This document shows positions 1-64,000 of a stretch of DNA of 64,000 nucleotides, in pieces. The position numbers and the translations under genes were made by a program. Below the pieces are notes generated by a model, which was not told the origin of the DNA, did not search any database, and was given only the letters and a program-made list of their open reading frames with translations. The first letter of the stretch is position 1. The number at the start of each line of letters is the position of its first letter. The stretch comes from Ereboglobus sp. (GTDB lineage Bacteria; Verrucomicrobiota; Verrucomicrobiia; Opitutales; Opitutaceae): NCBI GenBank assembly GCA_029974595.1, contig JARKRC010000027.1, positions 62,001 through 126,000 of the forward strand, written 5' to 3'.

Positions 1-933
1 GAGCAGACCATCCTGTTCATCAACCGGCGCGGCTATTCGTCGAGCATGCTGTGCTCGGAGTGCGGGCACGTCGAATCGTGCGAGCATTGCAGCATCGCCA
101 TGACGTATCACCGGCACGACGAACGGCTGCGCTGCCACCTATGCGGCGCGGAGCGGCCCGCGCCCGTGCGCTGCCCGAAATGCGGCTCGATAAAAATCCG
201 CTGGCGCGGGCTCGGCACGCAGCGCGTCGAGGAGGCCGTGAAGCGCGTGCTCCCGCACGCCCGTATCGAACGGATGGATACGGATGCGATGACGAAAAAA
301 AACCGCTTCCGCGAGGTGCTCGCCCAATTCCGCGCTGGCAAGATCGACGTGCTTGTGGGCACGCAGATGATCGGCAAGGGTCTCGATTTCCCAAATGTCA
401 CGCTGGTCGGCCTGGTGGATGCGGACATCTCAATGCACGTGCCGGATTTTCGCGCCAACGAGCGCACGTTCCAGCTGCTCGTGCAGGTGGCGGGGCGCGC
501 CGGGCGCGGCGATCGCGCGGGCGAGGTCGTCGTGCAGACGTTCACGCCGCAAGCCGACGCGATCCAGTTTTCACGCCATGCCGATTACGCGGGGTTTGCG
601 GCGGGCGAACTGAAGGTCCGGCAGGATTTCCGTTATCCGCCCTACCGGCATTTGATCCAGCATGTGTTTCGCGGGCCGAATCCCGAAAAGCTGCAATTTT
701 TCGCCGAGCAATGGGCGCGCAAAGTCGAGCAGGCGCTTGGAAATCTGGTCGAGCTGCGCGGCCCCGCGCCGTCGCCGATTGAAAAAATAAAGGACGAATA
801 CCGCTACCAACTCTGGTATTTCACGGCGCAGGTGACGAAGGTCGTGGCCGAACTCACGAAATTGCGCGCGGAGTTTGCCTGGCCCGACGATATGATCCAG
901 GTGATCGACGTGGACCCCGTGAGCCTGATGTAG
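1..933 (+). CDS. priA: Primosomal protein N' (PriA helicase), C-terminal part, 5' end outside window
   Basis: Open from the first base, so this is the last 310 residues of a longer gene. PriA is the 3'-to-5' DNA helicase that restarts stalled replication forks. Visible here are the paired zinc-binding cysteines (CSEC, CEHC, CHLC, CPKC within about residues 18-65), then helicase motif V around [12 protein letters not shown] and motif VI with QVAGRAGRG, followed by the C-terminal domain. The order and spacing match PriA. The protein ends at a TAG codon 18 bases before the convergent rpiB stop. The N-terminal DNA-binding domain and Walker A lie upstream of the window. Confidence 0.96.
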
Positions 934-951
934 GCGGAGCCAACGCCGTTT

Positions 952-1395
952 TTACTTCGGGTTGTCGATCTTATTGATGCGGGCGATGTGGCGGCCGCCT
1001 TCGAACTCGGTGGCGAGCCACACTTTCACGATGCGCAGCGCCTCGTCCTCGCTGATCGTGCGCTGGCCGATGGAGAGCACGTTGCCGTCGTTGTGCGAGC
1101 GGTTCCAGATGGCGACTTGCTCCGTCCAGCACAGGCCGCAGCGGACGCCTTTCACGCGGTTTGCGACGATGGCCTCGCCGTTGCCCGAGCCGCCAAGCAC
1201 GATGCCGCGCTCGTATTCGCCGCGCGCCACGGCCTCGGCCACCGGGCGGATGAAATCCGGATAATCGCACGATTCCTCGGAATGCGTTCCGAAGTCGCGC
1301 ACGGTGTGGCCGTTGGCGAGGAGCATGGCCTTGATGGCCTCCTTGTATTTGAATCCCGCGTGATCGGAGCCGATGGCGATCTGGAATGTTTTCAT
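952..1395 (-). CDS. rpiB: Ribose-5-phosphate isomerase B
   Basis: A 147-residue protein beginning MKTFQIAIGSDHAG, which interconverts ribose 5-phosphate and ribulose 5-phosphate in the pentose phosphate pathway. The start at 1395 is chosen because the RpiB fold begins there; an in-frame start further upstream would add unconserved residues. The loop reads GGSGNGEAI, as in the mycobacterial-type RpiB enzymes in which a glutamate serves as catalytic base, rather than the E. coli type that uses a cysteine earlier in the chain. The conserved Asp-His near residue 11 and the stretch VKGVRCGLCW are present. It converges with priA. Confidence 0.93.
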   Translation of the reverse strand: MKTFQIAIGSDHAGFKYKEAIKAMLLANGHTVRDFGTHSEESCDYPDFIRPVAEAVARGEYERGIVLGGSGNGEAIVANRVKGVRCGLCWTEQVAIWNRSHNDGNVLSIGQRTISEDEALRIVKVWLATEFEGGRHIARINKIDNPK

Positions 1396-1496
1396 GGACG
1401 CGTTTGGCAAATTATTTGAACCTGCTGTTGATTGATCTGTCCTAATCGAGGAGCTTTTCCCGACACAGTAAAACATATTTCCAAAAGGCAACTCTT

Positions 1497-1922
1497 ATGA
1501 AAATCCAAAACAGCCTTGGCGCCGCATTTTTGGGACTCGCGATCATTCTTGTTGCAGGTTGCTCGACGACATCGAGCCGCATTTCGAAAAACCAGCAGCT
1601 TTTTGACACCTATCCAGCCGCCGTGCAGGCCAACATCCGCGCTGGCAAGATCGACATAGGCTATGCGCCCGAAATGGTCATGATGGCGCTCGGCGAACCC
1701 GACCGCCGCTACACACGCACGACGGAGCACGGCGCATCCGAAGTGTGGGCCTACAGGTCAAAAGCCCCCGCGCTCAGCTTCGGCCTCGGCCTCGGTGGAG
1801 GCGGCGGGCACACGGCGGTCGGCACCGGCGTCGGCATCACGACGGGCGGCGATCGCTCGGACGACAGGATGCGGGTCATTTTTGAAGGCGGCAAAGTCAC
1901 CGCCTTGGAACAAGTCAAGTGA
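1497..1922 (+). CDS. Small lipoprotein, BamE/SmpA-like fold (first of two paralogues)
   Basis: A 141-residue predicted lipoprotein. Residues 1-21 form a lipoprotein signal peptide with lipobox VAGC, giving Cys22 as the lipidated residue. The rest contains KIDIGYAPEMVMMALGEPDR, then VWAYRS, then RVIFEGGKV, which is the helix-strand pattern of small BamE/SmpA-like outer-membrane lipoproteins. A glycine-rich loop lies at about residues 97-117. The gene at 2090-2557 is a clear paralogue with the same order of motifs, so this is a tandem duplication. The function is not known; envelope location is inferred from the lipobox. Confidence 0.8.
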   Translation: MKIQNSLGAAFLGLAIILVAGCSTTSSRISKNQQLFDTYPAAVQANIRAGKIDIGYAPEMVMMALGEPDRRYTRTTEHGASEVWAYRSKAPALSFGLGLGGGGGHTAVGTGVGITTGGDRSDDRMRVIFEGGKVTALEQVK

Positions 1923-2089
1923 CCGCATCCGGCCTGTCATTTTATAGCAATACAACCTGTGGCCCGTCCGGAACTTATATAATCCATTACGACCTGCTTT
2001 CGCGCTTGTGAAAATGCAACATTTTCCCCGCAAAAACGTCATACATCGGATAATGTTGCAGTAATATTTTTAGAAAGGAAGACCGCATC

Positions 2090-2557
2090 ATGAAAACCAA
2101 AATAATAACATTCACGCTCATGATCGCCGCGCTTGTGGTCGCGGGCTGCTCATCGCCCGCGGCACGCATCAAACACAACCCCGAGCTCTTCGCCTCGATT
2201 CCCGCGCCCGAGCAGGAACTCATCAAGCAAGGCCGCATAGCGATCGGTTTCACGCCCGACATGGTGAAACTCGCCCTCGGCGAGCCCGATGCCGTCGCAC
2301 GCCGGATCGACAAGACCGGCGCGACCGAAATCTGGCGCTATCGCAGTTATGACAATTCCTACGATTACGGCTTCTACGGCTATTATGGCTGGGGCTCCCC
2401 GTACCGTTATTACCGTCCCTATTATGGCTGGGGCGGCTGGTATGGCGGCTGGAGTGGCTACTACGGCTGGGGCTGGAGCGCGCCCGCGCCAGTGAACGAT
2501 CATCTGCGCGTTGCCTTCAAGGAAGGCCGCGTCGTCGAGATCAACCAGCTGCGATAA
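2090..2557 (+). CDS. Small lipoprotein with Tyr/Gly/Trp-rich insert, BamE/SmpA-like (second paralogue)
   Basis: A 155-residue lipoprotein paralogous to the gene at 1497. The signal peptide ends in VAGC with Cys20 as the lipidation site. The conserved core is IAIGFTPDMVKLALGEPD, EIWRYRS and LRVAFKEGRVVEI. Between the two core halves, at about residues 91-132, there is an insert made almost entirely of Tyr, Gly, Trp, Ser and Pro, where the paralogue has a glycine-rich loop. Such aromatic/glycine tracts are low complexity and may mediate surface interactions, but that is inference. A strong terminator follows the stop codon. Confidence 0.8.
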   Translation: MKTKIITFTLMIAALVVAGCSSPAARIKHNPELFASIPAPEQELIKQGRIAIGFTPDMVKLALGEPDAVARRIDKTGATEIWRYRSYDNSYDYGFYGYYGWGSPYRYYRPYYGWGGWYGGWSGYYGWGWSAPAPVNDHLRVAFKEGRVVEINQLR

Positions 2558-2582
2558 TCCGCCTCCAAAACCGTTCCGCAAA

Positions 2583-2622
2583 AGAGCCGCCCGCACAAAA
2601 ATACGCGCGGCTTTTTTTGTTT
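2583..2622 (+). terminator. Intrinsic terminator after the lipoprotein pair
   Basis: Arms AGCCGC (2585-2590) and GCGGCT (2607-2612) pair across a 16-base loop and are followed directly by a run of T residues. It lies 25 bases after the stop codon of the second lipoprotein. Confidence 0.75.
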
Positions 2623-2746
2623 TTCGGACAAAACAATCTTTACTCTCGCCCTGGCGGCAGATGTCGTTTGGTCTCGTGTCCGTTTTTTAATTTCCCCGCG
2701 CCCGACCTCACCTTTTTTAACCCAGCCCAATAACACAAAAAACACC

Positions 2747-4630
2747 ATGATCTCCACGACCGCGATCAACGCCTTCCTCCTCAAAAACAACCTCCGCATC
2801 GCCAGCAACCCCTGCGTCTCGCCTGACTTGTGCCTCGATTGGCCCGCGCTCTCCGCCAAGCTCGCCCAAAACGCCGCCGATGTCCTCGCCTGCGCCAAAA
2901 GCGCCTTTGCGACCGCCGCCGGCGAATGGACGCTCCTCGAAGACACCGCCACCGGCGATTGCGCGTGGCGTCTCGTCCCCGCCGACGGCCTCGCTCCCGA
3001 TACCGCGGTAAAAACGCTCGCCGACGGCGTCGCGCTCGCGGGCGGCGGCGTTGTTTTCCCGGCCAGCTTTGCGAACCTCCTCCGCCTCAAAAACCTCGCG
3101 CAGGAACATAACCCCGCCACCACGATTTTCCCCACTGCCAGTCAGCGCCTCGGCCAGAGCACCCTTGGTATCGGCGCGCGTTTTACCACCCTCCACTGGC
3201 CCGCCGTCGAATGGGCCATGAGCGCCCTCGAACTCGGCGTCACCGCCAACCAAAACTCCATCCCCCGCGAACTCGTTTACGACGTCAACGCCATGCTCGA
3301 CGGCAAACTCGACACCGTCCCCTTCCCCTTCATCGGCACCAATGTCCCCGAAGGGCACCAAGGCCAGTCGGTCGAAGGCATGAGCCACGGTTGCATCCTC
3401 TCGAAACTCAAAACCGGCTTCCACCGCCGCAGCATCGCCTGGAGTTTTAACGCCGACCACCAGCCCATCGGCGGTAAATTCGACATCCGCGAAGACGAGC
3501 TCGTGCGCGGCTGCGTCCTCGCCAGCTACATCACCTTCGACCTCTCGCCCGAGCTCGCTCAGACCAAGCCCCCCGCCGATCCCCGCGCCTGGGTTGCCGA
3601 AAACATGGACGCCGCACTCGTCGGCAAAGTCCGCGCCCGCGTTTCAGCCGCCGGCCTCGCCCTCGACGAAACCGCGCTCGCCACGCTCCTCGCCTACGTC
3701 TGGCCAGCGATGAAAAAAATGAAAGTCCGCGACGAAAAATACCGCGCCGCTCGCGAACAACTTTTCACCACCCTTGCCGGACGCGCCTACCTCCGTGAAC
3801 TCTCCATCGACGAACTCCCCGGCCTCACAACCCCCGAGACCACCGCCATCATGCTCGCCCTTTGCGAAGCGCTCGACATGCCGATCAACTTCGTCGCGCC
3901 CGCCTTCGGCTTCCAGAAAAACATGCCCTATCCCGACAACACCGCGCTCAGGGCGCTCATCGAAAAACAGTGGAATGTCTGCAAAAACTTTGGCGCCAGC
4001 ATCGGCTTCCACTCCGGCTCCGGCAAATCCGCCGAAAACTACCAGGTCATGGGCGCCGTCACCGGCAGCCACCTCGAAATCAAAACCAGCGGACGCTACA
4101 CCTACGAAATGGGCCGCGCCCTTTACGCCTCGAAAAATCCCGCCGACCAGGCGCTCTGGAAAGACTGGTATGCCTTCACCGTCGATCTCGCCGTGAAAGG
4201 CGCCTACGCCACCGACGCCACCGAGCAGCGCATGGCCCGCTCCTTCATCACCGACGCCCTCGCCAAGTCAGGAAAACCCGTTGACGTCTTTTCCGACGAA
4301 GCCGCCTGCCGCGCCGCCATCGAAGCCCTCCCCCCGAGCCCCGAGCACATGTTCTGGTTTGAGTATAATTTCCTCTACGTGCTCGCCGGCGGAGGCAAAG
4401 CGGAAAAAACCGCCCTCGGCGATCATTCGCCCGCCGGCTACGCGCAACGCGCCCGCTTTTATACAATCAGCTCCGAAGGCCTCCTCAACTATTCGAAAAA
4501 CGTGGCCGCCTATATCATCTTCCTCGCCGAAAACACCGGCCTCGCAACAAAGGAACGCTGCGCCGCGGCAGCCAGGCTCCTCGCCGCCTATGCAACCCTC
4601 GACCAGATGCTCGGCGACATCAGCAAATAA
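2747..4630 (+). CDS. uxaE: Tagaturonate/fructuronate epimerase family protein (UxaE-like)
   Basis: A 627-residue protein that resembles UxaE, the metal-dependent epimerase that interconverts D-tagaturonate and D-fructuronate in hexuronate catabolism. Family signs are the N-terminal QRLGQSTLGIGARFTTLHWPA segment (about residues 131-151), the central LSIDELPGLTTPET segment, and GFHSGSGKSAENY followed by HLEIKTSGRYTYEMGRAL. These line up with the order seen in Thermotoga UxaE, including the HSGS histidine region. It is longer than that roughly 480-residue enzyme, mainly through an added N-terminal region. It stands alone, with no uronate isomerase or reductase next to it. The symbol rests on motif recall, so close homologues of unproven function remain possible. 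Confidence 0.75.
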   Translation: MISTTAINAFLLKNNLRIASNPCVSPDLCLDWPALSAKLAQNAADVLACAKSAFATAAGEWTLLEDTATGDCAWRLVPADGLAPDTAVKTLADGVALAGGGVVFPASFANLLRLKNLAQEHNPATTIFPTASQRLGQSTLGIGARFTTLHWPAVEWAMSALELGVTANQNSIPRELVYDVNAMLDGKLDTVPFPFIGTNVPEGHQGQSVEGMSHGCILSKLKTGFHRRSIAWSFNADHQPIGGKFDIREDELVRGCVLASYITFDLSPELAQTKPPADPRAWVAENMDAALVGKVRARVSAAGLALDETALATLLAYVWPAMKKMKVRDEKYRAAREQLFTTLAGRAYLRELSIDELPGLTTPETTAIMLALCEALDMPINFVAPAFGFQKNMPYPDNTALRALIEKQWNVCKNFGASIGFHSGSGKSAENYQVMGAVTGSHLEIKTSGRYTYEMGRALYASKNPADQALWKDWYAFTVDLAVKGAYATDATEQRMARSFITDALAKSGKPVDVFSDEAACRAAIEALPPSPEHMFWFEYNFLYVLAGGGKAEKTALGDHSPAGYAQRARFYTISSEGLLNYSKNVAAYIIFLAENTGLATKERCAAAARLLAAYATLDQMLGDISK

Positions 4631-5041
4631 AAAAGCAATGTGTCGCGCCTTCCGTGTAAAATGACGGTTTCCGTCGTTTGTTCTTAACGAGATTTCGCCT
4701 CGCCTGGCGGCCAGAGGCGCGGGTTCCGCATGCTTCTTGCGAAACCCAAAGATGCCCTCGCTCAACATCGCAGCGACGCTACGCATATGGCAAGCCGCCC
4801 AGGCAAGTGAAACAAAAGCCCTAAAAATGCATAAAAGCTTGACTCCCAATCTTCGGAGGCATTAGCTACCTGCCGTCATGCTCTCCACCCGACATCCCCG
4901 CAACCCTGCACGCAGTGCAACATAATAAACTGCCAGGCAATCAAGCCACGTCCAAGCGAGTGCCAAGACGCGCCAGTCCCAAGCCTGGAACGACCATCGT
5001 TAAATTGAGAGGGAACCGACAGTTGCAACAAATATCCCAAA
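4631..5041. other. 411-base intergenic region with nothing recognised
   Basis: Lies between the epimerase and a lower-GC membrane protein gene. I find no convincing coding frame, RNA gene or strong terminator hairpin. Composition shifts from GC-rich to AT-richer towards its right end. Confidence 0.5.
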
Positions 5042-5872
5042 ATGAATATTATCGAAGAAAAAACAGCCATTGTGAGCCGCCTTATTGACGGGCTGCTGAA
5101 TAAACTGCACAATACGTTTACCGCCGCCACCTGCGGAAAGCACCTGGCATTATTCCGGACTATTGGCCATACCGGCACGCTTATTGCCGGCGTGCTTGGT
5201 TTAATCATTGGAATCATTGCCGCCATCGAGAGCGATTCATTCGCCATGTTCTTGATTGGCATCGTCTGGCTTCTGGCCTTGCTGATCATTGATTACGTGT
5301 CCCGTCGTTTCGGAAAGATCTCCGAACATCTCGTCAGCAGCACCAAGAGCTATTTATCATCCAACGCCTACATTGAAGCGATTGCCCTATTGGTTCTGGT
5401 CGCCAGCTTCGCTTTGCTTGGCTTTGGCTTGTATGCAGCCATAAAGATTGGCGGCATGGGTGATTTTTTCAAGATAGGAGCCTGGTCTGTCTGGCTTTTC
5501 TATATAGGTATCCTCACCCTGAACGCAGGCGAGTTGTTAAATGTTGAAATCAAGAAAGAATTAAAGGCGGAAGAAGAGGGGGTTGGCCTTCTCGAATTCA
5601 ACGCTAAAAGCATGCTTCTTGCGGTTCCATTCTACTTTGGGTCAGGCATATTATTTGGGCTGATTAATATTCTCTGGTATATTTTCCAGGCAACTGGGAG
5701 TGGTCAGCCCTTTGCATATGTTGTAATGGAATCAATGCCCTACTTCCTCACCATTGCCATTGTGGCCGCATTGCCTTTTCTGGCATGCTTGGCGTTTTTG
5801 ATCCTGTACGCATCAATTGCGGCAGTGAAAGCATTGATTCGCATAGCTTCAGCGATCGATAAAAAAGACTGA
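5042..5872 (+). CDS. Polytopic membrane protein of unknown function
   Basis: A 276-residue protein with about six hydrophobic helices, near residues 40-65, 72-95, 112-138, 145-168, 183-215 and 220-262. The N-terminal 35 residues and the C-terminal end (SAIDKKD) are charged and probably cytoplasmic. I recognise no family motif. Base composition is clearly lower in GC than the surrounding housekeeping genes and codon choice is mixed, which together with the frameshifted neighbour at 6498 suggests an acquired or fast-evolving stretch. The ATG at 5042 is the first in frame. Confidence 0.7.
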   Translation: MNIIEEKTAIVSRLIDGLLNKLHNTFTAATCGKHLALFRTIGHTGTLIAGVLGLIIGIIAAIESDSFAMFLIGIVWLLALLIIDYVSRRFGKISEHLVSSTKSYLSSNAYIEAIALLVLVASFALLGFGLYAAIKIGGMGDFFKIGAWSVWLFYIGILTLNAGELLNVEIKKELKAEEEGVGLLEFNAKSMLLAVPFYFGSGILFGLINILWYIFQATGSGQPFAYVVMESMPYFLTIAIVAALPFLACLAFLILYASIAAVKALIRIASAIDKKD

Positions 5873-5961
5873 TCCTGACAAGACGCATGGCCGATTGTCC
5901 GGCAATTTAACAGTTGCCTGCTCCGCGTGGCGCATCTTAATTGTTCCACGAAAGGAAAAAT

Positions 5962-6210
5962 ATGCCGCTACCAAAAGAAGAAGCCTGGTTTCCCGCGAAG
6001 ACATACGGCTGGGGCTGGGGGTTTCCGAGCCGCTGGCAAGGCTGGCTTGTGATGCTCGTTTTTCTCGCGCTGTTGATTGCCGGCATACCTTTGGCAAAGA
6101 AAGGAGTGCTGGTTTACTCCGGCTATGGTTCCGCTCTCGTGCTCGCGCTGGTCGCAATCTCCTATTGGAAGGGCGAGAAGCCACGCTGGTCCTGGGGAAA
6201 GCGCGAATGA
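5962..6210 (+). CDS. Small membrane protein of unknown function
   Basis: An 82-residue protein starting MPLPKEEAWF. The ATG at 5962 is preferred over an upstream in-frame TTG because AAAGGA (5951-5956) lies five bases before it as a good ribosome binding site. Two hydrophobic helices (about residues 26-42 and 48-66) are flanked by tryptophan-rich, basic segments such as YGWGWGF near the N-terminus and PRWSWGKRE at the C-terminus. No known family recognised. Confidence 0.65.
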   Translation: MPLPKEEAWFPAKTYGWGWGFPSRWQGWLVMLVFLALLIAGIPLAKKGVLVYSGYGSALVLALVAISYWKGEKPRWSWGKRE

Positions 6211-6497
6211 CAAAACAGCCGGGCCTGCAGCCAAAACCGTCCACACCCGCGAATCATCTGTAACTTTCGGCAAAAGATAAATCGTACAAATTTACATACG
6301 AATACATAAGCGATAATAAACAATTTCTTATCTTATGGCGCCATCTATTCCAGAGCTTTTGCGCCCCATGGGGCGCTCATCTGGCTGTATTGGTTATAAA
6401 AACAATTATAGCAAAGTGACATGAGTCTCTTGGCACGTTGAACAATCCATAAGATGCATCTGGAATTTTTGTATTGGGTAAATAAATATGCTGCCCG
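6211..6497. other. Intergenic region with a 16-bp palindrome
   Basis: No gene recognised. It holds the perfect palindrome GCGCCCCATGGGGCGC at about 6360-6375 in otherwise AT-rich DNA. No T-run follows on either strand, so it does not look like an intrinsic terminator. Role unknown. Confidence 0.5.
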
Positions 6498-7011
6498 ATG
6501 ACTCCACAGATAATCATTAGAAACGAAACCGATGGCGACCGGCGCACGATTGGCGAAGTGACGGTTGCCGCGTTCCGGACTTTGGAGATCAGCAGCCACA
6601 CGGAACAGTTTATCATCGAGGCATTGCGCGCGGCCGGGGCGCTTGCCATATCGCTCGTCGCGGTGGTTGATGGGAGCGTTGCGGGGCATATTGCTTTTTC
6701 TCCGGTGACGATCTCCGATGGAACTCAAGGCTGGTATGGTCTTGGCCCCGTTTCCGTGCTGCCCTTATACCAGCGCCGGGGTGTTGGAAAGGCCGCTAAT
6801 ACGGGAGGGACTGTCCCGGCTGGAAACGCTGCATGCGCGCGGATGCTGCCTTGCGGGGCATCCGGAATATTACAGGAAGTTCGGATTCAAAAACACGCCG
6901 GGGCTTGTGCTTGAGGGGGTTCCGCAGGAGTTCTTTTTCGCACTGTCGTTCGACGAAAATTATCCGCGCGGCACAGTCACTTTCCACAAAGCTTTCAAGG
7001 CGACGGAGTGA
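6498..7011 (+). pseudogene. GNAT-family N-acetyltransferase, frameshifted
   Basis: The first frame (from ATG 6498) reads as a GNAT acetyltransferase up to VSVLPLYQRRGVGKA, which is motif A with the acetyl-CoA pyrophosphate loop. The family pattern then continues in the next frame as LIREGLSRLETLHARG, HPEYYRKFGF, and FFALSFDENYPRGTVTFHKAF up to 7011. One extra base at about 6795 separates GCC (Ala) from CTA (Leu). Correcting it would give a complete protein of about 170 residues. The uncorrected first frame ends at 6914 with an unrelated tail. It is either a recent inactivation or a sequencing error. Confidence 0.8.
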
Positions 7012-7127
7012 GGGTGCAGGTACCGCCACGACAGACGCGTCCGGCGGGAAAACCCATGGGCGCAGAAGCGCAGGCTTGACCGCGGGAGCGAACACGGGAA
7101 TATCGGATGCAGATTTGAATTAGCAAT

Positions 7128-7201
7128 GCGGCTGTAGTTTAGTGGTAAAACTCCTGTCTTCCAAGCAGGTCTCGTCGGTTCGATTCCGTCCAGCCGCACC
7201 A
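7128..7201 (+). tRNA. tRNA-Gly (anticodon TCC)
   Basis: Acceptor arms GCGGCTG and CAGCCGC close the molecule. The D-arm contains GTTTAGTGGTAAAAC, the anticodon stem CCTGT/GCAGG encloses the loop CTTCCAA with anticodon TCC at 7160-7162, and the T-loop is TTCGATT. The CCA end is encoded. An intrinsic terminator follows at once. Confidence 0.95.
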
Positions 7202-7208
7202 ATTTTAC

Positions 7209-7246
7209 AACCCGCTTTTTTCCAATGGAAAGCGGGTTTTCTTTTA
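7209..7246 (+). terminator. Intrinsic terminator after tRNA-Gly
   Basis: A 10-bp stem, AACCCGCTTT (7209-7218) with AAAGCGGGTT (7229-7238), followed by TTCTTTT. Confidence 0.8.
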
Positions 7247-7452
7247 AACTCGCATTGATTTGTGGTCAATAAAGTCACAACATGCGCCGCTTTAGTTTAC
7301 ATGGTTTGATCTTTCCGAATGCGGCGAATTCCACAGCCATTTCTTTACCTTCCGCCAGCGGCAGGAATTCGCGGGTTCGCGCCAATTGATGCACGCTTGC
7401 CGTGTTTGCCCGTCGGACGCGCATCGCACCGATTGCAGACGCGGAATAGCGC

Positions 7453-7482
7453 TTGACACAAAAACAAGTATCACTTTGATAC
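7453..7482 (+). promoter_or_regulatory. Candidate hicAB promoter with palindromic operator
   Basis: TTGACA at 7453-7458 is a consensus -35 box. After 17 bases, TTGATA at 7476-7481 can serve as -10. Overlapping the -10 is the perfect inverted repeat GTATCA-CTT-TGATAC (7468-7482). HicB proteins with a C-terminal ribbon-helix-helix domain repress their own operon, so this palindrome is the likely operator. The predicted transcription start falls within a few bases of the hicA GTG, implying a very short or absent leader. Confidence 0.55.
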
Positions 7483-7489
7483 TGGATGC

Positions 7490-7696
7490 GTGCCGCGCAA
7501 AATCCGCCAGTTGATCGCCGATCTGGAATCCGCAGGCTTCGCCCATGTCTCCACGAAAGGCAGTCACCGGAAGTTTAACCACGCCCCGACTGACACCACC
7601 ATCATCCTGCCTGGAGCAGCGGGGGCCGATGCGAAACACTACATGGAAAAGGATGTGCGCCGCGCCATTGAAAAAAGCAAGGGAACCAATTCATGA
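7490..7696 (+). CDS. hicA: HicA-type toxin (mRNA interferase)
   Basis: A 68-residue protein MPRKIRQLIADLESAGF with the conserved GSHRKF motif, whose histidine is catalytic in the HicA/YcfA family, followed by the strand TTIILPG and the helix DVRRAIEKS. HicA has a double-stranded-RNA-binding fold and cleaves mRNA. The start is GTG at 7490; an in-frame stop at 7454 excludes any longer version. It overlaps hicB by four bases (ATGA), giving the usual toxin-first order of hicAB operons. Confidence 0.9.
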   Translation: MPRKIRQLIADLESAGFAHVSTKGSHRKFNHAPTDTTIILPGAAGADAKHYMEKDVRRAIEKSKGTNS

Positions 7697-8073
7697 AAAC
7701 AAACAACACACTCAAACACCCCCCTCTCACCAAGGCCGCAATCAAAGCCGCCGCCGCTCGCTATTTGAAAATTGTCGAGTGGTCCGACGAAGATAAATGC
7801 TTTGTCGGACGTTGCCCCGGGCTGTTTTTCGGCGGTTGCGATGGCATGGATGAAACCAAGGTTTACGCGGAGCTTTGCCAGATTGTGGAAGAACACGTCG
7901 CCGAGACGCTTGCGGGACGCAAGCCGCTTCCACCTCCGACCGCAGGCAAGACGTATAGCGGCAAGTTTGTCGTTCGCCTCTCGCCAGAACTTCATCAGAA
8001 GGCCGCATTGAAAGCCATGGCGCGCGGCGAAAGCCTCAACCAATTTGTAGCCGAGGCGCTCACTCACGCCTGA
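7693..8073 (+). CDS. hicB: HicB-type antitoxin
   Basis: A 126-residue protein translationally coupled to hicA. The N-terminal part (about residues 24-75: YLKIVEWSDEDKCFVGRCPG, then CDGMDE and EEHV) is the partial RNase H fold that blocks HicA. The C-terminal part (KFVVRLSPELHQKAALKAMA then SLNQFVAEAL) is a ribbon-helix-helix DNA-binding domain that would bind the operator upstream of hicA. The pair is probably autoregulated. Confidence 0.9.
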   Translation: MKTNNTLKHPPLTKAAIKAAAARYLKIVEWSDEDKCFVGRCPGLFFGGCDGMDETKVYAELCQIVEEHVAETLAGRKPLPPPTAGKTYSGKFVVRLSPELHQKAALKAMARGESLNQFVAEALTHA

Positions 8074-8353
8074 CGGGCGGAAGTGTCGCACCCCGTCCAG
8101 CATCCGCACGCATCCACGCGCGGAAAGCCTCCTGATCGTCGCGGCCCTGCCGTCCGCCCGATTTCAATGGCTGGCGGGCAAACGCGCTCATGCGCAGCAA
8201 ACGCAGCCGCTTGGCCTGGCTTGATTCGTCGCGCACATCGGCAACCGCCCGGTTCATCACACGCCGCACCTCCGCTGGATCGCTCGAACGCAAGGCATCC
8301 TCAAGCGCATTGTAAACGGGCGTGTTCTGGCTCACCTCCGGCAGCCCAATCAT
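8060..8353 (-). CDS. Possible small hypothetical protein
   Basis: An open frame of 97 residues from MIGLPEVSQNTPVYNALEDA to the stop at 8060, rich in charged residues and predicted helical (for example SSDPAEVRRVMNRAVADV). A longer version from 8401 would start inside a terminator stem, so an internal start is preferred, but no clear ribosome binding site is seen. Its 3' end overlaps the convergent hicB by 14 bases. No family recognised. Amino acid composition looks like a real protein, but the call stays tentative. Confidence 0.4.
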   Translation of the reverse strand: MIGLPEVSQNTPVYNALEDALRSSDPAEVRRVMNRAVADVRDESSQAKRLRLLRMSAFARQPLKSGGRQGRDDQEAFRAWMRADAGRGATLPPVRRE

Positions 8354-8384
8354 TTTCTGCATGTTCGCGTGTGCAAACACGGGA

Positions 8385-8413
8385 TAAAAAAAGGACGGCA
8401 CATGGCCGTCCTT
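8385..8413 (-). terminator. Intrinsic terminator of the TPR protein gene
   Basis: Arms AAGGACGGC (8391-8399) and GCCGTCCTT (8405-8413) with a five-base loop. Read on the minus strand the stem is followed by a run of T residues. It lies 34 bases beyond the stop of the gene at 8447. Confidence 0.8.
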
Positions 8414-8446
8414 GCGTTTAAATGGCGGAATACTGCAGAAGTATTA

Positions 8447-9163
8447 TTATGGAAAACGGATGGCGGGGACTTCGGCGGGCGCGGCGGGTTGGGCGCTTAC
8501 GGAGGTGTTGGTGTTGATGGCGAGGCGTTCGCTCTGATAGGCGGCTTTCTCGGCCCAAATGGAAGCGGGGGCAATTGCGCTGACTTGCGCGTAGAGTTGG
8601 GCGGCCTCGGCTGTCTGGCCGGCTGCGGCCATCAGGGTGGCGAGGTGATAGGTGGCTTCGCCGCGGACAGCGGCGGCCTGAGTGACATCGCCGGAGATTT
8701 GTTTGAGGCGGTTCTGGCCTTCGGCGACCTGGCCGCCAAGGGCTTTGGATATAGCGGCGCCGATGAGCGCGCGTCCGTGAAAGGGCGCGGTTTTGGTGGC
8801 GGCGGCCTTGTCGTAGGCGGCGGCGGCTTCAGCGTAGTTTTTTGCCTGATACGCTTCGTCGGCGATGCGGAGTTCGGCGGCAGCGGCGAGAACGTGGCCG
8901 GGATTTGCGGCAATGAAGGCGCGAAGTTTTTCGGGCGTGTTGGCCGCGGCATATTCGATGCCGACCTGATCCTGCCCGGATTTCCGCATGTTACGGTAAA
9001 TGCCGGCGACGGCAACGACGAGGATCACGGCGAGGCAGGCGATGTAGATCGTTTTCTCATTCTTGAGCCAGAAGCTCTTGAGTTGTTCGTCGGAAGTGGG
9101 CGGACGCGGTGTTTCGTCAGCGGGTTTTTTCGGGTCGTGTGCGTGCGGAGGGTGGTTCGACAT
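8447..9163 (-). CDS. Membrane-anchored tetratricopeptide-like protein
   Basis: A 238-residue protein. The first 34 residues are Pro/His-rich and cytoplasmic, then one transmembrane helix covers about residues 38-57 (IYIACLAVILVVAVAGIY). The rest is alanine-rich helical hairpins of TPR type, including ELRIADEAYQAKNYAEAAAAYDKA and a second set near ATYHLATLMAAAGQTAEAAQLY. The layout resembles YfgM-like periplasmic TPR proteins that work with the Sec translocon, but that assignment is inference. It is the last gene after rpoC and has its own terminator. Confidence 0.75.
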   Translation of the reverse strand: MSNHPPHAHDPKKPADETPRPPTSDEQLKSFWLKNEKTIYIACLAVILVVAVAGIYRNMRKSGQDQVGIEYAAANTPEKLRAFIAANPGHVLAAAAELRIADEAYQAKNYAEAAAAYDKAAATKTAPFHGRALIGAAISKALGGQVAEGQNRLKQISGDVTQAAAVRGEATYHLATLMAAAGQTAEAAQLYAQVSAIAPASIWAEKAAYQSERLAINTNTSVSAQPAAPAEVPAIRFP

Positions 9164-9270
9164 GTCGGAAAATCAGATGGGCGCTGTGGTGGTGGGAAAG
9201 AGGAGAAAGAGAACAAATGCCGTGGCGGGTGTAAAGGGAGGAAAGCGGAAAGCAATGGAGGACGGAGCAT

Positions 9271-9307
9271 CCCAAAAAACGCCGCCCGCGCAAACACGGG
9301 CGGCGTT
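9271..9307 (-). terminator. Intrinsic terminator after rpoC
   Basis: Perfect arms AACGCCGCCC (9278-9287) and GGGCGGCGTT (9298-9307). Read on the minus strand the stem is followed by TTTTTT. It ends the ribosomal protein and RNA polymerase transcript, 27 bases after the rpoC stop. Confidence 0.85.
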
Positions 9308-9333
9308 GAAGGTGGCGTGCGGCGTTCGCGGCG

Positions 9334-13497
<4,164 letters not shown>

Positions 13498-13534
13498 GTG
13501 GTATGTTTTTTGAAAAGGTTGCGGTGATTTGTCT

Positions 13535-13568
13535 TCGATTTAAGTCGATATAAATTGACTTAAATCGA
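13535..13568. repeat. 12-bp perfect inverted repeat between rpoB and rpoC
   Basis: Arms TCGATTTAAGTC (13535-13546) and GACTTAAATCGA (13557-13568) with a 10-base AT-rich loop. The same 12-bp arms make another hairpin between rplJ and rplL (18107-18138). No T-run follows, so it is not a canonical terminator. An RNase processing site or protein-binding site is possible. Confidence 0.8.
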
Positions 13569-13574
13569 TGGAGA

Positions 13575-17366
<3,792 letters not shown>

Positions 17367-17510
17367 GGTTTTTCCCGGTTGGATGTGTGTAGAGACGACG
17401 AAACAGCGCCGTGTGCAAAGGGCGCTCTATTTAGCTGGTCTGGAGACGCGCGTCGGTGGCGGCAGAGACGGCAGCAGGCACTGATGAATAACGGTTTTGA
17501 GAAAAGGCAA

Positions 17511-17542
17511 AGCACAGGCCGCTTTTAGGGTCGGCCTGTGCT
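17511..17542 (-). terminator. Hairpin between rplL and rpoB, probable attenuator
   Basis: Perfect 11-bp arms AGCACAGGCCG (17511-17521) and CGGCCTGTGCT (17532-17542). On the minus strand it is followed by TTTGCCTTTTC, a broken T-run, consistent with partial termination. Its position between rplL and rpoB matches the known attenuator that lowers rpoBC expression relative to ribosomal proteins in E. coli. Confidence 0.65.
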
Positions 17543-17581
17543 GAAAAAACGGAAATGTGCTTCCAGTTGCGAACCAAGTTC

Positions 17582-17959
17582 TTACTTGAGCTCGACTTTG
17601 GCGCCGGCGGCTTCGAGCTTTTTCTTGATCTCTTCGGCTTCGGCTTTGGGAGCGTTTTCCTTGACGGGCTTCGGAGCGCCTTCGACGAGGTCTTTGGCTT
17701 CCTTGAGGCCGAGTCCGGTGATGGCGCGCACTTCCTTGATGACGCCAATCTTGTTCGCGCCGGCTTCTTTAAGGACGACGGTGAACTCGGTCTGGGCCTC
17801 GGCAGCGGGGGCTGCGGCGCCAGGAGCGGCGGCAACCGCGACGGCGGCGGCGGCGGAAACGCCCCACTTGGCTTCGAGGTCCTTGACGAGGGCGGCGAGT
17901 TCGATAACGGGCTGCGCGGACAGCCATTCGATGACTTGATCTTTGGTGATGTTGCTCAT
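17582..17959 (-). CDS. rplL: 50S ribosomal protein L7/L12
   Basis: A 125-residue acidic, alanine-rich protein with the two-part L7/L12 layout. The N-terminal dimerisation and L10-binding segment is [20 protein letters not shown]. An Ala/Pro hinge follows at about residues 40-55. The C-terminal factor-binding domain contains [28 protein letters not shown]. It recruits translation factors to the ribosome stalk. Confidence 0.97.
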
Positions 17960-18106
17960 GTGTATCTCCTGGAGCGGCTAGCGGTTTCGAAAGTTGGTGA
18001 AACGCGTTTAAGAGACGTATCCCCTAGCCTAGCTCCTGTTGATTGTGGTCTTTTCGGCGGTGAAGCCGGAAATGGTTTTGGTTGGTCGGTTGGTGGTTTG
18101 GTGAAC

Positions 18107-18138
18107 CGACTTAAATCGATGTGTGTCGATTTAAGTCG
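18107..18138. repeat. 13-bp perfect inverted repeat between rplJ and rplL
   Basis: Arms CGACTTAAATCGA (18107-18119) and TCGATTTAAGTCG (18126-18138) with loop TGTGTG. It lies 13 bases beyond the rplJ stop codon. Twelve bases of each arm are identical to the rpoB-rpoC hairpin. Confidence 0.8.
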
Positions 18139-18151
18139 ATGTGATGGAAGC

Positions 18152-18661
18152 TCAGGCGGCGGGCGCGGCGGCGGCTTCGGGTTGTTCCTTTTTGACCTTG
18201 GCGTCGAGGACGCGGACAAAGGCGGCGGCGTTGCTGGTGAGCAGGCTGAGGAACGAGCTGCGGAGCTCGTTGAGCGAGGGCAGGTCGGCGATTTGCGAGA
18301 GGAAGTCGGCTGTGACGACTTTCTTTTCCATCACGCCCACCTTGATCTCGAGTTTCTGCTTTTCCTTGAAGAAGGCTTTGATGATTTTGGCAACGGCTGC
18401 CGGGTTTTGGCCGCCAACGAGGATCGCAGTGGGGCCGGCATAGGCGCCGGCTTCGAACTCGGGCAGGCCGAGTGCCTTGGCGGCGACTTTGAGCGAGCTG
18501 TTTTTGACAACGTGAAACTCGGCGTTTTCGGCCTTGAGTTTCGCGCGGAGCTCGGCGACGTCGGCAACGGTGACCTTGGTGTAGTTGGCGAGGATGACGT
18601 AGTCGGACTTCTTAAGGTGCGACTCGACCTCGGAGATAAGATATTGTTTTTCGGCTCTCAT
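18152..18661 (-). CDS. rplJ: 50S ribosomal protein L10
   Basis: A 169-residue protein that anchors L7/L12 dimers to 23S rRNA. Recognisable segments are DYVILANYTKVTVADVAELRAKL, AYAGPTAILVGGQNPAAVAKII, and the C-terminal L12-binding helix rich in alanine. It begins 18 bases after the rplA stop, so the two are probably co-transcribed. L10 normally represses its own mRNA, but no leader structure is evident in this short spacer. Confidence 0.96.
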   Translation of the reverse strand: MRAEKQYLISEVESHLKKSDYVILANYTKVTVADVAELRAKLKAENAEFHVVKNSSLKVAAKALGLPEFEAGAYAGPTAILVGGQNPAAVAKIIKAFFKEKQKLEIKVGVMEKKVVTADFLSQIADLPSLNELRSSFLSLLTSNAAAFVRVLDAKVKKEQPEAAAAPAA

Positions 18662-18679
18662 TGTGGGTCAGGGCTCCTT

Positions 18680-19375
18680 TTAGTATTTGTTGTATTCAGT
18701 GGAGGCGAGACGGATGCCGGGGCTCATCGAGGACGAGATGGCAACGGTTTTGATATAGTGGCCCTTGAAGGAGGCGGGCTTGGCCTTGCCGATGGCTTCG
18801 ATCACGGCCTGGGCGTTTTCGACAATCTGGGCGGGCGTGAAGGAGCGTTTGCCAATGCCGACGCCAATGTTGCAGGTCTTGTCCATCTTGAACTCGACGC
18901 GGCCAGCCTTGACGGCCTTGATGCCGGCGACGATATCGTCGGTTACGGTGCCGCTCTTCGGGTTGGGCATGAGGCCCTTGGGACCGAGGACGCGCGCGAG
19001 CGTGCGGACTTTCTTCATGGCTTCGGTCGTGGCGATGGCGACGTCGAAGTCGAGCCAGCCTTCATTGACCTTGGCCATCATGTCGTCGAGACCGGCATGG
19101 TCGGCGCCGGCGGCCTTGGCGGCGTCGGGCGAGTCGGTGAAGACGAGCACGCGGACTTTTTTGCCGGAGCCGTTCGGGAGCGGCGTGGTGCCGCGGACCA
19201 TCTGGTCGCCTTGCGACGGGTCAACGCCGAGGCGAAGGGAAAGTTCGACGGTTTCGTCGAATTTTGTTTTCGGGAACTTGGCGAGGATATCAACGGCCTC
19301 GGCCAACGTGTACCCTTTTGTAAGGTCAGCGACTTTTTGGGCGCTGCGGTAGCGTTTGCTTTGTTTTACTGGCAT
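18680..19375 (-). CDS. rplA: 50S ribosomal protein L1
   Basis: A 231-residue protein with the L1 signature IATTEAMKKVRTLARVLGPKGLMPNPKSGTV and the start MPVKQSKRYRSA. L1 forms the stalk near the E site and is a translational repressor of its operon in other bacteria. Its length is standard. It follows rplK across a 202-base spacer. Confidence 0.96.
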   Translation of the reverse strand: MPVKQSKRYRSAQKVADLTKGYTLAEAVDILAKFPKTKFDETVELSLRLGVDPSQGDQMVRGTTPLPNGSGKKVRVLVFTDSPDAAKAAGADHAGLDDMMAKVNEGWLDFDVAIATTEAMKKVRTLARVLGPKGLMPNPKSGTVTDDIVAGIKAVKAGRVEFKMDKTCNIGVGIGKRSFTPAQIVENAQAVIEAIGKAKPASFKGHYIKTVAISSSMSPGIRLASTEYNKY

Positions 19376-19435
19376 TTTTTACTCCTTGCGGTGCTGGCGA
19401 ATTCTTTGGGAACTCTCCCGCGGTTAGATGAAAAG

Positions 19436-19564
19436 TATGAATTAAGATTTAAGATTAAGAAGTGAGGCTCCGGCAACTCGGTTGGTTTTGGAATTATGAA
19501 AACGTGTTCGTCTGCGTAGGCTTGGCTGTTCGTTTTCTTAATTCTTAATTCTTCCTTCTTAATT
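19436..19564. repeat. A/T-patterned inverted repeat between rplK and rplA
   Basis: Left block 19436-19462 is built of ATTAAGA-type units and right block 19537-19564 of the complementary TTCTTAA-type units, with about 75 bases between. The two can pair imperfectly in RNA. Blocks of this kind recur elsewhere in the window. Confidence 0.55.
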
Positions 19565-19577
19565 GGGTCATCGACTT

Positions 19578-20003
19578 TTAGTCGATGACCTCCACGCCCA
19601 TGTTGCGGGCGGTGCCTTCGAGGGTGCGGACACCGGCTTCGACGGTTCCGGCGTTCATGTCCTTCTGCTTGATCTTCCAGATTTCGGCGAGTTGCTTGCG
19701 CGTGACTTTGCCGACTTTGTCCTGGTTGGGCTTGGCGGAGCCGCTGGCGATGTTGGCGACTTTTTTGATGAGGACGGAGGCCGGGGGCGACTTGAGGATG
19801 AAGGTGAAGCTCTTGTCGCTGTAAACGGTGATGACCACGGGAAGGATCATGCCGTTTTGGTCCTTGGTGCGGGCGTTGAATTCCTTGCAGAACGCCATGA
19901 TGTTGACGCCTTGGGCGCCGAGCGCGGGACCGACGGGAGGAGCCGGGTTAGCGGCGCCGGCGGGGAGTTGGAGGCGGATGTAGCCTTGGATTTTCTTAGC
20001 CAT
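19578..20003 (-). CDS. rplK: 50S ribosomal protein L11
   Basis: A 141-residue protein beginning [36 protein letters not shown], the typical L11 N-terminal domain. The C-terminal RNA-binding domain includes [19 protein letters not shown] and ends in [17 protein letters not shown]. It binds the GTPase-associated centre of 23S rRNA. Confidence 0.97.
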
Positions 20004-20132
20004 GTTGAACGGTGATTTTGATTTGGTTTCGTGTTGCTTGATTTGTCGGATTTTCGCCGCGGCTTAGAGGCGGGCGTTGGGAAAAACCTAAATCAATATC
20101 GTTGGTGAGAAGATGGTGGTTGGCAGTTTGGT

Positions 20133-20717
20133 TCAGCTTTCGGCCGCGCGTTGCACCTGCCAGTATTCCAATTCGACGGGCGTGAAACGTCCGAAGATCG
20201 AAACGGAGATCTTGAGTTTGCCGCGCGCGGGATCGATTTCGTCGATGCGTCCGGTGAGGTTCGTGAAAGCGCCGTCGGTGACTTTTACTTCCTCGCCGAT
20301 TTCGTAGGAGACTTTCGGCACTTCCTTGCCGCTGGCGGCTTCGATGCGGGCGCGGATTTCGTCGATTTCAGCCTGGCGGAGCGCGGAGGGCTTGTCGCCG
20401 CCCACAAAGCCGATGACGCCGGCGACTTCCTTGACGAAATACCAGGGTTTGTTGATCAGCTTGTGCTCCTCGTCATAGAGGCGCATGTGGATGAAGACGT
20501 AGCCCGGGTAAAGCTTGCGGTTGATCGTGCGCTTCTTGTTGTTCTTGACCTCGGAAACAACTTCCATGGGCAGCAGCACTTCAAAGATAAAGTCATCGAG
20601 TTCCTCCTGTTTCTTGAACTTCTCGATGTAGACTTTGACCTTGTTCTCCTGTCCGGAGAGGGTGTGCAGGGCGAACCATTGTGCGCCTGCGGGTGCGTTG
20701 GTGGGAGCGGAAGACAT
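20133..20717 (-). CDS. nusG: Transcription termination/antitermination factor NusG
   Basis: A 194-residue protein. The start at 20717 (MSSAPTNAPAGAQWFALHTLSG) is chosen because the NusG N-terminal domain starts just after it; the frame is open further upstream but runs into secE. The NGN domain contains KLYPGYVFIHMRLYDE and VKEVAGVIGFVGG. The C-terminal KOW domain has VKVTDGAFTNLTGRIDEIDPARGKLKISVSIFGRFTPVELE. It binds RNA polymerase and couples transcription to Rho or the ribosome. Confidence 0.96.
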   Translation of the reverse strand: MSSAPTNAPAGAQWFALHTLSGQENKVKVYIEKFKKQEELDDFIFEVLLPMEVVSEVKNNKKRTINRKLYPGYVFIHMRLYDEEHKLINKPWYFVKEVAGVIGFVGGDKPSALRQAEIDEIRARIEAASGKEVPKVSYEIGEEVKVTDGAFTNLTGRIDEIDPARGKLKISVSIFGRFTPVELEYWQVQRAAES

Positions 20718-20760
20718 GTGCTGTGCGTGGGCGGCTCGTATCGTTGGCGCGCAGGATGAA

Positions 20761-20976
20761 TCAGCCCGCGCCTCCGCTGACCAGCTTGGTGAAGAGGGCG
20801 ACGACTTGGTAAAGGGAGAAGTCGCTGATGCTCGTGAACAGACCGAGGAGGAGCGAAGCAAAGATGACGACGCCGGTGGACTGGATGAGCTCCGCGCGTG
20901 TGGGCCAGGTGCACTTTTTCAGCTCATCGACCATTTCGATGACAAAGATGCGGACGCTGCTAAAGGGATTCTTCAT
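20761..20976 (-). CDS. secE: Preprotein translocase subunit SecE
   Basis: A 71-residue single-span SecE. The conserved amphipathic segment VDELKKCTWPTRAELIQST precedes one transmembrane helix at about residues 35-53. This is the short form found in most bacteria outside the enterics. It stabilises SecY in the inner membrane. It sits 43 bases before nusG, the usual secE-nusG pairing. Confidence 0.95.
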   Translation of the reverse strand: MKNPFSSVRIFVIEMVDELKKCTWPTRAELIQSTGVVIFASLLLGLFTSISDFSLYQVVALFTKLVSGGAG

Positions 20977-20982
20977 TTTGGA

Positions 20983-21124
20983 AGGCCTGAAAACCTGAAA
21001 ACTTGAAGGCTGAAACCGACCCCTTCCGGGAGTCGTGTTTTTCGCGTTCGAATTGTCAGATTTTCGGTGGTCTGTTTTTGGTTGCTTTTCTTTTCAGCCT
21101 TCAGGTTTCCAGACCTTCAGGCCT
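20983..21124. repeat. Imperfect long inverted repeat between tRNA-Trp and secE
   Basis: Left arm 20983-21014 begins GGCCTGAAAACCTGAAAACT and right arm 21089-21124 is nearly its complement, ending CCTTCAGGCCT. Both are built of short CTGAA-type units. The loop is about 75 bases. Confidence 0.65.
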
Positions 21125-21136
21125 TTATTTTTAAGG

Positions 21137-21212
21137 TGGCAGGCGCGGAGGGACTCGAACCCCCAACCGACGGTTTTGGAGACCGCTACTCTACCAATTG
21201 AGCTACACGCCT
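21137..21212 (-). tRNA. tRNA-Trp (anticodon CCA)
   Basis: On the minus strand the acceptor AGGCGTG pairs with CGCGCCT. The anticodon stem GCGGT/ACCGT encloses CTCCAAA, giving anticodon CCA. The T-arm is GGGGGTTCGAGTCCCTCC, and CCA is encoded. Its place between tuf and secE is widely conserved. Confidence 0.95.
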
Positions 21213-21296
21213 GTGATAAATTGTTTTTTAGACGACACAGCCGAGGCCCATTTCATTGAGCCTCGGCAGGTTGTTTGATCTATTTGCAACGATCGA

Positions 21297-22487
21297 TTAC
21301 TCGGTGATTTCGGTAATACGACCGGCGCCGATGGTGCGACCGCCTTCGCGGATGGCGAAGCGCTGGAGCTTCTCCATGGCGATGGGGGCGATGAGTTCGA
21401 TGTCCACGCTGATGTTGTCACCCGGCATGATCATCTCGACGCCTTTCGGGAGATTCACAACGCCGGTCACGTCCGTCGTGCGGAAGTAAAACTGCGGGCG
21501 GTAGCCGTTGAAGAACGGAGTGTGGCGGCCGCCTTCTTCCTTGGACAAGCAGTAGATTTCGGCCTTGGCCTTCTTGTGCGGAGTGATCGAGCCGGGCTTG
21601 GCGAGGACCTGGCCGCGCTCGATACCGTCTTTTTCAATGCCGCGGAGGAGGATGCCGACGTTGTCACCGGCCTGGCCGCTGTCGAGGAGTTTGCGGAACA
21701 TTTCGATGCCGGTGACGACGGAGGTCGTGGTGTCGCGGAGGCCGACGATTTCGACGTTCTCGTTGAGCTTGACGACGCCGCGTTCGATACGGCCGGTGGC
21801 GACGGTGCCGCGGCCGGTGATCGAGAAGACGTCTTCCACGGACATGAGGAAGGGCTTGTCGGTTTCGCGGACGGGTTCCGGAATATCGGTGTCGATGGCG
21901 TTCATGAGGTCGCCGATGGCTTTTTCGCCTTCGGGCTTGCCTTCGAGGGCGGCCGTGGCGGAACCGTGAACGATCGTGGTGGTGTCACCGGGGAATTGAT
22001 ACTTGGTGAGGAGCTCACGGATCTCCATGTCGACGAGGTCGAGGAGTTCCTTGTCGTCGATGAGGTCAACCTTGTTGAGGAAGACGACGATCTTCGGCAC
22101 GCCGACCTGGCGGGCGAGGAGGATGTGCTCGCGGGTCTGGGGCATCGGGCCGTCAGCCGCGGAGACGACGAGGATCGCGCCGTCCATCTGGGCGGCGCCG
22201 GTGATCATGTTCTTGACGAAGTCGGCGTGGCCCGGACAGTCAACGTGGGCGTAGTGGCGTTTTTCGGTTTCGTATTCGACGTGGGAAACGGCAATGGTGA
22301 CGATCTTGGAGGCGTCACGGACGGTGCCGCCCTTGGCGATGTCGGCGTAGGACTTGACCTCCGCGAGACCTTTGCGAGCTTGGACAGCGAGGATCGCGGT
22401 CGTCAGCGTAGTTTTGCCGTGGTCAACGTGACCGATGGTGCCGACGTTAACGTGCGGCTTTGTGCGTTCGAATGTACCTTTAGCCAT
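21297..22487 (-). CDS. tuf: Elongation factor Tu
   Basis: A 396-residue EF-Tu that brings aminoacyl-tRNA to the ribosome. GTP-binding motifs are GHVDHGKT (residues 19-26), DCPGHADF, and NKVDL. The switch I region reads [21 protein letters not shown], with RDAS and VTIAVS where most bacterial EF-Tu has a RGITI-like segment. The C-terminal domains include [10 protein letters not shown] and the ending [14 protein letters not shown]. It lies between tRNA-Thr and tRNA-Trp, as in many bacteria. Confidence 0.98.
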
Positions 22488-22577
22488 GATGTTTTTGAGA
22501 GAAGTTGTTGATGTTGGAGTTGGTTGTTTTTGACCTCTGGATTTGCGTCGGAGAAGTCACCGACGGACGCCTTCCAA

Positions 22578-22653
22578 TGGAGCCCAGAACCGGACTTGAA
22601 CCGGCGACCTCGTCCTTACCAAGGACGTGCTCTACCGACTGAGCTATCTGGGC
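22578..22653 (-). tRNA. tRNA-Thr (anticodon GGT)
   Basis: On the minus strand the acceptor starts GCCCAGA and closes with TCTGGGC. The D-arm is GCTCAGTCGGTAGAGC, the anticodon stem CGTCC/GGACG encloses TTGGTAA with anticodon GGT, and the T-loop is TTCAAGT. CCA is encoded. Confidence 0.95.
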
Positions 22654-22939
22654 GTACCAATAGAATGTGGTCAAAAAACGAGAAAAAGAGTGGAGAACGT
22701 GGTGACCCGGGTTGAGGTCGTCAACTGAAAATTTGTCTTTTCGTACAAACCGCCAGATTGCACCCCGGCAAGTCCGCCCGGATGCGCTGTGTTCTCCCAA
22801 GCGAGGGCGCGCAGGAAAGCAGGCGTTTGGGAAATGTCAACAGGAAGAGGGGCGTGAGCGACGGAGGGTTGGGTGGCACGGGCATCCAGCCCATAAGCGC
22901 TAACATATGATAGTAGGCCATGATGAGAGGGAGCGGGGG

Positions 22940-23117
22940 AGGGAGGAGCGGATGGACGGTCCGTTTGCCAGGAAGAAGCGAAGGCCGGGGGCCAGGCCCA
23001 GGCAGGCGAGGATGCAATCGCGCGCCTCGGCGCGCTTCGCCTCGACGCCCTCGCGCTCGCCCCCGGCGAATGGCGCGAACTCACGCCGGACGAGGGCGCG
23101 CGGGTGTTCGAAATGTG
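22940..23117 (+). pseudogene. Possible decayed coding remnant (C-terminal end)
   Basis: In the frame ending with TGA at 23115-23117 the translation reads AGEDAIARLGALRLDALALA and then PGEWRELTPDEGARVFEM. It has the codon bias and charge pattern of a genuine C-terminus. Upstream the frame turns into unlikely sequence and no start is apparent. The parent family is not recognised. Confidence 0.35.
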
Positions 23118-23145
23118 AGGATGCGGGTTTGGGGTGATTTGGAGT

Positions 23146-23162
23146 GCGGCGATCCTCGCCGC
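23146..23162. repeat. TCC-loop hairpin
   Basis: GCGGCGA, loop TCC, then TCGCCGC. A perfect 7-bp stem of the hairpin family described in the findings. Confidence 0.65.
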
Positions 23163-23247
23163 TTTCAAGACGCGGGCATGTGCTGAAGATTGTCGGCCAG
23201 CTTGTGGGTAAACTTCAGATCACGACGCAGAAGTGCGAATGCCTTTC

Positions 23248-23274
23248 GTAGCGCAGGCTGGAAGCCTGCGCTAC
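23248..23274. repeat. 12-bp hairpin, repeat family member
   Basis: Arms GTAGCGCAGGCT and AGCCTGCGCTAC around loop GGA (TCC on the other strand). The same arms occur at 63006-63059. Confidence 0.8.
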
Positions 23275-23703
23275 GGCGCTATCGCGATCTAGGGAGTGCC
23301 CGCAAGCCACTCGGTGCTCAATGGCTTCGGCGAGACGCCAAAGCCAACACGCGGGAGATGTCGCCGCCTTGAAAGCGCGGACATGGAAGCCGCGCGTCGG
23401 ATTTGAAGCACGCCAAAGGCGTGCCATTCGTCAGCCCAAGGTCGGGCGTCACAGAAACAGAAGTCTAAATAATTGCGGGAACAGCCAGAAATCCACGCAA
23501 AATCCGATGTTGCATCTTGCAGCGTAACGGGATGTGGTTTGGAAAAAACAAACCCTCCTCCCAAAAACCGACAAACAATGCTGCTTATCCAGCAACTCCT
23601 ATGAACAATAGAAAATCAACATATCTCGGAACCCTTTTCGGCCTTCCCAAATTCTAGATCATCATGTAGTAAGTAATAGCCTCCAGCATACCTTTTATAA
23701 TTT

Positions 23704-23982
23704 ATGGATAGAGGGTCGCAGAAAACAACACCTCAAAAATTTGCGAGTATCATAGTAGAATCACTATACGATGCGCTTTTTATTGGATTCCTTGTGAGCG
23801 GAGTTCGCGCATTGGGAATCGACAGCAAAGACAATCCAAGCCCTCCAACATTCGACCTCAATGTCTTGTGGGGGCCATTTTTGTTTGCGGCATTGATTGG
23901 ATTTATAGTAATATTAATTTTACGTGTTACAAAGGTGCTGAAAATATCCCTTTTAAATTTTATATTCAGACGGAAACCGTAG
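23704..23982 (+). CDS. Small two-helix membrane protein, unknown
   Basis: A 92-residue open frame starting ATG in AT-rich DNA. Two hydrophobic segments are seen at about residues 20-37 and 57-75 (GPFLFAALIGFIVILIL), with a basic C-terminus FRRKP. No family recognised. The composition is unlike the surrounding GC-rich genes, so horizontal origin or drift is possible. A terminator lies downstream at 24146. Confidence 0.5.
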   Translation: MDRGSQKTTPQKFASIIVESLYDALFIGFLVSGVRALGIDSKDNPSPPTFDLNVLWGPFLFAALIGFIVILILRVTKVLKISLLNFIFRRKP

Positions 23983-24145
23983 GGAAAGCCGTAGAGGGTC
24001 AGAAGTGAACCAACACAAGCCAACCATAGCAACTGATGTGCCAGCGAAAGAATAAACGCGATGAACAGCTTCTCGGCTACAACCCCTCATACTTTAAAAA
24101 CTTCTGAGTCAAAATTCGCCTACATCAAACTGAACACTCCAAAGG

Positions 24146-24178
24146 AAAGGCGACGCCCGAGGTCGCCTTTTGTCAATT
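24146..24178 (+). terminator. Intrinsic terminator
   Basis: Arms AAAGGCGAC (24146-24154) and GTCGCCTTT (24162-24170), followed on the plus strand by TGTCAATTTT. It probably ends the transcript of the small membrane protein at 23704. Confidence 0.6.
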
Positions 24179-24237
24179 TTAGCAGTTAGGCTCAGCTTCC
24201 TTTCGCGTTCATTCGCGGTTGAAAAACAGGCCGGAGA

Positions 24238-24256
24238 CACGGGCAGGATGCCCGTG
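24238..24256. repeat. TCC-loop hairpin downstream of the propeller-like gene
   Basis: CACGGGCA, loop GGA, TGCCCGTG. On the minus strand it reads with a TCC loop and lies 39 bases after the stop of the gene at 24295. Confidence 0.7.
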
Positions 24257-24294
24257 CCACCCGATCCGAAAACCACACGTGCCTCCCGGCTTCC

Positions 24295-25428
24295 TTATTG
24301 ATAGCGCGGCGACCAGATGCGGGCGCGGTAGATCGTGCAGGCGGGGGCGGTGCGCGTAAAGGCCGCTTCGCCGGTGTCGGGATCGTAGAAGGAAACGGTG
24401 TCCGTCGTGTAGCGGCACGGGCCGGGCGCGTTGGATGACTCGGTGATGACGATTTCGCCTTTCCTGCCCGCCAGCCTGCCCGCGGACTTGATGTTCACCT
24501 CGTCGAAGCGCCGCGCCTTTCCCGGCGCGAGCGTGAAGGTCTTCGCCTTTTTGTCGTAACGAAAAACACCCGAGTGATCGGCATACCACAGCGTGTCGAT
24601 GTCGTCGAAATCCGGGGATATATCATGCGGCCATTTGAGACCGTCTGGGGCTTTTCCGCGCGGCCTGATGCTCCGCTTGGAAAGATCTTCGGTGATCGTC
24701 GGGCGCTCCCTTGTGCCGCCGATCACGTAAGCAAAGATGCCGTGCCATTGCTTGCCATCGATGTAAATCGCGCCGCCCGCCCACAGGACATTATAAGCGG
24801 GATCCCAAAGCAGCGCGTGGGCCGCAAAGAGCGGCGTTTCCACATAGGAATCGGTCACGGCAGGGTCGGAGGTGTTGTAGATGCGCACCCAGTGCCCTTT
24901 TTCCGGGCGGCGCTGGCCGGTTCCGGCAACGGCTATGTTGCCATTGGGCAAGAGTTCCACGGCATGATTGTTGGGATCGTCCTCCTTCGGATAAATCTTC
25001 TCCCATAATTTCTGCCCTTTTACGTGGCTGCCCGCGGGCTCGTGTGTAATCACGGCCAGCCATCGTCCGCCTTGCACGACGCAGGCCGAGACAGCCCTGC
25101 CGGGGAATCCATTCGTGTCACGGACTTTCAGATCTCCCACGCCGTGGCCCATCGCCTTGATCGCGTCCGGGGAGTAGCCCAATTCCGGCGTGGGTTTGAA
25201 ATACCACAACCGCGTGGAGGCGTCCCAGATCGTGTCGTTGTAATCGTAAACCGCGAATGACTTGTCGGCGGTATTGCTTATCGCAATCAAAGGCGTGCCC
25301 GATTTTCCCTTCGGATGGTTGTGTGCGTCATCCGGTTTGTTGTTCGGGGCAGCCTGCGCAGCAGAGGTGACAAAAAACGAAACAACCACCAGAAGCGTGG
25401 CGCGAAAGGGTTTTAATACATGGGCCAT
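24295..25428 (-). CDS. Secreted beta-propeller-like protein of unknown function
   Basis: A 377-residue protein with a clear signal peptide, residues 1 to about 27 (LLVVVSFFVTSAAQAAP), so it is exported. The mature part carries repeated blade-like segments: KSFAVYDYNDTIWD, GGRWLAVITHE, NHAVELLPNGNIAVAGTG, HALLWDPAYNVLWAGG, DDIDTLWYADHSGVFRYD, ending IYRARIWSPRY. This fits a six- or seven-bladed propeller; similar proteins carry a DUF6528-type label, though I hold that loosely. The start at 25428 is chosen for the signal peptide. It is the last gene of the TonB receptor unit, 32 bases after the preceding gene, so it may bind or process the imported substrate. Confidence 0.7.
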   Translation of the reverse strand: MAHVLKPFRATLLVVVSFFVTSAAQAAPNNKPDDAHNHPKGKSGTPLIAISNTADKSFAVYDYNDTIWDASTRLWYFKPTPELGYSPDAIKAMGHGVGDLKVRDTNGFPGRAVSACVVQGGRWLAVITHEPAGSHVKGQKLWEKIYPKEDDPNNHAVELLPNGNIAVAGTGQRRPEKGHWVRIYNTSDPAVTDSYVETPLFAAHALLWDPAYNVLWAGGAIYIDGKQWHGIFAYVIGGTRERPTITEDLSKRSIRPRGKAPDGLKWPHDISPDFDDIDTLWYADHSGVFRYDKKAKTFTLAPGKARRFDEVNIKSAGRLAGRKGEIVITESSNAPGPCRYTTDTVSFYDPDTGEAAFTRTAPACTIYRARIWSPRYQ

Positions 25429-25460
25429 GAAGGGATTTTGATAATTTGAACCGCCCTGTT

Positions 25461-26264
25461 TTATGGCCCGACGCGGAAAAGGTAGAGGCCCGGGGTGAGT
25501 TCGGGCCGTGCGTCGATGTGCAGGGTTTTGTCGAGGTATTTGGAGAGATATTGCCCAAACGCGGGCGACACGCCGGAGCCTTTCATGAGCGCAGGAGGCG
25601 CGGCAAGGCCGGTGATGTCGATGGGGACGAGAAATTCCAGAGGCGTCCACAAATCACCCGAGGCGAGCGCTTCGGGAAGGCCGGCGGGCTGCGGATTCGG
25701 ACGCGGGATGGACACTGTTAAGAGGGTTTGCCTGGTTTTTATGTCCACAACTTCCACGTAGGCCATGCGGCCGGGGAGCGGCGCGGCGGGGTGTTCGGCG
25801 CGGCCAAGGGTCGCGTAGGGAGTCTGAGTATGCCCATAGCCAAGCGCTTCGACGGGTTGCGATGGGATCGCGGCGGGGTCCGGAAACGGGATCGTAAAGG
25901 TTTCGTCGGAATAGGCGTAGCTGGGCGGATATTCCTGGAAGGTTTGCGCGGGCTCGCGGTGGGTAATGCTGGCAAAGTCGGTTTGGATGTAATTATACTG
26001 CGTCGGCAAAAAGAGGGGGGCCGGGTCAAGGAGGCGGGCTTCTTCGTCGAGGATTTGGCCGCTGCCTTTGTGGCCTGGATGGGCGATGCTGAGCACGCCG
26101 GGCTCGGTCGCGGGGACGCGGGGTTTCACACTGGGCAGGCGCACGATGCCGACGAGCACCGAGATGCCCGCGACCAGCGCGATAAACGCGACACCGAAGA
26201 GGAGCGCCATGCGGCGATGTTCGATGCGCGAGTTCCACTGGAAGCGTCCGATCTTGATTTTCAT
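25461..26264 (-). CDS. Membrane-anchored periplasmic protein of unknown function in the ExbBD unit
   Basis: A 267-residue protein overlapping the exbD-like gene by four bases. The N-terminus is cytoplasmic and basic, followed by one transmembrane helix at about residues 20-42 (ALLFGVAFIALVAGISVLVGI). The periplasmic part is proline-rich and ends LHIDARPELTPGLYLFRVGP. Its place beside ExbB and ExbD is where a TonB protein would be expected, and the single anchor plus proline-rich region resembles TonB in outline. I see no canonical TonB C-terminal YP motif, so it may be a divergent TonB or a different accessory protein. Confidence 0.6.
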   Translation of the reverse strand: MKIKIGRFQWNSRIEHRRMALLFGVAFIALVAGISVLVGIVRLPSVKPRVPATEPGVLSIAHPGHKGSGQILDEEARLLDPAPLFLPTQYNYIQTDFASITHREPAQTFQEYPPSYAYSDETFTIPFPDPAAIPSQPVEALGYGHTQTPYATLGRAEHPAAPLPGRMAYVEVVDIKTRQTLLTVSIPRPNPQPAGLPEALASGDLWTPLEFLVPIDITGLAAPPALMKGSGVSPAFGQYLSKYLDKTLHIDARPELTPGLYLFRVGP

Positions 26265-26740
26265 CGATCCGCAGGAGCCCCGGCGGGATGGAGCGCGGAG
26301 CCGGTCTTTTCGGGGGCTACAAGTGTCGATATGTGTTTGAAGCCGGCGTCGCGGGCGAGGTTGTCGATGCGGGCGATTTCCTCAATCGTCACGGCGGCGT
26401 CGGCGCGGACAAGAAGCGAGGCGTCGGGCGAGTTTTTTATTTTCCCCGAGAGCCAGGCTTCGAGTTGCGGGTAGCTGACAAGGCCGGTGTCGGTGAAAAT
26501 CTGCCCGTTGGCCTTGATGCTGATGACCGTGGTGGCGGCCACGTATGAAATCCTGTCGGCAGGGCGCGGCGGGGTGCGAAAATCATTGCTCTCAACGACG
26601 ATCGCCGGCGAGAGAATGAAGCGCGAGCCGAAGAACAGGAAGAACATCGCGATGAGCGTGAGGTTCACGTAGTGCACCCAGTCGAAGTTGCGCGGCGGCG
26701 GGCGCAGCTTGGAATTGAGATCGAGCGGGCGGGTGATCAT
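26261..26740 (-). CDS. ExbD/TolR-like biopolymer transport protein, atypical transmembrane helix
   Basis: A 159-residue protein with one N-terminal transmembrane helix (about residues 24-45) and a periplasmic domain of ExbD type: TTVISIKANGQIFTDTGLVSYPQLEAWL, then SLLVRADAAVTIEEIARIDNLARDAGFKHISTLV. In ExbD and TolR the helix carries an essential aspartate that takes part in proton flow. Here the corresponding stretch reads YVNLTLIAMFFLF, with Asn in place of Asp by my alignment. It follows the exbB-like gene by 42 bases. Confidence 0.8.
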   Translation of the reverse strand: MITRPLDLNSKLRPPPRNFDWVHYVNLTLIAMFFLFFGSRFILSPAIVVESNDFRTPPRPADRISYVAATTVISIKANGQIFTDTGLVSYPQLEAWLSGKIKNSPDASLLVRADAAVTIEEIARIDNLARDAGFKHISTLVAPEKTGSALHPAGAPADR

Positions 26741-26782
26741 CGGAATGACGCGAAGTTCTCTGTTTGCGGTTTGTCGCCGGGC

Positions 26783-27457
26783 TCAGTTTTCCGGCTTTTT
26801 CTCCTCGCCTACGCCTTCGCCTTCGTAGTGGTTGATGAGGTATTCCATTATTTCGTTGGCGGCCCATTCCATGTCGCGGGTGAGGGCGCGGACACGTCCC
26901 GAGAGGAAATGGTGTCCGAGGTGCACGGGAATCGCGAGCATGAGGCTGGCGGCGGTGACGGTGAGCGCCTGCCAGAGCCCGTTGGCGAGCGCGGTGGCTG
27001 TGGCGAATTCGGCGCCTTGCATGAACGCATGAAAAGTCGTGATCATGCCGAGGAGCGTGCCGAGGAGTCCGACGAGCGGAGCGATTTGCCCGATGGCAGC
27101 GAGTGCGCCGAGACGACGTTCGAGCGCGGGGATTTCGACGATGGCAGCTTCCTGCACAACATAGCGGAGTTTGTCGGGAGACTGCCCCGCGTGCATGAGC
27201 GCGGCCTTGACGACGGCGGCGACAGGACCGGGGGTTTCCTCACAAATCGTGGCGGCCTCTACGAGACGGCGGCGGTCGAGGGCGTTTTTGATGCCGTCGA
27301 GAAACACCTTCGATTTGATCTGCCCGCGATGGAGGAACAAGGCGCGCTCAATATACAGGACGATGGCGACTGCCGCCATGAAGAGGATAACCAGCATCAT
27401 GGGGCCGCCTTTTGAGAGGAGACTAAAATCGAATCCGGACATTCCGAGGGTCAGCAT
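26783..27457 (-). CDS. ExbB/TolQ/MotA-family proton channel protein
   Basis: A 224-residue inner-membrane protein with three helices. The first spans about residues 17-37, and the other two form the conserved block LGALAAIGQIAPLVGLLGTLLGMITTF and ALTVTAASLMLAIPVHLGHHF. The two threonines considered functional in E. coli ExbB, in the GT of the second helix and the TA of the third, appear to be present. The start at 27457 gives a normal N-terminus. With the ExbD-like protein it should form the motor that powers the receptor encoded upstream. Confidence 0.88.
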   Translation of the reverse strand: MLTLGMSGFDFSLLSKGGPMMLVILFMAAVAIVLYIERALFLHRGQIKSKVFLDGIKNALDRRRLVEAATICEETPGPVAAVVKAALMHAGQSPDKLRYVVQEAAIVEIPALERRLGALAAIGQIAPLVGLLGTLLGMITTFHAFMQGAEFATATALANGLWQALTVTAASLMLAIPVHLGHHFLSGRVRALTRDMEWAANEIMEYLINHYEGEGVGEEKKPEN

Positions 27458-27619
27458 GTAGTGGGAGCCGGCAGATTTGCAATGCGGCAGAATGCAACCG
27501 CGAAGAGAAAATCTCCGTGGCATTTCCGCCATCCGAATTTCATGAAACGCCGGCGCTGAAAAAAAATCGGAGAACCTTTTCCATTTTAAGCGAGTGGAAA
27601 AATAGCATGGAATGCCCGA

Positions 27620-30600
27620 TCAGAACTTCACTTTTGCGCCGACCTGGATGCGCCAGCGGCTCACGCTGGATTGTAGGGTCTGGGCGGGCGGGGTCACGAG
27701 GTTGCCACTGGTGTTGGTCATCGAGTAGCGATAGGCGTGCATGTCGGGATCGTAATAACCGTAGGCGATGCCCTTGTTATAAGGGGAGCCGTATTGATAC
27801 ACCGCGCCCCACTTGGCGTTGAGGAGATTGGTGAAATTCAGGAAATTGGCGAACAGCTCGCCGCGCAATGAACGCCAGAAGGGAATTTCCTGCGAAAGGC
27901 GCAGATCGAGGCGATGGCGGAATTTGCTGCGCTCGCTATTGCGGGGCACGATCCGCCCGGCGTAGCGCTGGAGCGACGGGTCGGCGGCAAGATAGGCGAA
28001 GAAGAGATCTTTATCGGCCTGACTCGCCCAATAGAGCGCGGGGTCGTTGGGTCCGGCGGGCACGTAGAAGAGATCGTTGCCGGACTGGCCGTCGCCGTTG
28101 GCGTCGTTGCGAAAGGTGTAGCTGTAGGGGCGTCCGCTGTACCCGTCGTAAATGAGCTGGATTGTGGTGTTGAATTTTCTCACGAGGGCAAACCGCGTCG
28201 TGAGGCTTGCGATGACGCGGTCGCGGATTTCGGAACTGGAGACGCCGGTTTCGTCGCTGTTGGGGTCGGTGCTGACGCGATTGTGGAAATTGGCGGACGC
28301 GGTGCTGTTGGTGAAATAGCTCACCTCGGTGGCGTGGCCGCGCGTGTAGGCGAGCGTCGCGCCCCAGTGGTTTTTCACGGGACGGCTCACGCCGAAGGTG
28401 AGAAACGAGGCGCGCGAGTCGTCATTGTCGTGGCCGGCGTTGGTGAGGAGGTAAACGTCCTCGTAGTTGTTTTGTTGATACTGGCTCCTCGTGGTGTGCG
28501 TGATGGCTCCGGCGCTCGAAATCGTCCATGCGCCATAGAGCGGGCGTCCGTCGGGGCCATCGAAAGGTTCGACAAAATTGATGTTGCGATAAACGAGGCT
28601 TTTTTCGGCGCGCGAGAAAAGCCATTCTACGGTGGCGGTCATGCCCTGCCAGGGAAGCCTGAAATCGACGGCTAGGTTGCCGCGCATGATGGCGGGCAGC
28701 CGGAGGTTTTTGTCCATCATGACGACGGTTTTGTTGGTCCCCGTGTTTTTGCCCGGCATCTGATTATTGATGTCGATCGAGAAATGCAGGTCGTCGGGAA
28801 TTCCCGATGTTTCTATCAGCGAGATGCCGTCGTAGGTGAAAGCGTTGGCGAGCCACACGCCGGGCGGGCGGCCTTGAAAAACGCCGAGTCCGCCGCGCAC
28901 TTGGATTTTGCGATCGCGAAGCGGCGTCCACGCAAAACTGGCGCGCGGGCCAAGAGTCCACGCGCCGTCGATGGTGTGGTCGTTGCGGCGTCCGAAGGTT
29001 TGCGCGACCTCGTGATTGTAGGCGGGTCTTTCGCCCATCGCGGGATATTCGAGGCGCGCGCCGGCGGTGAGGGTAAGCGAGCGCGAAACACGCCAGGTGT
29101 CCTGGAGGAAGGCGGTGTTCACGGCGTAGCCCCATTTGATGCCGGGCGGTTTGCCATTGAATGTGTAGTTGTAAGTGTAGCCGCTGAACTTTTCGTTTTC
29201 GAAATCGTCGATGCTGGCAAATGCGTAATGCGCCCACGCATAGCGCATGTATTTGTTGTCGTAATCGTCACGGCTGTATTCGCCGCCGAACTGAATGCGG
29301 TGCCTGCCGAGCAGCCATGTGGCGGCGAGCTTGGCCTGTGTTTTTTGGGTCGTGAGGTCGTTCATCTGGCTGCCGTATTCGGCGCCGAGATAGAGCACTT
29401 TCGGGTCGCCGTCATCGGCGGCGGGGACTTTTCCGATGCGGATTTGCGGAAGGCGCGCGTAGGGGATGCGATTGTTCACATAACGCTGATGCGCAAAACT
29501 GGCCTCGGTTTGAAAGCCGTCGCTCCACTTCGAGGAGGCCTGCGCGCTCCAAGCCTTGAGATCGCGCGATTTGGTATACCAATGGCTGCTGAGGGAGCTT
29601 TCGCTGGCGCTGCTGTAATCGGGAAACGCGGGCTCCTCACCGCCGGATGCCGTGTAGCGTGCGGAAAGGCGGTGGCTGGCGTTGATGCGCCAGTCGAGCT
29701 TGGCCATGTAGCGGTCGTTTTTGCGGCTCCGCGCAGTCGAGTCGGCAAGCACGCCTGCATCGAAACCGTATTTGTCGCGGGCGATTGCCGCGATCCGTTC
29801 AAGCGCATCGGCGGAAGGCTCAAAGCCGGTTTCCTTCGCGGGGTCGGTGTGCGCGGTGCGCTCCCACGAGACAAAAAAGAAAAGCCGGTTTTTAAGGATC
29901 GGGCCGCCGAGGGTGAAGCCGTAGGTTTCGTCCGTGTAGGGCGTGCGTTTGCCGGTCACGGGATGCGCGGCTTTGAATTTTTCGTTGGCGTAGGTGTAAT
30001 AAAACGAACCGGAGAGACGGTTCGAGCCGCTCTTCGTGACGGCGTTGATCGACGCGCCGGTGAAGCCGCCGCGCGAAACATCATAGGGCGCGAGATCGAC
30101 GCTGACCGCTTGAATGGTTTCCATCGCGAACGGATTTCCGATGGCGGGCAGGCCGTTTGCGCTGAGACCGAAACCGTCGTCAAGCCGGATGCCGTCGATC
30201 TGAAGGGAGTTGAAAAGATGGTGCTGGCCGGCGGCGGCGATGGCGCCCTCGTTGTAGTCGTCGCCGAGCATCGTGACGCGCGGATCGGACGTGGCGTAGT
30301 CGTTTACCGTTTGGTCGATCGACGGACGCTCCTCGATTTCGCGCTGTGTGAGCGCGGTCGTCGTGCCGGGTTGCGAATGCTCGCGCCGCGCGGTGACGAC
30401 GAGGGTTTCCATATGGACGGTTGCCTTCGCCGGATCGGCAAGGGCGACATCGAGCTGACGCTCTTCGCCGAGCGCGAGCACGATGTCCCTGATCTCCTCC
30501 GGGTCATGGCCGGGGGCGGTCACGCGCATCGTGTAACGCTCGCCGGGCCGGAGTCCGATGAAAAGATACTGGCCCGCGCTGTTGGCGCGCGCAACGAACG

Positions 30601-30796
30601 CATCGCCCGTCGCGGCGTGGCGCAACCCGATGTGCGCGCCGGAAACGGCGGCCTTTCTGTCGCCCGCGAAAATGACGCCGCCAAGCGACGCGGTGGTTTC
30701 GGTTTGGGCGGGCAGGGTCGCGACGAGAAACAAACTGATCGCGAGCCACACGCATACGTGCCAATTTGGGATTCGCGCAGAGGAAAGCGGGGGCAT
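27620..30796 (-). CDS. Oar-like TonB-dependent outer-membrane receptor
   Basis: A 1058-residue outer-membrane protein. A signal peptide covers about residues 1-31. A carboxypeptidase-regulatory-like domain follows (SLGGVIFAGDRKAAVSGAHIGLRHAATGDAF to about residue 110), then a plug domain with LVVTARREHS, and NSLQIDGIRLDDGFG, PYDVSRGGFTGASINAVTKSGSNRLSGSFYY. The rest is beta-barrel, ending LSRWRIQVGAKVKF with the expected terminal Phe. This is the Oar/large TonB receptor type often used for peptides, oligosaccharides or surface adhesion. The start at 30796 is chosen for the signal peptide. It heads the ExbB-ExbD unit. Confidence 0.88.
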   Translation of the reverse strand: MPPLSSARIPNWHVCVWLAISLFLVATLPAQTETTASLGGVIFAGDRKAAVSGAHIGLRHAATGDAFVARANSAGQYLFIGLRPGERYTMRVTAPGHDPEEIRDIVLALGEERQLDVALADPAKATVHMETLVVTARREHSQPGTTTALTQREIEERPSIDQTVNDYATSDPRVTMLGDDYNEGAIAAAGQHHLFNSLQIDGIRLDDGFGLSANGLPAIGNPFAMETIQAVSVDLAPYDVSRGGFTGASINAVTKSGSNRLSGSFYYTYANEKFKAAHPVTGKRTPYTDETYGFTLGGPILKNRLFFFVSWERTAHTDPAKETGFEPSADALERIAAIARDKYGFDAGVLADSTARSRKNDRYMAKLDWRINASHRLSARYTASGGEEPAFPDYSSASESSLSSHWYTKSRDLKAWSAQASSKWSDGFQTEASFAHQRYVNNRIPYARLPQIRIGKVPAADDGDPKVLYLGAEYGSQMNDLTTQKTQAKLAATWLLGRHRIQFGGEYSRDDYDNKYMRYAWAHYAFASIDDFENEKFSGYTYNYTFNGKPPGIKWGYAVNTAFLQDTWRVSRSLTLTAGARLEYPAMGERPAYNHEVAQTFGRRNDHTIDGAWTLGPRASFAWTPLRDRKIQVRGGLGVFQGRPPGVWLANAFTYDGISLIETSGIPDDLHFSIDINNQMPGKNTGTNKTVVMMDKNLRLPAIMRGNLAVDFRLPWQGMTATVEWLFSRAEKSLVYRNINFVEPFDGPDGRPLYGAWTISSAGAITHTTRSQYQQNNYEDVYLLTNAGHDNDDSRASFLTFGVSRPVKNHWGATLAYTRGHATEVSYFTNSTASANFHNRVSTDPNSDETGVSSSEIRDRVIASLTTRFALVRKFNTTIQLIYDGYSGRPYSYTFRNDANGDGQSGNDLFYVPAGPNDPALYWASQADKDLFFAYLAADPSLQRYAGRIVPRNSERSKFRHRLDLRLSQEIPFWRSLRGELFANFLNFTNLLNAKWGAVYQYGSPYNKGIAYGYYDPDMHAYRYSMTNTSGNLVTPPAQTLQSSVSRWRIQVGAKVKF

Positions 30797-30940
30797 GGGA
30801 AGCTGGGTTTCGAATTGAGAGGCAAGACCGGGATACGGTCTCCCAACAAAAAATCCACCCCAAAGCAGCGAAGAAAACTCGTTTCTGTGTGCAAAGTGCA
30901 CCTCAACGCATCACATTTCATCACGAATGCAAGAACCGGT

Positions 30941-30967
30941 ATATTGTAACGTAATACGTTACAATAT
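30941..30967. promoter_or_regulatory. 27-base palindromic operator upstream of the TonB-dependent receptor
   Basis: Perfect 13-base arms ATATTGTAACGTA and its complement around one central base. It lies 145 bases upstream of the receptor start. A degenerate second copy lies at 31054-31078. Confidence 0.65.
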
Positions 30968-31053
30968 CAGAAAAACAAGAAACCAGAGAAAAATTTTTTG
31001 CTGAAAACACATAAGAGAATTGGAAAATATCCCGCGAAAAATGCCCATTGGTT

Positions 31054-31078
31054 TATCGTAACGTATTAAGTTACAAAC
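31054..31078. promoter_or_regulatory. Second, imperfect copy of the operator-like palindrome
   Basis: Read on the minus strand it contains TTGTAAC-TTAATACGTTAC, matching the first palindrome at most positions. The two centres are roughly 110 bases apart. Confidence 0.5.
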
Positions 31079-31146
31079 TGCGGATTTTAGTCCGGAGATA
31101 TTCGACTTGGCCGTGCTTTCAAAACCTGTGCGACAAGCACAAAAAT

Positions 31147-31202
31147 AACGCGTGCGACAAGGAGGGGCGGCTTTCCAGCCGCCCTTCCTTGTCGCACGCG
31201 TT
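31147..31202. repeat. Long hairpin with 26-bp arms and a TTCC loop
   Basis: The left arm begins AACGCGTGCGACAAGG and ends GGGGCGGCT. The right arm is its complement with one G/T wobble. The four-base loop is TTCC at 31173-31176. It lies 27 bases beyond the sulfatase remnant stop. Confidence 0.8.
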
Positions 31203-31229
31203 CCTCGAAATCTCTCTCTAATGCGCAAA

Positions 31230-31580
31230 CTAATCAATCCCCGGAATGGTCACGGGGAAATTGGGATTCGGACGATTTGCCTTTTTGAAAACTTCGACAG
31301 CCTGCGCGACAAGGTCGGGGCGCGCTGAGGCGAGGTTGTTCTTTTCGCCGATGTCCTTGGACAAATCGTAAGCTTCCCAGCCGCCGGGCTTGGGGGTCTT
31401 CAGGTTTCTGCGCAAGACCTTGATGTCGCCGATGCGCACCGCCGCCTGGCCGCCGTATTCGGTGCTTATCCAAACCAAGGGGTTGCGCTCGGGCGCGGAG
31501 CCTTTGTTGAGCATGATGGGAAGGAAATTGATACCGTCACCTTTGACCGGATTTTCGAGACCGAGGGCGGCGGAGAGGGT
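31230..31580 (-). pseudogene. Arylsulfatase C-terminal remnant
   Basis: About 115 residues with the pattern of the sulfatase C-terminal subdomain: LSAALGLENPVKGDGINFLP, then LVWISTEYGGQAAVRIGDIKVL, then GWEAYDLSKDIGEKNNLA and DLVAQAVEVFKKA. The N-terminal catalytic domain with the Cys/Ser-x-Pro-x-Arg signature is absent. The frame stays open to the left of this only because it runs antisense into mnmE. The gene has therefore lost its 5' two thirds, presumably by rearrangement. Such sulfatases are abundant in Verrucomicrobiota that degrade sulfated polysaccharides. Confidence 0.8.
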
Positions 31581-31667
31581 CAATCTGAAACGCGGCCATG
31601 CCGTCCGCCGCCTTCGCGCTATTTCGGCATTCACTCTTTGGCGCGTGATGTTCACAGTATCGCGCTC

Positions 31668-33083
31668 ATGATTTCCAACCGCGACACCATCGCCGCGCTC
31701 GCCACGCCTCTCGGCACATCGGCCATTGCCATTGTGCGCGCGAGCGGGCCCGACTGTGCCGCGATCGCCCGCGACGCGCTCAAACTCCCCCACCCTCCCC
31801 CGGCCCGCGCCGCCACGCACGCCGATTACCGCGATCGCTCCGGCGCGCTTCTCGACGATGTCGTGGCCACCTACTACGCCGCGCCCAACTCCTACACCGG
31901 CGACGACATCCTGGAAATCGCCTGCCACGGAAACCCTTTTATCGCGCAAAAAATCCTCGAAGACCTCCTCACCCGCGGCTGCCGCCCCGCCGAGGCCGGC
32001 GAGTTTACCCGCCGCGCCTTCATCAATGGACGCATCGATCTCAGCCAGGCCGAGGCCGTAATGGACCTCATCCATGCCCGCAGCGAACGCGCACTAATCG
32101 CTGCCAACCAACAGCTTCGCGGCTCACTCGGACGCCATCTCGCCAGCCTGACCGAGGAGCTTCTCTCCGCTCTCGCCCATGTCGAGGCCTACATCGATTT
32201 CCCCGACGAAGATCTTCCGGACGAAGACCGAGTAAGCGTCCGCCGCACACTCGACTCCCTCCAAACAGGTACCGCGCGACTCCTTGCCACGCAACATTAT
32301 GGAGAACTTTTGCGCGAAGGCATCCGCACGGTCATCATCGGCGAGCCCAATGCGGGCAAAAGCTCGCTCCTCAACCGTCTCGTCGGACACGAACGCGCCC
32401 TCGTAAGTCCCGAACCTGGAACGACTCGCGATTTTATTGAGGAACGCCTGCACATCGGCCCGCATTGTCTGCGGCTCATCGACACCGCGGGTCTGAATCC
32501 CTCCCCTACCCTGCTCGAAAAACTCGGCATGGCCAAGACCCTCGAACGCGCCAGCGAGGCCGACCTGTTCCTGCTCGTGCTGGATGCCACGAAACCGCAT
32601 CCCAATTTACCGCAAGAGGTTACGTGTAAATTGACGTCGGACAACGCCCTTGTTGTTTTTAACAAAATAGACCTCGTTGAGGCGGGGAAATCTCAAATCC
32701 CAAACTCCAAATCCCAAAGAAATTCCAAATTCCAAATCTCAAATTCCAAAACAAAAACCGACATAACAGATTTTGTTAAAACAAGTTGCGTGACCGGTGA
32801 AGGGATTGAGTTACTTGAAAAAGCCATTGTGGCCCGCGCGGAGGCGTTCCGTCGCGATCAAGGTGATGAAATCATTGCCATCAACGCCCGCCATGCCGAT
32901 GCCCTCTCGCGCGCCCAAGCCAGCCTTGAGTCGGCGCTGGCCCACCTCGATGCCGGCGGCCCGTCCGAACTCCTCGCCGCCGATCTGCGCGCTGCGCTCG
33001 ACGCTTATGGCGAAATCGGCGGACGCATCGACAACGAGCGCATGCTCGATTATCTTTTCGCGACCTTCTGCATAGGAAAATAA
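31668..33083 (+). CDS. mnmE: tRNA uridine-5-carboxymethylaminomethyl modification GTPase MnmE
   Basis: A 471-residue GTPase that works with MnmG on the wobble uridine of several tRNAs. The start at 31668 (MISNRDTIAALATPLGTSAIAIVRASG) gives the standard tetrahydrofolate-binding N-domain. The G domain shows GEPNAGKSS near residue 225, TTRDF, DTAG and NKID. It ends in FCIGK, with the catalytic C-terminal Cys. Between NKID and the SC of the G5 region is an unusual low-complexity insert (about residues 341-365, rich in Ser, Lys, Asn, Gln) encoded by a simple AAATTCC-type repeat. Confidence 0.96.
   Translation: MISNRDTIAALATPLGTSAIAIVRASGPDCAAIARDALKLPHPPPARAATHADYRDRSGALLDDVVATYYAAPNSYTGDDILEIACHGNPFIAQKILEDLLTRGCRPAEAGEFTRRAFINGRIDLSQAEAVMDLIHARSERALIAANQQLRGSLGRHLASLTEELLSALAHVEAYIDFPDEDLPDEDRVSVRRTLDSLQTGTARLLATQHYGELLREGIRTVIIGEPNAGKSSLLNRLVGHERALVSPEPGTTRDFIEERLHIGPHCLRLIDTAGLNPSPTLLEKLGMAKTLERASEADLFLLVLDATKPHPNLPQEVTCKLTSDNALVVFNKIDLVEAGKSQIPNSKSQRNSKFQISNSKTKTDITDFVKTSCVTGEGIELLEKAIVARAEAFRRDQGDEIIAINARHADALSRAQASLESALAHLDAGGPSELLAADLRAALDAYGEIGGRIDNERMLDYLFATFCIGK
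32688..32760. repeat. Simple-pattern repeat in frame within mnmE
   Basis: A tract of short variants of CAAATTCC and CAAATCCC, adding about 24 residues to the G domain. Its composition is unlike flanking mnmE codons. Confidence 0.75.
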
Positions 33084-33152
33084 TTGGTTCACCACAAAGG
33101 TACAAAGAGCACGAAGAGAAAAAGAAGATAGAATTTCAGTCTTCAGCTTTTT

Positions 33153-33189
33153 CCCACTTCCACATTCCGAAATCCACATTCCGCATTTC
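33153..33189. repeat. Repeat block in the mnmE-mnmG spacer
   Basis: Units of CACATTCCG/AAATCC type. Its complement resembles the block inside mnmG at 33941-33976 (GAAATGCGGAATG units). Confidence 0.65.
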
Positions 33190-33194
33190 TTTCC

Positions 33195-35249
33195 GTGATC
33201 TACAATCCATCCAATCCATTTGACGTCATCGTCTGCGGCGCCGGGCACGCGGGCTGCGAGGCCGCGCTGGCCGCCGCCCGCATGGGCGCGCGCACCTTGC
33301 TCCTCACCGGCAATCTCGACACCATCGCCCAGATGTCATGCAACCCGGCCATTGGAGGCCAGGCCAAAGGCCAAATCGTTCGCGAAATCGACGCCCTCGG
33401 CGGCGAAATGGCCGTCAATACGGATGTGAGTGGCATCCAGTTCCGCCTTCTCAATGAATCCAAGGGCCCCGCCGTCCAGTCCCCTCGCGCCCAATGCGAC
33501 AAGAAAGCCTATCAGTTTCGTATGAAGCAAACATTGGAGCTTCAGCCCAATCTGCAAGTTTTCCAAGCCACCGTAACCGCCCTTACCTATACCCTGCCCT
33601 CCCGCGACCGCGTCACCGGCGTCAAAACCAATCTCGATGTCGATTTTCTCGGGCACACCGTTGTAGTCACGACAGGCACATTTCTGCGCGGGCTGATGCA
33701 CATCGGCTCGAATAAAAACGAAGGCGGCCGCCTCGGCGATTTCAGCGCGCGCACGCTCTCGGCAAGTTTTCTCGAAGCCGGCATCGAACTCGAACGCTTC
33801 AAAACCGGCACTCCGTGCCGCGTGCTTGGCCGGAGTCTGGATTTTTCCAAGATGCAGTCGCAATACGGTGACGAGGCCCCGACCTTGTTTGGCTTTTACG
33901 ATACGCGTGATCCGGAGGACTTGTTCCACGTGGAACAGGGAGAAATGCGGAATGCGGAATGCGGAGTGCGGAATAATGGAGAGGCGGGGTTGTTCCACGT
34001 GGAACGGCAGGAGCTCCGGCCTTTCACGCGCCTTGGCTGGACACCCGGCAGCGGACAGCTCGCGTGCTGGATGACTTACACCAACGACAAGACCGCCGCC
34101 ATCGTGCGTGCCAATCTGCACCGCTCGGCGATGTATTCAGGGCAGATTGAGGGCATCGGGCCGCGTTATTGCCCGAGTTTCGAGGACAAGGTCGTGAAAT
34201 TCGCCGAAAAGCCGCGCCATTTGCTTTTTCTCGAACCCGAGGGCCGCGCGACGGATGAATATTACATCAACGGCCTTTCCACCTCGTTGCCTTTTGATGT
34301 GCAGCTCGACATGGTGCACAGCGTGCCCGGATTGGAAAACGCCGTGATCCTCCGGCCTGCCTATGCCGTGGAATACGATTACGCGCCGCCGATGCAGCTT
34401 TTCCCATCGCTGGAGTCCAAAAAGGTCGAGAACCTGTTTTTTGCAGGCCAGATCAATGGCACTTCCGGTTATGAGGAGGCGGCAGGGCAGGGGCTTGTCG
34501 CCGGCGTCAATGCAGTGCGCAAGCTGCGTCAGCAACTCCCGCTCGTGATCAACCGCCATGAAGCCTACATCGGCGTGCTTATCGACGATCTGGTCACTAA
34601 GGGTGTGACGGAGCCGTATCGCATGTTCACGAGCCGCGCCGAGCACCGGCTGCTTTTTAACCATGGCAGCGCGGAATTGCGCCTCGTCCACCATGCGCGC
34701 GAACACGGGCTGCTCAGCGCGAGCCGCTTGGCGCGCATCGACGAAAAACGCGCGCAAATCGACCACTGGATTGCGCACTTGGAAAAAACGCGCGCGCCCG
34801 CAGGGCAGGGGACTTTGGGAGACTGCATTCGGCGCAGATTGACCGGCGCGCCCACAAAATCCGAAACGATGGCGGCTGGCGCGGGCGAAGCCGAGGGGCA
34901 GGGCAGGGGCGCAGAAAAGACAAACGCGGCCGCAAATTTTGGAGTGGATTTGCCTGCCGGGTTCCTTGCCCAGTCAAAGGCGGTGCGCGATGAAGTGCTT
35001 TATCGTATTAGTTACCAAGGCTATCTGGCACGCGAGCAACGTCAGATCGAGAAGTTTGCGCATATCGAGAAAATCAAAATTCCATCCGAAATGGATTTTC
35101 TGAAAGTGCGCGGGCTGCGCAAGGAATGCGCCCAAAAACTCCAGCAGTTCAAACCCTACACACTGGGCCAGGCAAGCCGTATAAGTGGAATTAACCCGTC
35201 GGATATCAACATCTTAATGATATTGATCGAATCCGGCAGGGCAGGATAG
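33195..35249 (+). CDS. mnmG: tRNA uridine-5-carboxymethylaminomethyl modification enzyme MnmG (GidA)
   Basis: A 684-residue FAD enzyme, partner of MnmE. The start is GTG at 33195, followed by the FAD site [14 protein letters not shown] (residues 11-24). Signature segments [63 protein letters not shown] and [14 protein letters not shown] are all present. It ends with [18 protein letters not shown]. Compared with E. coli MnmG there is an insert of about 30 residues near 243-272, which contains two copies of LFHVE encoded by parS-like DNA, and an Ala/Gly-rich insert near 550-576. The usual downstream rsmG-parA-parB genes are absent. Confidence 0.97.
33922..33937. other. parS-like site 1 inside mnmG
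   Basis: TGTTCCACGTGGAACA is a perfect 16-base palindrome. It matches the GTTCCACGTGGAAC form of the bacterial centromere parS bound by ParB in, for example, pseudomonads. It encodes part of LFHVEQ at mnmG residues 243-248. Confidence 0.75.
33941..33976. repeat. Repeat block between the two parS-like sites
   Basis: Tandem units close to GCGGAAT, read in frame as RNAECGVRN within mnmG. A related block in opposite orientation lies at 33153-33189. Confidence 0.7.
33991..34006. other. parS-like site 2 inside mnmG
   Basis: TGTTCCACGTGGAACG, identical to site 1 except for the last base, 69 bases further on and in the same reading frame (residues 266-270, LFHVE). Confidence 0.75.
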
Positions 35250-35402
35250 GGCGCTTGGCACGGCTCGCCTGGGATTTTTCGTCTTCACGTTTCGGACAAC
35301 TCTGACTGACTGTCCTCATCGCGCACCTCGCCTCGGCCAAGCCGTCGCGCTTGACGCTTGGGGCTTCGTAGCGTCGAGTCGTGGTATCGAATTTACATCA
35401 TC

Positions 35403-37718
35403 ATGAACCAAGGAATTTTTTTCATACAAGACCTTGCCTTGGTGCTCGTTGTCGCCGCGGCCGCGGGGTGGATTTGCCAGCGCATCGGACTTTCCGTCGT
35501 GATCGGATACCTCATGGCAGGCATGCTGATTTCGCTGCATCCGTTCACCGATGCCATGTTGCAAGATCCTGCTCGTATCGAACGTCTTGCACAGGCCGGA
35601 TTGATTTTTCTCATGTTCGGGATCGGCCTGCGATTGAGCCTCCGACGATTGCGACGGCTCGGCCTGTCGCTCATGCTCGCGGTGTTCGCGAGCGCGGGAA
35701 TTATTTATTACACCACGCGAACCATCGCGACGGGCATGTTCGGGCTTGGCGACATGGAGGGACTTTTTCTTGCGGGCATGTTGATGGTGTCGTCGTCCGC
35801 GATCATCAGCAAGGTGATTGAGGAAACGGGCGGCGGGCACGAGCGCGCGGGGCAAACCGCGATGGGCGTCGTGGTGCTCGAGGACGTGGTGGCGGTGATG
35901 CTCGTGGCGCTGCTCAACTCGGTCGCGAAATTCGGCGGCACGCAGGAAGCGCACATCGGCAGCACGCTCGGCACGTTTGCGATGTTCGTGTTGATGACAT
36001 GCGTGGCCGGACTGCTTTTTGTGCCCTGGCTGCTGCGCAAGCTGAGTGTGTCGGCGGGCGGCGAGTTGCAGACGGTGGCCGTGGCGGGCATCCTGCTCGG
36101 ACTGGCGCTGCTCGCAAACCAGGCGGGCTACTCGCTCGCGCTCGGCGCGTTTTTGCTCGGCATGATCGTGGCGGAAACGCCTCAGCGCACGCAGGTCGAG
36201 CGCACGTTCGAGGGAATGACCGATGTGTTTTCGTCGGTGTTTTTCGTGGCGATCGGGTTGCAAATCGACCCGTTGATGCTCGCCGCCTCGTGGAAAATGA
36301 TCGTGGCGGTCGCGGCGCTCACAATCGTCGTGCGCACGTTTGCGGTGTCGTTCGCGCTGTCGTTGATCGGCACGCCGATGCGCAACGCCCTCCAGGCCGG
36401 GCTGATGGTCACGCCCATCGGCGAGTTCTCCTTCATCATCGCGCAGCTCGGTGTGACGGCCCTGCTCGTGCCAAAGGAATTTTATCCGATTGCGGTCGGC
36501 GTTTCGCTGCTGACCACCGTGTGCGCCCCCGCGCTCACGCGCAACGCCGCAAAGATCAGCTCGAACATCATGGCGCGCCTTCCAAACTGGATGCGCATCT
36601 GGCATGCCTACCACAGCGCGCAGCTCGCCCGCATGAAAATGCGCCGCAAGCGCAACATGCTCTGGCAGCTCAGCCGCAGGCGCATCATCCAGGTCGCCGT
36701 CGAGGTGCTCATGGTCACGGGTGTGATGTTTTTTTCGCGTCCGCTGCTCGACTGGCTGACCAACTGGCTGGGCCCGGACTGGCTGTTTCCCAACGGCCCG
36801 TCCGTCCTCTTCTGGCTGCTCATGGTAATCATCGTGATGGCGCCGCTCGTGGCGTTGTGGAGGAATCTTTCGGCGCTGAGCATACTCTACGCGCAGGCGC
36901 TCGTGCCGCGCAGCGCAAACTCGGCCCAGCGCCTGCGTCCGGTCATGGAGATGATGTTCAGGATCATCGCGGCCACGGTGATGTTCATCTGGGTGTCCAC
37001 CTTGCTGCCATCGGTGCCCGGCACGCGCTGGCTGCTGCCTGCCGGCGCGCTGGCTGCCGTGCTTCTTCTTATCCTGCTGCGGCGCAAGCTCATATACTGG
37101 CACAGTGAAATGGAATCGGAATTGCAATCAATGCTGAGCGGTCCGGCACGGTTGAGCGTGGAAACGACTGCGTCGTGGCTCAATGAGCATGACGACTGGA
37201 ACATCCGCGCGACGAGTTGTGTGCTGCCCGACCTCGCCGACTGCCGCGGAAAACGCATCAGTGAACTCGACTTGCGCGCGCAACACGGCTGCGTGATCGC
37301 GGGCATCGAGCGCCAGGGCGTGTTGCTGCCGCGCCCGCATCCCGACGAGATTCTGTATCCGCGGGACAAGGTCTTGCTGATCGGCACCGAGGAACAGGTC
37401 AACGCGGGCAAAAAAATCCTCCTCGCCGTCTCGGGCCGCGCGTATGCCGCCGAGTTCGACGATGTGCGCATGGACACGTTGCAAGTGCCGGCGGAAAGCC
37501 GCGCGGCAGACAAGGATCTGCGCACGCTCGCCCTCGCGCAGGCGCACCGCGTGCAGATCATCGGAATCCGCCGCGGCAGCCGCCGCATCCTCAATCCGGG
37601 CGGCGGTGAAATGCTGATGGCCGGCGATGAATTGCTCGTGACCGGCACGCCGGATGAATTGCGCTCCTTCAACGACTGGCTGATGGAAACAGAAGAAAGG
37701 AGTGAAGATGAAGGGTGA
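35403..37718 (+). CDS. Kef-type cation:proton antiporter with C-terminal RCK_C domains
   Basis: A 771-residue inner-membrane protein. The first 385 residues or so form the sodium/hydrogen exchanger fold with about twelve helices, including QRIGLSVVIGYLMAGMLI, GLIFLMFGIGLRLSLRRL and SSSAIISKVIEETGG. Further helices lie at about 450-560. The cytoplasmic C-terminus carries two RCK_C-type segments: RISELDLRAQHGCVIAGIERQG to LLIGTEEQV, and LRTLALAQAHRVQIIGIRRG to LLVTGTPDEL. These normally bind ligands and gate potassium or sodium export. The ATG at 35403 is chosen as the protein starts in the first helix there. Substrate is unknown. Confidence 0.85.
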   Translation: MNQGIFFIQDLALVLVVAAAAGWICQRIGLSVVIGYLMAGMLISLHPFTDAMLQDPARIERLAQAGLIFLMFGIGLRLSLRRLRRLGLSLMLAVFASAGIIYYTTRTIATGMFGLGDMEGLFLAGMLMVSSSAIISKVIEETGGGHERAGQTAMGVVVLEDVVAVMLVALLNSVAKFGGTQEAHIGSTLGTFAMFVLMTCVAGLLFVPWLLRKLSVSAGGELQTVAVAGILLGLALLANQAGYSLALGAFLLGMIVAETPQRTQVERTFEGMTDVFSSVFFVAIGLQIDPLMLAASWKMIVAVAALTIVVRTFAVSFALSLIGTPMRNALQAGLMVTPIGEFSFIIAQLGVTALLVPKEFYPIAVGVSLLTTVCAPALTRNAAKISSNIMARLPNWMRIWHAYHSAQLARMKMRRKRNMLWQLSRRRIIQVAVEVLMVTGVMFFSRPLLDWLTNWLGPDWLFPNGPSVLFWLLMVIIVMAPLVALWRNLSALSILYAQALVPRSANSAQRLRPVMEMMFRIIAATVMFIWVSTLLPSVPGTRWLLPAGALAAVLLLILLRRKLIYWHSEMESELQSMLSGPARLSVETTASWLNEHDDWNIRATSCVLPDLADCRGKRISELDLRAQHGCVIAGIERQGVLLPRPHPDEILYPRDKVLLIGTEEQVNAGKKILLAVSGRAYAAEFDDVRMDTLQVPAESRAADKDLRTLALAQAHRVQIIGIRRGSRRILNPGGGEMLMAGDELLVTGTPDELRSFNDWLMETEERSEDEG

Positions 37719-37861
37719 AAAAGGAAAGGGGCGGGCGGATGGATTTGCGTTCGCCGCGTCTTGGGTTTTGAGGTTGTGAAATTTTCGACACAGAAGCGCG
37801 AAACTGTGCTCCTTTGTTGCCATTTGCGGGCGCATCGCTACGCAATGCTGTGTATTTCCGA

Positions 37862-38359
37862 ATGAAAAACGAATCCGCCGCTCCGCTCGTCGCCATCATC
37901 ATGGGCAGCCAGTCCGACTGGCCCGTGCTCGAAAACGCCGCCAAAACGCTCGCCGATTTCGGCATCGCCTACGAAGCGCGCGTGATCAGCGCGCACCGCA
38001 CGCCGCATGTCGCCTTTGAATACGCGACATCCGCGCAAAAGCGCGGCCTGAAATGCATCATCGCCGGCGCAGGCATGGCGGCGCACCTCGCCGGTGTCCT
38101 GGCCGGGCTCACGCAACTGCCCGTGCTCGGCGTCCCGATGGAATCGCCGCAACTGAAGGGTCTCGACTCCCTGCTTTCCACGGTGCAAATGCCCGGCGGC
38201 GTGCCCGTCGCGACTTTCGCCATCGGCAAGGCCGGCGCGGTCAACGCAGCCCTGTTCGCCGTGTCGATGCTGGCGCTGAACGATGCGACGCTCTCAAAAG
38301 CCTTGGGCGATTTCCGCGCCGCGCAGACGCAAAAAGTGCTCGATGTGAAGCTGGCGTGA
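37862..38359 (+). CDS. purE: N5-carboxyaminoimidazole ribonucleotide mutase (PurE, class I)
   Basis: A 165-residue enzyme of purine synthesis that converts N5-CAIR to CAIR. The start at 37862 gives MKNESAAPLVAIIMGSQSDWPVLENA, with the GSQSDW motif of the substrate site. ISAHRTPH contains the catalytic histidine, and GAGMAAHLAGVLAGLT and MPGGVPVATFAIG are also typical. Class I PurE needs PurK, which is not in this window. Confidence 0.96.
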   Translation: MKNESAAPLVAIIMGSQSDWPVLENAAKTLADFGIAYEARVISAHRTPHVAFEYATSAQKRGLKCIIAGAGMAAHLAGVLAGLTQLPVLGVPMESPQLKGLDSLLSTVQMPGGVPVATFAIGKAGAVNAALFAVSMLALNDATLSKALGDFRAAQTQKVLDVKLA

Positions 38360-38365
38360 TTTTCC

Positions 38366-38382
38366 GGAGGGCGAAGCCCTCC
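38366..38382. repeat. Short perfect hairpin between convergent purE and the next gene
   Basis: GGAGGGC, loop GAA, GCCCTCC. There is no T-run. It lies between two convergent genes. Confidence 0.6.
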
Positions 38383-38385
38383 AGG

Positions 38386-39273
38386 TTACAAATACCGCAT
38401 CGCGCGGCCGAGGTAGTTGAGCATCCAGAGTTCCTTCCAAGTGCGGTAGCGGCCGGCTTTTGTCATGCGGCCGGTTTCCTCGCGCTCATTATACGGCGCG
38501 AGAAAACCCAGCTCAATGTTGAGTTGCTCGATGGCACGCTGGTGGGTGTTCATTTCCTCGATCGGGTCGGCTGTGTCGGGCACGGGGGTTTCGTTGTTCG
38601 TGGCGAGGCGGCTGCGGTGGAATTGCAGGAGCGCGCCAAGCGAGCGCATCCACGGCTTGCGCTCGACGAGCCAGTTTTCCGGGTAAAAGCCCGCGTAGGG
38701 CATAAACGTGTTGTCGGTCACGTAGCGGCAGCCGTCGGCCGTGAGCGTCGAAATGCCGATGACGGCGGCGATGCCTCCGGTCGGCGCTTGCGGCAGAAAG
38801 GTGATTTGCAGGCGCGTGGTGGCGTCCTGGTTTTGGTAGATCGAGACGCGCACATACGCGCTGCCCGCGATATGCGCGCGCATCGACGCCAGGTGGGCAA
38901 AACCGCTGGCGCGAATCTGGTCGCGCAGTTTCAAGAACCGGTTTTGCGTGGGCCATCCTTCGCCGGAGTCGTTGGGTTCGTAGCGTGGAAAGAGCGGCAG
39001 TTCGCTTTGGCTGTAGGCTTGGATCGCCATCCAGTTGTAGAGTGTTTCGCCCAAAAACCAGAGGAGCGCGAAGATGAGCGCAAGAAGCCAGAAGGGATGA
39101 TCGACGAGCTCGAATCCTTTCAGCAAATAGGCGCCACCCGTAGCGAAGATGCCCCAGCGCAGCCAGCGGTTGACGAGTGCGATGACTGGCGACGCCTCGA
39201 CGCGGTTAATGCGCATGAGCACGAGCGAAAGCGCCATGGCGAGAAAGATGAGATAGGCGGGATCGAAGGTCAT
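38386..39273 (-). CDS. Membrane protein of unknown function
   Basis: A 295-residue protein. The start at 39273 (MTFDPAYLIFLAMALSLVLMRINRVE) places a hydrophobic helix at residues 5-20, with further helices at about 40-55 and 60-80 (FWLLALIFALLWFLGETLYNWMAI). The remaining 200 residues are soluble, with segments such as AHIAGSAYVRVSIYQNQDATTRLQITFLPQAP and DGCRYVTDNTFMPYAGFYPENW. No family recognised. It may sit in a transcript with dnaN, since both run leftwards and the gap holds only hairpins. Confidence 0.75.
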   Translation of the reverse strand: MTFDPAYLIFLAMALSLVLMRINRVEASPVIALVNRWLRWGIFATGGAYLLKGFELVDHPFWLLALIFALLWFLGETLYNWMAIQAYSQSELPLFPRYEPNDSGEGWPTQNRFLKLRDQIRASGFAHLASMRAHIAGSAYVRVSIYQNQDATTRLQITFLPQAPTGGIAAVIGISTLTADGCRYVTDNTFMPYAGFYPENWLVERKPWMRSLGALLQFHRSRLATNNETPVPDTADPIEEMNTHQRAIEQLNIELGFLAPYNEREETGRMTKAGRYRTWKELWMLNYLGRAMRYL

Positions 39274-39287
39274 CGGTATTCCTAAAA

Positions 39288-39316
39288 AAACATAGCACAG
39301 ACATTCCTGTCTGTGC
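39288..39316 (-). terminator. TTCC-loop hairpin and T-run after dnaN
   Basis: Arms GCACAGACA (39295-39303) and TGTCTGTGC (39308-39316) with loop TTCC. On the minus strand the stem is followed by TATGTTTTTTT, so it can end the dnaN transcript. Confidence 0.65.
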
Positions 39317-39338
39317 ATGCGTATTTTCCGCGTTTTTT

Positions 39339-39362
39339 GGCGCGGACATTTCTGCCCGCGCC
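39339..39362. repeat. Second hairpin downstream of dnaN
   Basis: GGCGCGGACA, loop TTTC, TGCCCGCGCC, a 10-base stem with one mismatch. It begins just beyond the dnaN stop. Confidence 0.6.
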
Positions 39363-39372
39363 CGTCTTTTCA

Positions 39373-40497
39373 TCAACTCATGCGCACGGGCATGATCACG
39401 CAGATGAAGCTGTCGAGTGTCTTGAAAACGCCCGGACTGACTTCGTCCTTCAGCTCAAAAAACACTTCGTCTTTCGCAAGCGACTTGAGCGGGTCGAGGA
39501 TGAAATTCGGATTGAAGGCGACCTGGAGCTCCGGGCCGCTGTAAGCGATGGCCATGTGCTCGTGCGCCTCGCCGAAATCGGGGCTTTGCGCCATGACTTC
39601 CAGCTGGTTTGTGCTGAGCTTGATTTTGACGGAGTTGGATTTGTCGCTGCACACGAGCGCGGCGCGATGCACGCATTGGTGGAAAAGTTCGCGCTCCAAT
39701 TTGATGCGCTGGTGCGTTTCCTTCGGAATGACTTGGTTGTAATTCGGGTAGTTGCCCTCGACGACTTTCGAGTAGAGGTAGATGCTGTCGAGAAGACCGC
39801 TGGTGTCTTTTTCCACGTTGATTTGGAAGGAGGCGCGACGCTCATTGAAAGCGACTTTCACTTTCGCGCCCTTGTCGAGCATGCGGAGGAGCTCGGCAAC
39901 CGTCTTCGCGGGCACGGTGATATTGCCGGCGCTGCCCTCGGGAATTTCCATTTCCTTGCTCATGAGGGCGAGACGGCGGCCATCGGTGGCGACAACGGAA
40001 AACTTGCCGTCCTTGAAGCTGAAATAAACGCCGTTGAGAATGTAGCGGGTTTCGTCGGTCGATTGCGCGTAGGCGACGCTTTTGAGCATGCCGATAAGTT
40101 CGGCTTGTTCGAGGACGAAGGATTTTTCGTTGCTGAACTCGGGAAGGGGAGGGAACTCCTCCTTGCCGATGCCCATGATGCGGAAATTGGAGCCGCCTGA
40201 CGTGACTTTGACTTGGTGGCTGGGCGAGGCGTCCACGGAAACGTCGAGATTGGGCAGTTCCTTCACGATGGTGGCGAGCCGCCTGACAGGAAGGGTGACG
40301 GTGCCGGGCTGCGAGACCTCGGCTTTGATTTTGCAGCGGATGCCGAGATCGAGGTTCGTGGTTGTGAGCGAGATGGAGTCCTTGTCAGCCTCGATCAGGA
40401 CATTGCTCAAAATGGGCATTGTGGCCTTGGAGCCAACGACGTTGAGGACCTGTGTGAGTCCGTTGCTGAAGTGATCGCGGTTGATTTTGAATTTCAT
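39373..40497 (-). CDS. dnaN: DNA polymerase III subunit beta (sliding clamp)
   Basis: A 374-residue clamp protein. The start at 40497 gives [24 protein letters not shown]. Family segments are [13 protein letters not shown], GDxL-like [52 protein letters not shown], and the C-terminal [10 protein letters not shown], which matches the usual VIMPMRL end. It forms the ring that tethers DNA polymerase III to DNA. No dnaA is adjacent. The 237-base upstream gap has origin-like features. Confidence 0.97.
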
Positions 40498-40734
40498 GTG
40501 CGGCGGGAAGGTGTGAGCAGGGTGTGGTTTTGAAAGAACTAACAAAGTCTAAATATTTATTAGATCAATAAAGAATAATATCCGTATTATTATGGACGGT
40601 GAAAACGGGGACAAGTCGGCATTTTGTCTCTGAACGGAAGGGTGGCGAAGGCTGTGAACAAACTCCGGGAAGGGAGCCAATAAGTCGAGGGTTATTCACA
40701 GGGCAAAGTTATTTGGAAGTTGCGGGCAGGTTGC
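40498..40734. other. Candidate replication origin or dnaN control region
   Basis: An AT-rich tract covers about 40535-40595. TTATTCACA at 40692-40700 is a perfect DnaA-box match (TTWTNCACA). TGTGAACAA at 40653-40661 (TTGTTCACA on the other strand) differs at one position, and TTGCTCACA at 40731-40739 at two. The region lies upstream of dnaN and 6.5 kb from two parS-like sites. One good box is little for an origin, so a DnaA-controlled promoter is the simpler reading. Confidence 0.4.
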
Positions 40735-41649
40735 TCACACACTTGTTCCCCGGTGCGCGTCGGCGGCTATGTTGGAGTCTTTTGAGCCAAAAAACCTGCG
40801 TTTGATGTGACGGATGATGCCAAAGAGGATGAAGCTCATGCACAGGCCGAGAAACGCGAACTCGCGGAAATAGAAAATCAACCCGGCCACGATGAAGAGC
40901 AGCACGAAGTAGCGAATGCGAATGCGGGTTTGCATGCTGAGGTTTTTGCCGCTCGGAAAACGGATCGTGCTCATCATCAGAAACGAAATCAGCAGCAGAA
41001 GCATCGGCAGGCCGAAAGCGCCTTTTTTCAAGGTGCGCTCCATCTCGCCGAGGCGGATGAGACACAGAAGCGTCGCCGCCACGGTTGCCGCCGCTGTGGG
41101 CACGGGCAGACCGATGAAATCCTTGCTCGGATCCTTGACGGCGCGATGCATGAGCGGGTTCGTGATGACATTGAAGCGGGCCAGTCGCATGGCTGCGCAC
41201 AAAAGGTAAATGAAACCCACCGCCCAGCCGATATGCCTGAACCATTCGACGCCCTGCGTTGGCGAAAGAATGAAAAAGAACACCATCATTGCCGGAGCGA
41301 TGCCGAACGAGACGACGTCGGCGAGCGAATCGAACTCCGCGCCGAAAAGGGATTCGCGACCGCCCATGCGGGCAAGGCGTCCGTCGAGCGAATCAAACAC
41401 GGCGGCGCCCAAGATCAGGAACACGGCTCCGCGGTAATAATAATTCGGCGAATGGTCGAGGTAGAGGCGGTCGAAGGATGATTCCGCTAGGCGCGCGAAA
41501 ATGCAAAAGATGAGCGATGTGAATCCGCAAAACAGATTTCCCGCCGTCATCAGGTTTGGCAGGAGGTAAATCCGGCTGGCTTGCGTGACGTTGTAGGGAT
41601 CTTCGCGCGGATTGAGCGGTTCTGGTTTTTCCGGTTGGTCTTGCGGCAT
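40735..41649 (-). CDS. pssA: CDP-diacylglycerol--serine O-phosphatidyltransferase
   Basis: A 304-residue membrane enzyme of phosphatidylserine synthesis. The CDP-alcohol phosphotransferase signature DGxxAR(x8)GxxxD(x3)D is met by SLDGRLARMGGRESLFGAEFDSLAD. About eight hydrophobic segments are present, starting with LPNLMTAGNLFCGFTSLIF. The proline-rich N-terminus and the C-terminal RHIKRRFFGSKD are cytoplasmic. It lies 35 bases after the small RelE-like gene. Confidence 0.94.
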   Translation of the reverse strand: MPQDQPEKPEPLNPREDPYNVTQASRIYLLPNLMTAGNLFCGFTSLIFCIFARLAESSFDRLYLDHSPNYYYRGAVFLILGAAVFDSLDGRLARMGGRESLFGAEFDSLADVVSFGIAPAMMVFFFILSPTQGVEWFRHIGWAVGFIYLLCAAMRLARFNVITNPLMHRAVKDPSKDFIGLPVPTAAATVAATLLCLIRLGEMERTLKKGAFGLPMLLLLISFLMMSTIRFPSGKNLSMQTRIRIRYFVLLFIVAGLIFYFREFAFLGLCMSFILFGIIRHIKRRFFGSKDSNIAADAHRGTSV

Positions 41650-41684
41650 GTGAAGGGGAGGTGGAGGCGGACCTTCGGGCGGTT

Positions 41685-42038
41685 TTATTTTTTCGTGAGG
41701 GTTTCGAGATATTTCCAGAATTTCGAGTGTTGTTCGACGAGTTGCGACTCGGAGACGGGGAGCTTGTTGCGCAGAAGAAAATCCTCGAGCGAGTTTTTGT
41801 GAAGGATGTAGAGGGTGTGGAGATTTTCGCCGTTCACCTCGAAATAGAAGCGAAAATCCTCCGCGCGCAACCGGTAGAGCGTCTGCGTGCCGCGGGTGAA
41901 CCGGCTGAGCGGCTCGCGCGGGTTGGCGATGTCAGCTGGCTTGACGCTGCTGATGGGCAGGATCACTTCCAGCTGCTGAAGTTTGTCGAGCTTGTTGATC
42001 TCGGCGATAGCCTGTTCTGAGAAGGTGACTTGATACAT
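41685..42038 (-). CDS. RelE/ParE-fold protein without an antitoxin gene
   Basis: A 117-residue protein. The start at 42038 (MYQVTFSEQAIAEINKL) gives the usual RelE-like beginning. The core FTRGTQTLYRLRAEDFRFYFEVNGENLHTLYILHKNSLEDFLLR follows the beta-strand order of RelE/ParE proteins, with Arg residues in the place of RNA-contacting positions. No antitoxin gene lies on either side, and the neighbours are housekeeping genes, so it may be a domesticated, non-toxic relative. The longer C-terminal tail KFWKYLETLTKK is unusual. Confidence 0.7.
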   Translation of the reverse strand: MYQVTFSEQAIAEINKLDKLQQLEVILPISSVKPADIANPREPLSRFTRGTQTLYRLRAEDFRFYFEVNGENLHTLYILHKNSLEDFLLRNKLPVSESQLVEQHSKFWKYLETLTKK

Positions 42039-42262
42039 GGTGAGTGACGCGGGCCCGTTTTCGGACGGGAATAACACGCACACTTTCATCGGAGCGCGCG
42101 CGGGCTTCAACGCTAATCAACGCGATTGGGCAAACCCAATTCGCTCGATATTCGCAAAGTTCCGGGTTTTGCGGGCATCCGCCTGTAAATTTCTAGTCGT
42201 TATGCGGCAGCAACTAAGAGGTTGCCTGGGCAGCGTGTTACAGTAAGTGTGCATACTTCCTT

Positions 42263-43201
42263 ATGAACCCTACCATGAACCCATTCAAACGATCTGGCAT
42301 GTTTCTGGCCGTGCTCGTTGCGCTTTTTGGCTTTTCGGGCGCGGCAATCGCACAAAACACCGAAAAAGCAGACATTGCCTCCGGTGGCGAACAAAACGTC
42401 TTTGAGAAAAACGGCATCAAACTCGTGCGCGGCCCCGCGCAAGCGAAACTCGGCGGCTACGCGCAAATCAACGTCCCTGATGGGCACGCCTTCATTGGAG
42501 ACGACTCAATCAAAAAATACTACCAGCTCACCCAGAATAATTACTCGGGAAATGAGATCGGCGTGGTTCTTTCCGCCGAGGGATGGGAGATCCATTTTGC
42601 CTACGTCGATTCCGGGCACATCGACGACAAGGACAAATCCGGCCTCGATGCCGACGCGCTCTACAAATCCATGCAGCAAGGGCAGGCGGCTGGAAACGAG
42701 GAGCGCGCGAAGAAGGGATGGAATCAATTCCAATTGCGCGGCTGGGCGTCCAAGCCGCACTACGACGAAAAAACCAACAATCTGACCTGGGCCTACCGGC
42801 TTGCCTCCTCCGAGGACAACTACAAGGCCACTTTCATCAATCAAAACATCCGCCTTCTCGGGCGCACCGGTTATGTGACGGCGGTGGTCGTTGGCGACGA
42901 CACGGCCAATTATGCCAAGACAGAGGCGCAGGCCAATGCGCTGCTGGAAAACTTCCAGTTTGCATCGGGCCAGACCTACGCGGAATTCCGCAGCGGCGAC
43001 AAGATTGCGCAGTATGGCCTTGCGGCGCTCGTGCTCGGCGGCGCGGGGGCGGTCGCGGCCAAGACCGGCTTCTTTTCAAAATTCCTGAAATTCATCGTGC
43101 TCGGCGTTGCCGCCGCCGGCGCCTGGATTGTGAAAATGCTCAGGAAGGCCACCGGGCGAAGCACCGACGGGAACCGTTTCGGCGACGGCGGCAATTCATG
43201 A
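42263..43201 (+). CDS. DUF2167 family membrane protein
   Basis: A 312-residue protein with a signal peptide (about residues 1-30, ending GAAIAQ). The periplasmic domain is DUF2167-like: YAQINVPDGHAFIGDD, NEIGVVLSAEGWEIHFAYVDSGHIDDKDK, LRGWASKPHYDEKTNNLTWAYRLAS, and LLGRTGYVTAVVVGDD. One or two C-terminal transmembrane helices (about 252-290) are followed by a basic tail. Its function is unknown in the family. It overlaps the next gene by four bases (ATGA), so they are translationally coupled. Confidence 0.85.
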   Translation: MNPTMNPFKRSGMFLAVLVALFGFSGAAIAQNTEKADIASGGEQNVFEKNGIKLVRGPAQAKLGGYAQINVPDGHAFIGDDSIKKYYQLTQNNYSGNEIGVVLSAEGWEIHFAYVDSGHIDDKDKSGLDADALYKSMQQGQAAGNEERAKKGWNQFQLRGWASKPHYDEKTNNLTWAYRLASSEDNYKATFINQNIRLLGRTGYVTAVVVGDDTANYAKTEAQANALLENFQFASGQTYAEFRSGDKIAQYGLAALVLGGAGAVAAKTGFFSKFLKFIVLGVAAAGAWIVKMLRKATGRSTDGNRFGDGGNS

Positions 43202-44418
43202 GCGAATGGTGGATGCTTATCGCCGCGTTTTGGGCGGCGCTTTTGTTTGACTGCGTCAAAATTTTCCCGGCGCGCTGGCGCCGTGTTTTCATCGCCGGCG
43301 CATGGGGGCGGACGCCAAGGCTGCGGAAAAAAATCCGCGCGCTGGCTCGCGCACGCCATGCGCGCGTCGCGGTTTCCCCGCCGCTGCCCGTCGCATGGCA
43401 GGCGTTTGCCGACGATCTGCCCTTTTCGTTTTCGCCCGAGGGAATCTGCAATGTCACCGTCGGTTCCGTTGGCGCCGCCCCGCCCGAACTGCGGGTGGCG
43501 CGCAGTTGGAAATGGCAGGACATCAGATCCGTCGAGAAAAAAGGCGGGCGGCTCTGGATAAATGACCGTGATTTTTGCGCGGTCACCGGCTACGCGGACG
43601 CGGCGGAACTGTGGGCGCTTTCCTCGAAGTGCGCGCGGCTCGGAGATGACGCGCGGGCGGTTTTTTTGGAAAATGTCTTGCGCGGCTGGTTTCGTCCTTC
43701 GCATTTGCGGCGGGCGCTCGCGCGTGTCGGCGCGCGCACGGTGACGCTGGCGATTTTTGCCTCCATAAACGCGATCATCGCGCTGTCGCTGTCGGTTTAT
43801 TTTCTGGCTGGCGGACCCGATGTCGTCGGTGACGCCTGGGCAAAATACATTGTGCGAATGCTGCCCATGATCGGCCTGTATGCCGCCGTCATCCATGTGG
43901 CGGCGCTTGTTTTCGCCTGGCTCGCGCATCGCAAACTGGCCCCCGGGCGCGGCGCGCAACGGATGAGCATTCTGTTTGGCGCGGCATTTCTGCCGCCGCA
44001 GGTCTTCCGGCTGCGCGCGCAGATCGCGGCGGCGACGCTGCCGGCCCAGCATCCGCTCGTTTGGCTGGCCGCCATCGGAAGCGCCGGGGCGTTTCGAAAA
44101 AGAGCGTCGCTTGCATTGCGCGATCTGCGCTGGCCACTTGCGCCTGCGCGCAATCCCGACCGGCAAATCACGGAGCGCATCGCGGAGTGGATGCGCGGGC
44201 GCGTGATGATCGAGGCCGGACGCCTGCTGGTTTTGCGGAAAATCACAGCGGACGAATTGCTCGCCGCGCCGGAGGCGGACGGCGCCGAAAGCCGCAGCTA
44301 CTGTCCGCGTTGCCGCGATCAATTCACGAAACCGGATGGATATTGTTCCTGCGGCATAAAATTAATGCCGCTGAAAAAAGAGCGCCGCGGCCTTTGCGGG
44401 GACGGCTTTTGCCGCTGA
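43198..44418 (+). CDS. Membrane protein with C-terminal zinc ribbon, unknown function
   Basis: A 406-residue protein that starts MSEWWMLIAAFWAALLFDCVKIFPARW, with an N-terminal hydrophobic helix. A soluble domain covers about residues 30-175. Helices follow near 185-205 (VTLAIFASINAIIALSLSVYFLAGG) and 220-243. The C-terminus has a probable zinc ribbon, YCPRCRDQF then YCSCGIKL, giving a CxxC and CxC pair. No family is recognised. Coupling to the DUF2167 gene and a spacing of 36 bases to the S41 peptidase gene suggest one transcript and a shared envelope role. Confidence 0.7.
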   Translation: MSEWWMLIAAFWAALLFDCVKIFPARWRRVFIAGAWGRTPRLRKKIRALARARHARVAVSPPLPVAWQAFADDLPFSFSPEGICNVTVGSVGAAPPELRVARSWKWQDIRSVEKKGGRLWINDRDFCAVTGYADAAELWALSSKCARLGDDARAVFLENVLRGWFRPSHLRRALARVGARTVTLAIFASINAIIALSLSVYFLAGGPDVVGDAWAKYIVRMLPMIGLYAAVIHVAALVFAWLAHRKLAPGRGAQRMSILFGAAFLPPQVFRLRAQIAAATLPAQHPLVWLAAIGSAGAFRKRASLALRDLRWPLAPARNPDRQITERIAEWMRGRVMIEAGRLLVLRKITADELLAAPEADGAESRSYCPRCRDQFTKPDGYCSCGIKLMPLKKERRGLCGDGFCR

Positions 44419-44454
44419 CTTTTGCGACGCGGGTTTCCAGTCTGGCGGGCCGTG

Positions 44455-45741
44455 ATGCATTTGCCCGCGACAACCGCGCGTCCAAAATATCGCCGCGGGA
44501 TTTTCCCGGCGGCATCCCTGCTTGTGCTCGCGCTGGCGCTGTTTCTTTCCGGCTGCGCGAGCAATCCGGATCGCACCTGGCTCATGCCGCGCCTCACGCC
44601 GCGCGTTTCGGAAAAAACGCCCCGCGCCGACTGCAATCGCATCGTCTTCGACCACGCGTGCAAACTGACCGGGCTTTATTTCCACGACGCGACATTCGGC
44701 GGGCGCGACTGGCCCGCCATCCGGGAAAAATACCGCCCCGAAGCCGTGGCGGCGGAAAACAACAAGGCGCTTTACGAGACGCTCAACGCCATGCTCAAGG
44801 AGCTTGGCTCCAGCCACGCGGCGGCCATCGCCCCGGAAATCGTGGGTATCCAGAAAAAAATGCGCGACGAGGCCGTTTCATTTCTCGGCTGCATCTCGGT
44901 GAAACTGCCCGATGTCGAGACGCCCGTCGTGTATGAAGTCGAACCCGGCAGCCCGGCCTCCGATGCCGGCATCAAGCGCGGCTGGCTGCAAGTCGGCGAA
45001 TTGCAGCGCGACGTGCCCGGCGCGCCTGTTTCCGAAGGCGAGGTGGCGCGCCAGCAATTTCTCGACGAGCGCGACGAGCCGCGCACCGTGACGCTCACGC
45101 TGCGCGCCGTGCGCGGGCCGGGCGCGCGAAAAACTGCTGTGCTGCGGCCCGACGGCGTGCTCTGCCTGCGCTTCGACCGGTTCGACAATGACTCGGCAGC
45201 GTGGGTGCGCGGGCAGTTGAAAACGCACGCCGCGTCCGCGCGGGGCGTCGTGATCGACCTGCGCCTCAACGGAGGCGGGCAGGTGGGCGCGTGCCGCCGC
45301 ATCCTGGGCGAGTTTTTCGACAGGCCGGTCAGGGCCGGCGCATTTTTTGACCGGCGCGGGAAAGCCGCTGTTGTCGAGGCGAGGGCAGGCAGGCGCAGCG
45401 CGCATTATGCGGGGCCGCTCGCGGTGCTCGTGGCGCGCATGAGCGGAAGCGGCGCGGAGGTTTTTGCGGCGGCGATCCAGGACAGCGGGCGCGGCGTGAT
45501 CGTCGGGAGCACCTCGACGGGGCGCACGGCGGGCGCGGTTTTGATGAGCGTTGATTTTGCGCTTCCGGGCGGCGGCAGGCTGCAGCTGCCGCTTCGCAGC
45601 TACAAAACCGCGGCGGGCGTGCCGCTCGAAGGGCGCGGGGTGCGCGCCGACATCGACGCGCCGCTGCCCACCGTGGCGAGCTTGCGCGCAGGCGCGGATC
45701 CGGCGCTGGAATGCGCCGTGGCTGCGTTGAAACCGGAGTAG
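44455..45741 (+). CDS. S41-family (C-terminal processing) peptidase-like lipoprotein
   Basis: A 428-residue predicted lipoprotein. The ATG at 44455 is chosen; a signal peptide follows with lipobox LSGC near residue 34. A PDZ-like segment is seen at YEVEPGSPASDAGIKRGWLQVGE. The S41 core reads RGVVIDLRLNGGGQ, then LAVLVARMSGSGAEVFAAAIQDSGRGVIVG. The serine of GSGAE aligns with the nucleophile of Tsp/Prc and IQD with its Asp. The general-base lysine of the GK pair is replaced by Arg in STGRTAG by my alignment. It may therefore use another mechanism or be a non-catalytic binding protein. It is the third gene of the DUF2167 cassette. Confidence 0.8.
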   Translation: MHLPATTARPKYRRGIFPAASLLVLALALFLSGCASNPDRTWLMPRLTPRVSEKTPRADCNRIVFDHACKLTGLYFHDATFGGRDWPAIREKYRPEAVAAENNKALYETLNAMLKELGSSHAAAIAPEIVGIQKKMRDEAVSFLGCISVKLPDVETPVVYEVEPGSPASDAGIKRGWLQVGELQRDVPGAPVSEGEVARQQFLDERDEPRTVTLTLRAVRGPGARKTAVLRPDGVLCLRFDRFDNDSAAWVRGQLKTHAASARGVVIDLRLNGGGQVGACRRILGEFFDRPVRAGAFFDRRGKAAVVEARAGRRSAHYAGPLAVLVARMSGSGAEVFAAAIQDSGRGVIVGSTSTGRTAGAVLMSVDFALPGGGRLQLPLRSYKTAAGVPLEGRGVRADIDAPLPTVASLRAGADPALECAVAALKPE

Positions 45742-45791
45742 GGCGGGGCTTTTGGTTTTCTTTTGCGGATAAATGCGTTTTTGCTGGGGGC

Positions 45792-46406
45792 ATGTTAAAC
45801 CTCATCAACCATCCGCTTGCCCGGCACGTCGTCACCCGTCTGCGCGACAAGACGACCAAGCCGGCGGAGTTCCGCGCGCTTTGCCACCACTTGTCCGTGA
45901 TGCTCGCGCTTGAGGCGACGCGCGACCTGGCCATGCGCGAGGTGGCCGTCAACACGCCGCTCGAAGCGTGCATCGGCCACGAGCTGATGCGGCCGCTGGT
46001 GGTCGTGCCGATTTTGCGCGCGGGTCTGGGGATGGTTGAGCCGATCGTGTCGTTGTTTCCCGACGTGAGCATAGGCTACATCGGGCTGGAGCGCGACCAT
46101 GCGACGGCGCTGGCGCGCAGCTATTATTGCAAGCTCCCGCCGCTGGCCGGCACGCGCGTGCTGGTCGTCGATCCGATGCTGGCGACGGGCGGCTCGGCGG
46201 CGCAGGCGATCGATGTGATCAAGCAAAAAGGAGGCCTCGAAATCTGCATGCTCAATGTCGTGGCCGCGCCCGAGGGGGTGAGGATGATCGAAAGCGCGCA
46301 TCCCGACGTGCCGATCTACGCCGGGGCGCTCGACCGCGGGCTCAATGAGAGGAAATACATTCTGCCGGGGCTGGGGGATTTCGGAGACCGGCTTTACGGA
46401 ACGTGA
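45792..46406 (+). CDS. upp: Uracil phosphoribosyltransferase
   Basis: A 204-residue salvage enzyme that makes UMP from uracil and PRPP. The start at 45792 (MLNLINHPLARHVVTRLRD) fits the family. RPLVVVPILRAGLGM is the conserved N-terminal block, VLVVDPMLATGGSA is the PRPP-binding loop, and the C-terminal GLNERKYILPGLGDFGDRLYGT contacts uracil. It ends at a bidirectional terminator. Confidence 0.95.
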   Translation: MLNLINHPLARHVVTRLRDKTTKPAEFRALCHHLSVMLALEATRDLAMREVAVNTPLEACIGHELMRPLVVVPILRAGLGMVEPIVSLFPDVSIGYIGLERDHATALARSYYCKLPPLAGTRVLVVDPMLATGGSAAQAIDVIKQKGGLEICMLNVVAAPEGVRMIESAHPDVPIYAGALDRGLNERKYILPGLGDFGDRLYGT

Positions 46407-46419
46407 ATTCTAGGGAAAC

Positions 46420-46454
46420 AAAAAAACGCAGGCTTTGCGGCCTGCGTTTTTTTA
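46420..46454. terminator. Bidirectional intrinsic terminator
   Basis: Stem ACGCAGGC (46426-46433) with GCCTGCGT (46440-46447), flanked by an A-run on the left and a T-run on the right. It can serve both upp and the convergent DUF481 gene. Confidence 0.9.
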
Positions 46455-46475
46455 GGGGGCGAAAATCCTTCGCGC

Positions 46476-47543
46476 TTACTTCCAAGTGAGCAACAGCCGG
46501 GCGAAGTACGTGGTGTCGAGGCGCTCGGTTCCCGGCACGGGGTGACTGTTGTAGTCGTTGGATATGCCGACGCGGAATTTCCAGCGCGGGCTGGCCATGG
46601 GAAGCTCAATGTAGGATTCGTGATAGATGCGGTAAACGCCGAAATCGCTGAACGCGGGCGTGTATGTGATGCGGTTCACCATCGACCAGGTCTTCATCGT
46701 GAGCTGGTTGACGAGACCGAGGTCGAGACCAACTTCGCTGAGGTCGTCGATGATCTTGTTACCGAGGAGATCGTAGTTGGTGCCGTAATTTTCATAACGG
46801 TGGGCGACACCGGCGCGGAACGTGAGGGTGTCGATGGCGCTCTTGATGATGTCGTAGCCAAGACCGGCGGCTGCGGTGTTGTAGAGGTCGATATCCTTCA
46901 CGCGGTCAAAACCGGCCTCGTCGCGCGCATACCATGAGAAGCGGGGGGAGAAATTGCGCTGGTAATCGCCGCCGGCGCGGAACTGGTCGGCTGATTTTTG
47001 TCCATCGGTCACCTGGCGGTCGTAGCCAGTGTAGAGCAGGAGCTTGTCGAAGCTCGAGGCGAGCGTGGCGCGGAAGGAGAAGCTGGTGCCGATCTGCTCG
47101 GAATTCCCGGTTTTTCCGGTCACGTCCGTGCCGGCTTCGAAGCTCCATTTGCGTTCGCGCGCGGCGACTTCGGGATCCTTGGCGTCGATGGCCCAGGATT
47201 CCTTCACGTCGCCCAAGCTGGCCGAGACGGGGCCGCCGGCGCTGTTGATCGTGACGGCGTTCGGGCTGCCGCCGATGGTGCCCGTGGCCACGCGGCCGTC
47301 GGCGAGGCGCACGTTGATCGGGGTGTCGGTCGTGAGCGAGGCGATCTCGCTTTGCTTGATTTTCACGTCGCCGCCGAAGTCGGTGCTGATGACGATCGTG
47401 CTCGCGTCGATCCGGGAAACTTTGCCCGTGATGCGGGAGCCGCTCTTGGTTTCTACGGTGTCAGCCAGCAACGTTCCGGTTGCGAGGATGGCCGCGCCGA
47501 AGAAAGCGAAGCCGGTTTTTTTGAACATCTGGAAGTGTGTCAT
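46476..47543 (-). CDS. DUF481 (YdiY-like) outer-membrane protein
   Basis: A 355-residue protein with a signal peptide (about residues 1-27, ending GTLLAD). An N-terminal domain of short beta repeats (ETKSGSRITGKVSRIDASTIVISTD, then LADGRVATGTI) precedes the DUF481 beta-barrel: GTDVTGKTGNSEQIGTSFSFRATL, SPRFSWYARDEAGFDRVKDIDLYNTAAAGLGYD, and the final strand TTYFARLLLTWK. YdiY is described as a salt-induced outer-membrane protein; the role here is unknown. Confidence 0.85.
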   Translation of the reverse strand: MTHFQMFKKTGFAFFGAAILATGTLLADTVETKSGSRITGKVSRIDASTIVISTDFGGDVKIKQSEIASLTTDTPINVRLADGRVATGTIGGSPNAVTINSAGGPVSASLGDVKESWAIDAKDPEVAARERKWSFEAGTDVTGKTGNSEQIGTSFSFRATLASSFDKLLLYTGYDRQVTDGQKSADQFRAGGDYQRNFSPRFSWYARDEAGFDRVKDIDLYNTAAAGLGYDIIKSAIDTLTFRAGVAHRYENYGTNYDLLGNKIIDDLSEVGLDLGLVNQLTMKTWSMVNRITYTPAFSDFGVYRIYHESYIELPMASPRWKFRVGISNDYNSHPVPGTERLDTTYFARLLLTWK

Positions 47544-47666
47544 GATTGATAATAATCAACGACGCACAAAAACGCCGCCCTCCATTTTGGCAAATCCATT
47601 GTGACAAAATATGTGCCCCGCGCTCGACACCGCGGGCACATCGCGATTGCCTCGAACCCTCATCCG

Positions 47667-48617
47667 ATGTCCGCCGCCAAACAGCAAAGTCCCGACGCCC
47701 CGCAGCCCGCGCGCCCCGCGCTTGTCGTTGCGGAGCGCTGGCGCGACTACCAGCTGCTCGACTGCGGGATGGGCATGAAGCAGGAGCGCTGGGGCGAGTT
47801 CACGCTCGTGCGCCCGGACCCGCAGATCATCTGGCCGCGCCGCGACGGCGGCGGCTCCGGCCCGGCGGACTGGAAAAACTGGGACGGCTATTACCACCGC
47901 CACGACACCGGCGGCGGGCGCTGGGAGTTCCGCAGGCCGCTCCCCGAGTATTGGAAAATCGGATACAATGCCGGCGCCTCCTCCGGTCTTGTCTTCAAGA
48001 TCCGCCCCACGTCGTTCAAGCACACGGGGCTGTTTCCCGAGCAGGCGGTGAACTGGGACTGGTTTTCCGAAAAAATCCGCGCGGTGAAATCCGCGGGGCG
48101 CGAGGTGTCTGTGCTCAACCTTTTCGGCTACACCGGCGCGGCGACGTGCGCCGCCGCCGCGGCGGGCGCGAGCGTGTGCCATGTGGACGCCGCCGAGGGG
48201 ATGGTGAAATGGTGCCGTGAAAACGCCGCGCTCTCCGGGCTGGACGTCGCGCCCATTCGCTTCATCACGGACGATTGCATGAAATTCGTGCGCCGCGAAA
48301 TCAAACGCGGCCGCCGTTACGACGCCATCATCATGGATCCGCCCACTTACGGGCGCGGCAGCGGCGGCGAGATGTGGAAACTGGAGGATCACCTGTGGGA
48401 ATTGCTCTGCGAATGCCGCGAGGTGCTTTGCGACAGGCCGCTCTTTTTCCTGATCAACGCCTACACCGCGCGCCTTTCGCCGACGGTGGTTGCGAACCTG
48501 CTCGGCGAGTTGATGCACGCCTCCGGCGGCGCGATTACGAGCGGCGAGGTAGGCCTGCCCGTGCAGCGCGACGGCAAGGTGCTTCCCTGCGGCATTTACG
48601 GGCGCTGGGAGGCGTGA
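47667..48617 (+). CDS. Class I SAM-dependent methyltransferase, RlmI-like
   Basis: A 316-residue protein. The ATG at 47667 is preferred over an in-frame GTG at 47601. The methyltransferase core shows VLNLFGYTGAATCAAAAAGASVCHVDA (SAM-binding motif I) and AIIMDPPTYGRG (motif IV), as in the 23S rRNA m5C1962 methyltransferase group. The N-terminal 110 residues (RWRDYQLLDCGMGMKQERWGEF) replace the PUA domain of E. coli RlmI with a shorter beta-domain. The likely substrate is rRNA, by family inference. Confidence 0.82.
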   Translation: MSAAKQQSPDAPQPARPALVVAERWRDYQLLDCGMGMKQERWGEFTLVRPDPQIIWPRRDGGGSGPADWKNWDGYYHRHDTGGGRWEFRRPLPEYWKIGYNAGASSGLVFKIRPTSFKHTGLFPEQAVNWDWFSEKIRAVKSAGREVSVLNLFGYTGAATCAAAAAGASVCHVDAAEGMVKWCRENAALSGLDVAPIRFITDDCMKFVRREIKRGRRYDAIIMDPPTYGRGSGGEMWKLEDHLWELLCECREVLCDRPLFFLINAYTARLSPTVVANLLGELMHASGGAITSGEVGLPVQRDGKVLPCGIYGRWEA

Positions 48618-48626
48618 GCGCGCGAC

Positions 48627-49088
48627 TTACTCGATCCGGCCCTCGTCGAAATCGATCAGGTCGGGCACGCTCTTGATTTCGCCGACGCGGTCGGCGCAGC
48701 CCATTGCGGCGAGGGCGTCGCGCAAAAAATCCTGCCCGGCCTCGGTCATGCCCTTTTGCACAAGCTCGCGGTTCCATTTGGCGACGCGCATGTCCTTTGG
48801 GAAAAGCTCAAGCAGGCGGCGGTCGATTTCGGCGTCGTCGTCGGAGGTGCGCACAATCTGCTCGACGGCGGACGGATCGACGCCGAGGTGTAGCGAAAGA
48901 AAACGGTCGAGTCCGCGCTTGTAGTTTTTCGCATAGCTGGCGGGCAGCGCGCCGTGGGCCTTCACGTATTTGCATTTGGCGATGAAACGCGGCAGGTAAA
49001 GCAACCCTGTCGCCGCATGTGGAATGTAAGGCGAAGGCAGGCAGGTGAGGACATCGCCGGTCGAGCCGGGAATGGGTTTGGAAGGCAT
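48627..49088 (-). CDS. DUF5069 family protein
   Basis: A 153-residue soluble protein with the DUF5069-like beginning SPYIPHAATGLLYLPRFIAKCKYVKAHGALPASY, then RFLSLHLGVDPSAVEQIV and a C-terminal helical part ending FDEGRIE. The family is common in Verrucomicrobiota and Planctomycetota and has no known function. It converges with the methyltransferase gene, nine bases away. Confidence 0.75.
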   Translation of the reverse strand: MPSKPIPGSTGDVLTCLPSPYIPHAATGLLYLPRFIAKCKYVKAHGALPASYAKNYKRGLDRFLSLHLGVDPSAVEQIVRTSDDDAEIDRRLLELFPKDMRVAKWNRELVQKGMTEAGQDFLRDALAAMGCADRVGEIKSVPDLIDFDEGRIE

Positions 49089-49176
49089 GGGCGAAACGTA
49101 GCGCGGAGGGAACGCCCGCTTCCACTTTATTTTGCAGAGGGTTGATTTGGGCCGGCCGGCGTGCGCCTTGGCGGGG

Positions 49177-50700
49177 CTACGGGCCGAACTGTTTTTTGTA
49201 GAGCGCGTTGAGCCGGTCGACGTCGGCGCGCGGCACGCGGGGTTCGGCGGTGGCGAGGGCGAGCCATTGCGCGGCTTCGCCGGCTTTGTTTTGGACGATG
49301 GCGAGGCGTGTCATCAGGGTGAGCGCGACGGGCTGGCCCGGATCGGTTTTGAGCACTTCGCGGAGTTCGGCGGCGCCGTCGTCGATGCGGTTTTGCCGGA
49401 AATGGATGAGCGCGATTTCGATGCCCTCGTTTTGGCTTTCCTCCGGGCGGAGGCGGCGGGTTTCCTGGAATTGGCGGAGCGCGGCGTCGAGGTTGCCGGC
49501 GGCCTTGAGGGCGCGGGCGTATTCGCGGCGGACGGCGGCGGATTGCGGGCAATGCGCGAGTGCGAGCACGGCGTCGTCAATCGCGGTGGCGGTGTCGCCC
49601 GTGGCGTTGGAGAGCGCGATGAGCGATGTCCAGGCTGCGGCATCGGACGGAGCGAGACGGGTGGCGTGTTCGAGGCGGGCGCGCGCCTGCGCGGCATCGC
49701 CGAGGGCGGCGTGAAGTTCGCCAAGCTGGCGGTGCGTGGCCGCGTCGTCGGGCGCGAAATCGAGCGCGTGGTTGAGCAGGGCGATGGCGCGCAGGGTGTC
49801 GCCCGCCGACTGCGCGCGGACGGCGGCGGCGCGAACTTGGGCGGCATCGTAACAATCGTCGGCGAGCAAACCGAGCCACTCGTCGTCGGGAGGATGGAAG
49901 GCGCGGGTGTTTTTGGCGCGGTCGCGATTTTTTTGCGCGTCGCCGGGCTGGTTGAGTTTTTCGTGGACGGTGGCGAGGAGGTTCCAGGGGTCGGTGAAAT
50001 CGGGGTGAAGCTCGGTCGCGAGGATGAGCCGCAAACGGGCGGAGATCCATGATTGCGAGGCGATGTCGATGCGGGCGAGGCCGAGTATCGCCGAGAGACT
50101 GCCGGGGTCGTCAACCATGACGGCGCGGTAGAGCGCGGCGGCCTCGGCAGGGCGGCCGGTTTCCAGGAGCAGGTCGGCGAGCCGGAGGCGGAGCGTTGTG
50201 CGGTCAGGGGCGAGTGCGCAGGCGGACTGGAGGAGCGGGATCGCTTCGCCGGGGCGTCCGAGGTCGGCAAGGATTGCGGCCTGCAGGAAGGGCCAGCGTG
50301 GGTTTTTCGGATCGAGGCGGATGAGCGCGGGGTAGATTTGCGAGGCTTGGGCAGGGAAGCCGTTGGCGTGGTAGAGGCGGGCGAGTTCGGCGAGCGCAGT
50401 GATGGATTCGTGGCTGTATTCGCCGGCGGCGCGGTGCTCGGCATCGGCGATGCGCGCGCCGAGGATTTGCGGGAATGACGCGAGCGCGGCGGCGGGACGC
50501 TCGGGAATGGCGCCGGCGAGGGTTTTTTGGCGCGTGCCGAGGTTTTGGAGAAAAAGCGCGGCGACGATGCCGACAGCGAGAAAGGCGAACACGTATTTGA
50601 ACCAGCGCGGACGGTTGTCGGGCGGGAGTTCAAAGTCGGGCGGCGGCCCGGCGTGTGCGGTGTATGGCTGCTGGTCCTTGCGCATTGGAAGGTTTTGCAT
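49177..50700 (-). CDS. Membrane-anchored TPR protein, last gene of the lipid-pigment-like operon
   Basis: A 507-residue protein. A proline-rich cytoplasmic N-terminus is followed by one transmembrane helix at about residues 34-52 (YVFAFLAVGIVAALFLQNL). The remaining 440 residues are tetratricopeptide repeats, with recognisable units such as SITALAELARLYHANGFPAQASQIYPALIRLDPKN and PGEAIPLLQSACALAPDRTTLRLRLADLLLETGRPAEAAALYRAVM. The start could also be at 50685. It begins 24 bases after the radical SAM gene. TPR scaffolds of this type hold protein complexes at the membrane; the partner is unknown. Confidence 0.8.
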   Translation of the reverse strand: MQNLPMRKDQQPYTAHAGPPPDFELPPDNRPRWFKYVFAFLAVGIVAALFLQNLGTRQKTLAGAIPERPAAALASFPQILGARIADAEHRAAGEYSHESITALAELARLYHANGFPAQASQIYPALIRLDPKNPRWPFLQAAILADLGRPGEAIPLLQSACALAPDRTTLRLRLADLLLETGRPAEAAALYRAVMVDDPGSLSAILGLARIDIASQSWISARLRLILATELHPDFTDPWNLLATVHEKLNQPGDAQKNRDRAKNTRAFHPPDDEWLGLLADDCYDAAQVRAAAVRAQSAGDTLRAIALLNHALDFAPDDAATHRQLGELHAALGDAAQARARLEHATRLAPSDAAAWTSLIALSNATGDTATAIDDAVLALAHCPQSAAVRREYARALKAAGNLDAALRQFQETRRLRPEESQNEGIEIALIHFRQNRIDDGAAELREVLKTDPGQPVALTLMTRLAIVQNKAGEAAQWLALATAEPRVPRADVDRLNALYKKQFGP

Positions 50701-50724
50701 GGGCGCGTGCTGATGCCGCGCCCG

Positions 50725-52152
50725 TCATCGGTTTTCGCCGGACTGCTGGTAGCGTTGGAGAATTTCGATGTATTCCCACAACGGGCCGCGCAGGCCGCGG
50801 CTGCGGAGTTTTTTTATCGTGGCGACAAAGGCCGAGGGCGGGTCGCCGACAACCCAGTTGGGCGCCGTGTTGCGGAAAACCGCCAGACGCTCGTAGAGAC
50901 TTTCCACGGTCAGGGGCGGCTCGATGTGGAAACGCGGCGTGGCCAGAAAAGCCTCGCGTGTCTCGCCGGTGGCGGCCGGGCCGGATTTTTCCCAGAGCGG
51001 CGTGCCGGGGAAGATGCGCATGCCGATCGTGGCGAAATAATAGGCGCGCGGTATTTCGGCGGCGCGGGCGAGCGTTTGCTCCACGGTGCCGGGCGTTTCG
51101 CCGGGGCCGCCGAAGATGAGGAAGTGCCCGTATAGGATGCCGAGCTCGTCGGCGTAGGCGCTGACGCGGCGGATGTCCTCGTAGGTGAAAACTTTGCCGT
51201 AGGCTTTGAGGACGGGATCGGAAAAACTGTCGGCGCCAAACTCGACGTGGCGCATGCCGGCGCGCTTCATGAGCGCGAGGTGGTCGCGGGTGAGGCCGCG
51301 CGGGCTGAGGAAACACTCCCATTCCACGCCGAGGTTTGCGGAGCAGAGGGCTTCGCAGACCTCGACGAGGTGTCTTTCGTTGGTGTTGAAAACGGAATCG
51401 ACGATGAAGGTGTAGCGCACGCCGAGGTCGCGGAGGCGGGCCATTTCCTCGACGACTTGCGCGCCGGTGCGGTAGCGGCTGCGGCGGCCCTCGATGTGCG
51501 GATATGAGCAGTAGCAACATTTGAGCGGGCAGCCGCGCTGGGTTTGCACGCCGATGATCGAGCCGGCGCCGACATACGAGGCGAGGATGTCGGGCGTGTG
51601 CGCGGGCTCGGCCGTGAAGCCTGCCTGCCTGGCCGCGTATTCGTTGCAACAGGCGGCGCGGGAGGCGTCCTTCCATGCGACGCCGGGGATGGAGGAAGGC
51701 GGGCGGTTTTCGCGGAGCGCGGCGAGGAGCGCGACCAGCGGCGCCTCGCCTTCGCCGCGCACGCCGTAATCGGCGCCGGTGAGTTCGAGGAGCTCGGTCG
51801 GGAAAATGGAAAAGGCGCTGCCGCCGACGATGATCGGGGCGCGGGTGACTTTGCGGAGTGTGGCGCAGCAGTCGGCGAGGCTGCGGACGAAGGAGAGCGG
51901 GTTGTGGCTTTGGGCGTTGTCGATGTTGCGCAGCGAGAGGGCGATGAAGTCCGGCTGGAATTGCGCGACGGTTTCCTCAAGGGGGCCGCGGCTGGCGCGC
52001 GCATCCCAAAGATACGTTTCGTAGCCGGCTGCGCGCAGCGCGCCGTCGATGTAAGCGAGCCCGAGCGGATAAACAGGGTAGGGCTGGTCGTAGGTGTTGA
52101 GGTTGACGAGCAAGACGCACGGCGCGGCGGACTGGAGGCTTTGCGTATCCAT
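50725..52152 (-). CDS. B12-binding-domain radical SAM protein
   Basis: A 475-residue enzyme. The N-terminal part (VLLVNLNTYDQPYPVYPLGLAYIDGALRAAGYETYLWDA and IIVGGSAFSIFPTELLELTG) has the cobalamin-binding Rossmann fold. The radical SAM motif is CPLKCCYC (C-x3-C-x2-C), binding the 4Fe-4S cluster. FGADSFSDPVLKAYGK and HFLIFGGPGETPGT belong to the TIM-barrel. Such class B enzymes methylate unreactive carbons or rearrange rings on lipid and antibiotic precursors. It starts three bases after the exporter stop codon, so it clearly belongs to the operon, where it may modify the acyl or aryl product. Confidence 0.9.
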   Translation of the reverse strand: MDTQSLQSAAPCVLLVNLNTYDQPYPVYPLGLAYIDGALRAAGYETYLWDARASRGPLEETVAQFQPDFIALSLRNIDNAQSHNPLSFVRSLADCCATLRKVTRAPIIVGGSAFSIFPTELLELTGADYGVRGEGEAPLVALLAALRENRPPSSIPGVAWKDASRAACCNEYAARQAGFTAEPAHTPDILASYVGAGSIIGVQTQRGCPLKCCYCSYPHIEGRRSRYRTGAQVVEEMARLRDLGVRYTFIVDSVFNTNERHLVEVCEALCSANLGVEWECFLSPRGLTRDHLALMKRAGMRHVEFGADSFSDPVLKAYGKVFTYEDIRRVSAYADELGILYGHFLIFGGPGETPGTVEQTLARAAEIPRAYYFATIGMRIFPGTPLWEKSGPAATGETREAFLATPRFHIEPPLTVESLYERLAVFRNTAPNWVVGDPPSAFVATIKKLRSRGLRGPLWEYIEILQRYQQSGENR

Positions 52153-52155
52153 GAT

Positions 52156-54462
52156 TCAATTACAAGTGGCGGCGGATGGCTTTGCGGCCCGCTTCAGTTC
52201 AACCACGACGAGGGCCGAGAGCACGATCAGCGCGACGGTGACGCCGAGGGCGGAGACGACCGGGATGCTGCTGCACGCAAGCACGCCGAAGGATGCCGCG
52301 GTGCTGAGCGCGGAGAGGCGGATGGACGGCGGCGGCTGCTCCTTGCGCGCGTCGTTTTCGGCGGTGAAGATGGCGTAGTTGTGACTGAGGCAGACGCCGA
52401 GGAACGCGCCGAGGAGATGAAAGAGGTTGAGCGTCACGCCGCAGAGGCCGAGCACGCCGAAGGCAAACAGGCAGGAGCCGACGGGCGTCGTGAAAATGAG
52501 GGTGCCGCGTTTCACGCCATAGATGAGCCACATGCTCAGGCCGACAAGCCCGAGCCCGATGGCGCTGAGGCGGAGCGCGGAGACGCGGTAGCGGCCGAAA
52601 AGTTTGTCGAGCGACTCGATCTGGTTGAGGCTGACGGTGGACAATCCTGCGGGAGGTTCGACGGCGGGTGCGGGATGATCGGCGGCGGTGATGAGGAAAC
52701 TGGCGCCGGGAGCGTCGGACATGAGAAGCGCGACCTGGCCGCGGAGCGAGGAGGCGAGGGCGGAGACGGCCTGGTCGTAGCTGCGGGCGGGGGTAAAATT
52801 TTTCCAGGCGTTGAAAAACGGTTCAAATTCAGAGGCATTGAAGCCGTGGCGGTCGAGCGCGACGCGGAGGGCGTCGGGGAAGGACCGCAGTTCTTCAAGG
52901 CGCGCGGGGAGCGCGTCGTAATCGGCTTGCAACGGGAGCGCGTAGCCGGGCGAGGCGGTGGCGGCGCCGGGAAATTGAGCCTCGTGCCATGCGTTGAATT
53001 GTTCGAGCGCGGCGCGGGTGGTGGCGATGTTTTCGCCGCGCGTGAGATAAATGGTGCGCGATGCGGTGTCGCCGAAAAACGCGCGGAGCTCGGCGGCGTC
53101 CCTTGTGAGTTGGGGCAGGCGCGGCTGGAGATCCAGGGTGCTGTCGCGCCAGTGCAGCCGCCACGGGCCGGCGAGGGCGACGAGCACGCCGAGGGCGAGG
53201 ATTGCGATGGCGGCGCGGCGGGCGGTTTTGCCGGGCCGGGCCTGAATGCCGGCGAAGGCGCGTGCCTGCATGAACGGGTCTTTGATTTGCGCGAACCAGA
53301 GGACGGCGGTGACAAGCGCGCAGAGCAGGCCGGTGCTCACGAACACGCCGAGCTGGCGGATGAGCGGGAGGTCGGAAAAAAGCAGGAGCGAGAAGCCGAG
53401 CACGGTTGTCAGCGCGCTGCCGAGGAGCGGCTTCATCAGCCGGCGGACTTTTGCGGAATACGGTTCGCCGGGTATTTTCCGCGGCTGGAGGTAGAGATAA
53501 AAACCGTAGTCGATCGAGACGCCGGCGAGCATGAGGCCGAGCACGAAAACGAGGACGTGGACACGCTCGAAGCAGAGCGTGACGGCGACGCACGCGCCGA
53601 GAAGCGCGCCGAGGATGACAGGGGCGAGGTTGAGCGTGCCGGCGATTCGCGGGAGGCAGATGGCGGCGACGCCGAGGACGGCGAGCAGGGTGAGCAGCGT
53701 GCCGAAAATCAATTCGTGCATGATGCTCCGTTTGCTTTCGGCGGCGAAACGGCTGATGGCGGTCCACCGAAGCGTGGCGTCGGGGGCGATTTTTTTTGCG
53801 GCTTCGAGGGCGGCATCCACGGCGTCGAAAACGGGTTTCTGCCCCGCCTCGGCGAGAGGCTTTTCGCGGGTGAGCGTCCAGATGAGCGCGGTGTCGCCGG
53901 GGACGACAGCGGAGCCGGCGTCGAGGGACTGGACCTTTTCCACGAGCGAGGGGAGAAGGAGAAGCGGGTCGTGGGGAAGCAGGTCGGCAAAGGCAAGGGC
54001 TTCGGGTTTGCCCATGAAACGTTCGAGGCTGGCGGCGGTTTTTTCGGCGAGCGCGGCCGGGTCGGACGATTCGTTTTTTGCGAGCCATCCGGGGAGGAGG
54101 AGTTCGAAGCGCTGCTCGAAGATTTGCCGGGCAAGGGCGTTGCGCGAAGCGGTGTCGGCGGCGGCTTCGACCTCGGAAAACGCGCCGCTGGCGGAAAGCG
54201 AGCCGATGAAGGCGGCGGTCGCGCGGTCGCGGTTGTCGTCACCGCCGGGGACACGGAGGGCGAAGAGCGCGACGCGCGCCTGCTTTTCGTCGGCGAGCGC
54301 GCGGATGACGGCGAGCTCGGGGGCGCGCTCTGTGGCGGGGATAAGGTCGAGGACGCTGGTGGAGATTTTTTTGGAGTAATCGAGCGAGGCAAGCCACGCC
54401 GCGCCGGCAAGCGCGCTGACGAGCAGGAAGAGGCGGGCAGGCGTTTTGCTCAGGAAATTCAT
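52156..54462 (-). CDS. RND/MMPL-type exporter
   Basis: A 768-residue inner-membrane protein with the MMPL layout: one N-terminal helix, a large periplasmic domain (about residues 30-245), five helices (SIMHELIFGTLLTLLAVLGVAAI, and the LVFVLGLMLAGVSIDYGFYLYLQ signature), a second periplasmic domain, and five more helices with HLLGAFLGVCLSHNYAIF. The GVSIDYGFYL segment matches the conserved Asp-Tyr region of MMPL proteins. Related exporters move aryl-polyene and other lipid products across the inner membrane. It overlaps the LolA-like gene by four bases. Confidence 0.88.
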   Translation of the reverse strand: MNFLSKTPARLFLLVSALAGAAWLASLDYSKKISTSVLDLIPATERAPELAVIRALADEKQARVALFALRVPGGDDNRDRATAAFIGSLSASGAFSEVEAAADTASRNALARQIFEQRFELLLPGWLAKNESSDPAALAEKTAASLERFMGKPEALAFADLLPHDPLLLLPSLVEKVQSLDAGSAVVPGDTALIWTLTREKPLAEAGQKPVFDAVDAALEAAKKIAPDATLRWTAISRFAAESKRSIMHELIFGTLLTLLAVLGVAAICLPRIAGTLNLAPVILGALLGACVAVTLCFERVHVLVFVLGLMLAGVSIDYGFYLYLQPRKIPGEPYSAKVRRLMKPLLGSALTTVLGFSLLLFSDLPLIRQLGVFVSTGLLCALVTAVLWFAQIKDPFMQARAFAGIQARPGKTARRAAIAILALGVLVALAGPWRLHWRDSTLDLQPRLPQLTRDAAELRAFFGDTASRTIYLTRGENIATTRAALEQFNAWHEAQFPGAATASPGYALPLQADYDALPARLEELRSFPDALRVALDRHGFNASEFEPFFNAWKNFTPARSYDQAVSALASSLRGQVALLMSDAPGASFLITAADHPAPAVEPPAGLSTVSLNQIESLDKLFGRYRVSALRLSAIGLGLVGLSMWLIYGVKRGTLIFTTPVGSCLFAFGVLGLCGVTLNLFHLLGAFLGVCLSHNYAIFTAENDARKEQPPPSIRLSALSTAASFGVLACSSIPVVSALGVTVALIVLSALVVVELKRAAKPSAATCN

Positions 54463-55115
54463 TTGTCCGTGCGGAAGTAGTTTTGCAGCTCGGCTTCGGT
54501 GAAGGTCATGCCGGATTTGGTTTCGCCGACGAGGACTTCGACGCGGAGTTTGGGAGAGGTGTTGAAGCTGAGCGTTTTTATGTCGGTGCCCGCGCCAGTG
54601 ACGACGATCGCGCCGAGGGCTTCGGCGAGTTTTTTATTGAGCGGAACAAAATCGAACCGCCAGTCGCCGGCATCGCGCGCGGCATGGACCGTGAACTGAT
54701 TAAAAAGCTCGCCGATGTCGAAGCGCATGACAGGGAGAAGGGCGGTGACGAGGCCGGCGTCGCGCGTCCCGGCCTTGATCTGGCGCGCGCGGCCCTTGGC
54801 GTCGCGGAGGAGCAGGCCGCGCGTGTCGATGACGGTGAGCGTTTCTTCGGGCTCGGTGTAGCGGAGGCTCAGGCCGGTGTCGGGAATGAGGCGCATCTCG
54901 CCTTGGAGCACGACGGGGTTTTTGCGCGCGGCGAAGTGGCGGTTTTCGGTGAAAGTGGAATACGTCGCGCCCTTTGCCGCGAGCGCGGAGAAGAGCCAGC
55001 GCCATTCGTCGGCTCCGGCGGAGTCGCGCTCGATGACGGGGCCGCGCTCCGCGGGCGGGGCGGCGTGAAGCGGCGCGAGCAGCGCGAGGAATAGCGGAAG
55101 GAGGATTTTTTTCAT
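54459..55115 (-). CDS. LolA-like outer-membrane lipoprotein carrier protein
   Basis: A 218-residue periplasmic protein. The start at 55115 gives the signal peptide MKKILLPLFLALLAPLHAA. The mature part follows the LolA pattern: TFTENRHFAARKNPVVLQGEMRLIPDTGLSLRYTEPE, LTVIDTRGLLLRDAKG, and VTGAGTDIKTLSFNTSP. LolA-like proteins recur in aryl-polyene clusters and probably carry the lipid product through the periplasm to the outer membrane. Four-base overlaps on both sides (glycosyltransferase and exporter) show tight coupling. Confidence 0.85.
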   Translation of the reverse strand: MKKILLPLFLALLAPLHAAPPAERGPVIERDSAGADEWRWLFSALAAKGATYSTFTENRHFAARKNPVVLQGEMRLIPDTGLSLRYTEPEETLTVIDTRGLLLRDAKGRARQIKAGTRDAGLVTALLPVMRFDIGELFNQFTVHAARDAGDWRFDFVPLNKKLAEALGAIVVTGAGTDIKTLSFNTSPKLRVEVLVGETKSGMTFTEAELQNYFRTDK

Positions 55116-55888
55116 GCGGATGAGGAGGCGCGTTTTTTTTGGGCGCGGCGGGCGGCGGGCCATTCGCGGAGAAGCAGCGCGATGAGGAGGCGTGTGTGCA
55201 GCCAGACCATGCGGATGTTGTCGCGCAGGTAATGAAAATGCGAGACGCCGCCTTCATCGCGCGAGAGGTATTTGCAGGCGGCGGGGATGTTGACCACGGG
55301 AACGCCGGCCCAGAAGAGGCGCACGGCGAGTTCAGGATCGAAATCGTAATGGCGCGCGAACCATGCGCGGTTCATGGCGGCAACAAGGGGCGCGAGCGGA
55401 TAAACGCGAAAGCCGAAAAGCGGGTCGTCGATGCCGCCGCCGAGGCATTCGAGGCGGACGATGCCGATGCTGAGTTTGCGGCCCTTCATGCGGACGGACG
55501 GAGCCTCGGGGCCGAAGACGGGCTTGCCGAGCACGAGGGCGGCGGGCGCGGCTTGCGATGCCGCCATGAAATCCTGGATGCGGCCGGCGGGATGCTGGCC
55601 GTCGGCGTCCATGACAAGGGCGTGCGTGTAGCCTTCGGCGAGGGCGAGTTGCGAGGCGTGAAGCACCGCGGCGCCTTTGCCGGAATTTTTTTTGCGGACA
55701 AGGACGCGAAGGCCAGCTTGCGCGGAGACGAGGCTTTGAATGGCGGCGGCGCTGTCGTCCGTGCTGCCATCGATCACGACCCACACGGGCGCCCAATGCG
55801 CGAGGGCGTCGCGCACGGTCTGGCAGAGGAGCTGCGCGCCGGTGTTGTAGCTTGGGATGAAAACGATGTGGGTGCGCGAAGGAGTCAT
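55112..55888 (-). CDS. Family 2 glycosyltransferase
   Basis: A 258-residue cytoplasmic or membrane-associated GT-A enzyme. It begins HIVFIPSYNTGAQLLCQTV, then VVIDGSTDDS with the first acidic residue pair, and ALVMDADGQHP with the metal-binding DxD. The C-terminal region GGIDDPLFGFRVYPL and RDEGGVSHFHYLRDNIRMV resembles dolichol-phosphate-mannose-synthase-like and aryl-polyene-type GT2 proteins. In many aryl-polyene clusters GT2 is fused to an acyltransferase; here they are separate genes overlapping by four bases. Confidence 0.88.
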   Translation of the reverse strand: MTPSRTHIVFIPSYNTGAQLLCQTVRDALAHWAPVWVVIDGSTDDSAAAIQSLVSAQAGLRVLVRKKNSGKGAAVLHASQLALAEGYTHALVMDADGQHPAGRIQDFMAASQAAPAALVLGKPVFGPEAPSVRMKGRKLSIGIVRLECLGGGIDDPLFGFRVYPLAPLVAAMNRAWFARHYDFDPELAVRLFWAGVPVVNIPAACKYLSRDEGGVSHFHYLRDNIRMVWLHTRLLIALLLREWPAARRAQKKRASSSA

Positions 55889-56628
55889 TTGGAAAGGAGC
55901 GCGGCGAGGTGGCCCTCGATCTCGGAGGAAAGGGCGGCGGCGGTTTTATGCGGATCGTGCGGCCAGACGCGGTCGAGCGTGAAGTCCATCGTGGCGGGCA
56001 GGACGTCCGGAATTTTCCACCACGGGCGCCCGCGCGTGACGAAGCCGGCCGATGCGCGCACGGTGATGAGTCGCACGGGCGCGGCGGCGCGGAGGGCGAT
56101 GAGCGCGAAGCCGGGTTTGAAAGGGTTCAGCGTCGTGCCGGGCTGCGTGCGGGTGCCCTCCGGAAAAATGAGCAGCGACGAGCCGGCGCGGATTTTGTCG
56201 GACACGGCGCGGATCATGTTGACGTCGTTCGAGCCGGTGACGAAGCCGGCGGTGATGGCGGCGGCGCCGAGCGCGGGGTTGCTCATGATCGCGGGTTTCA
56301 CGACGCAGATGGAGTCGGGAAGGCGCCCGAGCAGGATCGGCGCGTCGACGAGCGCAGGGTGATTGGAAATATAAACGGTTCCGGACGCGAGGGGCTCGTC
56401 GAAATTTTTCCAGGTGATGCGCAGGATGCCGCTTGCGCGGAACCACCCGATCCAGGCGCGAAAAAGGCCGCGCTGGACGGCGCGCATTTTTTTGTGGAGA
56501 CCCTCGCGTTCGCGCCAGGGCAGGAGCGGCAGGCTGCACACGCTGAGCAGAAAGCCGACGCCCATGAACAGGCCCCACGAGGCGTAGTAGGCGAGGGAGT
56601 AATAGAGTTTTTTGAGGAAAGGGATCAT
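55885..56628 (-). CDS. PlsC-like 1-acyl-glycerol-3-phosphate-type acyltransferase
   Basis: A 247-residue membrane acyltransferase. The start at 56628 (MIPFLKKLYYSLAYYASWGLFMGVGFLL) gives an N-terminal membrane helix. The catalytic HX4D motif is NHPALVD, and the FPEGTRT motif is present, with FKPGFALIALRAAAPV after it. It overlaps the upstream acyltransferase gene by four bases and the GT2 gene by four. It presumably esterifies the cluster's product with an acyl chain from ACP or CoA. Confidence 0.88.
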   Translation of the reverse strand: MIPFLKKLYYSLAYYASWGLFMGVGFLLSVCSLPLLPWREREGLHKKMRAVQRGLFRAWIGWFRASGILRITWKNFDEPLASGTVYISNHPALVDAPILLGRLPDSICVVKPAIMSNPALGAAAITAGFVTGSNDVNMIRAVSDKIRAGSSLLIFPEGTRTQPGTTLNPFKPGFALIALRAAAPVRLITVRASAGFVTRGRPWWKIPDVLPATMDFTLDRVWPHDPHKTAAALSSEIEGHLAALLSK

Positions 56629-57572
56629 GCGGCGGCGCCCCGGGGCGGCGGAGCTGGAGAAATCGGTGAGGGAGAATTCCAAGGGATGAAATTGAACCAG
56701 AGGCAGGGGTTTTCGCGGAGGTTTTTTTCGAGCCTGCGCAGGAATTCCTGAAAATGTTGATGGCCGCGCGCGAGAGTGGCGGCGCGGGTTTCGCCGGGGA
56801 TGACTTCGAAGCGTGGCGAGGCGTGGAGAACGGCGACATCCGGGCTTTGCGGCGTGCCGAAGGCGAGGATGACGGGGCGTTTGAAAATCGCGGCGAGGAT
56901 GTAGATGGTGATGGGAAAGCGCCGCTTCGCGCCGAGAAAATCGAACTCGGCGGTGCGCGCGCTGTATTCGCAACGGTCGCATTGGAGGGCGATGGTGCCG
57001 CCCGCCGAGGCGGCGTCCTTGAGCGCGTAGATGAGTTCCTGCGGGTCGTTGACCCAGATGAACGCAATGCGCCCGCCGTATTTTTGCGCGAACTTTTCCG
57101 TGTCGTGCGAGTTGCCCACGCGTTCGCGCACGATGTAGGTTTTTTTGTGGATGCCGGCGTAGTTTTCGTCGCCAATCTGGAAGCCCTGCATGTCGGAATT
57201 GCCGACGTGGAAGGTGCCGAGCAGGATGTCGCCGCCGGTTTCCATCCAGTGCCTGAAGTCGTCCGCGCCGGGGCCGTAGATGGTTTTGTGCGGGCGGCCG
57301 TTGAGGACGCGCAGCTTGGTCATCAGCGATTCCTCGAAGGCGAAGAAATGCCGGAACACATCGCGCCACGAAGGGCGGCGGCCAAGCGCGAACGAAAGGT
57401 ATTCGCGCGAATGGCGGCGCTCCCCGGGCATGAAGACCATCGCGATGAGCGTGCCGATTGCGCGGAAGGGTTTATAGATGAACTCAGGCGTAATAATGTC
57501 GGCGGTACGCAGGAAGCGGTAGCCCCAGTTTGGGCCGGGATTGCGGCGGCATGTGTCGTCTGCTTGTGGCAT
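56625..57572 (-). CDS. Lipid A-type (LpxL/HtrB-like) acyltransferase
   Basis: About 315 residues from the preferred ATG at 57572; an alternative in-frame ATG at 57671 would overlap the preceding gene. The HX4D catalytic motif is HVGNSD, in the context GGDILLGTFHVGNSDMQGF, as in the lysophospholipid/lipid A acyltransferase group. TIALQCDRCEYSARTAEFDFLGAKRRFPITIYILA corresponds to the conserved second half (the GxxDRRxG-like region). It is one of two different acyltransferases in the operon. Confidence 0.82.
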   Translation of the reverse strand: MPQADDTCRRNPGPNWGYRFLRTADIITPEFIYKPFRAIGTLIAMVFMPGERRHSREYLSFALGRRPSWRDVFRHFFAFEESLMTKLRVLNGRPHKTIYGPGADDFRHWMETGGDILLGTFHVGNSDMQGFQIGDENYAGIHKKTYIVRERVGNSHDTEKFAQKYGGRIAFIWVNDPQELIYALKDAASAGGTIALQCDRCEYSARTAEFDFLGAKRRFPITIYILAAIFKRPVILAFGTPQSPDVAVLHASPRFEVIPGETRAATLARGHQHFQEFLRRLEKNLRENPCLWFNFIPWNSPSPISPAPPPRGAAA

Positions 57573-57606
57573 CGCGGTGCGGTGGCTGCGCGAGGGCGGC
57601 TTCGCG

Positions 57607-58275
57607 CTATCGCCATGAAAGCGTGGTGCGCCAGCCGGGCGCAATGACGCCGGAGAAATTTTTTCGTGCATGCAACAGGTCAAACCAGTCGCCCGGTGGA
57701 AGAGGCGTGGCTTCGGCGGCGTCGGGTTCCATGACGATGCTGCCGGCCGGCTGGAGGGCGGAGGCGGCGTTGTCCTTTGGCAGGAGGATCATGCCGTATG
57801 CATAAGCACGGGAACTGGCGCTGTCGATGCTGGTGAGCCAGGAGCCGCGTTCTTCGCCGCCGCACAGGAGCACGCACGGCGCGGGGGAGAGGAAGGCGGC
57901 AAGAATCGAGTGTCCGGCGAGGCAGCCGCCGTCCGCCATCGGGAAAAACTCCCCGACCGGCTGGGCGCGGCGGATCATGCCTTGCTGGACGGCGCCGGGA
58001 TGAATGGAGGATTGGAAGCCGGTGGGGCTGGGCGTGGGGAAACTTTCGAGATAATTTTCGAGGGTGCGGCCTTCGCCGAATTGCGTGGCGTAAATGATCG
58101 CGTCGTCGCTGCGCGGGCCGAGTTCGCCGATGATGGCGCTCATGAGCATTCCGAGCTGCGTCATGCGCCGGGCCGCGCCGGGAGGGAAGGCGGCCTTGAG
58201 GCGTTCGCGCGTGGCGGCGATGTCCTCGCTGCCGGCGTCGTCGGTGCGGATAGTCTGGATGAGGCGTTCAAGCAT
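57607..58275 (-). CDS. Ketosynthase-like protein with only the N-terminal thiolase half (Ketoacyl-synt_2 type)
   Basis: A 222-residue protein. The start at 58275 overlaps the ketosynthase gene by eight bases. The pattern AAFPPGAARRMTQLGMLMSAII, DDAIIYATQFGEGRTLENYLESFP, SPTGFQSSIHPGAVQQ and SPAPCVLLCGGEE matches the short beta-ketoacyl-synthase N-terminal family found in aryl-polyene clusters. The HX-type C-terminal histidines of a full ketosynthase are absent. A Cys lies in DGGCLAGHS, but not in a TACSS-like context. It probably acts as a non-catalytic partner, like a chain-length factor, of the adjacent ketosynthase. Confidence 0.72.
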   Translation of the reverse strand: MLERLIQTIRTDDAGSEDIAATRERLKAAFPPGAARRMTQLGMLMSAIIGELGPRSDDAIIYATQFGEGRTLENYLESFPTPSPTGFQSSIHPGAVQQGMIRRAQPVGEFFPMADGGCLAGHSILAAFLSPAPCVLLCGGEERGSWLTSIDSASSRAYAYGMILLPKDNAASALQPAGSIVMEPDAAEATPLPPGDWFDLLHARKNFSGVIAPGWRTTLSWR

Positions 58276-59437
58276 GGCGGAGGAGCAGCGCGGCGTGCGC
58301 GCCGCCAAAGGCGTTGCTGGCGCAGACAATGCCGTCGAAGGCGCGGTTGTCGAAGGGCGCGGTGGCGACTTCCGGCGTGAAAACGGGCGCGGAGGAGCCA
58401 ACCGTGCCGGGCGTGAGCGAGGGCGAGTCCGCTGCGGTCTTGCGCATGGAGGCAGCCGCGATGGCGAGTTCAACAAGCCCGCAACTGCCGAGCGTGTGGC
58501 CGAGCGCGCCTTTCCAACTGACGAGCGGCGCGCCGGGAAACGCGGCGGCGACCGCGGCGGATTCGAGGCGTCCGGCCTCGAGCGTGCCGGTGCCGTGGCC
58601 TTTCACCCAGACGCGCATGCCGGCGGCGGCGCGGACGATGGGCGCAAACGCGGCGACGAAACCGGAACCGTCGGGCTGGTTGGCGGTGAAGTGATGCATC
58701 TCGTTGTGGAGACTTTGCGCGGCGATCTGGAATTCCCCGCGGTCGCGGGCGAGGACGGCATAAGCCGCGCCGTCGCCGAGGCCGATAGCGCTGGCGGGAC
58801 GATCCATATAAGGCGCGGGAAATTCGGCGTTGAGGATTTTGAGCGAGTTGAAACCGCCCGCGACGAAGGGGCTGAGAAAGTCATAGGAAACGACCAGCAC
58901 TTCATCAACGAGCGCGCGCCCGTGATTGTCTTGCAGCGCGAGGAGGCGCCCGGCGTGCACGAGGCCAAGGTGCGCTGAGACGCAAGCGTGCGAAAAGACG
59001 GTGATGTTTGCGCCCCAGCCGCAGGCGTCGTGCAGCACCGCGACGGATTTATGTATGGGCCCGTAGCGTGCGTGCGCGGCAGCGGTTTCCGCCGTGGCCG
59101 GGAGCGCGTGTGCGCGGCGGTAGGCATGGAGGCTGCCAACGCCGAAATTGCTGCTCGTCACAATCACGGGATGCCGCGCGGTGCCCCAGCCTGGTCCGCA
59201 CACGGGCGCCAGGAACCGGCGCAGCGGCGCGAGCCATGCGGGCGGCGATTGTTCGTCGAGGGAACGTCCGGAAAGGAGCGCCATGGGCGCGTCGTCGCCG
59301 CCTTCATTGCCAAGCGCGGGAACAAGGCGCAGGGCGCGCTCGCCGCGGAGCATGGCGGCGAGCGTGTCGCGCGTGCCGCCAAAGGCCGTGAGGCATTCGC
59401 AAACTGCAAGGCGCGCGGGAGCTTGGCTTGCTTCCAT
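58268..59437 (-). CDS. Beta-ketoacyl-ACP synthase
   Basis: A 389-residue condensing enzyme with the complete triad: Cys in SHACVSAHLG, His in KGHGTGTLEAGRLE, and His in KGALGHTLGSCGLVELA. The C-terminal NAFGGAHAALLL matches the usual SNSFGFGG-type ending. It extends an acyl chain on ACP by two carbons. It sits 48 bases after the acyl carrier protein gene and overlaps the half-ketosynthase. The order fits aryl-polyene or flexirubin-like polyketide assembly. Confidence 0.9.
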   Translation of the reverse strand: MEASQAPARLAVCECLTAFGGTRDTLAAMLRGERALRLVPALGNEGGDDAPMALLSGRSLDEQSPPAWLAPLRRFLAPVCGPGWGTARHPVIVTSSNFGVGSLHAYRRAHALPATAETAAAHARYGPIHKSVAVLHDACGWGANITVFSHACVSAHLGLVHAGRLLALQDNHGRALVDEVLVVSYDFLSPFVAGGFNSLKILNAEFPAPYMDRPASAIGLGDGAAYAVLARDRGEFQIAAQSLHNEMHHFTANQPDGSGFVAAFAPIVRAAAGMRVWVKGHGTGTLEAGRLESAAVAAAFPGAPLVSWKGALGHTLGSCGLVELAIAAASMRKTAADSPSLTPGTVGSSAPVFTPEVATAPFDNRAFDGIVCASNAFGGAHAALLLRHA

Positions 59438-59485
59438 GATTTGTGTGATGCGATTGGCGGGGATTGAAGGCTCGGGCGCGGATGC

Positions 59486-59761
59486 TCAGGCGGACAATTT
59501 GGACGGATCGGCGCGATTTTGGATGAACTCGGCCAGGCTTGTGATGCTGGCGAGCGCGGCGCGGGATTCTTCGCTGCTGGAAATCTTGATGCCGAATTCC
59601 TTTTCGAGCTTCACGACGAGTTCGAGCGCATCGATGGAATCGAGGGCGAGGCCGGAGCCGATCAGCGGGGCATTTTCATCAAGTTCCTCCGGCGTCATGC
59701 CTTCGAGATTGAGGGTTGTGATGATGAGTTGTTTCAAACGTTGTATGAGAGGGTCGGCCAT
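59486..59761 (-). CDS. Acyl carrier protein
   Basis: A 91-residue protein, start at 59761 (MADPLIQRLKQLIITTLNLEGMTPEEL). The phosphopantetheine site is the serine of LALDSIDALELVV. The acidic helix pattern and KLEKEFGIKI are typical of dedicated ACPs. The C-terminus is somewhat longer than that of fatty-acid ACP. It is the first gene of the operon and has no partner dehydratase or reductase gene nearby. Confidence 0.92.
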   Translation of the reverse strand: MADPLIQRLKQLIITTLNLEGMTPEELDENAPLIGSGLALDSIDALELVVKLEKEFGIKISSSEESRAALASITSLAEFIQNRADPSKLSA

Positions 59762-59928
59762 GAATGAAAAAAGTGAGTTTGCAAAAGATTCACCTGCGGG
59801 CTGCCGATGCAAGCCAGCAAAAAGAAAACCTGGGGGCGCGCCTCGGGGAAGAATCTGCGCCGCGCGGAGATGCGATTGGGGCGGCTGGATGGCTTGCGCG
59901 TCCTTGCGCGCGCAAGCCGGAGGTTTTC

Positions 59929-60516
59929 TCAATGTGCCAAATTGCGGCCCTTCTCGAGCTTGCCGCCTTTGAAGGCGAGCGTGTGCTTGGCGAAACGGCT
60001 CGTCCAGTAAGTCCATTTGCCCTCGTCCGACGTGATGTTCGGCGTCTTGTGCCCGGGAGGAAAACCGCGCGTCATGATGACCTGTTCGCGCGTCATGCCC
60101 TTGGCCAGGATTCCGCCGCGAATCTTGCCAGCCATTTCATCCCCGAACTTCTCGATCGGAACGCGTCTGGGCGAGAGCATCTGCTTCGCGACCATGGCCA
60201 TGCTGCGCTTTGTGTGGGCGGAATTTTCGATGAGCAGGCTGCCGCCGTCCCACTCGATTCGCATCGAGTTGACGCCGAGGCTTCCGACTTTGACTCTTGT
60301 GTTGATCGGCAGGAGCATGCCGCGCCAGTAGTTGGTGGCGTCCCAAGTGTCTTTTTCATACATCAAGTTGTGGCGCATGTAATATGTGCCATCCACCTTG
60401 ATGGCGGGATCGTTTTTGATCGTCTCGAAATAGTCGATGGAAGTCGCGGCTTGAACGGTGGCGCAAAAGCCGGCGATGGCGCAGAGCAATAACAGGGTGA
60501 TTTTTATATGTTTCAT
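59929..60516 (-). CDS. Secreted protein of unknown function, BamE/SmpA-like C-terminal part
   Basis: A 195-residue protein. The start at 60516 gives the signal peptide MKHIKITLLLLCAIAGFCATVQA. The mature protein has DGTYYMRHNLMYEKDTWDATNYWRGMLLP and a C-terminal part, GILAKGMTREQVIMTRGFPPGHKTPN then WTYWTSRFAKHTLAFKGGKL, which follows the BamE/SmpA-like pattern also seen in the lipoproteins at 1497 and 2090. There is no lipobox cysteine. It is separated from the acyl carrier protein gene by 167 bases with nothing else recognised. Confidence 0.7.
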   Translation of the reverse strand: MKHIKITLLLLCAIAGFCATVQAATSIDYFETIKNDPAIKVDGTYYMRHNLMYEKDTWDATNYWRGMLLPINTRVKVGSLGVNSMRIEWDGGSLLIENSAHTKRSMAMVAKQMLSPRRVPIEKFGDEMAGKIRGGILAKGMTREQVIMTRGFPPGHKTPNITSDEGKWTYWTSRFAKHTLAFKGGKLEKGRNLAH

Positions 60517-60667
60517 GGGACTTGATGGATGTGAAAGAAAGGAATGCCGGTGAAGTAATCGTTTTTTGGATTTGATTGCCACACAAAATTGCTTGCGGGG
60601 CGAGGGGCGCATTTTCGCCATTGGATTCCGGCGTGATTTCATTACGTCTGTCCCATCCCATCTTTGA

Positions 60668-61348
60668 ATGAAACACAAACGGAAGCACCACACGGTTTAC
60701 TTCGCGGGCGAGCTTTACTCCCAAAAACACCTCATCGGAAACGCCTATCTCGCGGAGGCGATTTATGAAAAATCGCACGGACGCTACCTGTGCGTGCTTC
60801 CGCAGAACACCGAGCACCGCGGGATTTCAAGCCGCGTGGTTCGCGACCGCGACATCCGCGAGCTGCTCGAATGCGATCTCGCGCTTTTTAATTTCGAGGG
60901 CGCCGAGGTGGACGCAGGCACGCTCGCGGCGTTCATGCTGGCGAAGTTTGCGGACATTCCGTCGGTCGTCCTGCGCAGCGACGCGCGCGGCGGCGGGTGG
61001 ACGGCGATGGCGGGTTTTTTCCCGCGCACGGTGAAAGTGATCGTGGACGGCCTCGGGCTTTACAAAACGTCGATGAAGCGTCGCCGCCTGTCGGCGCTCG
61101 ACGAGATCGTGAGGCTTGCCGGCCAGCACAGTTCGGTGGACGCGCAGCTCATGTGCGAACAGATCGCGCAGGCTTGCGTGCGCGCCCTGGACCGCGTCGT
61201 CGAAATGGAGCCGCGCATGCCGAAACATTTGTGCGAGGAGGTTTATGCCTGGCTCGCGCTCATGCCCGGACTGAAGGGCAAGGAGAAGGCGCTCCGCAAG
61301 GAGATGAATCGCATTCTGGAAAACAAGATCGACCGGGGGTTGCTGTAA
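60668..61348 (+). CDS. Nucleoside 2-deoxyribosyltransferase-like protein
   Basis: A 226-residue protein. VYFAGELYSQKHLIGNAYLAEAIYE is the N-terminal signature of the nucleoside 2-deoxyribosyltransferase fold. LLECDLALFNFEGAEVDAGTLAAFMLAKFADIPSVVLRSDAR is the active-site region, with Glu of GAEVDAGT in the place of the catalytic glutamate. The C-terminal half (about residues 130-226) is helical and not part of the core family. The enzyme may act in nucleoside salvage, or on a modified nucleotide; the substrate is not evident. Confidence 0.75.
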   Translation: MKHKRKHHTVYFAGELYSQKHLIGNAYLAEAIYEKSHGRYLCVLPQNTEHRGISSRVVRDRDIRELLECDLALFNFEGAEVDAGTLAAFMLAKFADIPSVVLRSDARGGGWTAMAGFFPRTVKVIVDGLGLYKTSMKRRRLSALDEIVRLAGQHSSVDAQLMCEQIAQACVRALDRVVEMEPRMPKHLCEEVYAWLALMPGLKGKEKALRKEMNRILENKIDRGLL

Positions 61349-61470
61349 GGCGGGGCGGGCGGGGACGTTTTGAGGCGGAGCTTTGGCGTGCGGCGGCAGT
61401 CGCCGCTTTGAAAGCGCAGACCTGTGTCCGCACGCCAAAGTAGCGCACAAATCGACGCTTGCGCAAGGAG

Positions 61471-61490
61471 CGGCGGCGTCCCCGCCGCCG
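61471..61490. repeat. TCCC-loop hairpin
   Basis: CGGCGGCG, loop TCCC, CGCCGCCG. A perfect 8-bp stem. Confidence 0.65.
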
Positions 61491-61555
61491 GACGCGACAC
61501 AGTCGCGCACGGTTTGGGGTTCGAGGAAATGCGATGAGGGTAATGGGCCGGTAAC

Positions 61556-61633
61556 AAAACGATGCGTCCGCGAAGCGGGCGAACTTTTCTGGAGGAAAGC
61601 CCGGGTTCGCCCGCTTCGCGGACGTATCGTTTT
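61556..61633. repeat. Long hairpin with 29-bp arms
   Basis: The left arm 61556-61584 begins AAAACGATGCGTCCGCGAAG. The right arm 61605-61633 is its complement apart from one position. The loop is 20 bases. Confidence 0.85.
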
Positions 61634-61716
61634 AGTGTTTTTCCGTGGGTTCCGCCTGACGGCTTCACCCACGGTTATTCATATTGAGCCGCTTCGCGGC
61701 TTTCAGGCTTTCCCCC

Positions 61717-61756
61717 CTTTTCCGAGCTTCCGTGTTTCCGCGATTTATAAAATACA
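61717..61756. repeat. Dispersed repeat, copy 1
   Basis: Contains CTTCCGTGTTTCCGCGATTT and TATAAAATACAA. The complement recurs with few changes at 62937-62975. Confidence 0.65.
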
Positions 61757-61787
61757 AGCGGGATTGCGGCATCGCGCAGAAAGAGAC

Positions 61788-61864
61788 TCACGCAACGACG
61801 CGGCGACGCAACGGGAGCTGCCGCTCCGCCGTGTTTTTCGTTGCGCCGTTGCGTCGTTGCGTGA
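61788..61864. repeat. Imperfect hairpin with 26-bp arms
   Basis: The left arm 61788-61813 begins TCACGCAACGACGC. The right arm 61839-61864 ends GCGTCGTTGCGTGA. Three of 26 positions do not pair. Confidence 0.8.
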
Positions 61865-61963
61865 ACCCGCTTTGGCCTCAATGATAAAAATCGGCTGCAC
61901 CGCTCGTATCAATCGGGCTTGTTTAACAAGCGTCGTGTTGTCGGCTCCGCGACAACACAACTC

Positions 61964-62449
61964 TCAGGGTTGGTTAGCCTCTTTCTTAGAGATGCTCTCA
62001 CGGTTGTCTCTTTGGGGTCTGTCGATACGCCATATAGTAGGCGAAGTCTTCACGCGTAACTCACGGTGATGATACCTGCCATCGTAGAAGTGAAAAGAGA
62101 CTTCTGGATGCTCACCAAATGCTTTCTTTTCTTCGGTGCCATACTGAAATCCCACAACCTTGTAAGCCACCCCTGCCAACTCTCCAGAGCTAAATGTGCT
62201 CCATGTCATTTTAATCGAGTCAAACTGAGGGTTATCAATGCCGGACAAATCCTCTTTCTTTACTTCCGCAAATCCCGTGTCGGTCTGAAGTGCGAGAGAA
62301 AGAATATTCGAGCGATTCTTCGTGAGAACAATGGTGCCTCCATCTTCGAACGTAAGCACGGCCTTTGAGATTTTCCCGAGGCGGTCTCTGTGTGCAATTG
62401 CCGGCACTGTAAATATAAAGGCAAATAATATAAGCAGGTTTTTTTTCAT
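61964..62449 (-). CDS. Secreted protein of unknown function
   Basis: A 161-residue protein. The start at 62449 gives the signal peptide MKKNLLILFAFIFTVPAIA. The mature part is AVLTFEDGGTIVLTKNRSNILSLALQTDTGF, KMTWSTFSSGELAGVAYKVVGFQYG and VSFHFYDGRYHHRELRVKTSPTIWRIDRP. Base composition is lower in GC than that of the neighbours. No family recognised. Confidence 0.65.
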   Translation of the reverse strand: MKKNLLILFAFIFTVPAIAHRDRLGKISKAVLTFEDGGTIVLTKNRSNILSLALQTDTGFAEVKKEDLSGIDNPQFDSIKMTWSTFSSGELAGVAYKVVGFQYGTEEKKAFGEHPEVSFHFYDGRYHHRELRVKTSPTIWRIDRPQRDNRESISKKEANQP

Positions 62450-62936
62450 CTTAGGCCAACAGTGTGATTGAGCGGAACTGGGAGTTCCGGTTTTTATGAT
62501 GGTAATTATCGACTGCGTTGTTAATGGCGTTTTTTTAGGAATCATTGTTCAATAGGGTTTAGTAAAAAATTCAGCTTGTTTTTTTCTGGTTTCGATGCGC
62601 CTTTTGGCTTTATAAATGCCGACAATAACGGAACTGAAAAGCGGAACTGGGGAGAGAGGATACGCCGATCTTGTTTTTTAGGTGGAGGGAGTAGTTAGCG
62701 AAATTGCGGTGGTCGGACGGAAAGAAGGCGATGCACGAGCGGGTGGTTTTCGGGCTTTTGAAATACTGCAAGGAGAGGGGCGGACGGTGACCATTGCGGT
62801 GATACGGGGATATCTGGCGGAGTTGGAGGGGCAGGGCAAGCCGATTGAAGAGGGGTGGGTGGCGACGACGTTTTGTTTCTCACTCCGCGCATCGTGATGC
62901 ATTCCGACCAAACGGGGTTCACGCAATGCCGTTTGT

Positions 62937-62975
62937 GTTTTATAAATCACGGAAACACGGAAGCACGGAAAAGGA
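62937..62975. repeat. Dispersed repeat, copy 2
   Basis: TTTATAAATCACGGAAACAC followed by GGAAGCACGG, the complement of the block at 61717-61756 with few changes. Confidence 0.65.
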
Positions 62976-63005
62976 CGCAACTGTTGAGTTTGCCGCGTCA
63001 GCGCC

Positions 63006-63059
63006 GTAGCGCAGGCTTCCAGCCTGCTTGCCGGAATGCAGGCTGGAAGCCTGCGCTAC
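63006..63059. repeat. Compound hairpin repeat
   Basis: Outer arms GTAGCGCAGGCT (63006-63017) and AGCCTGCGCTAC (63048-63059). Each arm also forms its own small hairpin with loop TCC or GGA. The same arms form the hairpin at 23248-23274. Confidence 0.75.
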
Positions 63060-63124
63060 GAAAGGCATTCGCTGCCTCCCGCCAACTTGTGGGTAATCTT
63101 CAGGAGATGTCGCCGCGCGCCAAA

Positions 63125-63955
63125 TCAGAAAGCGCCGTTTTTGCCGCGTCCGGTGAAGCGCAGCTCCAGGCGCTTGCCGCGGCGCGCGAGGCGGATGGGG
63201 GCGTCGAAAGCGGAGGAGAGCGTCTTGTCGGTGAGCGTGGCGGCGAGCGGGCCTTGCGCGAGGACTTTGCCGGCCCGGAGCACGAGGGCATGCGTGAAGG
63301 CGGGCGTGATTTCCTCAACGTGATGCGTGACGAGCACGAGCGCAGGACTGGCGCTTCGTCGGGCGAGTTTTTCGAGGAAGGCGAGGAAGTGTTCGCGCGC
63401 CACCGGGTCGAGGCCGGAGCAGGGCTCGTCGAGGATGAGCAGGCGCGGTTTTGCCATGAGGGCGCGGGCGATGAGGACGCGCTGGCGCTCGCCTTGCGAG
63501 AGATACAGCCACTCGCGGCGCGCGAGGTGTGCGGCGCCAGCGAAACGGAGGAGCTTGAGCGCGGCGGTCTCGTCGGCGCGGGTGGTTTTCATCCAGAGAT
63601 CGAGTTGCGCGTATTTGCCGCTGATGACGGTTTCGATGGCGGGCTCGGCGGGCGGAATCGAGATTTGGAGCGAGGTGGTCACGATGCCGATCTGGAGGCG
63701 CAGATCGCGCCAGTCGCATTCGCCGTAGCGGCGGCCAAGCACGGCGACGTCGCCCGCGGTGGGCGAAAAATAGCCGGTGATGGAACGAAGGAGCGAGGTC
63801 TTGCCGCAGCCGTTGGGGCCGAGGATGACCCAGTGCTGTCCGCGCGCGACGCGCCAGCCGATGTCATCGAGGATGACGGTCTGGCCGCGCTCGATGCGCA
63901 GGCCGGAGACTTCAAGGATGGCGGATTTTGCGGATGTGGCGGCGGACGGTTTCAT
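63125..63955 (-). CDS. ABC transporter ATP-binding protein
   Basis: A 276-residue ATPase. The start at 63955 (MKPSAATSAKSAILEVSGLRIERG) is the first ATG that fits. Walker A is GPNGCGKTS, the signature motif is LSQGERQR, Walker B is LLILDEP, and the H-loop lies in VLVTHHVEEI. The pattern, with IGIVTTSLQ and DLWMK between Walker A and the signature, resembles the YlmA/ModF-like single ATPases sometimes linked to molybdate or iron import. No permease or binding protein is in the window, so the substrate cannot be stated. Confidence 0.9.
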   Translation of the reverse strand: MKPSAATSAKSAILEVSGLRIERGQTVILDDIGWRVARGQHWVILGPNGCGKTSLLRSITGYFSPTAGDVAVLGRRYGECDWRDLRLQIGIVTTSLQISIPPAEPAIETVISGKYAQLDLWMKTTRADETAALKLLRFAGAAHLARREWLYLSQGERQRVLIARALMAKPRLLILDEPCSGLDPVAREHFLAFLEKLARRSASPALVLVTHHVEEITPAFTHALVLRAGKVLAQGPLAATLTDKTLSSAFDAPIRLARRGKRLELRFTGRGKNGAF

Positions 63956-64000
63956 GACTCTTAACAAAGCAAAAGGCGATACACCCGCAGGCGCGCGATG

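Follow-up and report, generated by a model that had tools for sequence, protein, structure and literature searches.

An operon with aryl polyene counterparts

Positions 49177 to 59761 of the window, the 64,000-nucleotide stretch of DNA that we analysed, hold ten consecutive, tightly packed minus-strand ORFs, whose junctions are overlaps of 4 to 8 bp or gaps of 3, 24 and 48 bp. The acyl carrier protein (ACP; 59486..59761, start ATG at 59761) matched PF00550 (3e-9) and, under the family cut-off, NF006617/PRK09184 (5e-18). The adjacent ketosynthase (KS; 58268..59437) matched the ketoacyl synthase C-terminal domain (1e-8) and, again under the cut-off, PRK09185 (2e-27); its Cys152, His281, Lys309 and His314 are invariant in all five aligned sequences (the window protein and four relatives). 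Neither the half-ketosynthase, which resembles chain-length factors (57607..58275), nor the LpxL-like acyltransferase (56625..57572) matched any Pfam or NCBIfam family as a single sequence. A start at 57671 would make the LpxL-like gene overlap its neighbour by 65 bp while a start at 57572 gives no overlap, and comparison with a relative (G010) suggests that 57572 is the probable start. The following genes encode a PlsC-like acyltransferase (55885..56628; PF01553, 4e-12), a GT2 glycosyltransferase (55112..55888; PF00535, 5e-17), a LolA-like carrier (54459..55115; PF19574 (LolA_3), 6e-6, with a weak match to LolA2_flexi, 8e-5), an MMPL/RND exporter (52156..54462; PF03176, 2e-5) and a B12-binding radical SAM protein (50725..52152; radical SAM domain 5e-23, B12-binding domain 1e-18). 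The last gene follows the radical SAM gene after a gap of 24 bp, is co-oriented with it and encodes a protein with TPR repeats (49177..50700).

Family profiles of eight of these genes matched one-to-one counterparts in the aryl polyene (APE) cluster of E. coli: the phosphopantetheine-binding protein (ACP, 1e-24), the ApeO-position KS (2e-26), the chain-length factor ApeC (half-ketosynthase, 5e-7), ApeD (PlsC-like, 1e-48), ApeL (LolA-like, 1e-19), ApeM (exporter, 8e-76) and both parts of the GT2-acyltransferase protein ApeJ (GT2, 2e-71; LpxL-like, 2e-18). Among Opitutales relatives, the profiles for the AMP ligase, second ketosynthase (KS2), two dehydratases (DH1 and DH2) and secX matched the E. 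coli acyl-CoA synthetase, ApeR, the ApeI-position gene, the dehydratase and the ApeA-position gene, respectively. These matches bear out the earlier assignment of the locus, from sequence alone, to an aryl-polyene-type pathway, and the claimed gene identities held as well, through Pfam domains for eight genes and through the family profiles for the half-ketosynthase and the LpxL-like protein.

Nine of the ten genes belong to an operon that is conserved in Opitutales (as judged, like all our conclusions on genes in relatives, from tblastn and profile matches), which rules out a chance arrangement. The exporter, for example, was matched in all 22 KS-bearing genomes tested. The exception is the TPR gene: across 18 loci of relatives, no full-length match was detected, and partial matches occurred only in L033 and L158, away from the operon genes. 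We thus rejected the proposal that the TPR protein is a pathway scaffold and tenth operon member; the gene is probably a bystander outside the conserved pathway. The operon contains two of the features expected of an aryl polyene cluster: a paired KS and chain-length factor with their own ACP, and acyltransferases, GT2, LolA and MMPL proteins for lipid attachment and export. The sequence-only reading had called this the lipid-assembly and export half of a cluster; the assembly and export genes are indeed there, but the restriction to that half is overstated, since chain elongation is represented too, by the KS, chain-length factor and ACP that form its core. The operon thus combines elongation, lipid attachment and export, and the homology of this core to the E. 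coli cluster was established computationally.

Pathway genes elsewhere in the genome

Domain calls confirmed that the ten genes include no reductase, dehydratase or ligase. A general FabG, 43% identical to E. coli FabG2, is encoded at C7, and FabA/FabZ-type genes of this genome lie at C61, C64 and C48; DH1 and DH2 occur in the clusters of other families of Opitutales. Single-sequence tblastn searches with E. coli proteins (threshold 1e-3) found no match to the ketoreductase FabG2, the thioesterase or the ApeB-position methyltransferase in the cluster neighbourhoods of 15 Opitutales genomes including this one (36 loci). The lack of a nearby ketoreductase is thus usual in Opitutales and, contrary to what had been proposed, is no evidence for a different product, although the failure to find a dedicated ketoreductase in these neighbourhoods counts against the explanation that we favour.

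Two other loci were considered and rejected. The C48 locus, which encodes an ACP-dehydratase fusion, an ApeR-like KS, an SDR reductase weakly similar to FabG2 (E 0.012) and a glycosyltransferase, is of a type present in 71 of 132 Opitutales genomes, 47 of which lack the pathway KS, and absent from 6 of the 30 KS-bearing genomes; we therefore rejected it as a dedicated second half of the pathway. Loci of this type are still enriched among KS-bearing genomes (24/30, p 8e-4), and the C48 locus may lend enzymes to the pathway. A KS encoded at C36 could have marked a second APE locus, but its nearest KS relatives, in G010 and G119, adjoin fabG; we rejected that role and took it as a housekeeping FabF.

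Genes for the starter unit were found away from the operon, as was a second KS, in line with the earlier suggestion that the operon may borrow enzymes from a second locus. An orthologue of the AMP ligase (G000:C44:4016-5344) scored 592 bits against a profile built from clustered relatives and is predicted to load hydroxybenzoate. A XanB2-like chorismatase (G000:C21:71107-71847) scored 178 bits to TIGR04444, whose cut-off of 325 bits was reached by none of the chorismatase matches in the 132 genomes. ACP2-KS2 (i.e., an ApeR-like ketosynthase with its ACP) lies on C25, ~120 kb from the operon. With the chorismatase counted at 124 bits or more, 32 of the 132 genomes held it, 30 held the KS and 29 both (p 1e-24). 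Because 29 of the 30 KS-bearing genomes also hold the XanB2-like chorismatase, the pathway appears to be of xanthomonadin type, with hydroxybenzoate as its starter. Against this reading, the chorismatase match in the same-genus genome G080 is weak (48 bits). A xanthomonadin-type halogenase had no match at 1e-8 in the assembly of this genome (G000), whose 96% completeness limits all absences reported here; the same search found one in 5 of 8 genomes. Splitting of such a pathway is not unprecedented, the two unlinked arc loci of Azoarcus both being described as essential (PMC3949708). The scattering of starter genes is also a warning that genome mining by cluster overlooks some of the genes of such pathways.

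A TsrM-like radical SAM protein

The radical SAM protein scored 371.5 bits against TIGR04072 (rSAM_ladder_B12; cut-off 360) over positions 2-440 of 443, with a CxxxCxxC motif at 208/212/215. The profile of its family matched none of 18 E. coli APE-region proteins, which agrees with the earlier remark that such a protein is not a standard APE member. Its structure was predicted with a pLDDT of 91.6. Of the proteins with solved structures, TsrM, a tryptophan C2-methyltransferase, came out closest both in sequence (210 bits, with 26% identity where the two align) and in fold, superposing on the model over 450 residues with an rmsd of 2.1 and a Z of 38.4, against 29.9 for the next structure. The two proteins share their fold across the whole chain, the CxxxCxxC motif and an arginine below the cobalamin, TsrM Arg69, which has been implicated in transferring the methyl group to the aromatic C2 (PMC8992657). 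Its equivalent, R75, is invariant in 43 of 43 aligned sequences (the window protein, L033 and 41 of 80 named loci; L195, which has a stop codon, and L210, as a precaution, were left out). In contrast, TsrM Glu273, reported to keep SAM off the iron-sulphur cluster (PMC8992657), is not kept: the position is Val in 39 sequences (including the window protein), Ile in 2 and Ala in 2.

In other Verrucomicrobiota, members of TIGR04072 are also encoded in ladderane-like clusters, close to genes for KS, ACP and GT2 proteins. R75 and CxxxCxxC were kept in all 18 ladderane-type members sampled from the 25 loci L001-L025. No aryl head is known for that type, and R75 therefore does not prove aryl chemistry. 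The shared gene neighbours suggest a common substrate, an unsaturated acyl-ACP, and Val, Ile, Ala or Leu in place of Glu273 leaves room for radical chemistry; it is thus possible, if clearly less probable than our preferred reading, that the enzyme acts on the ACP-bound polyene chain, by methylation or rearrangement, rather than on the aryl head. On the other side, the nearest solved relative is clearly TsrM, which methylates an aromatic carbon, and in E. coli the head group is known to be tailored by ring methylation, which is attributed to ApeB (PMC8253772).

The ladderane connection could also mean that the operon makes a non-aryl lipid from a fatty starter, with the radical SAM enzyme producing a ladderane-like or methylated fatty lipid. 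The family name is consistent with this, as are the proposed role of Kuste2803, a radical SAM/B12 protein, in ladderane cyclisation (PMC2649909), the scattered ligase and chorismatase genes, the lack of a nearby ketoreductase and the weak chorismatase match in G080. We nevertheless consider it improbable: an orthologous AMP ligase is kept in both G000 and G080, adjoining the same neighbour gene, the chorismatase is kept in G000, eight genes match the APE cluster, and none of the ten genes is phytoene-desaturase-like, a type of gene that ladderane FASII clusters are described as carrying (PMC2649909).

The radical SAM gene was found in 10 of 132 Opitutales genomes, 9 of which also hold the KS (p 5e-6), and KS and radical SAM distances correlate across 16 genomes (r 0.84). 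It is missing from 21 of the 30 KS-bearing genomes and is thus optional. In four complete operons (L158, L159, L164 and L167) it lies between the MMPL and ligase genes; elsewhere it precedes ACP2-KS2 (G119, G158 and G359) or PlsC (G010) or follows the flavoenzyme gene (G290). The genome sets and named loci overlap, some loci being contigs of the genomes (e.g., L156 of G080 and L184 of G119). G379 has the radical SAM gene without the KS, and G390 has the two on different contigs. Among the 17 closest named loci, the available flanking DNA showed no other pathway gene in L160 and L161, and only a weak ligase-like match (24%) in L162.

A halogenase-like flavoenzyme gene was found in 14 of the 132 genomes, all within the 30 that bear the KS. 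In the seven KS-bearing genomes of the window's family it and the radical SAM gene are mutually exclusive (flavoenzyme in G018, G045, G060 and G088; radical SAM in G000, G080 and G010), as expected if the radical SAM enzyme were an oxygen-independent stand-in for the flavoenzyme. Over all 30 KS-bearing genomes, however, the two are independent (Fisher p 1.0), with four (G119, G158, G290 and G359) holding both; we thus rejected this replacement as the least probable of the readings considered.

Proposed pathway and comparison with known systems

The reading that we favour, with a probability of roughly 60%, is that the locus is a xanthomonadin-type aryl polyene core operon in which the B12 radical SAM protein is an inherited tailoring member, most probably a TsrM-like C-methyltransferase whose target would be an sp2 carbon, with the aryl head as first choice. 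The chorismatase would make hydroxybenzoate, which the AMP ligase would load on the ACP, both enzymes being encoded elsewhere in the genome. The KS and chain-length factor would then extend the ACP-bound starter with malonyl units, each round being completed by a general FabG-type reductase and a FabZ-type dehydratase. The PlsC-, GT2- and LpxL-like enzymes would join the polyene to a lipid that MMPL and LolA would take to the outer membrane. The radical SAM enzyme would C-methylate the sp2 carbon, standing in for the unrelated methyltransferase ApeB of E. coli. We infer the order of steps, the source of the ketoreductase and dehydratase, and methyl transfer and its site; for the earlier guess of a methylated product, the predicted structure (TsrM-like fold and Arg69 equivalent) lends support, while the methyl step itself stays putative. 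More tentatively, and with odds that we place against it, TIGR04072 proteins may generally be cobalamin methylases that resemble TsrM and target sp2 carbons in chains carried by ACP, whether unsaturated or aryl-capped. They would then replace ApeB in Opitutales to give C-methylated aryl polyenes, and the ladderane-cluster members, so far proposed to be cyclases, would do related chemistry.

Keyword searches, one of them restrictive, found no published B12 radical SAM tailoring enzyme in aryl polyene clusters. TIGR04072 takes its name from ladderane biosynthesis, and in the literature covered we found no reaction assigned to it. The pigment pathway, whose scaffold is known, provides the family with a substrate that can be tested, and the match to Arg69 points to a specific mechanism.

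The Opitutales operon shares its ACP, KS, chain-length factor, PlsC-like protein, GT2, acyltransferase, LolA and MMPL with the ape cluster of E. coli CFT073, and relatives also share the AMP ligase, second KS and dehydratases. It differs in having separate GT2 and acyltransferase proteins, which E. coli has as a fusion, in the extra B12 radical SAM protein, and in the use of a chorismatase where E. coli is described as using UbiC (PMC8253772). With the xanthomonadin and arcuflavin clusters, the pathway shares a XanB2-type chorismatase, AMP ligase, lolA, exporter, acyltransferases and glycosyltransferase; the halogenase-like gene of those clusters is present in Opitutales relatives but was not found in this genome, and 'radical SAM' has 0 occurrences in the main text of the arcuflavin paper (PMC3949708). 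The radical SAM proteins of ladderane-like clusters belong to the same family, above its curated cut-off, and have the same R75 and CxxxCxxC. The window protein, however, groups with a clade of 22 sequences (support 0.97), apart from the 18 ladderane-type sequences (support 1.0), and its partner genes are of the aryl polyene type.

Probable operon of the aryl polyene type

The sequence-only reading had described ten tightly coupled minus-strand genes, and this description held: the run at 49177-59761 on the minus strand consists of ten genuine ORFs whose neighbours overlap or almost do. The window corresponds to positions 62001-126000 of contig C25 in its own genome (G000; 4.07 Mb, 77 contigs, 96% complete). 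Pfam and NCBIfam recognised the ACP, ketosynthase (KS), PlsC, GT2, LolA, MMPL, B12 radical SAM and TPR proteins, while the half-ketosynthase and LpxL-like proteins, as single sequences, matched neither. For each operon gene other than TPR, we made a family profile from the window's sequence and those of 41 relative loci, 6 to 28 sequences going into each, and ran these profiles against 18 proteins from the aryl polyene (APE) region of E. coli CFT073. There, the ACP profile matched the PP-binding protein (1e-24), the KS profile the ketosynthase at the ApeO position (2e-26), the half-KS profile the chain-length factor (5e-7) and the PlsC profile the lysophospholipid acyltransferase (1e-48). The LolA (1e-19) and MMPL (8e-76) profiles matched their namesakes, and a single GT2-acyltransferase was matched by both the LpxL-like (2e-18) and GT2 (2e-71) profiles. 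None of these 18 proteins was matched by the profiles for the radical SAM protein, the chorismatase or the halogenase-like enzyme. Ape letters were assigned via the gene order in PMC8253772; the letters A, C, D, E and I are in part presumptive. We assign the operon to the aryl polyene pathway with a probability of about 0.85.

The TPR protein (49177-50700), whose gene lies downstream of that for the radical SAM protein at a distance of 24 bp, has a hydrophobic N-terminal segment and found no full-length match across 18 relative loci.

Pathway genes in relatives and elsewhere in the genome

G018, G045 and G060, three Opitutaceae that lack the radical SAM gene, share the order ACP2-KS2-ACP-KS-CLF-LpxL-PlsC-GT2-LolA-MMPL-AMP ligase, with a chorismatase beyond the ligase on the opposite strand and halogenase-like flavoenzymes immediately upstream of the run. 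G088 shares the core, ligase and chorismatase with these three, but its ACP2-KS2 lies ~9 kb off and its flavoenzyme ~58 kb off. Two genomes of another family, f4 (G119, G359), additionally carry an ApeA-like gene together with two dehydratase-like genes of the hotdog type. Among 17 loci (L154-L170) with at least 50% identity to the window's radical SAM protein, MMPL lies upstream of the radical SAM gene in 11; in four of these (L158, L159, L164, L167) the ligase directly follows that gene and the chorismatase lies farther on. In four others of the 11 (L155, L156, L157, L166) no ligase was found over 10 kb downstream; the window is thus not alone in its ligase-free layout. In the last three (L154, L163, L165) the downstream sequence covered <4 kb. 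L160 and L161 showed no further pathway gene, and L162 a weak ligase-like match alone. L168-L170 have a different order (ACP, radical SAM, PlsC, GT2); in the two of them searched for a FabG2-like reductase, L169 and L170, one lies upstream. These three are Verrucomicrobiota MAGs, two labelled Akkermansiaceae, that carry the same radical SAM family. Around the pigment operon of G010 (L056, contig C13), some genes are separated by copies of a repeated stretch, which is PRHLTGGKGGNRG-like in several ORFs.

The AMP ligase orthologue of G000 lies at C44:4016-5344 (592 bits) and that of G080, of the same genus, at C1:4578-5900, beside the same neighbour, which we take from its sequence to be gatB. 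The G000 chorismatase (C21:71107-71847) adjoins what is presumably gyrA, and C25, which carries the operon, also has ACP2-KS2 at a distance of ~120 kb. G000, G080 and G010 gave no match to the halogenase-like flavoenzyme. G080 has the ligase and the operon, its cluster being broken at the MMPL gene across two contigs; its chorismatase match is weak (48 bits), so its starter acid may have another source. Searches around the clusters of 15 Opitutales genomes, G000 included (36 loci), found no ketoreductase; one FabG of G000, on C7 and adjoining an ACP, scored above the family cut-off, and FabA/FabZ-type dehydratases lie on C61, C64 and C48. Most simply, therefore, the pathway reductase and dehydratase would be the general cellular ones. 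At G000:C48:8710-13399 (L090), an ACP-dehydratase fusion, an ApeR-like ketosynthase, an SDR reductase and a glycosyltransferase, which we take to be MGDG-synthase-like, stand consecutively. The fusion protein has a match in 71 of 132 Opitutales genomes, and this apparent lipid module may supply ketoreductase and dehydratase to the pigment pathway.

Across 132 genomes of the order, this KS occurred in 30 and a strong chorismatase (at least 124 bits) in 32, with both in 29 (Fisher p 1e-24); the radical SAM protein (A2 profile at 1e-60) occurred in 10, nine of them with KS (p 5e-6; exception G379), and the halogenase-like enzyme in 14, all with KS (p 5e-11), all p values being inflated by kinship of the genomes. 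G080 has KS without a strong chorismatase, and G163, G367 and G379 have the chorismatase without KS. Within the 30 KS-bearing genomes, the radical SAM protein and the halogenase-like enzyme are independent (4 hold both), and a transporter match was present in 22/22 tested. The radical SAM gene and KS share a contig in G000, G010, G119, G290 and G359 and lie on separate contigs in G158, G321 and G390. Their distances over 16 genomes correlate (Mantel r 0.84, p 0.0001), as expected from joint inheritance, although species kinship alone would give the same. The radical SAM protein is very probably a genuine pathway member.

The radical SAM protein and its proposed reaction

The window's protein scored 371.5 bits against TIGR04072 (rSAM_ladder_B12; cut-off 360). 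It clusters with 21 others from Opitutaceae-like loci, three f4 genomes and L168-L170 (support 0.97); 18 ladderane-type sequences form a separate group (support 1.0), and the Opitutales sequences L171, L185 and L192 lie outside the window protein's clade. A second B12 radical SAM protein is encoded at L269:9989-11527 (G000:C7), after fabG-acpP, and at L033:16805-18304 (G010:C13), where its gene, flanked by ACP and ligase, adjoins the pigment operon. The two copies are 70% identical, and their nearest NCBIfam models, ApyD and HpnJ, score far under cut-off.

The predicted structure of the operon's radical SAM protein (pLDDT 91.6, from 43 sequences) returned the tryptophan C2-methyltransferase TsrM in the top four Foldseek rows (E 6e-33 to 2e-31). 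VIA-align against TsrM gave Z 38.4 (rmsd 2.1, 450 aligned, 26% identity), followed by MgmA (29.9), AprD4 (29.7), OxsB (28.8), CysS (25.7) and TokK (21.1). In the HMMER alignment, R75 stands opposite TsrM Arg69 and is invariant (43/43); Thr takes this position in two other Opitutaceae B12 radical SAM proteins. Arg69 keeps the lower cobalamin face of TsrM empty, so that methylation of a weak carbon nucleophile is favoured, and OxsB and TokK have residues other than arginine at this site; Glu273 prevents SAM from binding the cluster iron (PMC8992657). The arginine match, read with these roles, points to a C-methylase, and by analogy we somewhat favour this activity, presumably on an sp2 carbon. 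The Glu273 position is Val, Ile or Ala in the 43 sequences, which may allow SAM to bind the cluster and the enzyme to do radical chemistry.

We found no paper joining aryl polyene, radical SAM and cobalamin, and none on TIGR04072; PMC8549736, PMC10456417 and PMC9902471 each contain 'radical SAM' together with a term for aryl polyenes, and papers with those two terms only could escape the search. For the Opitutales strain ASA1 an arylpolyene cluster has been predicted (PMC12193912; see also PMC10927696), ladderane-like clusters are reported from Verrucomicrobiota (PMC9902471), and the B12 radical SAM protein Kuste2803 is proposed for ladderane cyclisation (PMC2649909). The R75-equivalent arginine is present in 18/18 ladderane-type members sampled, so the common substrate of the family could be an unsaturated chain and not the aryl head. 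Around the Opitutales clusters searched, no ApeB-like gene was found, whether or not the radical SAM gene is present. Taken with this, the aryl head is our first, tentative candidate for the methylation site, since this aromatic group is the part that ApeB methylates in E. coli (PMC8253772) and methylation levels differ among xanthomonadins (PMC3949708).
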